From Flavobacteriales bacterium (GTDB lineage: Bacteria; Bacteroidota; Bacteroidia; Flavobacteriales_F; PHOS-HE28), in contig JAGNUG010000010.1 of the NCBI GenBank assembly GCA_017987115.1, positions 1 to 57,052 of the forward strand: DNA of 57,052 bases, written 5' to 3'. The notes under the pieces are model-generated. The model saw nothing but the letters and a program-made list of their open reading frames with translations, ran no database searches and was not told where the DNA came from. Each line of letters begins with the position of its first letter. Position 1 is the first letter of the stretch. Below, in pieces: positions 1-57,052 of the stretch. The position numbers and the translations under genes are program-made.

Positions 1-1362
1 CTGGAGCGACGCATTAAGCAGGAGATCGAAGAGAACCCAGCGTTGGAGGAAGGGGAGGACCAGGATGAGGACGATGACCTGAACGTGGATATTGCAACCA
101 CCGACGAGAACGACAAGGAGGAGAACGAACGCGACGAGTTCGATCTAAGCGATTATTACCAGGACGACGAAACGCCGGATTATAAGCTCAGTGCCAAAAA
201 TACTGGACCGGATGATGAGCAGCGCGAGATCCCGCTTGCAGGTGGCACTACGTTCCAGGATGCCATGCGCCAACAACTCTCCTTGCGCCGCAGCGATGAT
301 CGTACGGTGATGCTTGCCGAGAACCTGATCGGCAATTTGGATGAGGACGGCTATCTACGCCGTGATCTCGATAGCATCGTGAACGATCTTGCCTTTACAC
401 AAAGCATTAGTTGTGAACGGGAAGAACTGGACAAGGCACTTTCCTTATTGCAATCATTGGACCCTGCCGGTGTGGGTGGTCGGGATCTGCGAGAATGCTT
501 GCTCATTCAAGTTAGACGGATCCCGCACAGTTTGGATCAACGCATTGCGGAGGAGATCATCGACAAACATTTCGAGGCGTTCAGCAAGAAGCATTACGAG
601 CGCATCATGGACAAGTTGGAGATCGATGAGGATGCGTTGCGCGGAGCCATTGAGCTGATCGTTCACCTGAATCCGAAGCCGGGCAATACCATGCGCGGTA
701 CCGATCGCGCAGCACAGGAGATCATTCCGGATTTCATCGTGAACGAGGTGGAAGGGCAATTGGAACTTTCGCTGAACGGACGCAATGCACCGGAACTTCG
801 TGTGAGCCGTGCGTACCGCGATATGATCTCCGAGTACTCCAAAGGAAAGAAGGACAAGGAACAGCGCGAAGCATTGCAGTTCATCAAACAGAAGCTGGAT
901 TCCGCAAAGTGGTTCATCGATGCCATTAAGCAGCGGCAGAACACCTTGCTCGTTACCATGGACGCCATCATGGAATACCAAAAGGATTTCTTCCTTACCG
1001 GTGATGAGACCAAGATGAGGCCCATGATCCTGAAGGATATTGCGGAACGTGTTCATTTGGACATCAGTACGATCAGTCGCGTGGCCAATAGCAAGTATGT
1101 GCAGACCAACCACGGGACGTTCATCCTCAAATTCTTCTTCAGTGAAAGCCTGAGTACGGATAGCGGTGAGGAAGTAAGTACCCGCGAGGTGAAGAAGATC
1201 CTGCACGAAGCGATCAACGCAGAGAACAAACAGAAGCCCTTCACCGATGATGAGCTCACGGCCTTGTTGAAGGAAAAAGGCTACAACATTGCGCGCCGTA
1301 CGGTTGCCAAATACCGCGAACAACTTGGGTTGCCCGTTGCGCGTCTGCGTAAGGAGCTGTGA
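1..1362 (+). CDS. rpoN: RNA polymerase sigma-54 factor RpoN (5' end outside window)
   Basis: The frame is open from the first base, so the gene starts upstream; 453 residues are visible. Sigma-54 directs RNA polymerase to -24/-12 promoters and needs an AAA+ activator. A very acidic linker covers roughly visible residues 15-60, followed by the core-binding domain (around NLDEDGYLRRDLD). A helix-turn-helix follows (DIAERVHLDISTISRVANSK), and the C-terminus carries the RpoN box ARRTVAKYREQLGLPVARLR, which reads the -24 element. The stop overlaps an in-frame GTG of the next gene, so the two are probably co-transcribed. The family assignment is firm because the RpoN box is nearly canonical. Confidence 0.96.
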   Translation: MERRIKQEIEENPALEEGEDQDEDDDLNVDIATTDENDKEENERDEFDLSDYYQDDETPDYKLSAKNTGPDDEQREIPLAGGTTFQDAMRQQLSLRRSDDRTVMLAENLIGNLDEDGYLRRDLDSIVNDLAFTQSISCEREELDKALSLLQSLDPAGVGGRDLRECLLIQVRRIPHSLDQRIAEEIIDKHFEAFSKKHYERIMDKLEIDEDALRGAIELIVHLNPKPGNTMRGTDRAAQEIIPDFIVNEVEGQLELSLNGRNAPELRVSRAYRDMISEYSKGKKDKEQREALQFIKQKLDSAKWFIDAIKQRQNTLLVTMDAIMEYQKDFFLTGDETKMRPMILKDIAERVHLDISTISRVANSKYVQTNHGTFILKFFFSESLSTDSGEEVSTREVKKILHEAINAENKQKPFTDDELTALLKEKGYNIARRTVAKYREQLGLPVARLRKEL

Positions 1363-1379
1363 TCCATTCCCGGAATATC

Positions 1380-1997
1380 ATGCGCGCAGTCGCCCACGTT
1401 CTTTCTGTTGCTCTGCACCCACTGTTCATGCCGTTCTACATGGTGTTCCTGGTCTTTCAGGTGGACCCGCATGTGGCGTTCTTTTTGCCACCGGAACATC
1501 ATTGGATCATCTTCGGTATGGTTGCCTTGATGACGATCGCATTCCCACTGACAAGCACCTTCCTCTTATTACGCACCGGCATGATCAGCAGCTTGCAGAT
1601 GCCGGAACGCAGCGATCGTATCGGACCCTATATGCTAACATTGATCTACTACGGCATGATGTGGTACTTGCTGCAACGCACACCGCTCCACTGGACCGTA
1701 AGCTCGTTGTTCATCGGCGTATTCGTTGCCTTGTTGCTTACAACGGTGATCACGCTTAAGTGGAAGATCAGTGCGCACATGGTCGGTATCGGTGGCGTGC
1801 TTGGAGCGGTCTGCGGACTCACAACACTGCACGACCTGCATGCTTTCTTCGTGATCTCCGGATCGATATTGGCAGTAGGTGTTCTTGGAACAATGCGCTT
1901 GTTGATCACCGATCATACGCCAGCGCAGATCCATACAGGTGCTGCGCTGGGCATCGTTTGTACGTATGGTTGTTTGGTCCTGGAGGTGGGGTCGTGA
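1380..1997 (+). CDS. PAP2-like integral membrane protein
   Basis: A protein of about 205 residues with five or six hydrophobic segments. It resembles divergent PAP2 (phosphatidic acid phosphatase type 2) membrane proteins: KWKISAHMVGIGG looks like the central Ser-Gly-His region, and the late ITDHTPAQIHTGAALG resembles the His-containing third motif. The catalytic signature is degenerate (SAHM instead of PSGH), so phosphatase activity is uncertain. The start is ambiguous. ATG at 1380 gives a short N-terminus before a hydrophobic HPLFMPFY segment, while GTG at 1359 would overlap the rpoN stop as GTGA. It is probably expressed with rpoN. Confidence 0.75.
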   Translation: MRAVAHVLSVALHPLFMPFYMVFLVFQVDPHVAFFLPPEHHWIIFGMVALMTIAFPLTSTFLLLRTGMISSLQMPERSDRIGPYMLTLIYYGMMWYLLQRTPLHWTVSSLFIGVFVALLLTTVITLKWKISAHMVGIGGVLGAVCGLTTLHDLHAFFVISGSILAVGVLGTMRLLITDHTPAQIHTGAALGIVCTYGCLVLEVGS

Positions 1998-2066
1998 TAT
2001 CCTTCAAATGATCAGATGGTCAGTTAACCTTCACCATTGCAGAAAACAACTAGTTGATCTAAGCGT

Positions 2067-2119
2067 GTAGCCACAGGCTACGGTGAGCCTACTCGGGGGC
2101 GTAGCCTTAGGCAACGCCC
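2067..2119. repeat. two adjacent short palindromes between convergent genes
   Basis: The first hairpin is GTAGCC-ACA-GGCTAC at 2067-2081, a perfect 6-bp stem. The second is GGGCGTAGCC-TTA-GGCAACGCCC at 2097-2119, with one mismatch. Both lie between the convergent PAP2-like gene and galE, so they may terminate both transcripts. The core GTAGCCACAGGC recurs at 10677-10687, which suggests a dispersed palindromic repeat family. Confidence 0.6.
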
Positions 2120-2129
2120 AGTATGGTGA

Positions 2130-3149
2130 TCACATTTTCTGCAACGCGCATTGCCAGGTCCAGGCATCGCGCAGTGCATCATCCAATCCGCGTTCTGCTT
2201 TCCAACCCAACACCTTGCCGCTCTTGCTGGTCTCGGCATATACGCTTTCCACATCGCCCGGTCGCCGTGGCCCGATCGTGTAAGGAATGGTAACACCGGT
2301 CACCTTCATGAACGTGTTCACCACATCGAGTACCGTAATGCCGTTGCCCGTTCCGATGTTGAACACTTCGCAAACCGGCGCAGTGCGTTCTTCCATCCAT
2401 TCCAACGCGCGCACATGGGCCAAAGCAAGATCCACCACATGGATGTAATCGCGCACGCAACTGCCATCGGGGGTTGCGTAGTCATTGCCGTGCACCGTTA
2501 GTTCCTTGCGCATGCCTGCACCGGTCTGTGTAACAAAGGGCACCAGATTGTTCGGAACACCCAGCGGCAGTTCTCCGATGGACCCACTTGGGTGCGCGCC
2601 GATCGGGTTGAAATAACGCAGCAGCACTGCCTTCAATCCACTTACCGCAACGCTTTGATCGCGCAACAATTGTTCGCACACCACTTTGGTAAAGCCATAG
2701 GGTGAGTTCGCATTGCGATCCGGTGCAGCCTCCGTTACCGGCAATTCCGCAGGTTGACCATAGACCGTGCAACTCGATGAGAACACGATGCGCTGGACAC
2801 CATGTTTCTTCATTGCACCCAACAACACCACCAACGAACCCACGTTGTTCCGGTAGTATTTCAAGGGCTCCTTCACACTTTCACCAACCGCTTTATCCGC
2901 CGCGAAATGGATCACACCGAACACCGGGTCTTCTTTTGCAAACACCTTATCCATCGCTGCTGCATCCGTACAATCCACACGGTGCGTGCTAGGTGCTTTA
3001 CCGATGATCGCAGCGATACCCTCCAATGCGCGCTCTTCGCTATTGCGTAGATCATCCACGATCACGGGCGTGTACCCCGCATTGTGCAACTCTACACATG
3101 TATGCGAACCAATGAACCCTGCTCCTCCGGTTACGATCACTTTTTTCAT
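2130..3149 (-). CDS. galE: UDP-glucose 4-epimerase
   Basis: 339 residues, the normal length for GalE, which interconverts UDP-glucose and UDP-galactose with bound NAD in the cytoplasm. The N-terminal Rossmann motif TGGAGFIG is at residues 7-14. The catalytic serine region SSSCTVYG is around 124-131, and the YxxxK pair is Y151/K155 in SPYGFTK. It is an extended short-chain dehydrogenase and lies alone on the minus strand. A CACCTTTG box ends 7 nt before the ATG, so the transcript may begin at or next to the start codon. Confidence 0.95.
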   Translation of the reverse strand: MKKVIVTGGAGFIGSHTCVELHNAGYTPVIVDDLRNSEERALEGIAAIIGKAPSTHRVDCTDAAAMDKVFAKEDPVFGVIHFAADKAVGESVKEPLKYYRNNVGSLVVLLGAMKKHGVQRIVFSSSCTVYGQPAELPVTEAAPDRNANSPYGFTKVVCEQLLRDQSVAVSGLKAVLLRYFNPIGAHPSGSIGELPLGVPNNLVPFVTQTGAGMRKELTVHGNDYATPDGSCVRDYIHVVDLALAHVRALEWMEERTAPVCEVFNIGTGNGITVLDVVNTFMKVTGVTIPYTIGPRRPGDVESVYAETSKSGKVLGWKAERGLDDALRDAWTWQCALQKM

Positions 3150-3156
3150 GCACGTG

Positions 3157-3164
3157 CAAAGGTG
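3157..3164 (-). promoter_or_regulatory. putative -7 box of galE
   Basis: The minus strand reads CACCTTTG, one mismatch from the Bacteroidota -7 consensus TAnnTTTG. Seven bases separate it from the galE ATG, so transcription would start at or immediately before the start codon. No clear -33 TTTG box is visible. Confidence 0.5.
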
Positions 3165-3303
3165 GTGCGAATGCCATTATCCCGTTCCGTGAGGTGATCC
3201 GAATTGCTCAATGGTGATCGTTAGCAGTCCATCGTCTGTTCCTTCCACGCGTTTGAGTCAAGGCTTCCAATGTTCATCTCCACGCATCAACTATTTGCAC
3301 TAT

Positions 3304-3885
3304 CTAAGATTGGTCGTCCGCCAAAACCCGGACAGGCCCGGCGAAGGTTTGACATTCGCAGGAGCGGGGGTTGGGAGGGTGCTTAAATTCAGAACTCGCA
3401 TAAATAGGGTTGGACACTTCAAAAAAGGATTGAGCCTTAGATATGGCCATGCGATCTGAGCAACGCCTGATAGTAACACCTTTAGAAAGAGTAAGTCCAG
3501 CTTCCGTAATTTCCTTATAACTATGCTCTGAGATGCATGGCGCATTAGTATTACGAACACTTGCAACCTGAATGCAATATCTGTCATGAGGACAATAAAT
3601 TGGAAAGTCTGTAGTACGTATCAACGGATAGCATCCTGATGGATCTTCTTCATAAAATTCCATCATGCTCAACCTCTCCAATCCGGTTTTATTGCGTGGA
3701 ACACTGATAGAGTAAACAAGCCATACAGAGCTAATGTATAAAGAGTCATCGGTGAGTACTTCTGGAGTAGTGTATGTTAGTTTTTGAACTTCAATCAAGA
3801 GTCCGTCTTCTACAGTTTTATTGCATGATGAGAAAGTTAACACCAGCAGTAAAATCGAAAGCGCGAAAATGGCTGTTAATCGCAT
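3304..3885 (-). CDS. small lipoprotein of unknown function (island gene 1)
   Basis: 193 residues from ATG at 3885. The N-terminus MRLTAIFALSILLLVLTFSSC is a lipoprotein signal with the acylated Cys in TFSSC. I do not recognise the rest, which is Cys-containing with no obvious repeats. The frame is open further upstream through the repeat element at 3895-4112, but the signal peptide marks 3885 as the start, only about 10 nt after the element's end. The last 18 or so codons run into a 39-bp repeat (3312-3350), so the native stop may have been replaced. The sequence is visibly more A+T-rich than neighbouring housekeeping genes, which suggests foreign origin. Confidence 0.7.
   Translation of the reverse strand: MRLTAIFALSILLLVLTFSSCNKTVEDGLLIEVQKLTYTTPEVLTDDSLYISSVWLVYSISVPRNKTGLERLSMMEFYEEDPSGCYPLIRTTDFPIYCPHDRYCIQVASVRNTNAPCISEHSYKEITEAGLTLSKGVTIRRCSDRMAISKAQSFFEVSNPIYASSEFKHPPNPRSCECQTFAGPVRVLADDQS
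3312..3350. repeat. 39-bp repeat, copy 1 of 3
   Basis: Begins GGTCGTCCGCCAAAACCCGG and ends GAAGGTTT. Other copies are at 4139-4177 and 4997-5035, with a few substitutions. It contains GTCCG and CGGAC arms able to form a short hairpin. It overlaps the 3' end of island lipoprotein gene 1. Confidence 0.9.
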
Positions 3886-3894
3886 AGAACTCTT

Positions 3895-4112
3895 TAAACC
3901 CACGCAGGGTGACTTCCACCTACTCTCCGAAGACAAGCCTACGCCGGCGCTTGAGGCCCGTGCAGCGGTGGGTCTGTCCGCTGCATTTGAGCGGATGACC
4001 CTGCGGTTCGCTAGTGTAAACATCAAGCCTCTCATCACGGTCCATTTCCATTGCACGGTAACGCAAGATATATGCTTTGGGCTATGGCTGGGTACTACCC
4101 TGCGTGGGTTTA
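3895..4112. mobile_element. 218-bp MITE-like element, copy 1
   Basis: Bounded by a perfect 16-bp terminal inverted repeat, TAAACCCACGCAGGGT on the left and ACCCTGCGTGGGTTTA on the right. The terminal TA at each end could be a target duplication, as made by IS630/Tc1-mariner-type transposases. It has no transposase gene. The same-length copy 2 is at 4770-4987, and an 89-bp internal core (4014-4102) recurs at 5875-5963. It sits directly upstream of island lipoprotein gene 1 on the minus strand. Assignment as a miniature transposable element is inference; the repeats and inverted ends are seen directly. Confidence 0.7.
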
Positions 4113-4138
4113 AGGCGCTTGAGCCCCGTGCAGCGGTG

Positions 4139-4177
4139 GGTCGTCCGCCAAAACCCGGACAGACCCGGCGGTGGTTT
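4139..4177. repeat. 39-bp repeat, copy 2 of 3
   Basis: Same sequence as 3312-3350 except for a few substitutions near the right end. It lies 26 bp from the right end of the first 218-bp element and is followed at 4204-4217 by a solitary copy of the terminal repeat (ACCCTGCGTGGGTT). Confidence 0.9.
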
Positions 4178-4269
4178 GGCTGCGTCGGCTACGGCTTGGG
4201 TTTACCCTGCGTGGGTTCAGATGCGAAGGCTAGGAAGGCGTATGCGTGAGGGAACGGTGTTAGCGCGCG

Positions 4270-4794
4270 TCAGGGGATATTCATCAGGGCGAGTGAGTCT
4301 ACGAAGATTGCTCCACTTTCATCGTCAACTCGAACAACTATACCAGACCTAACTAAGGAAGCAACTGCGCAAGCCGTAGAGTCATTGGTAATCTCTGCTG
4401 TTATCAAGCCATGCCTGTCAAAGTACTTGGATGCGATAGCAGATGGTCTTTGATCTCTGATGTCAGACGGGCAGGAGTATGGAACAAAGTTGTAGTAGGT
4501 AAGGTCCTTTCGTTCAACGACCACTGGCTCGTTGCGGAGTATGGAGCGCACTACAAAACGGCGATACTGTGGGTAAGGCATGATAGTACCCTTCTTAGCA
4601 AGGTATCCTTGTAGCGTCCCTGTCTTCACAAGGCAATGTAGTAGGGTATCATCGACGCGCACAGTTACAGGTAGCCATGCGCCGCCAACATCTACGACAT
4701 CGAGAGTCTTGTTGATGTTATGCTTTTGGCCGCCACACCCAAGCAACAACGCAACGAGGATAACTGTGCTAAACCCACGCAGGGTGAATTCCAC
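4270..4794 (-). CDS. small lipoprotein of unknown function (island gene 2)
   Basis: About 174 residues if translation starts at the GTG at 4794. The predicted N-terminus is MEFTLRGFSTVILVALLLGC, a lipoprotein signal ending at LLLGC, and its first eight residues are encoded inside the 218-bp element at 4770-4987. The frame stays open upstream through most of the element to a TTG at 4941, so a longer product with an element-encoded N-terminus is possible. The mature region is unrecognised; it contains several Cys and ends MNIP. It shows no similarity by eye to island genes 1 or 3 apart from the repeat-derived part. Confidence 0.6.
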   Translation of the reverse strand: MEFTLRGFSTVILVALLLGCGGQKHNINKTLDVVDVGGAWLPVTVRVDDTLLHCLVKTGTLQGYLAKKGTIMPYPQYRRFVVRSILRNEPVVVERKDLTYYNFVPYSCPSDIRDQRPSAIASKYFDRHGLITAEITNDSTACAVASLVRSGIVVRVDDESGAIFVDSLALMNIP

Positions 4795-4987
4795 GTACTC
4801 CCCGAAGACAAGCTTCCGCCGGCGCTTGAGCCCCGTGCGGCGGTGGTTCTGTCCGCTGCATTTGAGCGGATGACCCTGCGGCTCGCTAGTGTAAACATCA
4901 ACCCTCTCATCACGGTCCAATTCCATTGCACGGTAACGCAAGATATATGCTTTGGGCTATGGCTGCGTACTACCCTGCGTGGGTTTA
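4770..4987. mobile_element. 218-bp MITE-like element, copy 2
   Basis: It has the same length as copy 1 and the same perfect 16-bp terminal inverted repeats, with terminal TA. Internal differences from copy 1 are scattered substitutions. It overlaps the apparent 5' end of island lipoprotein gene 2. On its other side lie ten unrelated bases and then the third 39-bp repeat. Confidence 0.7.
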
Positions 4988-4996
4988 AGGGCGCAG

Positions 4997-5035
4997 GGTC
5001 GTCCGCCAAAACCCGGACAGACCCGGCGCAGGTTT
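4997..5035. repeat. 39-bp repeat, copy 3 of 3
   Basis: The same 39-bp unit as at 3312 and 4139. In all three places it lies downstream, on the minus strand, of an island lipoprotein gene. Confidence 0.9.
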
Positions 5036-5044
5036 GGGTTTGGC

Positions 5045-5106
5045 TTGCGCGGGTTTAGTGTTCACCCTGCGTGGGTTTAGGCTGGGGTTCACCCTGCGTC
5101 GGTTTA
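5045..5106. repeat. tandem solitary copies of the element terminus
   Basis: Two copies of the ACCCTGCGTGGGTTTA terminus lie at 5064-5079 and 5091-5106 (the second with one substitution), 27 bp apart. A third degenerate copy (TTGCGCGGGTTTA) lies at 5046-5058. These look like nested insertion remnants or a tandem array of termini just downstream of island gene 3. Confidence 0.75.
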
Positions 5107-5156
5107 GCTTCTTATAGTTCTTCTTGGGAACTTGCACTGCACAAGTTCTTTTATTT

Positions 5157-5912
5157 TCAAGGCCCAAATACTAGAGTAGTAGAGTCCTTCATCTCCAATA
5201 CGTCATAACAATCCTCTGGCCGTGGAAACAAACTATCCAACCTATCACTAAGTGGCGTGCCCTGTACATTAACGATATAGAAATTCAGCTCCTTCAAAAT
5301 CAAGGAATCCACGGAAGTTAAGATAGGGCTATCAAGTATTAACTGCCCACCGCTGCACGCAGTGTTAATCAAATGTCGCGTCGAACTGAAGCGGCCATTA
5401 AGCATAAGTGTGTTAATCCTAATGCCTTGTTCGAAAATATTCGAAGTAAAAGGATCTGACATCGTAATATTAATAAGGCGAAGTCGCGGAAAGGATAAGG
5501 AAATTGGGTGCAAAGAAGTAAGCTCATCTGCAACTATATTCAGGTTGGATAATCTTTCCATAGGAATGTGTTCTACATCCAGAATAATGGTATCCACTCT
5601 GAGCCACAGTGTTGAGCATCCTAAAAAGTTTAGCGCTTTGGCTATTGAGTCTGAAAGCGTAAAAACACCATTATAACGTAACTCAATGTTGCCATCAGTT
5701 TGATCGGGGGTATTATCGCGAAATGCTAACAACTCATCAATGCTTTCGAATAAGGTTGGATAATACACGTGTTCAACCTGCTGGTGATCCGCAGATTCCG
5801 GAACGATCGAATTCTGACAGCTTCCCAAACCTAGTAAGAACATAGCAGTACACCACTTGACAAACCTCCGCCGGGTGTAAACATCAAGCCTCTCATCACG
5901 GTCCAATTCCAT
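5157..5912 (-). CDS. LRR-like lipoprotein of unknown function (island gene 3)
   Basis: About 251 residues from ATG at 5912, which lies inside the third partial repeat copy. The N-terminus includes RRRFVKWCTAMFLLGLGSC, a positively charged hydrophobic stretch ending in a lipobox-like LGSC. An ATG at 5843 would leave only eight residues before that Cys, too short for a signal peptide, so an upstream start is needed. The mature part is rich in regularly spaced Leu/Ile with Asn (LSNLNIVADELTSL, RINTLMLNGRF), suggesting irregular leucine-rich repeats. Function is unknown. Base composition is A+T-richer than the flanking EEP gene. Confidence 0.6.
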   Translation of the reverse strand: MELDRDERLDVYTRRRFVKWCTAMFLLGLGSCQNSIVPESADHQQVEHVYYPTLFESIDELLAFRDNTPDQTDGNIELRYNGVFTLSDSIAKALNFLGCSTLWLRVDTIILDVEHIPMERLSNLNIVADELTSLHPISLSFPRLRLINITMSDPFTSNIFEQGIRINTLMLNGRFSSTRHLINTACSGGQLILDSPILTSVDSLILKELNFYIVNVQGTPLSDRLDSLFPRPEDCYDVLEMKDSTTLVFGP

Positions 5913-5963
5913 TGCACGGTAACGCAAGATATATGCTTTGGGCTATGGCTGGGTACTACCCTG
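5875..5963. repeat. 89-bp element core, copy 3 (truncated element)
   Basis: Nearly identical to 4014-4102 and 4889-4977. The flanking outer part of the element is missing on the left, and the right terminus is decayed (ACCCTGTGTTGG instead of ACCCTGCGTGGG). On the minus strand it precedes island gene 3 and encodes the peptide MELDRDERLDVYT in frame with it. Confidence 0.85.
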
Positions 5964-6061
5964 TGTTGGCAAATAAGGTACATCAAAGCGTAGCGGACGT
6001 TCCTCTGAAATGGAATGATTGATCCATCGCATTCACGGACGATGTGGTACACGCTACCGCA

Positions 6062-7234
6062 CTATAGCAGCAACAACTTCACCACACGCTCTTCGCTCGA
6101 ACTCTTCACGCGCAAGTAATATACGCCACCGGACAGGTAGCTCAGGTCCAACGCATGCGACCCAGCTCCTTGGTCGGAATGGACCATTCTGCCCGTTGCA
6201 TCCAACACGCTTACTGTTGACGTGTGATCGTTCGGTAGTTCTACGGTAAGCGTTCCGTAGCATGGGTTGGGGTAAACCGTGAGCGTATTCAGTGCGGCAC
6301 GTTCAGCTACCGACACCCTATTGAAGAACTCGATGGACGCGACGACCGGCAAATGGTCCGTGGCATAATAGAGCGCATCGGCCATCGTCTGGCTTACGGA
6401 TGCGTTCGGCATCGCGTTGATGCTTTGGTTGTAATGCAGCCCATCGTTACCAACGGCCCAGGTGCTGTTCGTTACATAGCTCACACCATTCGCTGCTAGC
6501 AAACCGGGTGAGAAGAGGATCATGTCGAACCGATCATCCATGGCGCCGGATGCGCCTCCGCCGAACGCGGTGCTGCGCGTACTTTGGGTGTGGTGCGGCG
6601 CGTAGTTCACATTGTTCCATGTACCCGGCAGCACGATGGGGTCGATGAAAAAACCGCTCCCAGTGGTGGACAACAACCGTTGATACGCCGGTTCATTGGA
6701 ACCGTAGATGTTGAAATCACCACAGACGATGAAATAGGCATCCGGTGGCAACAGATCCGTGACCGCGCGTAACGCATTCACCTCGTTCAAGCGCAGGTCC
6801 TGATTCTCCACACCTGAGCTGGATTTCAAATGCACGGAGAACACCCGCAGCGTATCGCCGGAAGCCAGGTGCACCAATACGAACTGGGAAATATCACGCA
6901 GGTCTGTCTGAATAGGAATGTTGGCGACGGCCTCGAACACAGCAGCATTGTAGTACAACGCATTGTCCGTAGTGAACCCATCAACGAACGGCGCCATGGC
7001 CATGCTACCGCCCAGCACCGCACTGTGGAAGTAAGCTGCACCAGGCTCTTCCTCCACCTCCTGCACAACCAGAATATCCGGCTGAAGCGAATCAACGACC
7101 GTCTGAAAATAGACGACCCTATCCTGCGCATCTGTTGAAAAGTTAAGCGCGTTCCAGGTCATGATCCGTGCCGGCTGCGCGAAGACCAATAAACCGAGCA
7201 AGCAACATACGCTCGTGAACGATAGGCGTTCCAT
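6062..7234 (-). CDS. secreted endonuclease/exonuclease/phosphatase-family protein with T9SS type A tail
   Basis: 390 residues from ATG at 7234. A signal peptide (MERLSFTSVCCLLGLLVFAQ) precedes an EEP fold of the DNase I/sphingomyelinase superfamily. The visible motifs are MTWNALNF, VQEVEEE (metal-binding Glu), VHLKSS, CGDFNIYG (Asp/Asn) and TDHLPV (catalytic DH pair). The last 75 or so residues begin VYPNPCYGTLTVELP and end VVKLLLL, a T9SS type A sorting domain, so the enzyme should be exported to the surface or medium. The substrate could be extracellular nucleic acid or phospholipid. The frame extends upstream, but the signal peptide and a nearby promoter box fix 7234. Confidence 0.88.
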   Translation of the reverse strand: MERLSFTSVCCLLGLLVFAQPARIMTWNALNFSTDAQDRVVYFQTVVDSLQPDILVVQEVEEEPGAAYFHSAVLGGSMAMAPFVDGFTTDNALYYNAAVFEAVANIPIQTDLRDISQFVLVHLASGDTLRVFSVHLKSSSGVENQDLRLNEVNALRAVTDLLPPDAYFIVCGDFNIYGSNEPAYQRLLSTTGSGFFIDPIVLPGTWNNVNYAPHHTQSTRSTAFGGGASGAMDDRFDMILFSPGLLAANGVSYVTNSTWAVGNDGLHYNQSINAMPNASVSQTMADALYYATDHLPVVASIEFFNRVSVAERAALNTLTVYPNPCYGTLTVELPNDHTSTVSVLDATGRMVHSDQGAGSHALDLSYLSGGVYYLRVKSSSEERVVKLLLL

Positions 7235-7240
7235 ACAGCG

Positions 7241-7248
7241 TAAAGGTC
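7241..7248 (-). promoter_or_regulatory. putative -7 box of the EEP gene
   Basis: The minus strand reads GACCTTTA, a weak match to TAnnTTTG. It ends 6 nt before the ATG, in the spacing seen for several other genes in this window. Confidence 0.35.
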
Positions 7249-7295
7249 CGGCTTTTAATAAGAACGCGCAGGCGTTGAGGATGGAACAACGAACA

Positions 7296-7323
7296 AAGCC
7301 CCCCGCCTTATGGCGGGGGGCTT
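7296..7323 (-). terminator. strong hairpin terminator
   Basis: AAGCCCCCCGCC and GGCGGGGGGCTT form a perfect 12-bp stem with a TTAT loop. It lies just after the stop of the gene at 7353-7871 and before the EEP gene, separating the two minus-strand transcripts. Confidence 0.85.
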
Positions 7324-7352
7324 CTTGCAATTCAAGAATGTTTCGATTTGAC

Positions 7353-7871
7353 CTACTCACCAAGTGCGGCCATGGTCTCTACCGGAACCATCTTGCGGTC
7401 GTGTTTCACTTTCATCAGGCCTGAACCGTTCAGGAAGGTGATGGTTCCTACAGGACCAGCATATTCAAGTCCGCGGTTGGTTTCGTTGGCTTCAAGTACC
7501 ACATCGAAATCCACTTTGTGGTTGGCTTTCTGCGCGTCTTTCGTGTTCAAAGCATTGCGGGTATCCACATCAACGGACTTGGTGATGAAGCCGGGCTTGT
7601 AGAAGATCAACCGGGCTTTTACGTTCACAGGTACGTGGAATTCGAAATGACCGTTCGGCTGCACTTTGGCGAACATGCACTCAGAATCACCCAATTCAAC
7701 TGCAAGAACCACGTCATGTGCATCCAGGGTATCCATGTGCAACCATCCTGTTAGTACCAACTTATCCGTGGTGGTCTCGTTGCCGGGAGCAGCGAAGAGA
7801 CCTAGGCCGATCAGTGCGCAAAGACCTGTTAGGAGGGCCGAGAGGAAGAGGTTGGTGGCTTGCTTTTTCAT
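7353..7871 (-). CDS. exported protein of unknown function
   Basis: 172 residues. MKKQATNLFLSALLTGLCALIGLGLFAAPG is a signal peptide. The mature domain has alternating hydrophobic strands (VLTGWLHMDT, GHFEFHVPV, ARLIFYKPGF), suggesting a small beta-sandwich resembling carboxypeptidase-regulatory-like domains. No catalytic motif is visible. It is monocistronic, with a terminator behind it and a GACATTTG box about 30 nt upstream (7901-7908, minus strand). Confidence 0.7.
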   Translation of the reverse strand: MKKQATNLFLSALLTGLCALIGLGLFAAPGNETTTDKLVLTGWLHMDTLDAHDVVLAVELGDSECMFAKVQPNGHFEFHVPVNVKARLIFYKPGFITKSVDVDTRNALNTKDAQKANHKVDFDVVLEANETNRGLEYAGPVGTITFLNGSGLMKVKHDRKMVPVETMAALGE

Positions 7872-8046
7872 TGTGGGGAGGGTGTGTGATAGTGACGATA
7901 CAAATGTCCGGCAGAGCCCCCTCCGCTACAATACCCACATGTGGGGAAACTGGGTTCCAAGGGCTCATAAAGAACACCACGACTGGTCCTGAAGATCTCC
8001 ATACGGCTATTCTCAACTTCGATCACCATCTTCACGCCTTCGTACC

Positions 8047-9846
8047 ATGCGATCGATCATGCGCTCTCGTTCTTGGCTTGCAATCCTCACGGTGATGATC
8101 TGCACCGTGGTCCTATCGGTGAACGGGCTGTGGATCGGCGAGAACGGCGATGGGTGGAAGGACACCATCCGCAGTGATGCAAAGGGTTACTATAGCTACC
8201 TGACGTCAACGTTTTTGCGGAACGACCTTGGCCATGAGCCGCCCGCATACGAATACGTGCAGCACACACCCAACGGCACCTTGAACAAATATTTCTGCGG
8301 TACGGCGATCGCCATGGCGCCGTGGTACGCTGTTGGTCATGGGCTGGCGTTGCTGGATGCTACCGCTCCGCGCGATGGCTACAGTGCGTATGAGATGAAG
8401 GCGATCAGCTTCGGGGGCTGGGTGTATTACCTGCTAGGCCTGTTGGCCTTGCGCGCGGTGTTCCTGCGCTTGGGTGTACGCGATGGGGTCATTGCTTGGC
8501 TGATCCTTGGTCTCGGATCCGCCACACCGCTGCTCCAATACGTGGCCATACAGCCGGGGTGGTCCCATGTGTATTCGTTCTGCGCCATCAGTGTGTTCCT
8601 GCTGTTGGTGCACAAGTTGGCCAGTGGTGATGCGCTGCGTTGGGCCTTGCCCGCAGCCGCACTTTTCGGACTGATCATTTTGATACGACCCGTGAACGGT
8701 TTGGTGCTGCTAGCCGTACCTATAGTGGCCGGGTCGAATACGGGAATGCTCATTGCACGGTTGGTGCAACGTTGGCACATCTTGTTGCTTTCCGCACTGA
8801 TCGTGTTGCTGATCGTCGGTCTGCAATCCGCTCTCTGGCATGCGCAGACCGGAAGTTGGTTCGAATGGGGGTACCGTAATGAAGGGTTCTATTGGGATAG
8901 GCCGATGGTCTACGAAGTACTGATCGGGGTCCGGCGCGGGTTATTCGTTTGGTCGCCGTTCCTGTTGCTGGCGGCTGGTCCGGCGTTCCTGTTGTGGCGC
9001 ATGGATCGCACCCGATCGGGGTTCACAGTGTTGTATTGGATCGTCAATACCTACGTGATCAGTTGCTGGTGGATCTGGTATTACGGCAGTGGCTTCGCTA
9101 GTCGGGTGTACATCGATCACTACCCCATTCTCTTGATCTCCGCTGCACTGGTCCTGCAACACGCTGCACCACGTTGGTGGACCGCTGCACGGGTTTTCAT
9201 TCTGACCTTCATCGGACTGTTCCTCTTTCAATATTGGCAATACCGGAACGACATCATCCACCATGAACACATGGATGCGGAGAAGTACGCGTACACTTTT
9301 CTGAAGACCGATGACGCTTACCGCTTCAGCCTTGGCGGTCGCTTTGAAGAAGCGCCGTACCACCCCAATGGGATGGAGCTTGTACTAACCGAATGCACCG
9401 ACCTGGAACGGCCCGCGCGCTATTGGACAGGGGGACACCTCGAGCGGATGGACCACGCGTTCAGCGGAGACAGTGTTTGCGTATTCGATGTCCACCGGGA
9501 TTATGGAACATCCTTTACTGCGCCGGCCGGTACCATTCCGCCCGGTCGTGAAATTTATCTGAAGGTCGGCTTCATGCGCTATGAGGTCCTGGCCGGTGAA
9601 GCATCCAAAGCGCTTTGTGTGACCAGTGTTTCCCATGCAGATGGTTCACAGGGCTATTACAATTCGTTCCGCATGGAGCCCATGACCGGCCTCACGGACA
9701 GTACCTGGAAAGCACTGGACCTGCGGATACCTGTCCCCGAATTGCAGGAGGGTGATGCGCTCCATTTCTACATCTGGAACCAGAACGGAGAAGGGCGTTT
9801 TCAGATCGACGACCTGATGATGCGTGTTTACGCCGTGCGTCCGTGA
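8047..9846 (+). CDS. polytopic membrane protein, GT-C glycosyltransferase-like
   Basis: 599 residues. Roughly the first 400 carry about ten transmembrane segments, and the last 180 or so form a soluble, beta-rich domain. The first extracytoplasmic loop holds acidic residues in WKDTIRSDAKGYYSYLTS, similar in placement to the Asp-containing loop of GT-C enzymes such as ArnT/PMT that use lipid-linked sugars. The C-terminal region may be a carbohydrate-binding-like sandwich. The substrate is unknown. An alternative ATG lies at 8059. A hairpin follows the stop. Confidence 0.65.
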   Translation: MRSIMRSRSWLAILTVMICTVVLSVNGLWIGENGDGWKDTIRSDAKGYYSYLTSTFLRNDLGHEPPAYEYVQHTPNGTLNKYFCGTAIAMAPWYAVGHGLALLDATAPRDGYSAYEMKAISFGGWVYYLLGLLALRAVFLRLGVRDGVIAWLILGLGSATPLLQYVAIQPGWSHVYSFCAISVFLLLVHKLASGDALRWALPAAALFGLIILIRPVNGLVLLAVPIVAGSNTGMLIARLVQRWHILLLSALIVLLIVGLQSALWHAQTGSWFEWGYRNEGFYWDRPMVYEVLIGVRRGLFVWSPFLLLAAGPAFLLWRMDRTRSGFTVLYWIVNTYVISCWWIWYYGSGFASRVYIDHYPILLISAALVLQHAAPRWWTAARVFILTFIGLFLFQYWQYRNDIIHHEHMDAEKYAYTFLKTDDAYRFSLGGRFEEAPYHPNGMELVLTECTDLERPARYWTGGHLERMDHAFSGDSVCVFDVHRDYGTSFTAPAGTIPPGREIYLKVGFMRYEVLAGEASKALCVTSVSHADGSQGYYNSFRMEPMTGLTDSTWKALDLRIPVPELQEGDALHFYIWNQNGEGRFQIDDLMMRVYAVRP

Positions 9847-9850
9847 TACA

Positions 9851-9879
9851 GGCAATGCACACTGCTTCGTGTGCATGCC
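9851..9879 (+). terminator. hairpin after the GT-C-like gene
   Basis: GGCAATGCACAC and GTGTGCATGCC pair with a single bulged A around a TGCTTC loop. No T-run follows, so termination is inferred from position between the gene stop and the opposing tRNA. Confidence 0.5.
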
Positions 9880-9893
9880 GCATCGGAATGGTG

Positions 9894-9966
9894 TGGGCCC
9901 AGCAGGACTTGAACCTGCGACCAAGGGATTATGAGTCCCCTGCTCTGACCACTGAGCTATGGGCCC
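9894..9966 (-). tRNA. tRNA-Ile2 (anticodon CAU, lysidine type)
   Basis: The cloverleaf reads on the minus strand: acceptor GGGCCCA/TGGGCCC, D arm GCTC...GAGC, anticodon stem GGGGA/TCCCT with loop CTCATAA, T arm GCAGG-TTCAAGT-CCTGC, discriminator A; CCA is not encoded. Anticodon CAT could mean Met or Ile2. The body (AGAGCAGG.GACTCATAATC.CTTGGTCGC) matches E. coli tRNA-Ile2 much better than elongator tRNA-Met. It would therefore be modified by TilS to read AUA. Confidence 0.93.
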
Positions 9967-9979
9967 GAATTCAGGGCCG

Positions 9980-10000
9980 CAAAAGTAGGCGCTATTTTCG
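9980..10000. promoter_or_regulatory. divergent -7 boxes for tRNA-Ile2 and the HAD gene
   Basis: The minus strand has TACTTTTG at 9980-9987, a perfect TAnnTTTG match. A T-rich TTTC lies about 19 nt upstream at the -33 position, and the tRNA 5' end is 14 nt downstream. The plus strand has TATTTTCG at 9993-10000, 12 nt before the HAD ATG. The tRNA anchors the -7 motif in this genome independently of protein start calls. Confidence 0.7.
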
Positions 10001-10012
10001 CCCGTTGAAAAA

Positions 10013-10651
10013 ATGAAGTACGAAACCATCCTTCTGGACCTCGGCGGCGTGTTGATCGATGTGGATTACCACGCTGCTGCCAACGCATTCAAGGCCTTGG
10101 GATACACGGATTTCGAATCGCTTTACAGCAAGGCACAACAGGACCATTTGTTCGATGGTTTCGAGACCGGGGAACTGAGCCCTGCGGCATTCCGCGACCG
10201 GATCCGCCAGCTCCATTCCTCCGGACTCACCGATGCACAGATCGATCAATGCTGGAACGCCATGTTGGGTTCCATACCAGCTGAACGCTTAACGCTTGTT
10301 GCCCGATTGAAGGAACACTACCAAGTGCTGTTATTGAGCAATACCAATGCGATCCACGTACCCGCCTTTGAAGCGATCATAGCGCGAGAGAACGGCATTG
10401 CCGATTTCAAGAGCCTGTTCCACGGTGCATACTACAGTTGTGAAATGCAGTTGCGGAAACCGAATGCCGATGCGTTCCGTTTTGTGCTGGAAGCACACGG
10501 CGCGGACCCTGAACGGACGTTGTTCATTGATGACTCGTTCCACCATGTGGAGGGTGCGCGTAAGGCAGGACTGCATGCAGAGTTCCTGGACCTTGGGAAG
10601 GAGGATATTATCGGATTGGTTGCGCGATTGGGTTTGGTTGTGTCGCCTTAG
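10013..10651 (+). CDS. HAD-family hydrolase (subfamily IA, YihX-like)
   Basis: 212 residues, cytoplasmic. The four HAD motifs are present: LLDLGGVLIDVD with the nucleophile Asp, LLSNTN (motif II Ser), the Lys in LRKPNADAF (motif III) and FIDDS (motif IV). The usual second Asp of DxD is Gly (DLG), as in YihX-like members. A helical cap (about residues 20-85) indicates subfamily IA. It probably dephosphorylates a sugar or nucleotide phosphate; the substrate cannot be read from sequence. Confidence 0.88.
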   Translation: MKYETILLDLGGVLIDVDYHAAANAFKALGYTDFESLYSKAQQDHLFDGFETGELSPAAFRDRIRQLHSSGLTDAQIDQCWNAMLGSIPAERLTLVARLKEHYQVLLLSNTNAIHVPAFEAIIARENGIADFKSLFHGAYYSCEMQLRKPNADAFRFVLEAHGADPERTLFIDDSFHHVEGARKAGLHAEFLDLGKEDIIGLVARLGLVVSP

Positions 10652-10671
10652 GCTAGGAATATCAACGAATT

Positions 10672-10758
10672 GCGCGTAGCCACAGGCAACGCGCTGTTGG
10701 TGTCCGTTATGCCGGTCGGACCATGATCCGACCCTACGGAATTGCCTGTGGCAATTCC
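10672..10758. repeat. cluster of three palindromes between convergent genes
   Basis: GCGCGTAGCC-ACA-GGCAACGCGC is at 10672-10694, GGTCGGA...TCCGACC at 10714-10733, and GGAATTGCC-TGT-GGCAATTCC at 10738-10758. The first resembles the palindromes at 2067-2119. The third lies inside the last codons of the epimerase gene. They may act as a bidirectional terminator or be REP-like repeats. Confidence 0.65.
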
Positions 10759-11147
10759 TGGCACAATTCCACCAACACGCCACCTGCGCTTTTCGGGTGG
10801 ATGAAACACACCAATTTATTGTCCGCACCTCGCTTGGGTTCTTCGTTCAATAGGGTGAATCCTTCTGCCTTCAGCCGCGCCATTTCCTTGCGGATATCGG
10901 CCACTTCATAGGCAATGTGATGGATGCCCTCTCCGCGTTTTTCAATGGCCTTTGCGATCGGGCCATCGTCCTTGGTGCTTTCCAATAGCTCGATCTTGTT
11001 CGGACCTACTTGGAAGAACGAGGTGATCACACCTTCGCTCTCTACAGCCTCCCGTTTGTAGCTCGGTGTGCCCAGCAGCTTCGCATAAAGTTCTTCCGCC
11101 TTTTCAAGGTCTTTAACGGCTATGCCGATGTGTTCTATCCGGATCAT
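10734..11147 (-). CDS. mce: methylmalonyl-CoA epimerase
   Basis: 137 residues from the ATG at 11147, which begins MIRIEHIGIAVKDLEKA; the frame is open upstream but homologues start here. It is a vicinal-oxygen-chelate fold enzyme converting (S)- and (R)-methylmalonyl-CoA, in propionate or succinate/propionyl-CoA metabolism. The visible metal ligands are the His in HIGIAV, the Glu in IELLEST, the His in GIHHIAYEV and the Glu in VLVELCQ. The mutase genes are not in this window. Its 3' end overlaps a palindrome cluster. Confidence 0.93.
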   Translation of the reverse strand: MIRIEHIGIAVKDLEKAEELYAKLLGTPSYKREAVESEGVITSFFQVGPNKIELLESTKDDGPIAKAIEKRGEGIHHIAYEVADIRKEMARLKAEGFTLLNEEPKRGADNKLVCFIHPKSAGGVLVELCQELPQAIP

Positions 11148-11184
11148 GTGGAAGCTCGGTGGTGATTGAACTGCACGATACAAC

Positions 11185-11209
11185 GAAGCCTCCCGGTAAG
11201 AGAGGCTTC
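11185..11209 (-). terminator. hairpin terminator
   Basis: GAAGCCTC and GAGGCTTC form a perfect 8-bp stem with a 9-nt loop, just after the stop of the minus-strand gene at 11230-12018. A T-run is weak. Confidence 0.6.
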
Positions 11210-11229
11210 AACTGTGTTGTGAACGGTGA

Positions 11230-12018
11230 TCACTTCTTGGTGAAGGTCTCGCCGGTCTTGTTATCGTAGTTGAGGTAATACATATCCCGTTTCAACGTGC
11301 TTACATCAACGGTGGTATCATACCCACGTTTTACAATGTTGCCATACTGATCGTAGATCTCGAACAAGGTCGGCGCACTGAATGTGATCACATCCTTTGG
11401 CTTAAGCGGCGACCAGGTAACCGGTAAAACACTTGGGTCCGTGTAGTTCACACCTTCGCTGAAACGAGCGCGTTTAGTAAGGTCGGTCTGTTTAACACGG
11501 AACGTGTTCTCGCCTGAATGCGGCGTTACTTTGAATGTGTAGACATTCTCACCCGGCTTGCCAACGCCCATCACTTCGCCCACTTTCACCCATTTGTTCC
11601 AGCGCTTCTGCTCAACGATATAAGGAAGCTCACCGGTCTCATTGGCGGTGGTCCATGTGTATGTGCCATCACTTCCGATCGATTGCTTGACCATATCGAA
11701 GGTGCTCTTGGGCTTCAACACTTCAGGATTCAGAACAACCGGTGTGCAGCCATCCTTGTGCTTGACCTTGATCACCACTTTATCGCCCAACTTCAATCCG
11801 AAGTTGTTCATATCCACCTCAAAAGCGCTGCTGTTGATCTCGTCCGTAGCGATCTGTTCGTTCACTGTTACCTCGAATACACAAAAACCGACACCAGCTT
11901 CGGAGAACGGGTTCTGTACGAACAGGTTCTTACCTTGGAAGTTTCCTTCAAGAACAAGTACACCGGCAAAGCTTGGTAGACCAAGTAGAGCGACAAGCAA
12001 AAGATGAAATAGACGCAT
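11230..12018 (-). CDS. secreted protein with T9SS-tail-like C-terminus
   Basis: 262 residues. The signal peptide MRLFHLLLVALLGLPSFAG is followed by beta-strand-rich sequence. The C-terminal 50 or so residues (FEIYDQYGNIVKRGYDTTVDVSTLKRDMYYLNYDNK) follow the strand order of a T9SS type A sorting domain, though shorter and without the usual conserved start. It may be a surface or periplasmic structural protein; no enzymatic motif is visible. A possible -7 box TATCCTTG is at 12042-12049 on the minus strand. Confidence 0.65.
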   Translation of the reverse strand: MRLFHLLLVALLGLPSFAGVLVLEGNFQGKNLFVQNPFSEAGVGFCVFEVTVNEQIATDEINSSAFEVDMNNFGLKLGDKVVIKVKHKDGCTPVVLNPEVLKPKSTFDMVKQSIGSDGTYTWTTANETGELPYIVEQKRWNKWVKVGEVMGVGKPGENVYTFKVTPHSGENTFRVKQTDLTKRARFSEGVNYTDPSVLPVTWSPLKPKDVITFSAPTLFEIYDQYGNIVKRGYDTTVDVSTLKRDMYYLNYDNKTGETFTKK

Positions 12019-12137
12019 AGGGAGTTCTTCTAAACTAACTGCAAGGATACGGGATCCGGAGCATTTTTGCCAATGCTTTTATTGAGACCCGTTCCAGAAG
12101 ATGCACGTTCGTGATGACCCGGCAGTGGAACAGCCCG

Positions 12138-12749
12138 TTATTCATGGAACAACTTAACGCCTGCTAACACTTTGATATCAAGGTGATTACCAGAGGGTGG
12201 AACCGGGCAGGAATACTTGGCATTATAAGCGCAATACGGGTTATACGCCCGGTTGAAGTCCAAGGCCACATTTTTTTCAAAAGGGCCTTCCAGATCTATG
12301 TACCGTCCCCCTCCATACGTTTCGTCCCCATTCGTGAGATCCGTGAACGGTACGAAGTAGTAATTGGCGTATTCCTCCTGCTTGCCCAATTCCACGTTCC
12401 GGTATGCGGTCAACTTGTACTTCTTACCGTTGATCTTGAAGGAAAGACGCCCGACCGATTGGTAGATCGGCACCCGATCCGTGGAGGTTTTCATGCCGAA
12501 CTCCTTGCCTTGTTTGGCCTTGAACTGGGCAGTGACCGCAAACGCGCTGTTAGGCTCAAAGCGCTCAAGCTCCGTAAAGTGTGACCGGTCCTCATCCAAC
12601 AAAGGTGAGTGCATGGGGTCACTGTACTCCGCATTGATCTCTTCCCAATATGCTTTAAGGCCACTAAGCCATTGTTCGTTGCTGGCCTGCGCTTGCGCGT
12701 TGAGCAGCTGACCAACGAAAAGCGCAGCTATGAGCGCCCGTAACATCAT
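12138..12749 (-). CDS. DUF1684-family exported protein
   Basis: 203 residues with signal peptide MMLRALIAALFVGQLLNAQA. The C-terminal motif DFNRAYNPYCAYNAKYSCP, followed by NHLDIKVLAG, is the hallmark of DUF1684 proteins, common in Bacteroidota. The family's molecular function is unknown to me. It overlaps the upstream lipoprotein gene by 4 nt (ATGA), so the two are probably translated together. Confidence 0.85.
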   Translation of the reverse strand: MMLRALIAALFVGQLLNAQAQASNEQWLSGLKAYWEEINAEYSDPMHSPLLDEDRSHFTELERFEPNSAFAVTAQFKAKQGKEFGMKTSTDRVPIYQSVGRLSFKINGKKYKLTAYRNVELGKQEEYANYYFVPFTDLTNGDETYGGGRYIDLEGPFEKNVALDFNRAYNPYCAYNAKYSCPVPPSGNHLDIKVLAGVKLFHE

Positions 12750-13267
12750 GCTGGGGTCTTGGTACTTACTGCGTTGCTCATACGGGCCACATCGGCTTCG
12801 TTGAAGCGCCCTTGATCCGCATCGCGGACAATGAACGTACGCTCACCTACCGTTACTACCTGTTGGAAATGGATGAAGACCAGATCATCGTCCGGAAATT
12901 GGCTTTTGTAGACGATCTTCTCCGGGGTTTCTTCCAGTATGGTATTCTGTTGAAGCATGCTGCGTTCCAGGTCCGACTTCAGCCGATCCATATCCGCAGG
13001 TTCCTCCGAAATTGTAAGTTCGAAATGCTCGCCACCGGATACTTCCATCCGCCCGAACTCCTCATTCCATCTGACTATCGGGGTATCCACACCTAGCGTT
13101 GCCGGATCGCCCAGATCCACGATCAGTGGCATGTCATACTTACCCAGGTCCACGATCAGCCCTTGCGCTTTTTCTTCGGCTTGGGCCTGGCCATCGGCAA
13201 CATCCTTTTTCCCATCACCACAAGCCCCGAACAGAACCAAGGAGAGGATCAGTAAACTGTGCTTCAT
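12746..13267 (-). CDS. putative lipoprotein of unknown function
   Basis: 173 residues from ATG at 13267. MKHSLLILSLVLFGACGDGKK is a lipoprotein signal (lipobox FGAC) followed by a charged linker. The remainder is a small alpha/beta domain without recognised motifs. It is the first gene of a two-gene unit, with a 4-nt overlap into the DUF1684 gene. The frame extends 18 codons upstream, but the signal peptide fixes the start. Confidence 0.75.
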   Translation of the reverse strand: MKHSLLILSLVLFGACGDGKKDVADGQAQAEEKAQGLIVDLGKYDMPLIVDLGDPATLGVDTPIVRWNEEFGRMEVSGGEHFELTISEEPADMDRLKSDLERSMLQQNTILEETPEKIVYKSQFPDDDLVFIHFQQVVTVGERTFIVRDADQGRFNEADVARMSNAVSTKTPA

Positions 13268-13339
13268 AATGGCGAATATAACGCCAAATCGCACAATACT
13301 ATACCCCTTGAGCTTGTTCAAGACCTCATGAACAGGCTT

Positions 13340-16300
13340 TTACGGCAATTGCTCTGCACGGCTATTGGTAGGAACCGTACCTCCGATGTTCTCAAGGATG
13401 ATATCACGGTCGTTATTGGTACCGGTATACCGGGCAACACCATCCATGTTCACATCCTCCAAGTGATAGCCTGCCGCAGTGTTGGTGGGTACAACTCCCC
13501 CGATCAAGGTCAGAATGGGGTCGCGGTCATTGCCCTGACCGGTGTACAATACCTCATCATCCACAACTACGTTACCTGCCCACAGGACATTCTTACCACC
13601 AAGGACCAATTGTGCTTCCGTTCCAAAGGTTGTAACCGTGCTGAAGTCCAACGAGGTGGTGGTTGCGGATAAGGACACAGGAGCTGCCGCCATACACGCC
13701 AAATGGTTCCGGTGACGGACCGCCACGTAATAATTCGCCGTCGCAACAGGAAATGAAACAGGCGAAACACCATCCACATCAACAATGTCTCCATCGCGTT
13801 GGATCAGTGCTGATCGCGTAGCTATTACTTGCGCGGAATTACTTCCGGAACGAAGCTCCAATAGCACCCAATCAACGATCGCATCATTACCTGTAACGCC
13901 AAGGACACCGCTTGTCGTGGTTTCACCACCGCCAAGTACCTGAAGGAAATCCGGGAGGGTGTATGGTTCATTCAAAGGCACCAGCGATGCTGCACGCAGG
14001 TCATCGTTCATAAGGCCGGTTCCTTCCACATAAGGTCCTTGTAGAAACGCTTTGGCAGAAATTAGTACTTGTTGCGTAGCAGAACCATCGAATTGAATAT
14101 CGTCAATGGCCATGTCGCTAGCAAAACCGTTTCCGGTGACCCCTCGGAAACGAACTCGAATGGTGCTGCCAACAAAGGGGTCCAGGTCCACTGTACCCTG
14201 TATCCAATTACTGCCTTGCGCCCCTGAGATGCTGAACACTCCATTGGTCCATGAGGATCCATTCCATACATCAACATTCAAGGTACCCATGTTCGCGCCG
14301 AGCATGTTATACCAGAAGGTCATGTTCGCCGTGGTAAGCCCAGAAAGGTCAATGCAAGGGCCAATAAGTTCGGCTACCTTGGATGGATTGCCGGAATTGC
14401 TCGCTTCCGTGTATAGGTAGAACCCACTTCCCGTGGTATGGTCACCGGAAGGTCCTGTGTTGCTCGATGCCGTTGATCCCGACAAGCGGGTCCAATCCAT
14501 ATCATCGCCGAAGTTCTGAAGCCATTCTCCCAAGCCGCTTTCGAAATCCTCGGCGTAAGGGAACGTAGTCACACAACCTCCACCCACACAAAAATTGACG
14601 GTGACCGTATTCGCAAAGCTGCCCGCATACGCTAAAGGCGCGACACCATCCAGCACAGCAATGTATCCATTACCGTATGCACAGCACAAGCCATCATTGG
14701 CCGAATCGTTCGCTGTAAGGTCGTAACATCCCGCTGGAAGACAGAGTTGTATATCAGGTTGTGGGTATTCCCCATTCGTCCCGACCGTCGTGTAAGGTCC
14801 TCCGCTCGCTACGGTGTTCTGCGATGCGTCCTTAATGGTCCATGTCGTTTCCGCACCATACCGGTCCAACGTTATCTGAACCGTTACAGGTTGACAGTCC
14901 GAAGTGGTATATGACCATGTTGCACTCGGAGTTGCCGTTGCACAGGTGTTCACCGCCCGAACATTCCAATAGTACGTGGTGTTCGGTGCATTGGCCGTTG
15001 TAGGTTGATACGACGTTCCGACAACGCCTGACCCTGTTTCAAGAACCGTGGTCATTGCCGCATTCGATCCTAAGGTAACCGTGTAGGTTTCCGCGTTCGG
15101 GTCGGCGTTCCACGTAAGCGGGCCGGTTGCTGCAGGTTCTCCATTCGCAGGTGCCAACAACGTTACTTGACCTGGTGACCCCAGAACAGAAAGCGTCAGA
15201 GGCAAGCTACGCGGGCCACTTGCGCTGGTGGCATTCAACGTGATCGCATACGTACCGGGGGTTACGGCTGCAGTATTCGAAATAGTCAGTGTAGTGCTAC
15301 CCCCTGGAGTTACCGGGTTCGTACTGAAGGTTGCATTTGCTCCCGTAGGAAGTGCGCTGGTGCTGAGCGTAACGGGGTTGGTGTAACCAAGCAAGGAGCC
15401 GATCTGCACGGCATATGTTGCATTGCTCGGCTGGCATGCCGAGGCCGTAGCGTCGGTCACGTTCAGCGAATAATCCGGACTGGATGCGGAGATCGTGAAG
15501 TTCGTGTTCGACATATCGTAGAAGATGTTGTTCGCGCCTTCGATCTTGATACGCGCTGTGGTGCTGGGCGAATTCGACAAGGTGACGGTCTGTGTGCCGT
15601 CGTTCGGCGTATTGGCAAGAAGTGTGGTAGGGAAGGTCTGACCGCCATCGGTGGAGAGCAGGATGTTCACGTTCGCACAGCTTACCGGCGAAGCTGTTGT
15701 GTTGGCCACATCCCAAGTGATCGTCTGTGACGACAATGCCGGCCAGGATACTGCCGTGTTGGGTTGCGTAACAAGGAATGGCCCGCTGTTGGAAGCTACG
15801 GTAACCACCATGTTATCCTGATCATTGCACGCGCCATTGTCCAGGTTATCCCTAACGGTCACACGGAAGTTGTACGTACGACCAACACTTGATAGCACTT
15901 CCCAGGTCGGTGAGTTGTTCGCGATCACATCATCCAAATTCGGCATCCAGCGCACGGGTGATGTGGTAGGCAGTTTCGGGACCCATGCTGGACCACCGGT
16001 ATTGGTAGCAACCGGTGGCATGGTCGCAACAGCGTTATCCATCTGCTCCCAACTATAGGTCAGGGTCTGGGAGGTTTGTGCGTCACTGCCGATGGCAGTC
16101 AGTACGAAGGGTGTTGACCTTGGAATGGTCCGGTCAACACCAGCACTCACAGTTGGAGCGGTTTCTCCAATGATGGTCGTTGTTGCCGGGCATGTGCTAC
16201 TTGTCCCGCTGGTCACGTTCGCTGCGATCTCCTGCATACTGTAACCACCGAACATGGCAATGCTGTTGTTCAACGGATTCGGTGCACAAATACCTGCGTA

Positions 16301-17452
16301 GCCCATAATGGTTACACCACTACCGACCTCAACCGCAGCAGTGGATGCACGGTTACAGCTATTGTTCTGCGTATGGTTCCCTCCGTACTGGTGGCCCATC
16401 TCGTGCGCAACGTAATCAATATCGAACGGGTCACCGACCGGATTGGATTGACCCGTTACACCTTGTGCTTTGCGTGAACTGGAACACGGAGAGTTCAATG
16501 AGGCAATACCACCTCCACCAGTGCTAAACACGTGGCCAATGTCGTAATTGGCGCCACCGATCACATTGGTGCATGTGGTCTGGTTCTCGCCGAGCATTGC
16601 AGAACCGTCGCCGTTGGAAAATGGATCTGTTCCCGCATCCAAAAAGATCAAACTACTGTTATTCGCAACCAATACCATCGTCAACGTCGCATCGCGTTCG
16701 AACATGTCGTTAACGCGGTTCATCGTGGTGGTCATAGCGGACATAACGCCGCCAGTGGTTCCGCCATGGAATGCAGCATACTCGCCGGTACATGCTAATG
16801 CCAAACGGTATGTCCGTAACTGACAATCGCCCACGCGATCAACTCCCATCTGCTCGATCCATTGACGTGTCTGCAATGCCGCAGCATCCAGGTCATTCAC
16901 TTGATCATAGCCGCAACCGAGAAATTCAGTGGTGTGCGTCTTCACGAAATTCTTTTTCGCATAGACCTGATAGTTCGTGGTGTTGCCAACGAACAGCGGA
17001 TCGATGAACCATGCCTCACGCGTAGGTGGCATGACCATGGCATGAAAACCATGTTCAGTGATATCCAACTTCACGGTCGTTCCAACATCATCCACTCCTA
17101 CCCCACTGTATGTGCGGATATTCGGGAATTGCGCTTGTAGATCCGGGTGCATGATGGACACTTCAAGCACACGGAAATCGGCAGCGCCACCAGTTGGTGT
17201 TGGCAAGGAGATGGTCGTTGTCGCTGATCGACGATCCAGGACCGTACCCGTTGCAGCTTGTGCCAATTGCGAACGCAACGTAGCCATATCCAACGTCACG
17301 TAACGCACTTGTTCCGGAGTGATGCGACGCTCTCCGGAATTAGCGATGGCCGCTGGAAACGATTGATCGGACCACACTGAGCGAGTCTGTGCTGAACTTG
17401 TCAATGGCAATGCGCACAATACAACGAACGCAAGACGAAAACGTGAAAACAT
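13340..17452 (-). CDS. secreted reprolysin-type (M12B-like) zinc metalloprotease, multidomain
   Basis: 1370 residues with signal peptide MFSRFRLAFVVLCALPLTSSA. The catalytic zinc motif HEMGHQYGGNH is at residues 350-360, with a downstream Met-turn candidate (VTIMGYAG). It is followed by several Ig/fibronectin-like sandwiches, then a region beginning TFPYAEDFESGLGEW that resembles a MAM/concanavalin-like lectin domain. The extreme C-terminus carries a duplicated module in which NDRDPIL or NDRDIIL precedes IGG.VPTN, with DVNMDG between, resembling a Ca-binding dockerin-type loop. The tail does not look like a standard T9SS type A or B domain. The likely role is extracellular protein degradation. 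Confidence 0.88.
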   Translation of the reverse strand: MFSRFRLAFVVLCALPLTSSAQTRSVWSDQSFPAAIANSGERRITPEQVRYVTLDMATLRSQLAQAATGTVLDRRSATTTISLPTPTGGAADFRVLEVSIMHPDLQAQFPNIRTYSGVGVDDVGTTVKLDITEHGFHAMVMPPTREAWFIDPLFVGNTTNYQVYAKKNFVKTHTTEFLGCGYDQVNDLDAAALQTRQWIEQMGVDRVGDCQLRTYRLALACTGEYAAFHGGTTGGVMSAMTTTMNRVNDMFERDATLTMVLVANNSSLIFLDAGTDPFSNGDGSAMLGENQTTCTNVIGGANYDIGHVFSTGGGGIASLNSPCSSSRKAQGVTGQSNPVGDPFDIDYVAHEMGHQYGGNHTQNNSCNRASTAAVEVGSGVTIMGYAGICAPNPLNNSIAMFGGYSMQEIAANVTSGTSSTCPATTTIIGETAPTVSAGVDRTIPRSTPFVLTAIGSDAQTSQTLTYSWEQMDNAVATMPPVATNTGGPAWVPKLPTTSPVRWMPNLDDVIANNSPTWEVLSSVGRTYNFRVTVRDNLDNGACNDQDNMVVTVASNSGPFLVTQPNTAVSWPALSSQTITWDVANTTASPVSCANVNILLSTDGGQTFPTTLLANTPNDGTQTVTLSNSPSTTARIKIEGANNIFYDMSNTNFTISASSPDYSLNVTDATASACQPSNATYAVQIGSLLGYTNPVTLSTSALPTGANATFSTNPVTPGGSTTLTISNTAAVTPGTYAITLNATSASGPRSLPLTLSVLGSPGQVTLLAPANGEPAATGPLTWNADPNAETYTVTLGSNAAMTTVLETGSGVVGTSYQPTTANAPNTTYYWNVRAVNTCATATPSATWSYTTSDCQPVTVQITLDRYGAETTWTIKDASQNTVASGGPYTTVGTNGEYPQPDIQLCLPAGCYDLTANDSANDGLCCAYGNGYIAVLDGVAPLAYAGSFANTVTVNFCVGGGCVTTFPYAEDFESGLGEWLQNFGDDMDWTRLSGSTASSNTGPSGDHTTGSGFYLYTEASNSGNPSKVAELIGPCIDLSGLTTANMTFWYNMLGANMGTLNVDVWNGSSWTNGVFSISGAQGSNWIQGTVDLDPFVGSTIRVRFRGVTGNGFASDMAIDDIQFDGSATQQVLISAKAFLQGPYVEGTGLMNDDLRAASLVPLNEPYTLPDFLQVLGGGETTTSGVLGVTGNDAIVDWVLLELRSGSNSAQVIATRSALIQRDGDIVDVDGVSPVSFPVATANYYVAVRHRNHLACMAAAPVSLSATTTSLDFSTVTTFGTEAQLVLGGKNVLWAGNVVVDDEVLYTGQGNDRDPILTLIGGVVPTNTAAGYHLEDVNMDGVARYTGTNNDRDIILENIGGTVPTNSRAEQLP

Positions 17453-17617
17453 GAATGAACTTCGGTTAACCTGCTGGGAGAATTGGCCGGCGGTTTATGG
17501 TATTCTCAGTGGAGGGATCCTGAAAAAAAGTGACGCGAAGTTAACCCTAGTTGTGGGACAACGTCAACCAGATCAGCGACTTCCCATCATTCCTAAGACC
17601 GTAAGACCAACCCGTGA

Positions 17618-20600
17618 TCACTCCTCCACTGCAACACGGATGCCTTCACTGTGACTACTGAATTCCGGGGCGTACATGCACATCGCTGTGGTAATGCCAC
17701 TGCTGAAATCACCAGCATGTGTTACCCGAAGGTCGTATTCGAACACATACGTTCCGGGCGAAATCCGATCAAAGAAAAAGTGCATGGCCACATCCCGGAT
17801 GCTTTGGTAATAGCCCAGACCACCTTGATAATTGTATCCGCTGATGGCTACTGTTGGCTCCAGACCTGCCGCTCGCAGGTCTTTCAAATGCACGTAGTCG
17901 ACATATCGATCGGTCTTTAGCTCGATACGCATGGTGAGCAGATCGCCGGCCTTCAGGTTGCGTGCTTTGTTCAATGCGATCAGTTGTGGACCACTCTCCG
18001 TTTGCTCATGCAACATCACTTTCTTGCTGATGACAAATGGACTTTCATGCGGCGTGACCTTGTCCATTTGCTCCAGGTACTGCCAATGCAATGCGCCCCA
18101 CTGAACGCCGTCCTCGGATGTGGTGATCGTTACCGCGCCCATCTCTGGTTTCACTTTATCTCCGCTCCAGCTTTGTGTGAAGTAACCAGTGCCCGCTTCC
18201 TGTGCATCTGCTCGTATTTGCTCCGTACCCACTTTGATGACCGGTTGCGACTTCGGTTCCAGCAGGTCGCTGCCCGTTAGCAATAACGCGTAGCACGCTT
18301 CTGATGTAGCCTTCGTCGTTTTCCAATCCGTGGTCTGTTTTAGTTTCAACAGGTATTGGCGTAACGCATCCACGCTTTGATCATCCTTCATCACTTCATG
18401 GAATGCTTCGATCATCAACGCATGTGTTTCCGTCGGAAATTCACTCCAGGAATATCCGCCTTTGAATTCCTTCCAATACATACCGAGCTCTTCATTCCGA
18501 GTTGCCCGTTGGGATAGCGATATCATGATCAGCTCCGCGGTTGCATGATCTCCCATCCGATCCAATGCCAACGCGGCCATGGCCTGCCCTTGGAATCCGT
18601 TCTGCAACCATGTCGCGGCCAATCGCTTTTTATAGAATTCCATAGCGGTATTCGTTCCGCCTGTGATCGGCCAACGTTCAAAAAAGCTACGTGCGTAGAG
18701 CATGTGGATATCCAGTATGCTCGGCTCATAGTTCTCCAGTGCTTCAGCTTTGTTCCGCTGCACCAGCTCTTTGTATCCTCGATCGATATCGGCATCCAAC
18801 CATTGTACGGCCTTTTGCAACATGCGCTGTGCTGGCCCATCCGTGCGCAGGTCCGATGCACCCAACTTTTCCAGATGTCCGAAGCCCGCAACAATGTGCT
18901 GCGTTATATACCGGCTCTCGCGCATGCCGCTCCACCAAGGCCACCCACCATTATCCAGTTGCATATCCTGCAATTTCTTCAGTGCGATCGCTTCTTCGGA
19001 ACCCATACGCTGTAGATCAAAGAACAAGGCAATGCGATGCTTGCGTTCTGTTTCATTGTTCGCGTTCAACACCCAAGGTGTTTCTTCCAGCACAGCGGTT
19101 TTCAATTCATGATCTTTCTCAAGTGCTGAAAGGAATGCACCTTCATTCCCATTCGTTTCCGCCTGTTCCTTCCACGCTTTGAATACGCTTTCGATCACCG
19201 GACGCTCTTCAACAATATGCCCTGCCAATCTGTTCGCATAATAGCGACTGAACGTCTGCTCGGCGCATGCATGCGGAAACTCCATCATGTACGGCAACGC
19301 TTGTACCGCGTACCAAGCAGGGTTCGGTGTGAACTCCAATTTCAAGTTCTGATGCTTCAATGTGGTGCTCGTTGTATTCTTCAACTTGTCGAGCGTGAAG
19401 GTCTTTGTGCCCGCCTTCGTTATGGCGATCGGCAAACTTTCGGTGACGAATACTTTGTCCGTTAGAACTGGCAACACGCGTTCTTCACCATCTCCGATCC
19501 GGCCATTGGATGCTGAAATGCGTATGCCAACAACGCTCCATGTTTCCGGCACGGTAATGTCCCATTCAACCGACGCGCTTTTGCCTGGTCCAGCGTTGAA
19601 ATTCCGCACTGCTTCCGTTATTCCGAACTCGTTCGTCACAGTTCTATTCGTTAATGGATCAAAGAGCTCCAACGTTGCATCACCGAGTACTTCACCTCCT
19701 TCGATCACATTCACTTTTGCGGTCAGCGTTATCCGATCACCTACCCGTAAAAAGCGCGGCAGGTTCGGCACCACCATCAGCGGTTTTTGCGTGATGGTCT
19801 CTTTGCTGAAGTTCGCGATCTTCAGGTCCGGCGTGTGTGCCAAGCCCAACACTTTCCATCGCGTTAATGCGTCGGGTGTTTTGAATCGCAATACGATTGA
19901 GCCATCGCGATCGGTAAGTAGAACGGGGAAGAAAAATGCCGTCTCGCGAAAGTCGCTGCGTAGGGGTTGTTGTGTGGAGGCAGACGGAGTGGATGGCGGC
20001 TCTGGGCTTTTATCCAACCTCTCTTCGTCAAGACCACCGGCCTCCGCATCGTCAATTACAGGAGATGCAGCGATACTCATTTCATCTTCTGCAAATAATC
20101 CAGGAGCAGGCGCATCAGCGTCCATTCTTGAGTTCCGATGCATTACGACACCTCTTTGACCTTGAGCCGAATAGTCCATTACCCCGCGATACCGGCCCAT
20201 ACCAAAAGTTTCCAAATACGGATACCTCCGTGATGTATCCGCAGCGCCTGCATAATTGCGATACACCTCTTGCCCATACGCCTGCCCGAATGGCTCTGCA
20301 CGCGACCAACCCAAGAGTGCTGAATTACTTCGCCAGATCGATAGGTTCCAGTTGTGCGGCACGAAGTGATCCAATGATGCATCGTACATCACAGCGAGCA
20401 ATTGCGCGGCTACTTTTTCCTTCTTCGGTCCCGTGATCTTCAAGCGCCATTCTTCGTCTTGTCCGGGTAATAATTTATCGCGGAATGTTTGCCATTCCAC
20501 GTTCAATTCCTTGTTGCTCCATGGGACATCGATCCATTGTGTCGACATGTGTTGTAGTCCGCGTTCCACACAAACAAAATGCACAGCGAAACCACCGCGA

Positions 20601-23600
20601 TCCAGTTCCAACGCCGGGATCTCCAATAGCTGTTGGCCCTTCTTCAAAAGTATGCGCCGGTTCACAACGATCTTACCGTCGCGTTCAACCTCCATCAGTA
20701 CGCGGCATTCATCGAGCGCACTGCTTATTAATATCGCTGCGCTTTCACCCGGCTCCACGGTTGTCTTCAGCAATTCCACGTGAAATGCATCGTTCACGAA
20801 TCCGGTATTCTGTATTGTTGGATCGTAAATGGTGATCACTTTGCTCGCTTTCACCGGTATCCCTTGTGGATCATTCACGCTCACATCGATCCGATAAGTT
20901 CCAACTGTCCAAGCATCCAATTCCGGCAAGAAGGTCTTCTTGCCATTCGCTCGCACACTGTCCCGCTCAAAGTGTACACGCTTAACCGGCCAGTTCATCG
21001 GATCCTCATGTTTCAGGTCTTTCTGGCCTGGCAGAAAACGATTGGGTCGTTCCCACAGACGATCTCGGAACGGAGCATCAGCAGGCGCCTGCAATTCAAC
21101 GATCGTAATGTCCATCGGTAGATCGACATCCTGTCCGTTCAAGTTCTTTACGCGCACATCCAAACTATCCGTTACCGAACGATCGATCGCATCGCCACCA
21201 TTGATCACAATGTCGACACTTCGGTATGCGACATTGATCGTCGTTGTGCTTGTTTGCGTTTCTCCATTGATATCGACCGCACTCGCTTCTACGGTGTAGA
21301 AAAATGTTGGATCCGCATTGCGCGGAAAGATCCAGTCCGGTTGTGCAATGAACTTGATGACGAACATCCCTTCCGCATCACACTCGGCAACACCACTGGC
21401 CAATTGTGTTTCTCTGCCCCACGGCAATCCACGCCATCCCCAGCCGCACCACCATGGCATACGTGCGCCCCGCTTCACCGTCCATTGAACAGTAGCACCA
21501 TCCAACGGAACACCTGCGTAACTTTTAGCAACACCAGTAACGGTTGCTTCAGCATTCAGTTTCGGTGTATCGGTGATCGGATCGAACAACACCTCGAATG
21601 TTGGGCGCTTGTATTCTTCAACCTGAAAATAAACGGACCCATGTTCTTCTTCAACGTGCATGCCACCGGTAAGCACGCCTTGCGGTGTTCTGAATGAACC
21701 ATGGAACGAACCGTATTCATCGGTCGTCACATTCAAGGTGTCAACCAGTTCACCGTTCACATCAAAGAATTTCACTTGTGTTGCGTACCCTGCTTTTACT
21801 CTGGTATTCGTTCCATTCTTGGCAGTGACAATGCCTTTGAACAATACTTCCTGCCCTGGTCTGTAGATCGCGCGATCGGCGAACATGAATGTGCGCAATG
21901 ACTCCTCTTGTTCACTATGCTCCGCCATGTAGATCCAGCGCGATCCCGTATGGAACTTGTCATCACCAATGGATACACTCCAGATCAATTGCCCTTGTTG
22001 TCCTTTAAGCGATGTTCGGACCATCCCTTCTTCATTGGTCGTGAATTCTTCGACTCCAATGAAACGGCGATTCCCGGTGTAATCCCTATTCCTAACATAA
22101 GCCCATGCTTTCGCACCTTTGATCGGCTTGCCGGTTGTTCGGTCCAAAACCAAGAGATCCAGATCGGCTCCGTGATAACGATCAACGACAGCAATATCGG
22201 TGCTCCAGAAATTCGCGAAGACCAGGATGTCCCGTTCGGGTTTGAAAGTGGCACTGTCGCTGATCAGGATCGCGTAACGACCATAAGGCAATCCTTCGAC
22301 GGGTAACTCGGTCAGATGCGCATTCATGTCGCCATCATCGGGGAGGTCAACAGACCATTCGCGGATCGATTTCCTAGTTGTTAGTTCTTTACCATGATCA
22401 CCGTTATACCGCTGGTCATCGTTGATGTCCTGCGGATCCTTCACAACACGCAACCACAGTTTCTTTACGTTGGCATGTTGCACGGCGATGATCGATCCCG
22501 CATTTCCGGGAACTGCCTCCTCGGCGAACAACTGCAATGAAGGCCGCTCCAATTGCTTTTTTAATACGGCGGCTTTTATTGCGCCATAGGACTCTGGATA
22601 TTTGGCGATCGCGGTGTCGCACAGATTCCGTGCTTTGATCCGCTCTTCCTTATATGCATCACCGACCAACCGCTGATAGTTATTGGCCTGTTCACTATGC
22701 CATTCAGCCATAGCAACACCTACTTCGCTATAGGCGGGTAACCGCAACAACCTGCTCTGCAAAATGGAAAGAGCGTTGTAGTACAAGCTATCCTTATCTG
22801 ACAATGTGCTATGCTCCCGCACGAATGACAAGCGGTCGAGAATAACATCGGTAAGCGCTACCGGAGCATCATCCGCCAAGTGGCTGCGCTCCAATTGTTG
22901 GAAAGTGATCAACGCCTTATACTCCCACGAGGTACTGTCGCGATGCGCGATCTTCTTCCATGCAAATGCTTCAAAGAGCTCGAAGTAGAACGGGTCGTCC
23001 AGCTTGAACCGCCACTCCGGTTCCGTTAGCCGTGTCTCGGAATTTTCGAACACCTCGATAGCCCGTCTTCCCAATAGATCGTATACCGTTGGTCGCAATT
23101 CTACCGCGCCATCTTCATTACCCAATAGTTCACCGAGACCTGCCGATGGGATCTGCTTCAATGTATCATAAGGTTCCACGGACGCCGCGTATTCCGCGAT
23201 CACTTTCGCCATGAATTGGCGCTGTGTCCATGTGCTTGGATCACTATCCAGTACATCTTCAGAGGACGCAAGATCCGTTCGTTGCAACACCTGCCAGCGA
23301 CTCTGTTGGTATAGGTTCCAATAGCTCTCACCAATAACCGAATGCAACACTTGCTTTAACGGCACATTGGCGTTCGTCGAACGTTCTTCCAATGCAATCA
23401 ACCACTCTGTTCTTTCAACTCCGGTCCGTTGTTCGAACGTCCCGCGATACATCCATGCTTTGAATTCGGTGCGCCAATCGTTCCGGCTTTGAGCATCCGT
23501 TAGCAAACCGTTCACCTGCTCCAATGCCGATGCGTATTGACCGATCTTGGTAAGACTGTCGATCACTGACCAGCGTGGGTCCGAGGGTTCTATGTTCGTG

Positions 23601-23698
23601 GTGTTCACGTTGTTGCGGATGAGGCTGCAGGTCATCAGGAACGCTGAGCTAGCGATCACTGCAACGGTGTTAAGGAACAGACGGAAAGTGTATTGCAT
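17618..23698 (-). CDS. alpha-2-macroglobulin family lipoprotein with thioester
   Basis: 2026 residues. The N-terminal hydrophobic segment ending LMTC is a lipobox, suggesting a periplasmic or outer-membrane-anchored protein. About 350 residues of helical sequence precede the MG2-type sandwiches. A flexible bait-like stretch rich in Asp/Glu/Pro/Ser lies around residues 1180-1240. The thioester motif CAEQ is at residues 1478-1481 within FPHACAEQTFSRYYANRL, followed by the alpha-toroid helices. Bacterial alpha-2-macroglobulins trap proteases that breach the envelope. No pbpC-type partner is adjacent, unlike the enterobacterial arrangement. Confidence 0.93.
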   Translation of the reverse strand: MQYTFRLFLNTVAVIASSAFLMTCSLIRNNVNTTNIEPSDPRWSVIDSLTKIGQYASALEQVNGLLTDAQSRNDWRTEFKAWMYRGTFEQRTGVERTEWLIALEERSTNANVPLKQVLHSVIGESYWNLYQQSRWQVLQRTDLASSEDVLDSDPSTWTQRQFMAKVIAEYAASVEPYDTLKQIPSAGLGELLGNEDGAVELRPTVYDLLGRRAIEVFENSETRLTEPEWRFKLDDPFYFELFEAFAWKKIAHRDSTSWEYKALITFQQLERSHLADDAPVALTDVILDRLSFVREHSTLSDKDSLYYNALSILQSRLLRLPAYSEVGVAMAEWHSEQANNYQRLVGDAYKEERIKARNLCDTAIAKYPESYGAIKAAVLKKQLERPSLQLFAEEAVPGNAGSIIAVQHANVKKLWLRVVKDPQDINDDQRYNGDHGKELTTRKSIREWSVDLPDDGDMNAHLTELPVEGLPYGRYAILISDSATFKPERDILVFANFWSTDIAVVDRYHGADLDLLVLDRTTGKPIKGAKAWAYVRNRDYTGNRRFIGVEEFTTNEEGMVRTSLKGQQGQLIWSVSIGDDKFHTGSRWIYMAEHSEQEESLRTFMFADRAIYRPGQEVLFKGIVTAKNGTNTRVKAGYATQVKFFDVNGELVDTLNVTTDEYGSFHGSFRTPQGVLTGGMHVEEEHGSVYFQVEEYKRPTFEVLFDPITDTPKLNAEATVTGVAKSYAGVPLDGATVQWTVKRGARMPWWCGWGWRGLPWGRETQLASGVAECDAEGMFVIKFIAQPDWIFPRNADPTFFYTVEASAVDINGETQTSTTTINVAYRSVDIVINGGDAIDRSVTDSLDVRVKNLNGQDVDLPMDITIVELQAPADAPFRDRLWERPNRFLPGQKDLKHEDPMNWPVKRVHFERDSVRANGKKTFLPELDAWTVGTYRIDVSVNDPQGIPVKASKVITIYDPTIQNTGFVNDAFHVELLKTTVEPGESAAILISSALDECRVLMEVERDGKIVVNRRILLKKGQQLLEIPALELDRGGFAVHFVCVERGLQHMSTQWIDVPWSNKELNVEWQTFRDKLLPGQDEEWRLKITGPKKEKVAAQLLAVMYDASLDHFVPHNWNLSIWRSNSALLGWSRAEPFGQAYGQEVYRNYAGAADTSRRYPYLETFGMGRYRGVMDYSAQGQRGVVMHRNSRMDADAPAPGLFAEDEMSIAASPVIDDAEAGGLDEERLDKSPEPPSTPSASTQQPLRSDFRETAFFFPVLLTDRDGSIVLRFKTPDALTRWKVLGLAHTPDLKIANFSKETITQKPLMVVPNLPRFLRVGDRITLTAKVNVIEGGEVLGDATLELFDPLTNRTVTNEFGITEAVRNFNAGPGKSASVEWDITVPETWSVVGIRISASNGRIGDGEERVLPVLTDKVFVTESLPIAITKAGTKTFTLDKLKNTTSTTLKHQNLKLEFTPNPAWYAVQALPYMMEFPHACAEQTFSRYYANRLAGHIVEERPVIESVFKAWKEQAETNGNEGAFLSALEKDHELKTAVLEETPWVLNANNETERKHRIALFFDLQRMGSEEAIALKKLQDMQLDNGGWPWWSGMRESRYITQHIVAGFGHLEKLGASDLRTDGPAQRMLQKAVQWLDADIDRGYKELVQRNKAEALENYEPSILDIHMLYARSFFERWPITGGTNTAMEFYKKRLAATWLQNGFQGQAMAALALDRMGDHATAELIMISLSQRATRNEELGMYWKEFKGGYSWSEFPTETHALMIEAFHEVMKDDQSVDALRQYLLKLKQTTDWKTTKATSEACYALLLTGSDLLEPKSQPVIKVGTEQIRADAQEAGTGYFTQSWSGDKVKPEMGAVTITTSEDGVQWGALHWQYLEQMDKVTPHESPFVISKKVMLHEQTESGPQLIALNKARNLKAGDLLTMRIELKTDRYVDYVHLKDLRAAGLEPTVAISGYNYQGGLGYYQSIRDVAMHFFFDRISPGTYVFEYDLRVTHAGDFSSGITTAMCMYAPEFSSHSEGIRVAVEE

Positions 23699-23708
23699 AT
23701 GGATCCTG

Positions 23709-23716
23709 CAAATGTA
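23709..23716 (-). promoter_or_regulatory. -7 box of the macroglobulin gene
   Basis: The minus strand reads TACATTTG, an exact TAnnTTTG match, ending 10 nt before the ATG. The 5' leader would be only a few nucleotides. Confidence 0.65.
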
Positions 23717-23863
23717 CCTCCGTCAATGGGAGTGAAAGAACATGCAATTCAAGGTTTACGCGGTGTAAAGGTGGATGACCCCAACGTTACTATTCCGTTC
23801 ATGTTCCAGTGCGGATATTTACCGTTCATTGGTCCTGCAGATCAGCAAGAAAATACCACATTG

Positions 23864-24352
23864 ATGATACCGGACCCAAGATCATTTCTGACTGAACTTT
23901 TCGGATCGCTTAATAAGCATGGCATTGATGTGGGCCCATACGAATTGGATCACATTTGTTACCGTGTGGATACGGAAGTCCGTTATTCTGAGATGAAGGC
24001 GACCTTCCGGGAACATGCTCATTTGCTTGTTGAGTCGATGGTCTCCGGAAGATTGATCGCCACATACAAATTGAATGAATCCTTCCTTTTTGAAGGTCGA
24101 TCGATCACGGTGATCGAACTCCCCTCACCTAAAAGCGGCTCGCCTTATTACGAAGGGTATGAGCATGCAGAATTCGTTATCGACTGTGATCCCTTGGCAT
24201 TCACTGAACGCTATCCGCAACTGGATTGGGACCTGAGCGGGTCGCGAAAACTGATGAACGCGGATGTTCGTTTGCCATTCGGAAGCATCAGTGTAAAATT
24301 CCATCAGGAGGCTTTGGAGAAGGTTATTGAACGAGAGCGTTCGATGACTTGA
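23864..24352 (+). CDS. YecM-like vicinal-oxygen-chelate-fold protein
   Basis: 162 residues from ATG at 23864; the frame is open upstream, but homologues begin near this Met. The order of motifs follows E. coli YecM: GPYELDHICYRVDT, then ESMVSGRLIATYKL, ITVIELPSPKSG, YEHAEFVID and a terminal SVKFHQEALEKVI. YecM has a VOC-like fold with a putative metal site, and its substrate is unknown to me. It is divergently oriented from the macroglobulin gene and convergent with the FAD oxidoreductase. Confidence 0.8.
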   Translation: MIPDPRSFLTELFGSLNKHGIDVGPYELDHICYRVDTEVRYSEMKATFREHAHLLVESMVSGRLIATYKLNESFLFEGRSITVIELPSPKSGSPYYEGYEHAEFVIDCDPLAFTERYPQLDWDLSGSRKLMNADVRLPFGSISVKFHQEALEKVIERERSMT

Positions 24353-24398
24353 TCACAATTGGAAGATGAGGATACGTTCAATGCTTCGCAGCTGAACT

Positions 24399-25421
24399 TC
24401 ACGAAAACCGATCACAACGCACTTCAGGGTCGATCTCTTTTCCATCAAAAAGATGGTCTGCCAAATGCATTGCGCACCACGGCGCCAACAACACGCCACG
24501 CGAACCTAGACCATTGAATATGGCCTCGTGTTCTCCTGTTCTACCCACTATGGGGCGACGATCCTTGGTGGCTGGTCGAACTCCTGATGAATGTTCAAGC
24601 ACTTCTATCGAAAGCTTTACAAAGGCCTGAAGCATCCCAAGTAACTCTTCTCGCGCATTTGTTGTTGTACCCGTCCATACGTTGGTCCAGTCGAACGTGG
24701 AACCTATGCGATACACATCATCGCCCAGCGGTAAAATGAATACCCGCCGATGCACCATGTTCTTGAATCCGAGACCGGGGATACGCACCAACAATGTTTC
24801 TCCTTTTACGGGTGCTAAACCTTGCGCTGTGGAAAATGGTCCCGAACATCGAATCAGCCAACGCGCTCGAACGTCACCGATCCGGATGTGATCCTGTTCG
24901 TTTACGATCTCCTCTTCTTGCACGTTGCGTTCCGTAAGGCGACCATCACCGATAAGCTTTGCTCGTTGCGCAGCAAGAACTAAAGGAACATCCAACCATG
25001 CTGCCTTTGTTACCGTTCCATAACCATGCGGTACACCGACCGGTGCTTGGTCCACATCAACCTCTGGTCGTTGAGTAATAAAGGATGAGCTTTCGGTATC
25101 CTGCATGACCCGCTCCCATTGATCACGTTCAATGGGTGTTGGAAAAACTTTGACCATGGGTAGCGGATGCCAAAGATCAATTCCATAGCGCGCTTGCAGA
25201 TCCGTGTAGAATCCGTCAGCAATTGGCAATAGCTCTCCTGCGCGCCAACTTGGAATATCGCGCTTAAAAACGATCGGGTTCACAACTCCGGCTGCGACCA
25301 ACGATGCGTTTCCATTTCTCCGTTCATTGAAAACATGGATACTCAAGCCGCGTTGTTGAAGGACTTCCGCAAGCACTGCGCCAGCAAGTCCGTGGCCAAG
25401 GATAATAGCATCGTGGAGCAC
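24399..25421 (-). CDS. FAD-dependent oxidoreductase (DAO family)
   Basis: 340 residues from a GTG start at 25421. The dinucleotide-binding motif GHGLAG follows the first strand (AIILGHGLAGAVLAEVL), and the C-terminus has the second FAD motif FNGLGSRGVLLAPW. The layout resembles glycine/D-amino-acid oxidases and the MnmC C-terminal domain, so an amine substrate is likely but unspecified. A GACCTTCG box ends 4 nt before the GTG, which supports this start. Confidence 0.85.
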   Translation of the reverse strand: MLHDAIILGHGLAGAVLAEVLQQRGLSIHVFNERRNGNASLVAAGVVNPIVFKRDIPSWRAGELLPIADGFYTDLQARYGIDLWHPLPMVKVFPTPIERDQWERVMQDTESSSFITQRPEVDVDQAPVGVPHGYGTVTKAAWLDVPLVLAAQRAKLIGDGRLTERNVQEEEIVNEQDHIRIGDVRARWLIRCSGPFSTAQGLAPVKGETLLVRIPGLGFKNMVHRRVFILPLGDDVYRIGSTFDWTNVWTGTTTNAREELLGMLQAFVKLSIEVLEHSSGVRPATKDRRPIVGRTGEHEAIFNGLGSRGVLLAPWCAMHLADHLFDGKEIDPEVRCDRFS

Positions 25422-25425
25422 AATG

Positions 25426-25433
25426 CGAAGGTC
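25426..25433 (-). promoter_or_regulatory. putative -7 box of the FAD oxidoreductase gene
   Basis: The minus strand reads GACCTTCG, 4 nt before the GTG start. The match to TAnnTTTG is partial, but the spacing repeats that of other genes in the window. Confidence 0.4.
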
Positions 25434-25448
25434 GTGTGAATTGCCGGA

Positions 25449-25805
25449 TCAGGCTGCGATCAACCCCTGCATACGTTGAAGCAGGTCTTCCTGGTCGTAT
25501 GGTTTTTGGATCACCTCGTTGGCTACATTCCCTAGCAGACTTTCATCCAATAGCGTAATGTCGAAACTGGTAACAACGATCACGGGCGTGTTCATGCCCA
25601 ACGAACGGATCGTTGCCAAAGGGCCGATTCCAACTGCTTGTGGAGTAAATTCCAGAATGATCAGATCGGGCTTTTCAGCCCATATGGTCAAGATCAGGTT
25701 ATTGGTGTTGCTAAGCGCAGTTACTGTCCAGTTAGCAGCTAAGAGTCTCTTTTCCAGCAACTTGCGCACTAGGGCATCGGCTTCTATCAGGATCACGTGG
25801 GGCAT
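25449..25805 (-). CDS. stand-alone receiver-domain protein lacking the phospho-acceptor Asp
   Basis: 118 residues, a single CheY-like domain. The acidic pocket is E8/D10 (LIEADA), the switch Thr is T79 (VVTSFD) and the conserved Lys is K101 (QKPY). At the phospho-acceptor position the sequence is PDLIILEFTP, giving Glu52 instead of Asp. Glu at this position often mimics phosphorylation, so the protein may be constitutively 'on' or respond to something else. There is no output domain and no adjacent histidine kinase. Confidence 0.85.
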   Translation of the reverse strand: MPHVILIEADALVRKLLEKRLLAANWTVTALSNTNNLILTIWAEKPDLIILEFTPQAVGIGPLATIRSLGMNTPVIVVTSFDITLLDESLLGNVANEVIQKPYDQEDLLQRMQGLIAA

Positions 25806-25927
25806 GGTGTCGAGGGTCGTAATGCATTGTATACGCCACTCTTCACTATAAGGTTCCTACCCGTTTGATGGGCTCACGCTCTCCTTTCAATTCAACCACT
25901 TAGGTCCATCGGTTACCAATGAAGTGG

Positions 25928-27187
25928 TCAAATACTGGCGTGACCATCTTCCTGGGCCGGTGGATCAACGAATGTCATCGGGTCGGGCTCTACGGCACTC
26001 AGATCATGGTTCTTTCCATTCACCATAAGGCCAAGCATCATGATCAAACTGGAAGTCAGAATGACGACCAGAAGCAAACTACCATCCCTACCGGGTATGT
26101 GGAGTGCCTCCGGGATGTTATAAGCCAATAGAATGGTGATCAATCCTCGCGGCGCTACCATGGTAATAGTTCGAAGCCCCTTTACCCTGAACATGCCTGC
26201 AACCACTAAACGCACAACGTATAGAATGGCAGTAACGGCAGCTCCGAGAAGTATCACATCCATATCCATGAGCCGCATGACATCAATGGTCAGGCCGAAC
26301 ACAATAAAGAAGAACGTGCGCACAACAAAAGCTGTTTCCGCAGTTACCAGATGGAGCTCGCTTTCGATGTTCTTCATGCTCCACGTTCCCATGACGCGCG
26401 CAAGACGTCCCCTGAAGATCAGGCTCTGATTGCTCACCATCAAACCAAAGATCAGAATGATCAACAGCGAGGATAAATGCATCTTTTTACCAACCGCATA
26501 GAGCAACATCAATGTTGCTAACAGAAGAAAGAACTTCACCTTGGTCCTGATCCGCTGAAAGACCCACAACAACAACATACCTGCGACCACTGAAACAATA
26601 ATGGTCAATAATACATTACTGAAGAACCCGATCGCCATATCGACATTGGTCGAGCCCGCGTGATCTTCGATCAGGAAATAGAACAACATGATCCCAATAA
26701 TGTCCGAGAACGTTGCTTCATAGACCAGGAACTCTTTGAGGTCCTTCTGTAAACTCGCTACGCTCGGCAGCACGATCGCGCTGCTTACTATAGAGAGCGG
26801 TACCGCATAGACCATGCATTTTAACAATTCCGCACCGGTGTAATATTGGACCAAGAACGTGATGGCCACTCCCGTGAACAACAACGTGAAGAGTGCTACG
26901 AAAAAGGAACGGACGACCAGCCCCATTTTATCAGGAGTCAGTTTAAGGTCCAAGGCGGCTTCCAATACGATCATGATCAATCCGGAAATGCCTAATACGT
27001 TCAACACCTGAGACACCATGGGGCCGGTGGTATATGATCCGTAATGTGCGACAACCTGATGCATGACCAAGCCCAGAACGATGAGCATGAATACGCTCGG
27101 AATATTCGTTGCCTTAGCAAGCAGATTGAATAGATGCGATACAACGATCGCAATGGATCCAATGATGATGAAAATATAGGGGTCCAT
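25928..27187 (-). CDS. CPA-type cation:proton antiporter
   Basis: 419 residues with about 11-12 transmembrane segments. The segment VLPSVASLQKDLKEFLVYEATFSDIIGIMLFYF aligns with the ion-binding region of CPA antiporters; the usual ND or DD pair appears here as SD. The C-terminus is a short cytoplasmic tail rich in Asp and Pro. It exchanges Na+ or K+ for protons across the inner membrane; which ion cannot be told. It is monocistronic as far as visible. Confidence 0.85.
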   Translation of the reverse strand: MDPYIFIIIGSIAIVVSHLFNLLAKATNIPSVFMLIVLGLVMHQVVAHYGSYTTGPMVSQVLNVLGISGLIMIVLEAALDLKLTPDKMGLVVRSFFVALFTLLFTGVAITFLVQYYTGAELLKCMVYAVPLSIVSSAIVLPSVASLQKDLKEFLVYEATFSDIIGIMLFYFLIEDHAGSTNVDMAIGFFSNVLLTIIVSVVAGMLLLWVFQRIRTKVKFFLLLATLMLLYAVGKKMHLSSLLIILIFGLMVSNQSLIFRGRLARVMGTWSMKNIESELHLVTAETAFVVRTFFFIVFGLTIDVMRLMDMDVILLGAAVTAILYVVRLVVAGMFRVKGLRTITMVAPRGLITILLAYNIPEALHIPGRDGSLLLVVILTSSLIMMLGLMVNGKNHDLSAVEPDPMTFVDPPAQEDGHASI

Positions 27188-27231
27188 GATCCGTGTCCAA
27201 GAATTCCGGGCGTGAAAGTATCACAAGCCGT

Positions 27232-27687
27232 TCAGACGGTCGCTTCACCGCCTTTGAAGATCCAGAATTTTTGGCCCAGGAAATTCACAGCAGAACAAAA
27301 CCCCGTTGCACCAATGAACGCTATCAGGTATTTACTCGGCACCGTTGCGAACAACTCTTGCGTATGCAAGACAAACAACAACAAGGAATTGATACTGACA
27401 TTGAGAACCAATGACACCCCATACGTAAGCAAGAATTTCACCAAGCGCCGATTGCTCCGGTCCTTGCGGCGCCATGTCCACCGCTTGTTCAATGAATAGG
27501 TAACCGTTAACCCACATAGGAATGACAATGTCTTACTAACCGCTTCGTTATCGACGATGCCGAAAAGGTCCTTCGTAATGATCTGCAAGAATGCTGTGTA
27601 AAACGCCAGGTCCGTAAGCACGGCCAACACACCTATGATGATGAATTTGGTGAGTTGCTTCTTATTTTCCGACAGCGAGTCGATCAT
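27232..27687 (-). CDS. GtrA-family membrane protein
   Basis: 151 residues with four transmembrane segments, the typical GtrA layout. The N-terminal FIIIGVLAVLTDLAFYTAF and the C-terminal GTGFCSAVNFLGQKFWIFK-like segment (GATGFCSAVNFLGQKFWIF) are family hallmarks. GtrA proteins are thought to translocate or help flip lipid-linked sugars for surface polysaccharide modification. It lies 21 nt downstream of rseP on the same strand, so it may be in that transcript. Confidence 0.88.
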   Translation of the reverse strand: MIDSLSENKKQLTKFIIIGVLAVLTDLAFYTAFLQIITKDLFGIVDNEAVSKTLSFLCGLTVTYSLNKRWTWRRKDRSNRRLVKFLLTYGVSLVLNVSINSLLLFVLHTQELFATVPSKYLIAFIGATGFCSAVNFLGQKFWIFKGGEATV

Positions 27688-27708
27688 GGTTTTCCACAGG
27701 TCTTCCGA

Positions 27709-29028
27709 TCAGTTGCTCAGACCTTTGAACAGGTCATTGCCATTAGCGAACAACATCAGACCAAGCAACAGGACCATGCCCACCATTTGGGCTACTTCCA
27801 TAACGCGCTGCGGGGCTGGTTTGCCAACGACCATTTCATACAACAGGAACATCACATGACCACCATCCAGGGCAGGGATCGGAAGCAGGTTCATGAATGC
27901 CAGAATGATACTCAAAAACGCCGTAAGGCTCCAGAATGCCTGCCAATTCCAATCAGAAGGGAATAAGGACCCAATGGAGCCGAACCCCCCGATCTGGCTG
28001 GCGCCGGCTTTGGAGAATAGGAGCTTTAACGAGCTTACATAACCCGTAAGAGTTTTCATCGCTAGAGAGATCCCGGCAGGAATTGACGCTCCGAAACTGA
28101 AGGTCTCATGTCCGAATTCAAAATAGGCTTCGGGATTGCGATTACCAATTCCGATCGTTCCTTCTTCACTCACCTTAACGGATATGGCCATGGGTGCTCC
28201 GTCGCGTTCTATCTTCAAAGTTACCTCCTCTCCTTTGTGCTCACCTACCGCTTTACGGAAATCACCGAAATATTTCGCATCAGTTCCATTCACGGCCAAC
28301 ATGACATCATTCTTTTTCATTCCGGCAGCTTCGGCGTTTTCACCAGCCAAGACCGTATCAGCAATGAAGGGTATGCGGATCCCGAAGAGTTCCTTCTCCC
28401 CCGCATTCAGGATCTTTTCACTTACGTCAGGGCTAAGCTTAACAACGTGTTCCACCCCATTCCGTTCTATAGTCAGCGTGCGCGCATCGGTCAAGAGAAT
28501 ATCCTTGGTCAGCTCTTCCAATGTCTTCGGTGTTCGACCATCCAACTTCAACAATCGATCACCTTCCTGCAACCCTTCTGCTTTCATTACTTCGCTCGGA
28601 TGCACGCCGTACTTCACTTCGCTGAGCGGTAAGAAATCACGCCCCCAAACGAAGAGAACCATGCTGTAGATCAACATGCCCAGGATCAGGTTCACCGTAA
28701 CACCACCCACCATGACGATGAGTCGTTGCCAAGCAGGTTTGCTGCGGAACTCCCATGGCTCAGGCGGTTTGGCCATCTGGTCCTTGTCCATGCTCTCATC
28801 AACCATACCACTGATCTTCACATAACCACCTAATGGCAACCAGCCGATACCATATTCAGTGTCGCCTTTTTTCACTTTGAAAAGCGAGAACCACGGGTCG
28901 AAAAAGAGATAGAATTTCTCCACCCGTATCTTGAACCAACGGGCTGGTAAAAAGTGCCCCATCTCGTGCAGGATCACAATGATGGAAAGGCTAAGAATAA
29001 GCTGGGCTGCTTTGATCAATATGTCCAT
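27709..29028 (-). CDS. rseP: RIP metalloprotease RseP (site-2 protease)
   Basis: 439 residues from ATG at 29028. The intramembrane zinc motif HEMGH is at residues 21-25 in the first membrane segment. Two PDZ-like regions follow (around LQEGDRLLKLDGRTP and AAGMKKNDVMLAVNGTD), and the C-terminal membrane segment has LPIPALDGGH, supplying the third zinc ligand Asp. It cleaves membrane-embedded anti-sigma factors or leader peptides. Its start codon overlaps the dxr stop by one base (TAATG), indicating translational coupling. Confidence 0.95.
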   Translation of the reverse strand: MDILIKAAQLILSLSIIVILHEMGHFLPARWFKIRVEKFYLFFDPWFSLFKVKKGDTEYGIGWLPLGGYVKISGMVDESMDKDQMAKPPEPWEFRSKPAWQRLIVMVGGVTVNLILGMLIYSMVLFVWGRDFLPLSEVKYGVHPSEVMKAEGLQEGDRLLKLDGRTPKTLEELTKDILLTDARTLTIERNGVEHVVKLSPDVSEKILNAGEKELFGIRIPFIADTVLAGENAEAAGMKKNDVMLAVNGTDAKYFGDFRKAVGEHKGEEVTLKIERDGAPMAISVKVSEEGTIGIGNRNPEAYFEFGHETFSFGASIPAGISLAMKTLTGYVSSLKLLFSKAGASQIGGFGSIGSLFPSDWNWQAFWSLTAFLSIILAFMNLLPIPALDGGHVMFLLYEMVVGKPAPQRVMEVAQMVGMVLLLGLMLFANGNDLFKGLSN

Positions 29029-30182
29029 TAAGCGGGTACTCGTGTTCGTGCAACGCGACGCGTTTCCGCATCGGTAGCTTCCAGATCTGCAAGCAACTGG
29101 GTTTTGTGAAATGGCACAGTGGCCAAACAATGTTCTATCAAGTCGCTCATTTCCAAAAAGCCGATCCGGTCTTTTAGGAATAACTCCACGGCTACTTCGT
29201 TCGCGGCATTGAGGACACACGGTGTGTTACCACCCTTTTTCATTGCATCCAATGCCAAAGCCAAATTGCGGAAGGCGTTGAGGTCGGGCTGTTCAAATGT
29301 GAGGGCGCCGAACTGTGCAAGGTCAAGTCTTGGCCAAGGCGTTGGCAGGCGGTCCGGATAGGCCAGCGCGTATTGGATCGGTAATTTCATGTCCGGTAGG
29401 CCCATCTGAGCTTTCATGCTGCCATCACGGAACTGCACCATGCTGTGGATAATGCTCTGCGGATGAACAATGATCTCGATCTGTTCCGGTTTCAAATTGA
29501 ACAGCCACTTGGCCTCGATGGCTTCAAGGCCTTTGTTCATCAGACTCGCACTGTCGATGGTCACCTTCGCACCCATCTCCCAGTTGGGATGTTTCAGGGC
29601 CTGGGCCTTGTTAACTGTTGCCAAGTTCTCACGGGACCAACCCCTGAATGGTCCACCACTTGCCGTAAGAACTACCTTCTCGATCGGGTTATCCCACTCC
29701 CCTGCCATGCATTGAAATATCGCGCTATGCTCACTATCAACCGGATAGATGTTCACTCCCTTTTCTTTCGCGGCTTTCGTTACCAGATCACCTGCAACTA
29801 CAAGGGTTTCCTTATTCGCCAACGCAATATGCTTACCCGCTTCGATCGCTGCCAACGTGGGGCGCAGTCCAGCAAAACCAACGAGCGCCGTTAGTACCAC
29901 TTCGATCTCTTGCATCTGCACGGCTTGCTCCAACGCTTCCGCTCCGGCGTAGACCTTGATGCCCTGCGGAAACAGCTGGTCCTTGATCTCCTTCAACCGT
30001 GCTTGATCTCCGATCACCACCGCATTGGGTTTGAACTCAAGCGCTTGTTGCACCAGTAGGTCACAATTCATACCACAGGTAAGCAGCTCCACTTGAAAAT
30101 GCTCCGGGTTGGTGCGCAACACTTCCAAGGCTTGTGTACCTATGGAGCCGGTGGAACCGAGTATGGCAATGGTCTTGGGCAT
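29028..30182 (-). CDS. dxr: 1-deoxy-D-xylulose 5-phosphate reductoisomerase
   Basis: 384 residues from ATG at 30182; six upstream in-frame codons are unlikely to be used. The second MEP-pathway enzyme, converting DXP to MEP with NADPH. The Rossmann motif ILGSTGSIG is at residues 7-15. The metal and substrate region contains HPNWEMGAKVTIDSASLMNK, followed by GLEAIEA, and the flexible loop is preceded by LTASGGPFRGW. The dxr-rseP order is common in Bacteroidota. A GACCTTTG box lies at 30236-30243 on the minus strand, leaving a leader of about 45 nt. Confidence 0.96.
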   Translation of the reverse strand: MPKTIAILGSTGSIGTQALEVLRTNPEHFQVELLTCGMNCDLLVQQALEFKPNAVVIGDQARLKEIKDQLFPQGIKVYAGAEALEQAVQMQEIEVVLTALVGFAGLRPTLAAIEAGKHIALANKETLVVAGDLVTKAAKEKGVNIYPVDSEHSAIFQCMAGEWDNPIEKVVLTASGGPFRGWSRENLATVNKAQALKHPNWEMGAKVTIDSASLMNKGLEAIEAKWLFNLKPEQIEIIVHPQSIIHSMVQFRDGSMKAQMGLPDMKLPIQYALAYPDRLPTPWPRLDLAQFGALTFEQPDLNAFRNLALALDAMKKGGNTPCVLNAANEVAVELFLKDRIGFLEMSDLIEHCLATVPFHKTQLLADLEATDAETRRVARTRVPA

Positions 30183-30376
30183 GCTAACTAGCGACAACAA
30201 GAACTCGTGTCAACAGGTCATTTTTTGGCAAGGTGCAAAGGTCGCGTTTATTTGTTGCTCCTGAGTCGAGGTCTTTAAGCCTAGCGTATCTACAACGTAT
30301 GCTGATCGAATCCGTGGGTTCCGATGAAAACCTTGGGTGGCAAGGATCTTTGATCCGCAGCTATTTACGATCCGCG

Positions 30377-31339
30377 CTATTTGGCGGCTGCACGTCTGAG
30401 CCGGTCGTTGATTGCACGGCCTAAGCCAAGTTCGGGAAACACTTCCGCCAAGATCACATCGGCATCCGAGCGATCAAGGTCACGCAGCACACCGAACAGG
30501 TTCCGCGCTGCCTCATTCAGGTCATCAACAGGAGATAACCGCTCACATCGCCATGCCGGGTACTCCTCACTTAAAGAGATCACTGCAACGCGTTGTCCTT
30601 GATGTGTAATAAGGAGGTCACGAACATCGCCTAAGTACACTGGCTTACGTGGTGCATAATGGCTCTCCAACATGCCTGGCGCGACAAGGGTCACTGTTTT
30701 CACTACAGCGGATATCGACCCTATCACCGCCTCCAATTCTTCGATAGCGATCCCTCCCGGGCGGTATAACACCCATTGGCCTTCAGTGCTGGTATCGCTG
30801 TGTTCCCAACCGAGAATGGTGCTTTCAACGCCTACAGTGCAAGGACCACCATCCAGGATATACGGCACTTGTTCGCCCAACTGGTCCGCTACGTGTTGTG
30901 CCGTGGTTGGGCTTACATACCCGAACGGATTCGCGCTGGGTGCCGCGAGCGGAAAGGGCAATGACCGCAATAACTCCAAGGCCATGGGGTGTGCCGGCAT
31001 TCGTACGCCTACGGTATTCAGTCCACTGGTGACAATATCCGGAACCTGATCTGTTTTGGGCAATACCAATGTCAAGGGACCGGGCCAGAAAGCATCCATC
31101 AGCTTGCTTACACCGGGAGGCAGTTCGCTTGCAATGCTCGCTACTTGTGAACGGTCGTGTATGTGCACTATAAGCGGGTCGAACGCAGGTCGTTGTTTGG
31201 CTTGAAAGATCTTAATGACAGCATCGGGGTTGAAGGCGTTTGCTGCTAGACCGTATACCGTTTCCGTGGGGATCGCGACGATGTCTCCCTGACGTAGCAG
31301 CTCTGTTGCGTAGTGTATGTCGGTGCCGATAACTGACAT
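30377..31339 (-). CDS. L-threonylcarbamoyladenylate synthase (Sua5 type)
   Basis: 320 residues: an N-terminal YrdC/TsaC domain plus the C-terminal Sua5 domain. It makes threonylcarbamoyl-AMP for the t6A modification of ANN-decoding tRNAs. The visible motifs are PTETVYGL near the N-terminus, KQRPAFDPL (the Lys-Arg active site), SANPFG and, after a linker, the Sua5 PGMLESHYAP signature. It is a single gene. A GATCTTCG box ends 6 nt before the ATG. Confidence 0.95.
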   Translation of the reverse strand: MSVIGTDIHYATELLRQGDIVAIPTETVYGLAANAFNPDAVIKIFQAKQRPAFDPLIVHIHDRSQVASIASELPPGVSKLMDAFWPGPLTLVLPKTDQVPDIVTSGLNTVGVRMPAHPMALELLRSLPFPLAAPSANPFGYVSPTTAQHVADQLGEQVPYILDGGPCTVGVESTILGWEHSDTSTEGQWVLYRPGGIAIEELEAVIGSISAVVKTVTLVAPGMLESHYAPRKPVYLGDVRDLLITHQGQRVAVISLSEEYPAWRCERLSPVDDLNEAARNLFGVLRDLDRSDADVILAEVFPELGLGRAINDRLRRAAAK

Positions 31340-31345
31340 TGGGCG

Positions 31346-31353
31346 CGAAGATC
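31346..31353 (-). promoter_or_regulatory. putative -7 box of the Sua5 gene
   Basis: The minus strand reads GATCTTCG, ending 6 nt before the ATG. It is a partial match to TAnnTTTG, with the same short spacing as galE and the M23 gene. Confidence 0.4.
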
Positions 31354-31712
31354 GGGTGAAATTGGATGTTAGGTAGTGTGTAGGATCTAGATGTAGCAGA
31401 ACGCAAAGTCAGAGTTTGTATTTATTCATCATACCGCCTGAATGCAGGCGCCGACCTAAGACAAGGAGGATTTTGACCTTACATGATCCGAAATGAAAAT
31501 ATTCTCAAGGATCGGGGTTATTGGAAAATCGAATAAAAATTCACTTAACCTATTGATAGTAAGTTAATTGTGCACATTAAGACCGGTTGATCACAAACTA
31601 TTTTTCAATTTATGATGTCAGGACTTGTTTAGCCTTACGACTGAATGATTAAACAAATGGTCCAAATGTTGATCATTAGCGTAATTAAAGAACAACCCTA
31701 AACACATCCACC
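31354..31712. other. A+T-rich intergenic region without a gene
   Basis: About 360 bp between the divergently oriented Sua5 gene and the 53-residue ORF. It has an ACTTA...TAAGT inverted repeat around 31549-31570 and a weak TATTTTTC box at 31599-31606 on the plus strand. I see no ORF with coding character, no RNA cloverleaf and no strong terminator. It probably holds the promoter of the small ORF. Confidence 0.5.
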
Positions 31713-31874
31713 ATGCCACGAGCACGAAAAAAACTGATCCTGTCCCAGCCCATCAAAGAAGGGCTTAAGGCCATTAAAGTCCGATTGGACCATCGCACGA
31801 TCATTACCATAGCGAATATGAAAACGCTCGACTTTTGGAAGCAGCGTTACCCGAAGGCCGAGGTGATTTCATAG
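31713..31874 (+). CDS. 53-residue basic protein of unknown function
   Basis: ATG at 31713 to TAG at 31874. The sequence begins MPRARKKLILSQPIKEGLKA and ends RYPKAEVIS. The N-terminus is highly basic, followed by amphipathic stretches with a KVRLDHRTIITI core. The codon pattern and the A+T-rich leader before it support a real gene. The basic N-terminus hints at nucleic-acid or ribosome binding, but this is inference. Confidence 0.6.
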   Translation: MPRARKKLILSQPIKEGLKAIKVRLDHRTIITIANMKTLDFWKQRYPKAEVIS

Positions 31875-31942
31875 TGCAATATTTTCCGGCGCAAGCGCTC
31901 GACCCAAGAAATTGGCAACGTAGACCATAGTACTTTGGTGCC

Positions 31943-33328
31943 GTGGCACGTATCGTATCAGACATTCGGTTCTGGCTGGCATTGGTCCTTCTGATAAGAT
32001 CCATCGGCATTACCGACCCGCCCATTGAGGCAACTCACAGTTGGCGCCAAGCATTCACCAATATGGTGGCGCGCAACATGGCCGAAGGAGACATCGACCT
32101 TCTTCACCCAAGAACGGATCTAGCCGGAGAGCGGGTGAATATCGTAGCGAGCGAGTTCCCAGCATTCAACGCCATTATAGCCACTCTTTACCGCGTATTC
32201 GGTCCCGCACATTGGTACGGAAGGGTCATAGCATTGGTCGTCTCAACCCTAGGTGCATGGGCTTTGTATCGCATCGTTCTCAGCCGTTACGGCGAACGCA
32301 TCGCATTTCTCTCCACGTTCATTTTTATCTGGTCCAGCTGGTTCGTTTATGGCCGCAAGTCCATGCCTGATACCTTTAGCATTGCACTGATCTTGATCGC
32401 ATTATGGGCGGTTGATAGTGCAATCCGGGAAAGAAGGGCTGTATGGTTCATCATAGCTGTTCCGCTCGCAGCTCTCGGTGGCTTATGCAAAATACCGGCT
32501 GTTGTTCTGATGATTCCTTGGGGGTTATTGCTGTTCCATAGCGAACTTCCTATGCGTTGGCGCTCCGGAGCTTCTGTAGCATTCGGCCTTGCCATGGCGC
32601 CTGTTCTGCTTTGGTATTTCTGGTGGCAGCCGCACCTGCTGGAGACTTATGGAAACCCGCTCTACTTTCCTCGTTCGATCGCTGATGGCGCAATGGGTCT
32701 TTGGAGTTTCAAGGCCAAACTTTTTGAACGTTTCCGTTTCTCGGCATTATTGAGTCACCTCGCCTTTGCCGCAAGCTTGTTCGGCATTTGGCGGTTGTGG
32801 AAAATGATGGACAAGGTCGCATTGATAAGCATCTCCTGCATTGCATTCCTGTTCGGCTACTTTATGCTGAAAGCAGGGGATGTATTCCCTCTGCACGCCT
32901 ACTACATGTTGCCCATAGTTCCATTAATGGCATTGCTCGCCGGTATCGGAATGGAGAAAATCCCAAAGGGTGCATGGACCTTTTGTGCTCTGTTCTTAGT
33001 GGTCATCGAGGCCGGTGGTATCCGCTGGAACGATCTTGTTTCAACCGACAAGGAATACATGCTCGGCGCAACAACCCTTGCTGATCGATTCACGCACAAA
33101 GAAGACCTCGTTGCCACCAATGCCGACATGGATCCCCGGATGATGTACTTTCTTGATCGTCACGGATGGAATTTATCCAATGCTCAGCTCGCATCACCTG
33201 AACAAATGGACAGCCTGCGTGTACTGGGGTTGAAAGCTGTTTTCATTGACCGACATGCACCTTCGGTCCCGGTTGCATGGCCGCTCCAGTATGAAGATGA
33301 CAACATCCAAGTGTTCCTTGCACCCTGA
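31943..33328 (+). CDS. GT39/ArnT-like glycosyltransferase, integral membrane
   Basis: 461 residues from a GTG start at 31943. About ten transmembrane segments. The first periplasmic loop contains ITDPPIEATHSWRQAF, where Asp and the HSWRQ stretch match the position of the catalytic Asp loop of dolichyl-phosphate-mannose/ArnT-type GT-C enzymes. It probably transfers a sugar from a polyprenyl-phosphate donor. An alternative start could lie downstream, but the first membrane segment begins about eight residues in. Confidence 0.8.
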   Translation: MARIVSDIRFWLALVLLIRSIGITDPPIEATHSWRQAFTNMVARNMAEGDIDLLHPRTDLAGERVNIVASEFPAFNAIIATLYRVFGPAHWYGRVIALVVSTLGAWALYRIVLSRYGERIAFLSTFIFIWSSWFVYGRKSMPDTFSIALILIALWAVDSAIRERRAVWFIIAVPLAALGGLCKIPAVVLMIPWGLLLFHSELPMRWRSGASVAFGLAMAPVLLWYFWWQPHLLETYGNPLYFPRSIADGAMGLWSFKAKLFERFRFSALLSHLAFAASLFGIWRLWKMMDKVALISISCIAFLFGYFMLKAGDVFPLHAYYMLPIVPLMALLAGIGMEKIPKGAWTFCALFLVVIEAGGIRWNDLVSTDKEYMLGATTLADRFTHKEDLVATNADMDPRMMYFLDRHGWNLSNAQLASPEQMDSLRVLGLKAVFIDRHAPSVPVAWPLQYEDDNIQVFLAP

Positions 33329-33353
33329 TCACAATTCTTCGCGTGATCTACTA

Positions 33354-33361
33354 GACCTTTG
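33354..33361 (+). promoter_or_regulatory. putative -7 box of the Ycf48-like gene
   Basis: GACCTTTG lies 4 nt before the ATG at 33366, within the 37-nt gap after the glycosyltransferase stop. Spacing suggests a leaderless transcript independent of the upstream gene. Confidence 0.45.
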
Positions 33362-33365
33362 TACC

Positions 33366-35627
33366 ATGAATTTCCTTCGCGATCCATTATTCCTTTTCTC
33401 TTTCATCTTTCTATTGGGTTCGGCCCAGGCCCAACAATGGGAGCTGGTCACGCCGATCAAAGACCGTTCGGATCTTGTCGGGATCAAAATGACCGATCCT
33501 GTCACAGGGTTCATGATCGATCGTTCCATCGGTGCTTTCTACTCAACCCATGATGGCGGCATCCATTGGGACCGAAAGGCTTCCAACTTGGGCACTTCTT
33601 CTCCAAAAGCTCTGTGGATGTGGGATAACGACCGCGGGGTCATTGCTGCCAACAGCGGGAGGTTCTATCTCACCATGGATGGCTTCAATACGATCAACAC
33701 GGTATTTACCACTTTTGGGAACGCCAGCTGCATATTCTTTATTGATGACCTCCTTGGTTTCGCCGGAACAGAAACCGGTAAGATCCTTCGCACTACAGAT
33801 GGTGGTGTTACTTGGCTGGAACAGACTTCCGGCATAACCACCAATGTGAATAGCATCTACTTCGTGAACTCCCAACTCGGTTTCGCAAGCGCATTGGGAT
33901 CGTTTCTCTTGCGCTCAACGGACGGTGGAACCACATGGCAACAACTCACTCCTCCGGATGTGGTCAATATCAAAGACCTTCACTTCTTCGATGCGCAAAA
34001 TGGGATAGGCGTAGGATCTGTTGGACATATTGTTCGCACTACGGATGGTGGTGATTCATGGACATTCGTGACATCGCCGACCACCTATAATTTGAATGAC
34101 CTTGAAGTGAACGGAAATACGTTGGTGGCATGTGGTGCATGGGGTCGCGTGATCCGAAGTACGAATGGCGGTACAACATGGATAGAAGCAACCGTGGATG
34201 CACGGGAGCACTTCAGCACAAGTTTCAGCGCTGGAGGCATTGGGCTTATGGCAAGCTCTGGTGCCGTATATCGCAGTACGGATATGGGTGCTACCTGGGG
34301 TCCAGTATACCTTGGAACGCAACATAGTTTACTCACCAAAACGAGCTTTGCGAATGACCAGATCGGCGTGGCTATCGGTTATGCGACCAGCGGTGGTTTC
34401 GACGCTGGTTTCTTACGCACTGATAACGGCGGGCGATCGTGGGCCAAACTCGCTGGTGGGGGCTTGGGTGTTCACCTACGCTCGGACGGTGCCGGAGCCC
34501 GCGGTGGAAGTTCAGGAAGCAATGCACATACAGCTGATTTCTTCGTTACCTCACAAGCTGGTTCTTCCGCAAATGCACCGCAGGTGGCGATCCGTTGCGT
34601 TCATTCATTCAGCCCCACCAACTATATCGTTGCAGGTGGAAATTTGAACGGTGGATTTTACCGCACATCGAATGGCGGCACAAGCTGGACCTATACCGCA
34701 GCAAGCAACCCTTACGACATGTATTTCCCTACAGAGCAGGTCGGCTATGCAGTAGGTGAAGGAAGCCAAGTGTATAAAACAACAGATGCCGGAATAACTT
34801 GGACCGACCTCGGTAATGTTGTGCCCAGCCAGCAACATACTGTGTTCTTTCTGGATGAAATGACAGGTTGGACCGGTGGCGCCGGTGCAGGTTCGCGTAC
34901 AACGGATGGTGGTGCTACTTGGACTACTATGGGTGACATCCCTTCATACACAATGTCCATCATTTTTACCGATGCCGATACGGGCTATGCCGTTGGTAAT
35001 ACAGGACAGGTGGTGCGTAGCGTGGATGGCGGCGCAACGTGGGTGAACTTTATTCCGGATATATTCAATGCGTTGATCGGCGACGCGGCATTGGTTGATG
35101 GAGCGTTGGTGGCCGTAGGTCGATTCGGGGATATTTATCGCGCCCAAATTCAATGCTCAAGCCTTGCCGATATTCCAGTCTTGACCGAAGTTTCCGGCAC
35201 ATTATATTCGAACAGCCCCGAAGGAAATCAATGGTATTTTGGAAGTACACCAATTCCGGGCGAGACCGGAGCGGCTTTTGCGCCGACGTCGAGCGGCTCA
35301 TATCACGTTGTGGTGACAGATGCCCTTGGTTGTGTCTCAGCAGCGTCGAACAGTGTTATGATCGTGGTTACCACGGTTGATGAGGCCCGGGATCGATCAA
35401 CACTGCAACTTTATCCTAACCCGACGCAAACCGAAACAACTCTTACCTTACCAACGGAGGAAAACGGAAGTGCCGAGGTGCTGGACCTGCACGGCAGAAT
35501 TGTTCATCAATCACCTGTCCGACAAGGCCGTGGAAGGATTGATCTTTCCGAACTACCAAGTGGCGTTTATGCGGTGCGGTGCATTATTGGTGATCACGCA
35601 TTCACTGGGCGAGTTGTGAAGGAGTGA
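33366..35627 (+). CDS. secreted Ycf48-like beta-propeller with T9SS type A tail
   Basis: 753 residues from ATG at 33366; the signal peptide MNFLRDPLFLFSFIFLLGSAQA fixes the start over the longer frame. The mature part has at least ten repeats of the form RTTDGG.TW or RSTDGGTTW, each followed by a strand with GFA or GYAVG, the BNR/Ycf48-type seven-or-more-bladed propeller. A linker contains an Ig-like segment. The last 75 or so residues start LQLYPNPTQTETTLTLP and end FTGRVVKE, a T9SS type A domain. The stop lies one base from the stop of the convergent GH3 gene. Confidence 0.9.
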   Translation: MNFLRDPLFLFSFIFLLGSAQAQQWELVTPIKDRSDLVGIKMTDPVTGFMIDRSIGAFYSTHDGGIHWDRKASNLGTSSPKALWMWDNDRGVIAANSGRFYLTMDGFNTINTVFTTFGNASCIFFIDDLLGFAGTETGKILRTTDGGVTWLEQTSGITTNVNSIYFVNSQLGFASALGSFLLRSTDGGTTWQQLTPPDVVNIKDLHFFDAQNGIGVGSVGHIVRTTDGGDSWTFVTSPTTYNLNDLEVNGNTLVACGAWGRVIRSTNGGTTWIEATVDAREHFSTSFSAGGIGLMASSGAVYRSTDMGATWGPVYLGTQHSLLTKTSFANDQIGVAIGYATSGGFDAGFLRTDNGGRSWAKLAGGGLGVHLRSDGAGARGGSSGSNAHTADFFVTSQAGSSANAPQVAIRCVHSFSPTNYIVAGGNLNGGFYRTSNGGTSWTYTAASNPYDMYFPTEQVGYAVGEGSQVYKTTDAGITWTDLGNVVPSQQHTVFFLDEMTGWTGGAGAGSRTTDGGATWTTMGDIPSYTMSIIFTDADTGYAVGNTGQVVRSVDGGATWVNFIPDIFNALIGDAALVDGALVAVGRFGDIYRAQIQCSSLADIPVLTEVSGTLYSNSPEGNQWYFGSTPIPGETGAAFAPTSSGSYHVVVTDALGCVSAASNSVMIVVTTVDEARDRSTLQLYPNPTQTETTLTLPTEENGSAEVLDLHGRIVHQSPVRQGRGRIDLSELPSGVYAVRCIIGDHAFTGRVVKE

Positions 35628-35628
35628 G

Positions 35629-37137
35629 CTAAATACTCACCCCCAACCCCTCCACGTACCGACGATCATTTCCCAACCGAGGCACTTTGCTTTGCGCATC
35701 ATTCATCCCTCGCGCCTTCATCCAACTAGCGAATGCCCCTCGCGGTAGTGAGCGGATCTTCAATGGCCTTAACACTTTGCCCGTGATCAGGTCTTTGTAA
35801 TACGGGTTGCGGCGCTGCATCGCTTCATCGATCAACAAAGTTAGATGTGCCATGTCCTCTGGCGGAGCCGCAAATTCAACGTGCCATTCGTGATACGGAA
35901 GACCCTCGTTTGGCGCTAATTGAGGCGCTACAGTGAACTCAGCAACCTCACACGGAACTTGTGCCATGGCATCCTTCAATGCGCCTTCAACTTCTTCTGC
36001 GATCACATGCTCGCCGAACGCGCTGGTGTAGTGTTTTGTTCTTCCGGTTACGATAATACGTGGGGGTGAAAGCGAAACGAATTTGACCGTATCACCGATC
36101 TCATATGCCCACAAGCCTGCATTCGTATAGAGCACAAGTGCATAATTCACACCAAGTTGAACTTCTTCGATGGACAACACACGGGGCCCATTGTCAATGC
36201 CGACCGACACTTGCTCTTTTTCAAGTTCAAGGAACCCGAAGTAGATCCCATTGTCCAAGACCAACAACAATCCTTCTTCATTGCTTTTGTCCTGGTACGC
36301 AATGAACCCTTCGCTGGCCGGAAACAATTCCACACTGGGAACACTGCCTCCTATCAGCGTTTCCATTCTGCTGCGGTAAGGTGAATAATTCACGCCTCCA
36401 TAGACGAACAATGAAAAATTGGGGAACACCTCCAGCACATTGGCCTTTCCGGTCCGCGCCAACAAACGCTCAAAATACATCTGCACCCACGCTGGTATAC
36501 CGCTTATCAAGCGCATATCCTCCGTCATGGTCTCGGTAACAATGGCTTCGACTTTCGATTCCCAATCCGGTATGCAATTGGTTTCAAAACTTGGCATGCG
36601 GTTCTTCAGCAAATAACTCGGGATGTGATTTGCCACGATCCCGCTCAACCTGCCAGTGGGGATCATGTTCGTATGATCCAGTAGCGGACTACCCTGTAAG
36701 AAGATCATCTTCCCGTCCACGAATCCGGCCTTTCCACTATGGTGCATATAGGCCAACAACGCACGCCTTGCGCTGTCTATATGATTCGGCAAACTCTCCT
36801 TGGTGATCGGTATGTATTTCGCTCCGCTGGTTGTTCCACTTGTCTTGCATAGATAGAGCGGCTTGCCAGGCCAAAGCACGTCCTCCTCACCCGCAACGAC
36901 CCTATCGATGTACGGTTTCAATGCCTCGTAATCGCGCAACGGAACTGCCTGCTGAAGCCCAAGGTGATCATCCACTTCATCCAACCGATGATCCTTTCCG
37001 AATGCCGTTGGATCACCTGCAGCAAGTAAGCCACGCAACACTTTTTTCTGTGCAGCAACCGGGTCCATGGCGCGCCGCATCACATCGCGCGTTGCCATGC
37101 CGGCGTATGTTTTAGCTATGAATGACTTGAACGACAT
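35629..37137 (-). CDS. GH3-family acyl-adenylate/amidosynthetase-like protein
   Basis: 502 residues. It belongs to the GH3 auxin-responsive family of the ANL superfamily. Visible signatures are the P-loop-like LCKTSGTTSGAKYIPIT around residues 105-120, VYGGVNYSPYR, and FPASEGFIAYQ. In plants GH3 enzymes conjugate amino acids to acyl acids; bacterial members are uncharacterised to my knowledge, and the acyl substrate here is unknown. It is cytoplasmic and monocistronic, with an intergenic inverted-repeat element upstream. Confidence 0.88.
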   Translation of the reverse strand: MSFKSFIAKTYAGMATRDVMRRAMDPVAAQKKVLRGLLAAGDPTAFGKDHRLDEVDDHLGLQQAVPLRDYEALKPYIDRVVAGEEDVLWPGKPLYLCKTSGTTSGAKYIPITKESLPNHIDSARRALLAYMHHSGKAGFVDGKMIFLQGSPLLDHTNMIPTGRLSGIVANHIPSYLLKNRMPSFETNCIPDWESKVEAIVTETMTEDMRLISGIPAWVQMYFERLLARTGKANVLEVFPNFSLFVYGGVNYSPYRSRMETLIGGSVPSVELFPASEGFIAYQDKSNEEGLLLVLDNGIYFGFLELEKEQVSVGIDNGPRVLSIEEVQLGVNYALVLYTNAGLWAYEIGDTVKFVSLSPPRIIVTGRTKHYTSAFGEHVIAEEVEGALKDAMAQVPCEVAEFTVAPQLAPNEGLPYHEWHVEFAAPPEDMAHLTLLIDEAMQRRNPYYKDLITGKVLRPLKIRSLPRGAFASWMKARGMNDAQSKVPRLGNDRRYVEGLGVSI

Positions 37138-37164
37138 TTTTATTACTCCCTTCGGTCGATCGTT

Positions 37165-37373
37165 AATTCCTGATTGCTAATTCCGTTGATCCTGTCTTCG
37201 ACTTTGTTTTGGCCTTGGGCCTTCCGTTTTGCTCATCCGAACGACCGGGGTCGATTCCTAATTCCTGAGTTCATCACTTTGGTTGGTTTCATTCAGGTCT
37301 GTGGTCTACCTCCCAACAACTAAATTGAAGACAGGTTAAATCGCAGGGAATCAGGAATTAGCAATCAAGAATT
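37165..37373. repeat. 209-bp intergenic element with 20-bp inverted ends
   Basis: AATTCCTGATTGCTAATTCC at 37165-37184 is the inverse complement of 37354-37373 with one mismatch. The interior is non-coding. This could be a miniature inverted-repeat element or a large structured intergenic repeat between the GH3 and M23 genes. Confidence 0.65.
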
Positions 37374-37376
37374 TAA

Positions 37377-38267
37377 TTATTGAAACACCATATACGCCTG
37401 AGGATCCACTGGTTCCCCGTTCAGCCATAATTCGAAATGCAAATGCGGCCCAGTTGTTAGCTCGCCACTGTTCCCCACTATCGCAATAGCCTCACCGGCT
37501 CGGATCTTATCTCCTGTCTTTTTTAGCAGTACACTGTTATGCTTGTACACACTGATAAGGTCGTATCTATGTTGGATCTGCAGCACATGACCACCATCTG
37601 TTGTCCAACTGCTCATGATCACCGTGCCGTCCAAACATGCCTTCACTGCCGCATCAGCACTTGCAACTATGTCAATTCCAAAATGTTCCTGTCCAACCTC
37701 GAACGGCGTTGTTACAATGCCACGCAATGGCGGAAAAAAGAATATGCTGCTCAGACTTCTCCTGTCAGAAGTGCCTTTTCCTTCGGACAAACTATATGCC
37801 TCTTCTTTTGCGTGTCTTGCCCGCAAAACACTATCCGCCTTGCTCGGCACAAGGTCGGCCGCATCCGGCACCTTTACCGGAGTGAACAGTGTGGCACTGT
37901 CAGCTGGCAACTCTCCACTGAGAACATTACGCAGATTCTGTAGATAGCGGTCGCGCATTGCAACTTCCGTCTCCAATGAATCCGCTAGAAGTGTGCTGCG
38001 ATATGCGTTGAGTTTGGTCTGCTGATCGCTGTACCCTGGAATGTACTTCTTCAACGGCGTGAAAACGATGACCGCTGTAACGAAAGCTGCGTGAATGGTA
38101 AAGGCCGCAAGTGCCAATAACAGCACATTCATCCGGGTCAATCGAATGCTCAGACGTTCTTCGAAGGTGGCGTCATTGATGAGCATCAACCGGTACTTGT
38201 CGCGCAATTTGGCAGACCAAGCACTGAACTTGCTTTTCTTCTCTGATGGTGGTGTTACAGTTGCCAT
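37377..38267 (-). CDS. M23-family (LytM) metallopeptidase, membrane-anchored
   Basis: 296 residues from ATG at 38267. An N-terminal cytoplasmic basic region is followed by one membrane segment (VLLLALAAFTIHAAFVTAVI) and a coiled region. The C-terminal LytM domain has HFGIDI (His and Asp zinc ligands) and HLHFE (catalytic and third ligand His). Both motifs are intact, so it should be a peptidoglycan hydrolase rather than a degenerate regulator. It is divergent from sprE. Confidence 0.93.
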   Translation of the reverse strand: MATVTPPSEKKSKFSAWSAKLRDKYRLMLINDATFEERLSIRLTRMNVLLLALAAFTIHAAFVTAVIVFTPLKKYIPGYSDQQTKLNAYRSTLLADSLETEVAMRDRYLQNLRNVLSGELPADSATLFTPVKVPDAADLVPSKADSVLRARHAKEEAYSLSEGKGTSDRRSLSSIFFFPPLRGIVTTPFEVGQEHFGIDIVASADAAVKACLDGTVIMSSWTTDGGHVLQIQHRYDLISVYKHNSVLLKKTGDKIRAGEAIAIVGNSGELTTGPHLHFELWLNGEPVDPQAYMVFQ

Positions 38268-38274
38268 ACCCCTA

Positions 38275-38282
38275 CAAAGGTG
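38275..38282 (-). promoter_or_regulatory. putative -7 box of the M23 peptidase gene
   Basis: The minus strand reads CACCTTTG, ending 7 nt before the ATG, the same box and spacing as galE. Confidence 0.5.
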
Positions 38283-38435
38283 GTAATAGATGTGATAAGC
38301 GCCCACACCTGACGACGAACCCATTAATTAGAATTCTGAATTGAACACGCCCATCGAAAGGCCAATACCATTGAATTCACCGATCCACGGCCGGTCACCG
38401 ATCATTTTGGGCCGGTGTATCCCGGACCAATGAAA

Positions 38436-38443
38436 TATCTTCG
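38436..38443 (+). promoter_or_regulatory. -7 box of the SprE/PorW-like gene
   Basis: TATCTTCG is one mismatch from TAnnTTTG. It ends 13 nt before the ATG at 38457 and would exclude the more upstream ATG codons at 38415 and 38430, thereby deciding the start. Confidence 0.5.
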
Positions 38444-38456
38444 CCCTTTCGTAGTT

Positions 38457-41138
38457 ATGGAACCGATACCGGTGACAAGCGCCTCAACATATTACGTGAA
38501 ATGGTTGTTAGGCCTTTTCGTGGTTGCACTCATGGCAGGCTGCTCACCCGAAAAGGATGCTTTCCTCAACCGGGCGTTCCATCGCTTGAACTCGCGCGAT
38601 AACGGGTGGTTCAACGCCAATGAGATCCAGAAAGAAACGGTACGGACCATTGAAGACACCTATGAGGACGACTATGATAAGGTCCTACCGCTATTCGTTT
38701 ATGGTACCGTCGAACAAAAAACTTCGGCAACTCCAGATCTGGAAAAGTGCATTGATAAATGTTCGTTGGTCATCGAACGACACTCCATGGACATTGAAGG
38801 TAAGCAGCGGAACGCCTGGATCGATGATGCCTACTTCGTGATCGCTAAAAGCCAGTTCTATAAAGGCAACTATTACGAAGCCGAGCGCGGATTCGCATAC
38901 ATCGCTCGCCGTTTCAAAGGAGAGAACAAACAACTGGAAGGAAAAGTCTGGCTGGCTCGTACCGCCATTGAACTGGAACAATACGGCAAGGCACAGACCG
39001 CCTTGGACCAGGTTACCGAAGAGAAGAAACTCCCTAAAAAATTCGACCACGGTGAGTTGAGCGCAGTCTACGCCGAACTGAACCTGAAGCGCGGTAAGAT
39101 CGACGACGCGATCATTCACCTGGAACGCGCCGTGGAACAGGCAAAAGCCAAACGAGAACGCATCCGCTGGGCCTTTATTCTTGCTCAACTTTATGATGTT
39201 AAAGGAAAAGAAGAGGAAGCCATTAAGCAATTTGCCTCCGTGGTGAAAATGGGGCCACCTTATGAAATGGCCTTCCACGCGCAGATCTTTCAGGCATTGG
39301 CTTACAAACGCGGGGATAGCAAAATGCTTCGCAAAAAGCTGCGGGGAATGCTGCGCGATGACAAGAATGTCGATCACTTTGACATGATCCACTATGCAAT
39401 TGCGGATCTGGACCTTAAGGACAGGATGGATTCTTCGGCAATAGACCACTTGGAAACCAGTGCGCGCGTAAGCACCACCGACACGAAGCAAAAGGCCAAG
39501 ACCTTCATGAAATTGGCCGACATCTATTTTGACGACCGGGCATACTCCAATGCGCAAAAATATTATGACAGTACCATTACCCTGTTGAATGAGGAACACG
39601 ACCGTTATCGCGAAGTAGAGACGCGCGCACAGGTCTTGGGTGACCTTGTGGAACAATTGGAGATCATCGCATTGGAGGATAGCCTACAAGCCTTGGCACA
39701 ACTGGACGAAGGTGCATTGGAAAAGAAACTTAGAGGAATAATACGTGACCGCGAGGATCGAGAAGCAGAGGCTGCCAGAGCAGAAGAAGAAGCGCGTACG
39801 CTACTGGATAACAACCCGGACGCTGGTAAACCAACAGCAACTCCGAGTGGAGGAGGAACAGGCAATTGGTATTTCTATTCGCCCCAGCAGATAGGCCGGG
39901 GGCTCACCCAATTCAGAAAACGTTGGGGTAATAGAAAGCTCGAAGATGATTGGCGCCGGAAAGACAAGTCCGGTAGTGCGTTAGCAGATCAAGTGGTTGA
40001 AGATGACCTCCTTGCAGAAGAGGGAACGGATGATGAAGGAGAGAAAGCCGAGGAAGCCTGGAAAGACCCTTCTTTCTACATGAAGGATCTCCCCAAAGAC
40101 CCAGAAGCTCTTGAAGCCAGTAATAGCAAGGTATGCGGTGCGTTGTATGCGAGCGGCATGATCTATAAGGAGCAACTGAAGGACCCTGACAACGCCATTG
40201 AAAGTTTCGAAATACTAACGGACAGATTCGAAGACTGCCAGTTCACTCCGGAAAGCTACTACCAGCTTTATAGGATCTACTTGGAAAAAGAACAGACCAC
40301 CAATTACTTCTCCCCGGATGGTTCCGGATCCCAGCTCTATGCGAATATTATTCTGGAGCGTTGGCCGGATTCTGAATTCGCGCGACTGATCCGTGACCCG
40401 AACATACTTGCTGCCGATGAAGAACGAAGGATCGAAGAGGAGGCGGTGTATAAAGAAGTTTACGACCGGTACCGGCAATACCTGTTTTCTTCCGTGATCG
40501 TCTCGTGCAATGGTGTTATTGAGAATGAACCCCGCAACCACTTCCTTGCCAAGTACCACATGTTGCGGGCCATGGCCATCGGCGGTATGCGAGATGCCAA
40601 TGGATTCCGCAATGCGCTGACCCAGGTTACCGTATTGTTCCCAGGAACGGATGAAGCCAATGCCGCAACGACCCTTTTGGCTGCAATGGGTGGTGGCGAG
40701 ACTTCTCAATCGGATCCGGACACAAATAAAATTGGACCACCAAGCAATCCTGTTCTGGATACAGAGCTATTCAAGAACGAACCTGGCCCGCACTCATTTG
40801 CCATGATCGTGCCCAATGAAGGAAATGATATGGACATGTTCAAGACGTTATTGAGCAATTTCAATAAGAGCAATATGCCCGCGACGCCATTGGAAGTGAC
40901 AAATACCTTTCTGGATCCGGAACATCAAGTGATACTGGTTAGTGTATTCCCAACTAAAGCCGCAGCCATGGAGTATTACAACCTGTTTATGACCAATACG
41001 TTGGACCTGATGACATTGAACGATCAGGGGTTCCCTGCCTTTGCGATCAGCACCAAGAATTACGCTCAGTTCTACAGAAGTAAGGATATTGACGCCTATA
41101 CGGCATTCTTCATGCAGAACTATATTGAAGGACAATAG
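38457..41138 (+). CDS. sprE: TPR lipoprotein of the gliding/T9SS type (SprE/PorW-like)
   Basis: About 893 residues from ATG at 38457; ATG at 38415 and 38430 and GTG at 38496 are alternatives, the last giving a compact MKWLLGLFVVALMAGC signal. The lipobox LMAGC is followed by CSPEKDAFLNRAFHRLNSR, the characteristic beginning of SprE/PorW proteins. Then come many TPR helices (YYEAERGFAYIARRF, DDAIIHLERAVEQAK), an acidic coiled stretch around residue 430, and more TPRs. SprE is an outer-membrane-associated lipoprotein needed for T9SS secretion and gliding. It is adjacent to bactofilin and the ATP synthase cluster. Confidence 0.85.
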   Translation: MEPIPVTSASTYYVKWLLGLFVVALMAGCSPEKDAFLNRAFHRLNSRDNGWFNANEIQKETVRTIEDTYEDDYDKVLPLFVYGTVEQKTSATPDLEKCIDKCSLVIERHSMDIEGKQRNAWIDDAYFVIAKSQFYKGNYYEAERGFAYIARRFKGENKQLEGKVWLARTAIELEQYGKAQTALDQVTEEKKLPKKFDHGELSAVYAELNLKRGKIDDAIIHLERAVEQAKAKRERIRWAFILAQLYDVKGKEEEAIKQFASVVKMGPPYEMAFHAQIFQALAYKRGDSKMLRKKLRGMLRDDKNVDHFDMIHYAIADLDLKDRMDSSAIDHLETSARVSTTDTKQKAKTFMKLADIYFDDRAYSNAQKYYDSTITLLNEEHDRYREVETRAQVLGDLVEQLEIIALEDSLQALAQLDEGALEKKLRGIIRDREDREAEAARAEEEARTLLDNNPDAGKPTATPSGGGTGNWYFYSPQQIGRGLTQFRKRWGNRKLEDDWRRKDKSGSALADQVVEDDLLAEEGTDDEGEKAEEAWKDPSFYMKDLPKDPEALEASNSKVCGALYASGMIYKEQLKDPDNAIESFEILTDRFEDCQFTPESYYQLYRIYLEKEQTTNYFSPDGSGSQLYANIILERWPDSEFARLIRDPNILAADEERRIEEEAVYKEVYDRYRQYLFSSVIVSCNGVIENEPRNHFLAKYHMLRAMAIGGMRDANGFRNALTQVTVLFPGTDEANAATTLLAAMGGGETSQSDPDTNKIGPPSNPVLDTELFKNEPGPHSFAMIVPNEGNDMDMFKTLLSNFNKSNMPATPLEVTNTFLDPEHQVILVSVFPTKAAAMEYYNLFMTNTLDLMTLNDQGFPAFAISTKNYAQFYRSKDIDAYTAFFMQNYIEGQ

Positions 41139-41157
41139 GAAAAACAACCCCGATACT

Positions 41158-41165
41158 TACCTTTG
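41158..41165 (+). promoter_or_regulatory. -7 box upstream of bactofilin
   Basis: TACCTTTG, an exact TAnnTTTG match, 37 nt before the bactofilin ATG. It would give a leader of about 30 nt and could drive bactofilin and the following atp-associated genes. Confidence 0.65.
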
Positions 41166-41202
41166 TGGTTCTATCTGACTGACCCTAACCCCTATAGGAA
41201 CC

Positions 41203-41667
41203 ATGTTCCGAAGTGAAAAACCCGCCCCAACAACCATGAACAAGCCATTAGAACCCGTGAGCCCAGGCAAGATCAATTCCATTATGGAGGGCACTGTGAT
41301 CGAGGGCGAGATCAGGTCAGATAGTAATATCCGCATTGATGGGCGAGTGAAAGGTTCCGTGAATGCAAAGGGCCGCGTGATCGTTGGCCAAAGCGGGGTT
41401 ATTGAGGGCGAAGTGGTCTGCCAAAGCAGTGATATCGAAGGAACCGTGATCGGAAAGGTGAACTGTCAGGATGTGCTTAGCTTGAAGGCCACTGCCAAAT
41501 TGCAGGGTGATATCAACACGAAGAAATTGGCGATCGAACCCGGTGCAACCTTCACTGGTAATTGCAGCATGGCCGGTGGTGTGGTAAAAGAAATGGACCC
41601 GGTCCGCTTGCGTACCGAAAGGGAAACCGCCTCACGCACTGAAAACACGGTTCAGGCTACGCGCTAA
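41203..41667 (+). CDS. bactofilin (polymer-forming cytoskeletal protein)
   Basis: 154 residues. A short disordered N-terminus precedes the bactofilin beta-helix (about residues 22-125) with its short repeating strands, for example VIEGEIRSDSNIRIDGRVKG and GRVIVGQSGVIEGEV. The C-terminal tail is charged and disordered. Bactofilins self-assemble into nucleotide-independent filaments that shape cells or recruit wall enzymes; the nearby M23 peptidase fits that theme. It lies between sprE and the ATP synthase genes. Confidence 0.92.
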   Translation: MFRSEKPAPTTMNKPLEPVSPGKINSIMEGTVIEGEIRSDSNIRIDGRVKGSVNAKGRVIVGQSGVIEGEVVCQSSDIEGTVIGKVNCQDVLSLKATAKLQGDINTKKLAIEPGATFTGNCSMAGGVVKEMDPVRLRTERETASRTENTVQATR

Positions 41668-41680
41668 ATACAATTGACCA

Positions 41681-42085
41681 ATGGCTCCGACTAAGGAGGC
41701 CCATAAGTGGTCATTCGCAATTCCTTTATTGCTATTCTCATTGGCCTGTGGTGGAGTAACGTGGGTCGCCTTGTATTTTGCTCATGAACCATTCGCACCC
41801 ATACAGATCGCGGTGCTTTGCTACTTCGCAACGCTCTCCTTCATCTTACTCGCTTGGCAAGAACAAGCTTTGGTCTCCGACCCTAAAGGATTCGTGCGCA
41901 GATTCATGCTGGGCATGGTCCTTAAGATGTTCATCTCATTGGGGATCTTATTCTATCTCATAAGTATTTTGGATGACGAGACAGAAAAGCCTTTTGCCGC
42001 GACGTTCATCCTGCTCTATATGGCATTCCTTGGATTCACGACAGTTCGACTTGTAACTCGCTTGCGTGCAACATCCGCAACATGA
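41681..42085 (+). CDS. four-TM protein of the ATP synthase cluster
   Basis: 134 residues with about four transmembrane segments separated by short charged loops (WQEQALVSDPKGFVRR, DDETEKP). The position, directly upstream of and overlapping atpZ by 4 nt (ATGA), and the size suggest an AtpI-like assembly or Mg2+-handling accessory. The sequence itself has no recognised motif. Confidence 0.65.
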   Translation: MAPTKEAHKWSFAIPLLLFSLACGGVTWVALYFAHEPFAPIQIAVLCYFATLSFILLAWQEQALVSDPKGFVRRFMLGMVLKMFISLGILFYLISILDDETEKPFAATFILLYMAFLGFTTVRLVTRLRATSAT

Positions 42086-42324
42086 AGGTCGATGACCGGA
42101 TCAACAAAGAAGAGTTGGACGAAGTAGCCGGTCCCGCTAAAAGCTATGCTCGTTTTGGTGCACTTGGCGTGCAAATGGTCGCATTCCTTGCCCTTGGCAT
42201 TCTGGGTGGTCGTTGGGTCGATGGTAAAGTGGCCTTGAAGATCCCAGTGTTCACATTGCTCGGCGTGCTTTTCGGACTGATCGGCGCCATGTGGTTCCTT
42301 TTCAAGGAAGCACGTAGACCATAG
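42082..42324 (+). CDS. atpZ: AtpZ/AtpI-family ATP synthase accessory protein
   Basis: 80 residues: a charged N-terminus, then two transmembrane helices (ARFGALGVQMVAFLALGILG and FTLLGVLFGLIGAMWFLF) separated by a basic turn with WVDGKV. This is the AtpZ pattern, thought to assist c-ring assembly. It overlaps the previous gene by 4 nt. Confidence 0.85.
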   Translation: MKVDDRINKEELDEVAGPAKSYARFGALGVQMVAFLALGILGGRWVDGKVALKIPVFTLLGVLFGLIGAMWFLFKEARRP

Positions 42325-42463
42325 GTAAAACCCAGAAATAGTCCACGTTGGTCCAAGGTCCTTTTCGGCCGGGTCCGAGTATTGTTGTGTTGACCAACAG
42401 GGGAGAAGATCGTTCAACTGGAATTTTCCACATTTTCCACTTCCATCATTCAACGCATAGTTC

Positions 42464-42471
42464 TACCTTCG
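42464..42471 (+). promoter_or_regulatory. -7 box upstream of atpB
   Basis: TACCTTCG, one mismatch from TAnnTTTG, 27 nt before the atpB ATG. It lies in the 174-bp gap after atpZ, so the structural genes may have their own promoter. Confidence 0.55.
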
Positions 42472-42498
42472 CGCCCGAATTCAAGGGGACGACCACCT

Positions 42499-43659
42499 AT
42501 GAGATCCATTAAAAACCTTCTGAGTACCGCGACATTACTGGCCGCGTTGCTTTTATGGGTACCCGGTTCCGCGCAACACGACGGTCACGACCATGTTGCC
42601 CAGGACAAGGAAGAGGCGATCAAGGAGGCGGTTGACGATGCCTTGGGAGAAAATATCGAGGAGGTAGGACACTCCAAAAAATTCAATGCCGGAGAGCTCA
42701 TCATGGAGCACATCGGAGACAGCCACGATTGGCACCTCTGGGGACATACACACCTGCCACTTCCTGTGATCTTGAAAGTTCCCGGCGGATTCGAATTCTT
42801 CAGCAGTAGCCGATTCATGGATGAACACCATCATCCTACGACATACACTGGTGATTACGGAACGTATGCGCTGAATGGTAAGAAGATCCTTGCAGTGGAC
42901 GCATCCGGAAAACCGGATGACACACTATCCGCAAGCATTATGGATTTCAGTATTACCAAGAACGTTGCTACACTGCTCTTCTGTGTCGCGTTGATGCTGA
43001 TCGTCTTTGTGGGCATGGCGCGTGGATATGCAAAGCGCGGTGTTTCCGCACCAAGCGGACTCGCAAGCTTTCTGGAACCTATTGTGCTTTTCGTACGGGA
43101 CGATATTGCCAAAAGCGCGATCGGGGAAAAGCATTACCAACGCTTTCTACCCTATTTGCTTACCCTGTTCTTCTTCATTTGGTTCCTGAACCTCATTGGT
43201 CTTATCCCGATATTCCCCTTTGGCGCTAACGTTACTGGAAACATTGTAACACCACTAGTTCTAGCGACCATTACCTTATTGATCGTGACCTTCGTTGCGA
43301 ACCGGCACTACTGGCGCCACATCTTTGCGATGCCTGGTATTCCGATCCCTGTATTGGTCATCCTTACGCCGATCGAGATCATGGGCCATTTCATCCGACC
43401 GATCGTTCTCATGGTCCGACTATTCGCCAACATCATGGCCGGCCACATCGTTCTATTAGTGTTCTTCTGTTTGATCTTCATCTTTGGAGAGAATAATTTG
43501 ATGGGAGGCCTGCTGACCAGTCCGTTCGCGGTGGCCTTTACCATCTTCATCAACTGTCTTGAACTGCTTGTAGGTGCACTACAGGCATACGTATTCACTT
43601 TGCTTACCAGCATCTATATCGGCACTGCCGTTGCCGGTGGGCATGACGACCATCACTAA
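42499..43659 (+). CDS. atpB: F0 ATP synthase subunit a
   Basis: 386 residues, longer than the E. coli protein (about 270) because of an N-terminal extension. MRSIKNLLSTATLLAALLLWVPGSA looks like a cleavable signal peptide. It is followed by an exported segment rich in His, Asp and Glu (QHDGHDHVAQDKEEAIKEA) of about 100 residues. The core begins near DFSITKNVATLLF and contains the essential Arg in VRLFANIMAGH. The extended subunit a is common in Bacteroidota. It forms the proton half-channels against the c-ring. Confidence 0.95.
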   Translation: MRSIKNLLSTATLLAALLLWVPGSAQHDGHDHVAQDKEEAIKEAVDDALGENIEEVGHSKKFNAGELIMEHIGDSHDWHLWGHTHLPLPVILKVPGGFEFFSSSRFMDEHHHPTTYTGDYGTYALNGKKILAVDASGKPDDTLSASIMDFSITKNVATLLFCVALMLIVFVGMARGYAKRGVSAPSGLASFLEPIVLFVRDDIAKSAIGEKHYQRFLPYLLTLFFFIWFLNLIGLIPIFPFGANVTGNIVTPLVLATITLLIVTFVANRHYWRHIFAMPGIPIPVLVILTPIEIMGHFIRPIVLMVRLFANIMAGHIVLLVFFCLIFIFGENNLMGGLLTSPFAVAFTIFINCLELLVGALQAYVFTLLTSIYIGTAVAGGHDDHH

Positions 43660-43693
43660 CGATCAACTTCGAACAAACAACCATTCAATTCTA

Positions 43694-43954
43694 ATGACCA
43701 CTTTGAACATTCTTCTCCAAGCCGCTCCAGAAGCTAGCATGGCCGTTGCAAAAGCAGGTGCCGTAATCGGTGCCGGATTGGCCGCGATGGGCGCAGGTAT
43801 CGGTATCGGCCGTATCGGCGGTAGCGCATTGGAGAGCATCGCTCGTCAGCCAGAAGCTAAGGGTGACATCGTAAGCAACATGATCCTTGCTGCCGCTCTT
43901 GTTGAGGGTGTAGCACTCGGAGCTGTCGCTTTGGGTTTCATCGTAGGACTTTAA
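43694..43954 (+). CDS. atpE: F0 ATP synthase subunit c
   Basis: 86 residues from ATG at 43694: two hairpin helices with the Gly-rich first helix (GAVIGAGLAAMGAGIGIG), the polar loop RQPEAKGD, and the proton-carrying Glu in LVEGVALGAVALG. The neighbour of the Glu is Gly rather than Ser/Thr, which suggests proton rather than sodium specificity. Confidence 0.95.
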   Translation: MTTLNILLQAAPEASMAVAKAGAVIGAGLAAMGAGIGIGRIGGSALESIARQPEAKGDIVSNMILAAALVEGVALGAVALGFIVGL

Positions 43955-44028
43955 TACACCGGTCCCATCTTCGTCGGTGCGCTAATAGCGTCCTGATCGT
44001 TGGCTGCGGTCCTTAACTCGTATACCTC

Positions 44029-44529
44029 ATGGAACTCGTAACTCCTGATATCGGCCTCCTCTTCTGGATGTGCCTCTCGTTCGGCATCGTGGTTTTCATC
44101 TTGCGCAAGTACGCATGGAAACCCATCCTGAGCAGCGTCAAAGCGCGTGAAGACTCCATCGCTGATTCGCTGAATGAAGCTAAGCTCATGCGGGCAGAAA
44201 TGGCGAAATTGAGCGCCGGTAACGAAGAACTGATGCGGGCTGCACGTGAAGAACGTGAGGTCCTATTGAGGGAGGCGCGTGATATCCGTGACAAGGAGAT
44301 TGCCAGTGCGAAAGAAAAGGCCAAGGCCGAAGGCGACGCGATGTTGACACGAGCGCGTGAGGATATCCGCAACGAAAAGAATGCGGCCATTACCGAAATG
44401 AAGAACCAAATGGGCCAACTGAGCGTGCAGGTTGCCGAGCTGATCCTGAAGGACAAACTCGGTGACAGCAGCATACAGAAAAGCCTCGTTGACAAAGTGA
44501 TGGCGGAAGCCGATCTGCGCAAGTCATGA
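44029..44529 (+). CDS. atpF: F0 ATP synthase subunit b
   Basis: 166 residues: one N-terminal membrane helix (IGLLFWMCLSFGIVVFIL) followed by a long charged coiled coil. It forms the peripheral stalk linking subunits a and delta. It overlaps atpH by 4 nt (ATGA). Confidence 0.94.
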   Translation: MELVTPDIGLLFWMCLSFGIVVFILRKYAWKPILSSVKAREDSIADSLNEAKLMRAEMAKLSAGNEELMRAAREEREVLLREARDIRDKEIASAKEKAKAEGDAMLTRAREDIRNEKNAAITEMKNQMGQLSVQVAELILKDKLGDSSIQKSLVDKVMAEADLRKS

Positions 44530-45086
44530 ACATTGCTCCGGTCGCATATCGTTACGCACGCTCTCTCATGGCCTTGGCCTTGGAGAAGAACATGGTGGAT
44601 GCTGTGCAAGAGGACATGCTTCTTGTTGCAAACACATGCGCTGCTAGCAACGAACTACAAGTACTGTTGCGTAGCCCAGTGGTGAAGGCCGATAAAAAAA
44701 GCCACATTCTGGACAAGATATTCGCAGGCAAGATCGGCGAAATGACAAGCCTCTTCGTCGGCATCTTGGTGCGCAAAGGTCGCGAGACCATGCTACCACA
44801 AGTGGCTGCAGCATTTACTGAACTATACAAAACGCACAAAGGGATCATCATTGCCGAGGTGACCAGTGCCGTTCCCCTAAGCGACGATGCCCGTGAGAAG
44901 GTGCGTAAGCTTGCAACGGAAAAACACGCCGGTAAGACCATCGAACTCGTGGAGACGGTGGAACCCAATTTGATTGGCGGTGTGATCATCCGTATTGGCG
45001 ACGAACAATATGACGGTAGCGTAAGCCGCCGCTTGAGCGACCTGCGCCGTGAATTCTCCAAGAACCCGTACATCCCTGCGATCTAA
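44526..45086 (+). CDS. atpH: F1 ATP synthase subunit delta
   Basis: 186 residues, the normal length. The N-terminal six-helix domain begins NIAPVAYRYARSLMALA, and the C-terminal signature VEPNLIGGVIIRIGDEQYD binds the stalk. It is translated with atpF through a 4-nt overlap. Confidence 0.94.
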   Translation: MNIAPVAYRYARSLMALALEKNMVDAVQEDMLLVANTCAASNELQVLLRSPVVKADKKSHILDKIFAGKIGEMTSLFVGILVRKGRETMLPQVAAAFTELYKTHKGIIIAEVTSAVPLSDDAREKVRKLATEKHAGKTIELVETVEPNLIGGVIIRIGDEQYDGSVSRRLSDLRREFSKNPYIPAI

Positions 45087-45098
45087 CGCAACTAAGAC

Positions 45099-46679
45099 AT
45101 GGCCCAAGTACAACCAGCCGAAGTATCGGCGATCCTGAAACAAGAACTTGCCGGTTTCCGCAGCGAAGCCGAGCTGGAAGAAGTTGGTACCGTGCTGCAA
45201 GTGGGTGATGGTATCGCCCGCATATACGGACTGCAAGGCGTGCAAAGCGGTGAGTTGATCGAGTTCAACAACGGCCTGCGCGCTATCGTTCTTAACCTAG
45301 AGGAAGACAACGTGGGTGCCGTATTGCTCGGACCTTCCGTAGGCATCAAAGAAGGCGACACGGTAAAGCGCACCAAGCGTATTGCCAGCATCAACGTAGG
45401 TGAGGGAATTGTTGGGCGTGTAGTAAATACATTGGGTGAAGCCATTGATGGCAAAGGCCCGATCGAAGGTGAATTGTTCGAGATGCCATTGGAGCGCAAA
45501 GCGCCTGGTGTTATCTTCCGTGAACCAGTTAAAGAGCCGCTACAAACAGGCATCAAAGCGATCGACGCGATGATCCCTATCGGTCGTGGCCAGCGCGAAT
45601 TGATCATTGGTGACCGCCAGACCGGTAAGAGTACCGTGGCGATCGATACCATTATCAACCAAAAGGAATTCTTCGATGCCGGAAAGCCGGTTTATTGCAT
45701 CTACGTAGCCATTGGCCAGAAAGGATCCACCGTTGCTGGTACCGTAAAAGTATTAGAAGAGGCTGGAGCAATGGCCTATACAACTGTTGTTGCAGCCAAC
45801 GCGAGCGACCCTGCTCCTATGCAGTTCTACGCGCCTTTCACAGGAGCTGCGATCGGCGAGTATTTCCGTGATACGGGTCGCCCAGCTTTGATCGTGTATG
45901 ATGATCTTTCGAAGCAAGCTGTAGCGTATCGTGAGGTATCGCTGTTGCTACGTCGCCCACCGGGACGTGAGGCATACCCTGGTGATGTATTCTACTTGCA
46001 CAGTCGTTTGTTGGAGCGTGCCGCGAAAGTGACCGCCGACCAAAAGGTGGCAGAGCAAATGAATGACCTGCCGGATTCGTTGAAAGGAAAAGTGAAAGGT
46101 GGTGGTTCATTGACTGCGCTGCCGATCATTGAGACCCAAGCAGGTGACGTTTCCGCATACATTCCTACCAACGTGATCTCGATCACGGACGGACAGATCT
46201 TCTTGGAGAGCAACTTGTTCCTCAGCGGTGTGCGCCCTGCGATCAACGTAGGTATCAGCGTAAGCCGCGTAGGTGGTAACGCGCAGATCAAATCCATGAA
46301 AAAGGTTGCTGGAACGCTGAAGCTTGACCAGGCCGCTTACCGTGAATTGGAGGCGTTCTCCAAGTTCGGATCCGACCTCGACGCCGCAACCAAAGCGGTA
46401 TTGGACAAGGGTGCACGGAACGTGGAGATCATGAAGCAGGGACAGAATAGCCCTGTACGCGTTGAAGAGCAGATCGCAATTCTATACTGCGGAACCAAAG
46501 GACTTCTTGGTAACGTGGCTGTAAAGAACATGAAGCAATTCGAAGCAGAATTCATTACCATGCTTCGCAATAAGCACAGTGAGACTTTGGCAGCATTGAA
46601 GCGTGGCGAGTACAACGACCAGATCACCGGCGTGTTGGAATCCGTTGCATCTGACCTTGTCAAGAGTTTGGATAACTAG
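45099..46679 (+). CDS. atpA: F1 ATP synthase subunit alpha
   Basis: 526 residues. It contains the P-loop GDRQTGKST, the family segment [20 protein letters not shown] and the adenine-site region. It is the non-catalytic nucleotide-binding subunit. It begins 12 nt after atpH. Confidence 0.97.
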
Positions 46680-46699
46680 GACCCGGAAGCGAACATTAC

Positions 46700-47584
46700 A
46701 TGGCAAGCCTAAAGGAAGTACGCAACAGGATCGTCTCGGTGAATAGCACCAAGCAGATCACCGCGGCCATGAAAATGGTAAGCGCTGCCAAGTTGCGTCG
46801 TGCCCAGGACGCCATTGTACGGATGCGTCCGTACGCCGAAAAGCTTCAGGATATCCTTGGCAACGTAAGCGCTAGTTTGGACAGCAATGAAGGCAAGTTC
46901 AGCCAGCAACGCGAGGTTAAGAATGTATTGTTCGTTGCTGTGGTGAGTAACCGTGGACTTGCTGGTGCATTCAACACCCAAGTGTTCCGCATGATCCGCA
47001 AAGCAGCTGCGGAAGCTGAGTCCAAAGGTCAAAAAGTGACCGTGTTGCCGATCGGCAAAAAGGCTATGGACGCCTATCGCCGTACGCCCTTTTTCAATGC
47101 TACGCTACCGACCGATCTCGCTAAATTATACGATGGCTTAAGCTTCGATAAGGTGTCTCCGGTCGCGCAATTGATCATGGACCGCTTTGCAACAGGCGAA
47201 TTCGACCGCGTAGTAGTATTCTATAATAAATTCAAGAATGCTGCTGTGCAATTCCCGACGGAAGAGCCCTATTTGCCGATCGCACCTGCTGCATCCGAAA
47301 ACAAGGAGGCAAAGACCCAGAACGTGGATTACATCATGGAGCCGGACCGCCGGACCATAGTTGAAGAGATCATTCCCAAGAGCTTGAAGATCCAGCTCTA
47401 CAAAGCCTTGTTGGACAGCAACGCTTCAGAACACGGTGCCCGCATGACGGCCATGCACAAGGCAACCGACAATGCCGATAGTTTGTTGAAGGACCTGAAG
47501 TTGACCTACAATAAGGCTCGCCAAGCATCCATTACCAACGAGATCCTGGAGATCGTGGGTGGCGCAGAGGCGTTGAAAGGTTAA
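46700..47584 (+). CDS. atpG: F1 ATP synthase subunit gamma
   Basis: 294 residues. The N-terminal rotor helix starts MASLKEVRNRIVSVNSTKQI, and the C-terminal partner helix ends ARQASITNEILEIVGGAEAL. This is the central shaft. The cluster stops here; atpD (beta) and atpC (epsilon) do not follow, as is usual in Bacteroidota where they sit elsewhere. Confidence 0.96.
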   Translation: MASLKEVRNRIVSVNSTKQITAAMKMVSAAKLRRAQDAIVRMRPYAEKLQDILGNVSASLDSNEGKFSQQREVKNVLFVAVVSNRGLAGAFNTQVFRMIRKAAAEAESKGQKVTVLPIGKKAMDAYRRTPFFNATLPTDLAKLYDGLSFDKVSPVAQLIMDRFATGEFDRVVVFYNKFKNAAVQFPTEEPYLPIAPAASENKEAKTQNVDYIMEPDRRTIVEEIIPKSLKIQLYKALLDSNASEHGARMTAMHKATDNADSLLKDLKLTYNKARQASITNEILEIVGGAEALKG

Positions 47585-47809
47585 GTCGCTTTCTATTTCC
47601 GGACCGCTTACCCAGCTCTTTGGCCGTGGAGAAGTGCGTATTCCATTAATTCAATGTGTGTGGTCCTAAGAACTTTGGATCAATGGTGGTCATTTTAATT
47701 GCAGATCAATTAGTGAGCAAGCGACTCAACTCCGATATGACATATTCCAAGCATGGCCAGGTTCATAACAAAAATGGATAACTGCTGTTTTTCCATTGAT
47801 CGGAAGAAA

Positions 47810-47817
47810 TACATTTG
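47810..47817 (+). promoter_or_regulatory. promoter of the outer-membrane barrel gene
   Basis: TACATTTG, an exact -7 match, with a T-run (GTTTTT) about 19 nt upstream at the -33 position. It is 28 nt before the ATG at 47846 and excludes the longer in-frame start at 47753. Confidence 0.7.
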
Positions 47818-47845
47818 TCCAAACACCCAACCAATTAAAACCATC

Positions 47846-48544
47846 ATGAAAAGATATGTATTAGCAGTCTCCGTCGCTATTGCCTGCATCGGGACAGCAC
47901 AAGCTCAGACGCAATTCCGTCCTGCCGGAGGGGAAAAGAACTTGGAACTGATGCTTGCTCCATTAGGTGGCAGTCCTGTAACCATGGCTGGTATCAAATT
48001 CCGTAAATTCGGATCTGCGACCTCCGCAATGCGTCTTGGTGTTTTCTTGGGATTCCAGAATAAGACCACCATACTTCAAGATGAGGATAGCCCGAACCAG
48101 CTCTCTGAACTGAAAGAAAAGGAGAGCAGCTTCACCATCGCCATCCAACCTGGTATTGAAAAGCACCTGACCGGAACAGAACGTCTTTCTCCATATTTCG
48201 GCGGCTACCTGGACCTCAGCTATTCCAACACGAATAAGAAGACGGAAACACAGTTGGCCAACAATAAGGTTGGATACGACCAGAGCAAAGGTGGAGACCT
48301 TGGTTTAGGCCTCAACGCCGTAGCTGGTTTCGATTACTATTTCGCCCAATCGATCTATCTCGGCACTGAACTCGGCTTCGGTATTGCCGCTACTTTGCCC
48401 ATGACCAATAAGACAGAAAGCGTTACGCTCAATGCCGATGGCAATGAGGTTACGACCAGTGGCGACTCAAAGCAGGATAATACGAGCAGCATCCAACTAG
48501 GACCTAATGTAGTTGGTCAGTTGAGGCTCGGCTGGATTTTCTGA
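47846..48544 (+). CDS. outer-membrane beta-barrel protein
   Basis: 232 residues from ATG at 47846. The signal peptide MKRYVLAVSVAIACIGTAQA is followed by alternating amphipathic strands (GGYLDLSYSN, IYLGTELGFGIAATLPM) and a C-terminal VGQLRLGWIF ending in Phe, typical of barrel proteins. It resembles OmpW/OmpA-type small porin-like barrels of Bacteroidota; the function is not evident. It is followed 32 nt later by a lipoprotein gene on the same strand. Confidence 0.82.
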   Translation: MKRYVLAVSVAIACIGTAQAQTQFRPAGGEKNLELMLAPLGGSPVTMAGIKFRKFGSATSAMRLGVFLGFQNKTTILQDEDSPNQLSELKEKESSFTIAIQPGIEKHLTGTERLSPYFGGYLDLSYSNTNKKTETQLANNKVGYDQSKGGDLGLGLNAVAGFDYYFAQSIYLGTELGFGIAATLPMTNKTESVTLNADGNEVTTSGDSKQDNTSSIQLGPNVVGQLRLGWIF

Positions 48545-48576
48545 ACAAGTCTCATACAACCTGTAAACAGCAAAAC

Positions 48577-49467
48577 ATGAACAGCGTTACAACCACATTC
48601 CGGAACCTGCTCAGGTTTACTTTGCCACTCGCCTTGATCGGCGTTTTGGTTATGTCGTGCAATAAGGAACCGGTGTCTTTGCCTAACCCTTCGAAGGCGA
48701 CAGAAATTACGGACCCGGTCCTGAAACGCAAACTCTGGGATAAAGGTCAGGAACTACCAGCTGTGGGTATCTACAATCGCACAATGGATAAGATACTCGT
48801 GTTCCGTTCGAAAAATGATGGATCAAGGGACTTCTCGTTTTCCACCATACCCTCTTCCGGCATCAATTTCGCATCGAGCAATGGCGGTCAATGGGTCTGG
48901 ACCGATGAAGGTGGAATTGTTGTCATCACGGAACCGCAAGCCGGTCTAGGTGCAGGCGGAGGATTGGTTTCGGCTGGTAATACAACGCTCGACATCAACC
49001 TTGCCGTGTGCTTCGCACTGGGAGACGAGGCCATCGGCGGCGGTCTCTTCGGTCCGGACATGGGAGACGTGGCTGGTGTGATCGGGATCTCCGGAGATTT
49101 CGAAGCCTTGCAGAACGGGAACTTCGAAGATGGCGAAGATCCCTTCCAGTATTTCTATGGCTTTGCCTATTACTTCGTGTACGCCGATCAACTTGAGGAT
49201 ACCAGCTATGAAGTGCTCAACTGGATAGATGACCTCGATCAACCTGAAGATGATCTCGACGGTTTCAGTTTCGCATTCATCATTAGCTTCCAGAACGAAG
49301 GTGGTATTTACCTATCCAGCAATGGAGATGTTACCGTTAATGGAGGGTCCATGGAATTCAATGGAAATTATTATGCCATTGAAGGTGTGGGTTTCTTCGA
49401 CGACGACGATGGGCAGGACGCTTCGTACTCAACCGTTAGTGGTTACGGGACAATGGGGTGTAATTAA
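48577..49467 (+). CDS. acidic lipoprotein of unknown function
   Basis: 296 residues. The lipoprotein signal ends LVMSCNKEP. The mature protein is Gly- and Asp-rich with several DDDD or DDLD stretches, and has a repeating pattern of short hydrophobic strands (LGDEAIGGGLFGPDMGDVAG). No recognised domain. It probably shares the promoter at 47810 with the barrel gene and ends at a hairpin terminator. Confidence 0.65.
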   Translation: MNSVTTTFRNLLRFTLPLALIGVLVMSCNKEPVSLPNPSKATEITDPVLKRKLWDKGQELPAVGIYNRTMDKILVFRSKNDGSRDFSFSTIPSSGINFASSNGGQWVWTDEGGIVVITEPQAGLGAGGGLVSAGNTTLDINLAVCFALGDEAIGGGLFGPDMGDVAGVIGISGDFEALQNGNFEDGEDPFQYFYGFAYYFVYADQLEDTSYEVLNWIDDLDQPEDDLDGFSFAFIISFQNEGGIYLSSNGDVTVNGGSMEFNGNYYAIEGVGFFDDDDGQDASYSTVSGYGTMGCN

Positions 49468-49490
49468 CCCATTTGTATTACAAGAAGTTT

Positions 49491-49520
49491 AGGGGCTGTC
49501 TCGATGAGGCGGCCCCTTTT
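49491..49520 (+). terminator. hairpin terminator after the acidic lipoprotein gene
   Basis: AGGGGCT and GGCCCCT pair, with a G-T closing pair, followed directly by TTT. It lies 24 nt past the stop. Confidence 0.75.
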
Positions 49521-49541
49521 CATTGTCATGTTCTGGATCAG

Positions 49542-49577
49542 GTTGACACCATTCCCCTTTAGAATGGAATAGTCAAC
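49542..49577 (-). terminator. hairpin downstream of the PorP/SprF-like gene
   Basis: GTTGAC...ATTCC pairs with GGAAT...GTCAAC, an imperfect stem with internal mismatches. It is downstream of the minus-strand gene at 49641 but lacks a T-run, so its role is tentative. Confidence 0.4.
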
Positions 49578-49640
49578 TAGAAGACGGAATGGACGAAACC
49601 AGCGAGATCATCACAAAGATTACGTGCACGAATACCTTTC

Positions 49641-50630
49641 CTAGAACGCACTGCTCGTTATCCTACGCTGTCTTCCCGAATGTGAACCATAGTACAGAAT
49701 GGAGAACTCAAAGGCTCCGTTCTTGCGGGTATAGTTCCGTAATGGGGACACGTTGATATCATAACTGAATCGGAAGGCCGCATTGCTATGTTTGAGTCCG
49801 ACCTGGGCAATGACCGCATCCTTCACACGGTATGAACAGCCTACAACTGCACTATATGGCGTTCCGGCGATCCCGATCTCGGACGTCAGACCCGCATTGA
49901 TCATTTGGTCATTTCCCTGTCGCATGTACAGCCCCATCGGGATAATATACGTGCCCTGTGCCACCTCAATGCGAGCGCCACCGCTACCGGAGAACCGGAT
50001 CGGCAGATCACTCTTTGTAGTCCGTAGAATGGATTCGTTGGGCGTGGTCACATGGAACATCGCGAAGTTGCCGAACGGGTTGACCGCTTTACGAGGATGA
50101 GTGCTCCTATACGCGATGCCAGCTGAAACATCCGGCATCCACCTTGACCCCCTTTGTACGAACTCGCCCGAAGGCAGGTCGCTGTTGAAATAGCCATCGT
50201 TGTACTGGGCATCCCAAAGCAACTGTTGGCCGTTCATTTTCTTGTATAGCACGCCCAGGTGTACACCGACGGATAGCGAATGATTGGCCTTTGGATCAGA
50301 AACATTATAGGCCCCGTCAGCACCGAGTTGAAAGGTATTCATGATCCCTGCCATATTGTAATTCATCATGCTCAAACCCACACCGAATCGCTTTTGCATG
50401 GACACATCATAAGCGAAACCAGTGGTGAGGAAACTGCTCGACAAACTATTCCATTGGCTCCGCACATTGCTGGTCATGCGGAAGTCAGCATTATCGTACA
50501 TGCCCGTTAAAGCGGGGTTCAGCGTGTTGGGTGCGGTCTCGTACTGTGACAAGTGCGCGTCCTGGGCGAAGATGCTTGTGCCCCCGCATATCGCTAGGAC
50601 AACGGCGAGCTGTGTTTTCAAGTTTTTCAT
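49641..50630 (-). CDS. PorP/SprF-family T9SS outer-membrane protein
   Basis: 329 residues. The signal peptide MKNLKTQLAVVLAICGGTSIFA is followed by QDAHLSQYETAPNTLNPALTGMY, the conserved PorP/SprF N-terminus. The body is a barrel of amphipathic strands ending ISRR-like basic residues and Phe. Members of this family sit next to large type B cargo and are needed for its export or anchoring. The gene starts 17 nt after the stop of the giant adhesin gene, in the same orientation, forming a cargo-partner pair. Confidence 0.93.
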   Translation of the reverse strand: MKNLKTQLAVVLAICGGTSIFAQDAHLSQYETAPNTLNPALTGMYDNADFRMTSNVRSQWNSLSSSFLTTGFAYDVSMQKRFGVGLSMMNYNMAGIMNTFQLGADGAYNVSDPKANHSLSVGVHLGVLYKKMNGQQLLWDAQYNDGYFNSDLPSGEFVQRGSRWMPDVSAGIAYRSTHPRKAVNPFGNFAMFHVTTPNESILRTTKSDLPIRFSGSGGARIEVAQGTYIIPMGLYMRQGNDQMINAGLTSEIGIAGTPYSAVVGCSYRVKDAVIAQVGLKHSNAAFRFSYDINVSPLRNYTRKNGAFEFSILYYGSHSGRQRRITSSAF

Positions 50631-50647
50631 GGTGCTCTTCGTTTTGC

Positions 50648-53600
50648 TTATCGAATTAGGGTCATTTTACCCGACCTGTCATGGAGTGTTCCATCGGTCG
50701 TAGTGGCGATCACGGAATACACATATACTCCGTTGATCTCCGGTCTTCCTTTGTGAGTTCCGTCCCAACCGAATGTCGGATCCGTGGTTTCGAAGATCAT
50801 TTCACCCCAGCCGTTGTAGACTTTCAAATGCATGGTCTCAAATGGTCCGCCACGTACATAGAACACATCGTTCACCCCATCGCCGTTCGGGCTGAAAGCA
50901 TTGGGTAGTTTAGGTGGAAGGATGTCCTTCACCTCAATGCTGATCAGGAGTGAATCCTGGTCCGTGCACCCTGCGGCGTTCGTCACTGTTTGGATGATTA
51001 TGAATTGACCAGCCTCCGTGTATTCGTGCACTGGTTCCGCAGTGATCGCGCCTTGTCCATCACCGAAATCGTACTGCCAATTGGTTGCACCGAAGGAGTT
51101 GTCCGTGAACTCGATCGGCGTATCCGTGAACGGATCACCAGCAATCGTGAAGCCTGCGACAGGCGCATTCAGCACATCGATGGTGCGCGTTATCGTACTG
51201 CTGCATCCGTTCTGCGCGAACACCGTCAACGTTGCGAGATACTGGCCTTGCGTATCGAAGCTGGTGGTGGTCTGCGGTCCGGAACCACTTGTTCCACTGC
51301 CAAAGCTCCACTCCCAACCGATGATCGGCGCACCCGTGGTGGTGCTGGTACTCGTAAACTGCGTCTGTGATCCCGCGCATGCATTGCTAACCGTAAAGTC
51401 CGCTTGCAGTGGGTTCACGAAGGAGAGCATCAGTGTATCACTTGCCGCCGCACAAACGCCGTTGCCGGTGGTGGTGAGGATCATGCGAACGGTACCGAGT
51501 TGTTCGTCTGAAGCACCCGGCTGATACGTGGCATCAGCTGCCGTGTTGCTTGGCAGGAAGACACCCGAACCGTTCGAGCTCCACAGTACACCATTCGCAC
51601 CTGTGTGCGACCCTGCGAGATCGACGGTCGCACTGGCATCGCATACGTTGATATCGTTTCCGGCATTCACCGTTGGCACTGCCTGCATCGATACCATCAT
51701 GGTATCCACATCCGCAGGACAACCCAGGTTGCCCGTGGTGGTCAGGATGAAGCGCAGCTCGCTGAAAGCCATGTCGGTGGCACTTGGCACATACGTCGTA
51801 CCGAGTGTTGAGGCATCGGGCAGGAAGTTTCCTGTTCCGTTGGTGCTCCATATGCCACCGCTCACACCGGTGATGCTTCCGCCGAGAGCGATCGGATCCA
51901 TATCCGCACAAACGGTTTGGTCAGCACCCGCATTCGCGATACGTGTAGGTCCGATGTCGATGAAGACAGAGTCCGAAGCGTTGCCACAGGTGCCCGTTCC
52001 AAAAGCGGTGAGCACGAGGTACACGCCACCGGCGATGCTATCATTCACGGTCGGCGCGTAGGTCGCGTTCAGTGTATTCATATCCGGTGTGAAGCTGCCC
52101 GTGCCCATCGTAATCCATTCCACAGAACCTTGGTTCTGCGCGTTGCCATTCAGCTGCACGTTCTCCAGACCATCGCAGAGCAACACATCGGCGCCTGCAC
52201 TAACGGTCGGTGGCACATGGTAGCTCACCACCAAGGTGTCACGACCCGCAGGGCAGCCCTGGTTGTTCGTGGTGCTCAGGATCAGGTTGATGTTGCCGAT
52301 CGCGTAGTCCGCAGCACCTGGGATGTAGGTGGCGTTGAGTGCGCTCGCCGATGGCGTGAACGAACCCGTACCACTCGTACTCCAAGTACCTGTTGTTGTA
52401 CCCGCCACCACACCGTTCAGGGCGATGTTCGGGTCGGTGCTGCACGCGATCACATCCATGCCTGCATCGGCATCAAGACCGCCGCCGAAGCTGATCACCA
52501 GCTGATCGGAAACCGCGCTGCAAGGCATCACGCCGGTCGTGGTCACGGTCAACGTCACACTACCCGCGAGGCTATCGGCCGAGCTCGGTGTGTACAACGT
52601 AGCGAGTGCGTTCGGGTCGAAGAACGTACCAGTTCCCGAGGTGGTCCACATGCCTCCGCCAGCGTTCGCAGCATTGGCCGTGATCTGCACCGGAGCCGCT
52701 GTGCAAGCGATGATGTCCGCACCCGCTGTGATGTTCGGCAGTGCATTCACCGACAGCACCATGACATCCGTGCTTGGTGTGCACGAGCCGTTGGTGATCG
52801 TAGTGAGGCTGACCTGCACGGTGCCCGCTGCGATATCCGCCACGCTCATGGTGTAGGTCGCATTGGGGTCCGTGTTGTTGCTGAAGAAGCCGGAACCGTT
52901 GCTGCTCCATTGGATGCCTTGTGCACCACCGCTGAAGTTGCCTGCGAGCTGTGCGATCGGCGCGTTGGCGCAGAGCGTTTGATCCGCACCAGCATATGCG
53001 AAGCTGCTATTGCCGAAAGTGAGGACCATCTGGTCCTGGGTCGTTGGGCAGGTACCCGTGTTCGTCGCTACGAACGTGAGCACCACGGACCCGTTGGCCA
53101 CATCGGCGGCAGAGAAGAAGTACTGCGCGTTCAATACATCAGCGCTCGGACTGAAGGTGCCGGAACCCGTGGCGCTCCAGATGCCCGAAGGCGATCCGTT
53201 CTGCACCGTCGCTTGCATGTTCGCATGATCGGAAGAGACGCACACGTTCTGGTCCGGACCAGCGCTTACAATGATGCCAGCGGTCAAGTAGATCGTCATC
53301 GCATCGCTTACCGCATTGCAATTCGCGTTGTTCAGCGAAGTCAGCGTGAACGTGATGGAACCATTGGCCACATCAGCAGCACTCGCCGTGTAGGTCGTGT
53401 TCAACGCGCCCGCATTGGCGATCGTGCCCGTACCTGTGGTCGTCCATTGGCCTGCGTTGGTGATACCGGAGATCACACCGTTCAGGTCGAACTGTGTCAC
53501 CTGATCACAATAGGTCTGGTCCGGACCGGCGTTCACATAAGGCGCTGGGGTCAGCGTTAATAACAGGTCGTCCGTTGCATTGTTGCAGGTACCCGGTGCA

Positions 53601-56600
53601 CTCAACGTGAGCGTCAGGTTGCCGATGGCGGTATCGATCGCGCTCGGGATGTAGGTCGGTGTGAGCACGTTCGCGTTCGGGAAGAAGGAACCCGTTCCGG
53701 AAGTGGTCCACTGCACTTGCGTGGCATCACCGGTCAAGGTGCCGTTGAGTTGTGTCGCTGCGTTGTTCGCGCAAGCGGCCACGTCAACACCAGCATTCAC
53801 CGTGCCCGCAGGCTGGATCGCGATGAATACCGTATCGGCCGCTGGCTGGCAAACACCTGTGTTCGTGGCGGTCAACACCAGGTACACTCCGTTCGCAAGT
53901 TGGTCGTTGGCGCTGGCTTGGTAGACGTTGGACAGCGCTGTGCTCGGGTTGGCGAACGTTCCGCTTCCCAAGGTGCTCCATGTACCGCTGCTCGATGCCC
54001 CGCTCACGCTTCCGTTGATCACCACATCCAGATCGCCGAAGCAGGTCACTTGATCCACTCCTGCATCCACAGCGGACTCCGGCGTGATCGTCACCACCAT
54101 TTGATCCATGGCGTTGTCGCAACTGTTCACGCTCCAGGTGAAGGTGAGCGTGCCTTGATCGCTTGGTGCGAATTGGTACACCGCGTTGGCCGCGTTCGCA
54201 TCCGGTGCGAAGGAGCCCGCGCCGGTGGTGGTCCATTGACCTTGCGTGGCGTTGCCGGTTATGGTACCGTTGAGTTGCACGGTGCTCGTGGTCGAACACA
54301 CCGTTTGGTCCACGCCTGCGTTCGCAATCGCGTTCGGCAGGATGGTCACCGTCATCACATCGCTCACCGTGTTGCACAGACCGTTGTTGGTCGTGGTCAA
54401 CGTGAGGTTCACGGTTCCATTGAGCGAATCGAGGCTGCTGGCGATGTAGGTCGCGTTGAGCGTTGCCGCGCTCGGACTGAAGGTGCCCGTTCCGCTGCTG
54501 CTCCACAGACCCGTGGTCGCACCACCTTGCACGGCGCCGTTCAGCGGCACTTGCAATTGGTTCGAGCAGGTGATCACATCGGCACCCGCATCCACCACCG
54601 GTGAAGGCGTTACCGTGATCGTCATCTGATCAGCGACCGCGATGCAGTTGCCATTGCCCGTGGTGGTCAAGGTCAACTGTACCGATCCACTTTGCAGTTC
54701 GAATGGCGTTGGTGCATACTGGGCATTCAGCGATTGTGCGTTCGGCGTGAAGGTGCCGAGACCGCCCGTCCACTGTGCTCCGGTGGCCACTGTGATGGAA
54801 CCGTTCAAGGTCACGATCGGGTTGTTCGTGCACACCTCCAGGTCCGTGCCCGCATTGGCGGTCGGTGCCGGAGTGAAGGTCACGACGACCGTATCGCGTA
54901 CTGCGATGCAATTGCCGTTCCCGGTGCTTGTGAGGTAGAGCGAAAGTGTTCCTGCGGCAAGTTCACCGGCCGTTGGTGTGTATACCGGGCTCAGTACGTT
55001 GGCACTTGGTGCGAAAGTTCCGCTACCGCCTGTCCACGTACCGCCACTCGCGTTGGTCACGTTGCCGGTCAGCTGCACGGCACTGTTGTTCGCGCAGATC
55101 TGCAGGTCGCTGCCGGCGCTTACGATCGGTGCACCGGTGAAGACGATCGTCATTTGATCCGTTACTGCAGTGCAGTAGGTCGTTCCCGTGGAACTCAAGG
55201 TCAGCGTGAGGGAACCGCTTGCTACTTCAGCAGCCGTCGGCATGTATTGCGTTGCGAGCATGGTGTTGCTCGGGAAGAAGGTCCCTGTACCACCGCTCCA
55301 TGCACCGCCTGGCGCATTGCCCACGAAGCCGTTCAATTGCACATTGGAGTTGTTCGCGCAGATCTGCTGATCCGGGCCCGCGTTCACCACCGGAACGGGA
55401 TCGACGATCACCAACAGGCTGTCGCGCACTACTGAGCAGTTGCCATTGCCTGTCGTACTGAGCACCAAGGTGAATTGGCCGCTTGCTATCTCCGCTGCGG
55501 TCGGACTGTAGGCCGCGTTCAGTGAAGTGTTCGCAGGTGTGAAGGCGCCGTTGCCACCACTCCAGATACCGCCGGTCGCCACAGTCACAGCACCGGCCAA
55601 GTTGATCTGTGCCGTGTTCGCGCAGATGTGCAGATCCGGTCCGGCATTCACCGTAGGTGCTGGCGTGAAGGTCACGTGAACGGAATCACGCGAGGACAAG
55701 CAACCGCCATTGCCGGTGGTCGTGAGGTAGAGCCAGAGGCCACCGCTCGCGATCTCCGCAACGCTCGGGGTGTAGGCCGCATTCAATGCGTTGGCGTTCG
55801 GCGCGAAGGTGCCGACACCTCCACTCCATGCACCGCCTGTGGCGTTGGTCACTTGACCGGCCAACTGAGCGATCGCATTGTTCGCGCAGAGCACTTGGTC
55901 CGCACCCGCATCCACCACGGGTGCAGGGGTGATGGTCACCGTCACTTGTGAGGACACCGCATTGCACAGCCCGTTGCCGGTGCTGGTCAAGGTGATGGTT
56001 GCCGTTCCAGCAGCCACCTCGGCAGCGCTTGGTGTATAGATCGCGCTCAGGTTCGTGTTGCTTGGGCTGAAAGTGCCCGCGCCGCTCCAGATACCACCCG
56101 TAGCGTTCTGCACGGAACCCGCCAGTTGCACGGATGGATTGTTCGCACAGGAGGTCAAGGGCGTTCCAGCGTTCACGATCGGCGATGGGTTGATGGTGAT
56201 CACCACCTGATCGTTCACCGGGTTGCACGTGCCGTTACCGACCGTCGTCAGTGTGAGCGTTACGGTTCCCGCAGCGATCTCCGATGCGCTAGGCATGTAC
56301 GTCGCGTTTAGCATGCTGTTGTTCGGTGTGTAGGTCCCATTGCCGCCGCTCCACAGCGCACCCGTGGCCACGGTGATCGAACCGTTCAACACCACTGATG
56401 CATTGTTGGCACAGGTGAAGGCATCCGCACCGGCATTCGCTGTTGGCGCAGGAGTGAAGGTGTAGCTCACATCATCGCTCACCGCCGTGCAACCGTTGTT
56501 GCCCGTCGTGGTCAATGTCAAGGTCACTTGACCGGCAGCGAGTTCACCGGCTGACGGCGTGTACACCGCATTCAGTGCGTTCGCGTTCGGCGTGAAGGTT

Positions 56601-57052
56601 CCACCAGCACCGGACCAGGCACCACCGTTCGCCACAGTGACACTTCCGTTCAGTTGGATGCCTGCATTGTTCGCGCAGCGCACGCCATCCATACCAGCGT
56701 TCGCGGTCGGCGACGCGGTGAAGGTGATCAGCACTTGATCCGATACCGGCACACAGTTGCCGTTGCCGATCGTGGTCAGGGTCAGGTTCAATGTACCCCC
56801 GGCGATCTCTGCTGCAGTAGGTGTGTATATCGCGTTCAGCGAAGCGATGCTCGGTGTGAAGGTGCCCGCACCACCGCTCCATTGGCCGCCGCCAGCACCG
56901 CTGACGGAACCACCGAGCTGCACTTGTGCGTTGTTCGAGCAGACGAAGATGTCGTTGCCGGCATTCGCGCTCGGTGAAGCGATGATGGTGATCACCATCT
57001 GATCGTTCACGGCGTTGCACAGGCCATTGCCGGTGCTGGTCAAGGTCAGCGT
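50648..57052 (-). CDS. giant T9SS type B adhesin (5' end outside window)
   Basis: 2134 or so residues are visible and the gene continues past the right edge. From the visible N-terminal end it has a partial and then 21 complete tandem beta domains of 87-91 residues, two PKD-like domains (WEWSFGSGTSG and WQYDFGDGQG), and a C-terminal gliding-motility-associated (CHU_C, type B) sorting domain. That domain begins near LPNAFSPNGDGVNDVFYV and ends DRSGKMTLIR. Each repeat typically begins NAG.D...C and has a second Cys before a D.M.V strand. The likely role is adhesion or surface motility, comparable to SprB-type proteins. Confidence 0.92.
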   Translation of the reverse strand, partial: TLTLTSTGNGLCNAVNDQMVITIIASPSANAGNDIFVCSNNAQVQLGGSVSGAGGGQWSGGAGTFTPSIASLNAIYTPTAAEIAGGTLNLTLTTIGNGNCVPVSDQVLITFTASPTANAGMDGVRCANNAGIQLNGSVTVANGGAWSGAGGTFTPNANALNAVYTPSAGELAAGQVTLTLTTTGNNGCTAVSDDVSYTFTPAPTANAGADAFTCANNASVVLNGSITVATGALWSGGNGTYTPNNSMLNATYMPSASEIAAGTVTLTLTTVGNGTCNPVNDQVVITINPSPIVNAGTPLTSCANNPSVQLAGSVQNATGGIWSGAGTFSPSNTNLSAIYTPSAAEVAAGTATITLTSTGNGLCNAVSSQVTVTITPAPVVDAGADQVLCANNAIAQLAGQVTNATGGAWSGGVGTFAPNANALNAAYTPSVAEIASGGLWLYLTTTGNGGCLSSRDSVHVTFTPAPTVNAGPDLHICANTAQINLAGAVTVATGGIWSGGNGAFTPANTSLNAAYSPTAAEIASGQFTLVLSTTGNGNCSVVRDSLLVIVDPVPVVNAGPDQQICANNSNVQLNGFVGNAPGGAWSGGTGTFFPSNTMLATQYMPTAAEVASGSLTLTLSSTGTTYCTAVTDQMTIVFTGAPIVSAGSDLQICANNSAVQLTGNVTNASGGTWTGGSGTFAPSANVLSPVYTPTAGELAAGTLSLYLTSTGNGNCIAVRDTVVVTFTPAPTANAGTDLEVCTNNPIVTLNGSITVATGAQWTGGLGTFTPNAQSLNAQYAPTPFELQSGSVQLTLTTTGNGNCIAVADQMTITVTPSPVVDAGADVITCSNQLQVPLNGAVQGGATTGLWSSSGTGTFSPSAATLNATYIASSLDSLNGTVNLTLTTTNNGLCNTVSDVMTVTILPNAIANAGVDQTVCSTTSTVQLNGTITGNATQGQWTTTGAGSFAPDANAANAVYQFAPSDQGTLTFTWSVNSCDNAMDQMVVTITPESAVDAGVDQVTCFGDLDVVINGSVSGASSSGTWSTLGSGTFANPSTALSNVYQASANDQLANGVYLVLTATNTGVCQPAADTVFIAIQPAGTVNAGVDVAACANNAATQLNGTLTGDATQVQWTTSGTGSFFPNANVLTPTYIPSAIDTAIGNLTLTLSAPGTCNNATDDLLLTLTPAPYVNAGPDQTYCDQVTQFDLNGVISGITNAGQWTTTGTGTIANAGALNTTYTASAADVANGSITFTLTSLNNANCNAVSDAMTIYLTAGIIVSAGPDQNVCVSSDHANMQATVQNGSPSGIWSATGSGTFSPSADVLNAQYFFSAADVANGSVVLTFVATNTGTCPTTQDQMVLTFGNSSFAYAGADQTLCANAPIAQLAGNFSGGAQGIQWSSNGSGFFSNNTDPNATYTMSVADIAAGTVQVSLTTITNGSCTPSTDVMVLSVNALPNITAGADIIACTAAPVQITANAANAGGGMWTTSGTGTFFDPNALATLYTPSSADSLAGSVTLTVTTTGVMPCSAVSDQLVISFGGGLDADAGMDVIACSTDPNIALNGVVAGTTTGTWSTSGTGSFTPSASALNATYIPGAADYAIGNINLILSTTNNQGCPAGRDTLVVSYHVPPTVSAGADVLLCDGLENVQLNGNAQNQGSVEWITMGTGSFTPDMNTLNATYAPTVNDSIAGGVYLVLTAFGTGTCGNASDSVFIDIGPTRIANAGADQTVCADMDPIALGGSITGVSGGIWSTNGTGNFLPDASTLGTTYVPSATDMAFSELRFILTTTGNLGCPADVDTMMVSMQAVPTVNAGNDINVCDASATVDLAGSHTGANGVLWSSNGSGVFLPSNTAADATYQPGASDEQLGTVRMILTTTGNGVCAAASDTLMLSFVNPLQADFTVSNACAGSQTQFTSTSTTTGAPIIGWEWSFGSGTSGSGPQTTTSFDTQGQYLATLTVFAQNGCSSTITRTIDVLNAPVAGFTIAGDPFTDTPIEFTDNSFGATNWQYDFGDGQGAITAEPVHEYTEAGQFIIIQTVTNAAGCTDQDSLLISIEVKDILPPKLPNAFSPNGDGVNDVFYVRGGPFETMHLKVYNGWGEMIFETTDPTFGWDGTHKGRPEINGVYVYSVIATTTDGTLHDRSGKMTLIR
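51404..57052 (-). repeat. tandem 88-residue domain repeats of the adhesin
   Basis: 21 complete and one partial unit of about 264 nt. Repeats nearest the visible N-terminus share CANN, WSGG.GTF and TTTGNG.C motifs, while the membrane-proximal ones have W(S/T)(T/S).G(T/S)G.F and more divergent termini. Nucleotide-level identity is also high in places, such as TTCGCGCAGATCTGC recurring. Confidence 0.93.

Follow-up and report, generated by a model that had tools for sequence, protein, structure and literature searches.

The repeat mosaic that surrounds three predicted lipoprotein genes in a 57,052-nucleotide stretch of a Flavobacteriales genome (contig JAGNUG010000010.1, hereafter the window) is probably a REP-type (repetitive extragenic palindrome) repeat family, mobilised at present or in the past by the RAYT (REP-associated, TnpA-REP) transposases of this genome and arranged here as REPIN-like units next to orphan genes. 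The family, named R1, is of a known kind and is itself probably undescribed. The main arguments are the resolution of the mosaic into one hairpin family, the presence of this family throughout much of the genus and its proximity to all RAYT genes of the genome, at least one of which carries the motifs of a mainly Bacteroidetes subclass.

Composition of the repeat mosaic

A repeat search and alignment place a 95-bp core in three copies on the minus strand (4014-4108, 4889-4983 and 5875-5969), with 97% identity over 95 bp in the comparison of window repeats. The third copy adjoins an inverted R1 that has lost its hairpin and of which only CCGGCGGAGGTTTGTC is left. Two copies of a 218-bp element, also on the minus strand, are 95% identical over 221 bp; the copy at 3895-4112 has 16-bp terminal inverted repeats and that at 4770-4987 carries the 16-bp termini at both ends. 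A 39-bp direct repeat occurs three times, starting at positions 3312 (3312-3350), 4139 and 4997, and solitary 16-bp termini lie at 4204, 5064 and 5091, besides those that end each 218-bp element. The lengths and identities of these repeats far exceed chance. An earlier note on this DNA had described an 89-bp core in three copies, two 218-bp elements, three 39-bp repeats and solitary termini, and all of these were recovered at the places and with the identities that it reported. The assembly is a draft of 202 contigs, so that misassembly of the repeat junctions is possible.

When the repeats are aligned with their matches from related genomes, the mosaic resolves into a single 74-bp hairpin family, R1, with the ends TAAACC/GGTTTA. 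Read on the strand opposite to the R1 model, the element has the form CCGCAGGGTCGTCCGC-loop-GCGGACAGACCC-GGCGGAGGTTTG-spacer-GGACACCCTGCGG-TGGTCTAG, i.e. a hairpin to which a second right half is appended. The 39-bp repeat corresponds to the R1 hairpin. The 95-bp core and an inverted R1 together make up the 218-bp element; a single model covers the 39-bp repeat, the outer portions of this element and most termini. On the minus strand, this model identifies R1 on the 3' side of lip1, overlapping the end of that gene (3307-3376, 21.8 bits, holding the first 39-bp copy), downstream of lip2 (4134-4221, 66.2 bits, comprising a 39-bp copy and a solitary terminus) and downstream of lip3 (4992-5081, 74 bits, containing a 39-bp copy). 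Inverted copies are present on the plus strand upstream of lip1, within the 218-bp element (3893-4006, 61.7 bits), and upstream of lip2, overlapping its start (4768-4881, 49.5 bits). The terminus search places a solitary 16-bp R1 terminus at 5091-5106 on the plus strand.

R1 starts with TAAACC or TAGACC and has no GTAG tetranucleotide foot. The consensus-type hairpin out-folds its shuffled versions (z -3.64), and two window copies do so only to a moderate degree (z about -2.2). On another contig of this genome (G000:C144, stretch L040, 2430-2545), short inverted repeats of the form TAAACC..GCAGGGTCTTCG...GAGACCCT form a shorter relative of R1.

Read in the direction of the genes, lip1 and lip2 are each preceded by a unit of about 330 bp that is composed of R1, core and inverted R1; the alignment shows the core, followed by a remnant without hairpin, before lip3. 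At their 5' ends, all three genes adjoin a GGTTTA/GGTTTG terminus, and at their 3' ends they meet TAAACC-like heads. The 218-bp element resembles MITEs in its 16-bp terminal inverted repeats and in having no coding capacity of its own. Unlike MITEs, it has no target-site duplication visible by eye at 3895/4112 or 4770/4987, its termini are the ends of R1, and no transposase with matching ends was identified. In this lack of a target-site duplication it agrees with the RAYT class of transposases.

The associated genes and their island

The three orphan ORFs are located on the minus strand and are lipoprotein-like; their lipoboxes were assessed by pattern and by eye, and their status as lipoproteins is a predicted one. 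The first, lip1 (3304-3885, signal MRLTAIFALSILLLVLTFSSC), carries its own complete signal, its ATG lies 10 bp away from the end of the repeat, and its frame runs into the 39-bp repeat. For the other two, a usable lipoprotein signal requires that translation start inside the repeat: lip2 (4270-4794) has a likely GTG start at 4794 (MEFTLRGFSTVILVALLLGC), and lip3 (5157-5912) an ATG at 5912, within core copy 3 (MELDRDERLDVYTRRRFVKWCTAMFLLGLGSC). In agreement with the earlier note, no similarity is recognisable between the three, and they are A+T-richer than their surroundings, with a GC content of 0.43, 0.49 and 0.42 for lip1, lip2 and lip3, respectively, against 0.52 for the window. The annotated frame of each is the best-scoring of the six, and its codon usage is unlike that of the genome. 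Open frames of equal length were rarely found in Markov sequence, with frequencies of 1/2000 (lip1), 15/2000 (lip2) and 0/2000 (lip3).

No convincing homologue of lip1-3 was found in 197 genomes, where lip2 gave one weak match (4.7e-6, 23% identity) in another family. Protein-pattern searches of viral contigs recovered none of the three, their DNA has no match in phage or plasmid collections, and family libraries returned no curated match. Nothing pointed to a known RNA or to an origin from a plasmid, a phage or a virus. Structure prediction from single sequences was uninformative (mean pLDDT of 41 for lip1 and 38 for lip3). Elsewhere in the window (17618-23698), a predicted protein of 2026 amino acids has a lipoprotein-like N-terminus (...AFLMTCSLIRNN).

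The array lies in an island (3150-8046) that is flanked by galE (2130-3149) on one side and by the gene at 8047-9846 on the other and was delimited by comparison with five relatives. The gap between these two head-to-head genes is 4,897 bp here, compared with about 75-185 bp in the five relatives. There, no R1 is found between galE and the orthologue of the 8047 gene, and the galE/8047 stretches contain no match to lip1-3 or to the genes at 6062 and 7353. In addition to the array, the island carries a small ORF and a gene for a T9SS-sorted, endonuclease-like protein; a search of the island revealed no recombinase gene. The lip genes and the array are accessory, and the island is species-specific. 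The earlier note had considered that the three genes and their repeats might be fixed and syntenic in all relatives; these five genomes are without the island.

Distribution of R1 within the genus

Of the 45 genomes examined from this Flavobacteriales genus, 31 contain R1, with 12 copies in the present genome and up to 22 in one relative. Two public records that contain the R1 core sequence are Flavobacteriales metagenome-assembled genomes. Copies are predominantly intergenic (68 of 71 sampled, versus about 34% of random positions; gene calls in the relatives are from our own codon model) and show no bias in orientation towards the nearest gene 3' end (21 same, 22 opposite). They do show a marked strand preference with respect to each other: in the relatives, 35 of 38 neighbouring R1 pairs within 5 kb are on the same strand. 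These runs follow neither from the orientation of genes nor from GC skew; the latter is too weak to decide on replication-strand bias, which was considered as their source.

One example is a shared hypervariable locus adjacent to carB. In seven genomes (G010, G058, G060, G067, G066, G059 and G034; stretches L147, L149, L151, L152, L153, L156 and L157, respectively), R1 is always on the strand of carB, and the cargo between R1 copies includes toxin-antitoxin pairs and PIN, YhcG nuclease and ORF6N genes. The domains found in the cargo of R1 loci are ParE, DUF5615, ORF6N, PIN and YhcG. In two of these stretches (L156, 10930-13455; L152, 1-1057), the carB sequence appears as two portions separated by foreign genes or sequence, as if integration of elements into the 3' portion of the gene had duplicated or split it.

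Association with RAYT genes

R1-type repeats lie no more than about 1.5 kb from each of the three RAYT genes in this genome (one on contig C57 and two on C175). Given about eight R1 loci in 3.7 Mb, we estimate that such nearness would arise by chance with a probability of less than 1% for each gene; the two RAYTs on C175 are near-identical copies. RAYTs adjoin R1 also in G010, G058:C52 and G065:C126, and RAYT fragments lie next to R1 in G058:C151 and G067:C121. A point against the REP-type reading is that a search for Y1 transposases found none in several R1-rich genomes (G059, G060, G061 and G067); the same search missed the RAYT of G058:C52, and the Pfam profile PF01797 misses at least one RAYT in these genomes.

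The protein encoded by the C57 RAYT has the motifs NHVH, WQ, YIHNNP and SSAR, the pattern of TnpAY1 subclass 2.6 (PMC6006769). According to that work, members of this subclass occur mainly in Bacteroidetes and are flanked by atypical palindromes without GTAG, copies of which are found elsewhere in the genome (PMC6006769); R1 likewise lacks the GTAG foot. Close to the C57 RAYT itself (L038, 2540-3330), hairpins of the typical GTAG type (GTAGCC...GGCTAC) are present, with R1-like elements further out, so that R1 is perhaps not the cognate repeat of this transposase; the locus of this one RAYT is common to two families of repeats. On C175, the two near-identical RAYTs (L045, 1376-2170, and L201, 476-1354) are about 3.2 kb apart, with tandem CTGCAGGGTC...GACCCTGCAGAGGTTTAG palindromes at each.

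Discussion

The position of R1 beside all three RAYTs, together with the subclass 2.6 motifs of the C57 protein, leads us to regard R1 as a REP family of atypical form, and the units in the window as composites similar to REPINs. Like REP/BIME sequences and REPINs with their RAYTs (PMC6006769, PMC2817692, PMC3116915), R1 is a short imperfect palindrome, intergenic, arranged here in inverted pairs and located beside RAYTs. It differs from them in its long unit of 74 bp, its second half-palindrome, its low copy number and its same-strand runs in relatives, and the window units differ in having a 95-bp core between the two halves. The CGTC-tagged REPs are also palindromic and intergenic and are found in Bacteroidetes as well (PMC3733652), and an arm of R1 contains TCGTCCG. 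However, the CGTC families are reported to have stems of 8-9 bp with A/T at the first positions and not to flank transposase genes (PMC3733652), whereas R1 is longer and lies near RAYTs. The same-strand runs are unusual for REPs and count against a REP reading. So does the copy number: REP families usually exceed 100 copies, and the 12 copies of R1 are few for such a family.

On the REP-type reading, two inverted R1 copies around the 95-bp core, with TAAACC/GGTTTA ends facing outwards, constitute a REPIN-like composite, and two such units and a decayed third lie upstream of the three orphan genes in the galE/8047 island. R1 is probably mobilised by the RAYTs, now or formerly: single-strand cleavage and rejoining by a RAYT, or recombination between copies, would have multiplied the units beside genes that were already there or arriving by transfer. 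Since the core is confined to this locus, we infer its mobility from the three local copies. The shared flanks of the lip genes would then have arisen by insertion of repeats, not by cutting and pasting of genes, and the location of the lip2 and lip3 start codons within the repeat could be a by-product or the result of later co-option.

The earlier note had proposed instead a repeat-driven system that swaps surface lipoproteins behind a shared 5' module. The ATG frame of the core does read into lip3 and, via the repeat, into lip2, and the lip genes are strain- or species-specific. However, lip1 is outside the core frame, and the core was found only at this locus. Nor are lipoprotein signals enriched beside R1 (5/99 versus 5/149, p=0.53), and R1, as seen above, has no orientation bias. 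Unlike recombinase-driven loci for switching of surface proteins, the present one has no silent copies of the lip genes elsewhere in the genome and no recombinase in the island. Antigenic switching specific to lipoproteins appears highly improbable; the lipoprotein theme is local to this array. The cassette-like recurrence of gene, R1, core and inverted R1 in the same order and orientation stands for two units, the third being entirely without hairpin. This recurrence would also be expected if a single lipoprotein gene had been duplicated in tandem together with its flanks and the gene copies had then diverged to an extreme degree, with gene conversion preserving the similarity of the repeats. 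The contrast between repeats that are 95-97% identical and genes that share no recognisable similarity, and again the hairpin-less unit, make such a history improbable.

A further alternative is that R1 serves as the recombination site of integron-like cassettes, each consisting of a gene and a 3' R1, that form same-strand arrays through the action of some recombinase or of a RAYT at the R1 foot. As in integron arrays and integrase-less attC clusters, R1 hairpins of relatives occur in same-strand runs between accessory genes, which include toxin-antitoxin pairs and nucleases, and their strand is constant beside carB in seven genomes. Moreover, single genes between R1 copies (RibD-like, ORF6N, epimerase and an orphan family) have different neighbours in different species, and the homology of some modules ends at the R1 3' terminus; an alignment that reaches the R1 end is to be expected in any case, since all R1 copies resemble one another. 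Against these points, no integron integrase (TIGR02249) exceeds the cut-off in the 45 genomes of the genus, consistent with the earlier remark that none was visible in the window. GTTRRRY/RYYYAAC boxes are not conserved at R1 ends (3' ends such as GGTCTAG and GGTTTAA have no matching 5' box), and R1 has neither the canonical core sites nor the fixed orientation to genes of integron arrays. Cassette modules that end at R1 looked strong, and the excess vanished in a control with R1-less gaps: at the same loci, synteny was broken in 30 of 32 homologous pairs of gaps without R1 and kept in 2, and with R1 in both genomes it was broken in 8 and kept in none. Related repeats are present in other variable loci as well, with synteny breaks no commoner at R1 than at gaps that lack it. 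R1 lies beside the same gene in two genomes in 8 pairs, against about 4.5 expected, which is near chance. As gaps without R1 break synteny equally often, we retain the cassette reading as an unlikely one, and such a system is unproven. Still less likely is its most explicit form, in which R1 copies would be the active sites of an integrase-less cassette system in this genus, a RAYT-type HUH transposase cutting single-stranded DNA at the R1 foot and moving gene-plus-R1 circles from one R1 site to another. The same-strand arrays at carB, galE and other loci, with their toxin-antitoxin, nuclease and orphan lipoprotein genes, would be its products.

With R1 as a probable REP-type family, what appeared to be a lipoprotein cassette array becomes a palindromic repeat family with a link to a branch of REP transposases in Bacteroidota that has received little study. 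In hypervariable loci, runs of R1 on one strand recur across many species of a single genus. If these runs were indeed cassette arrays, they would represent a gene-capture system that operates without an integron integrase.
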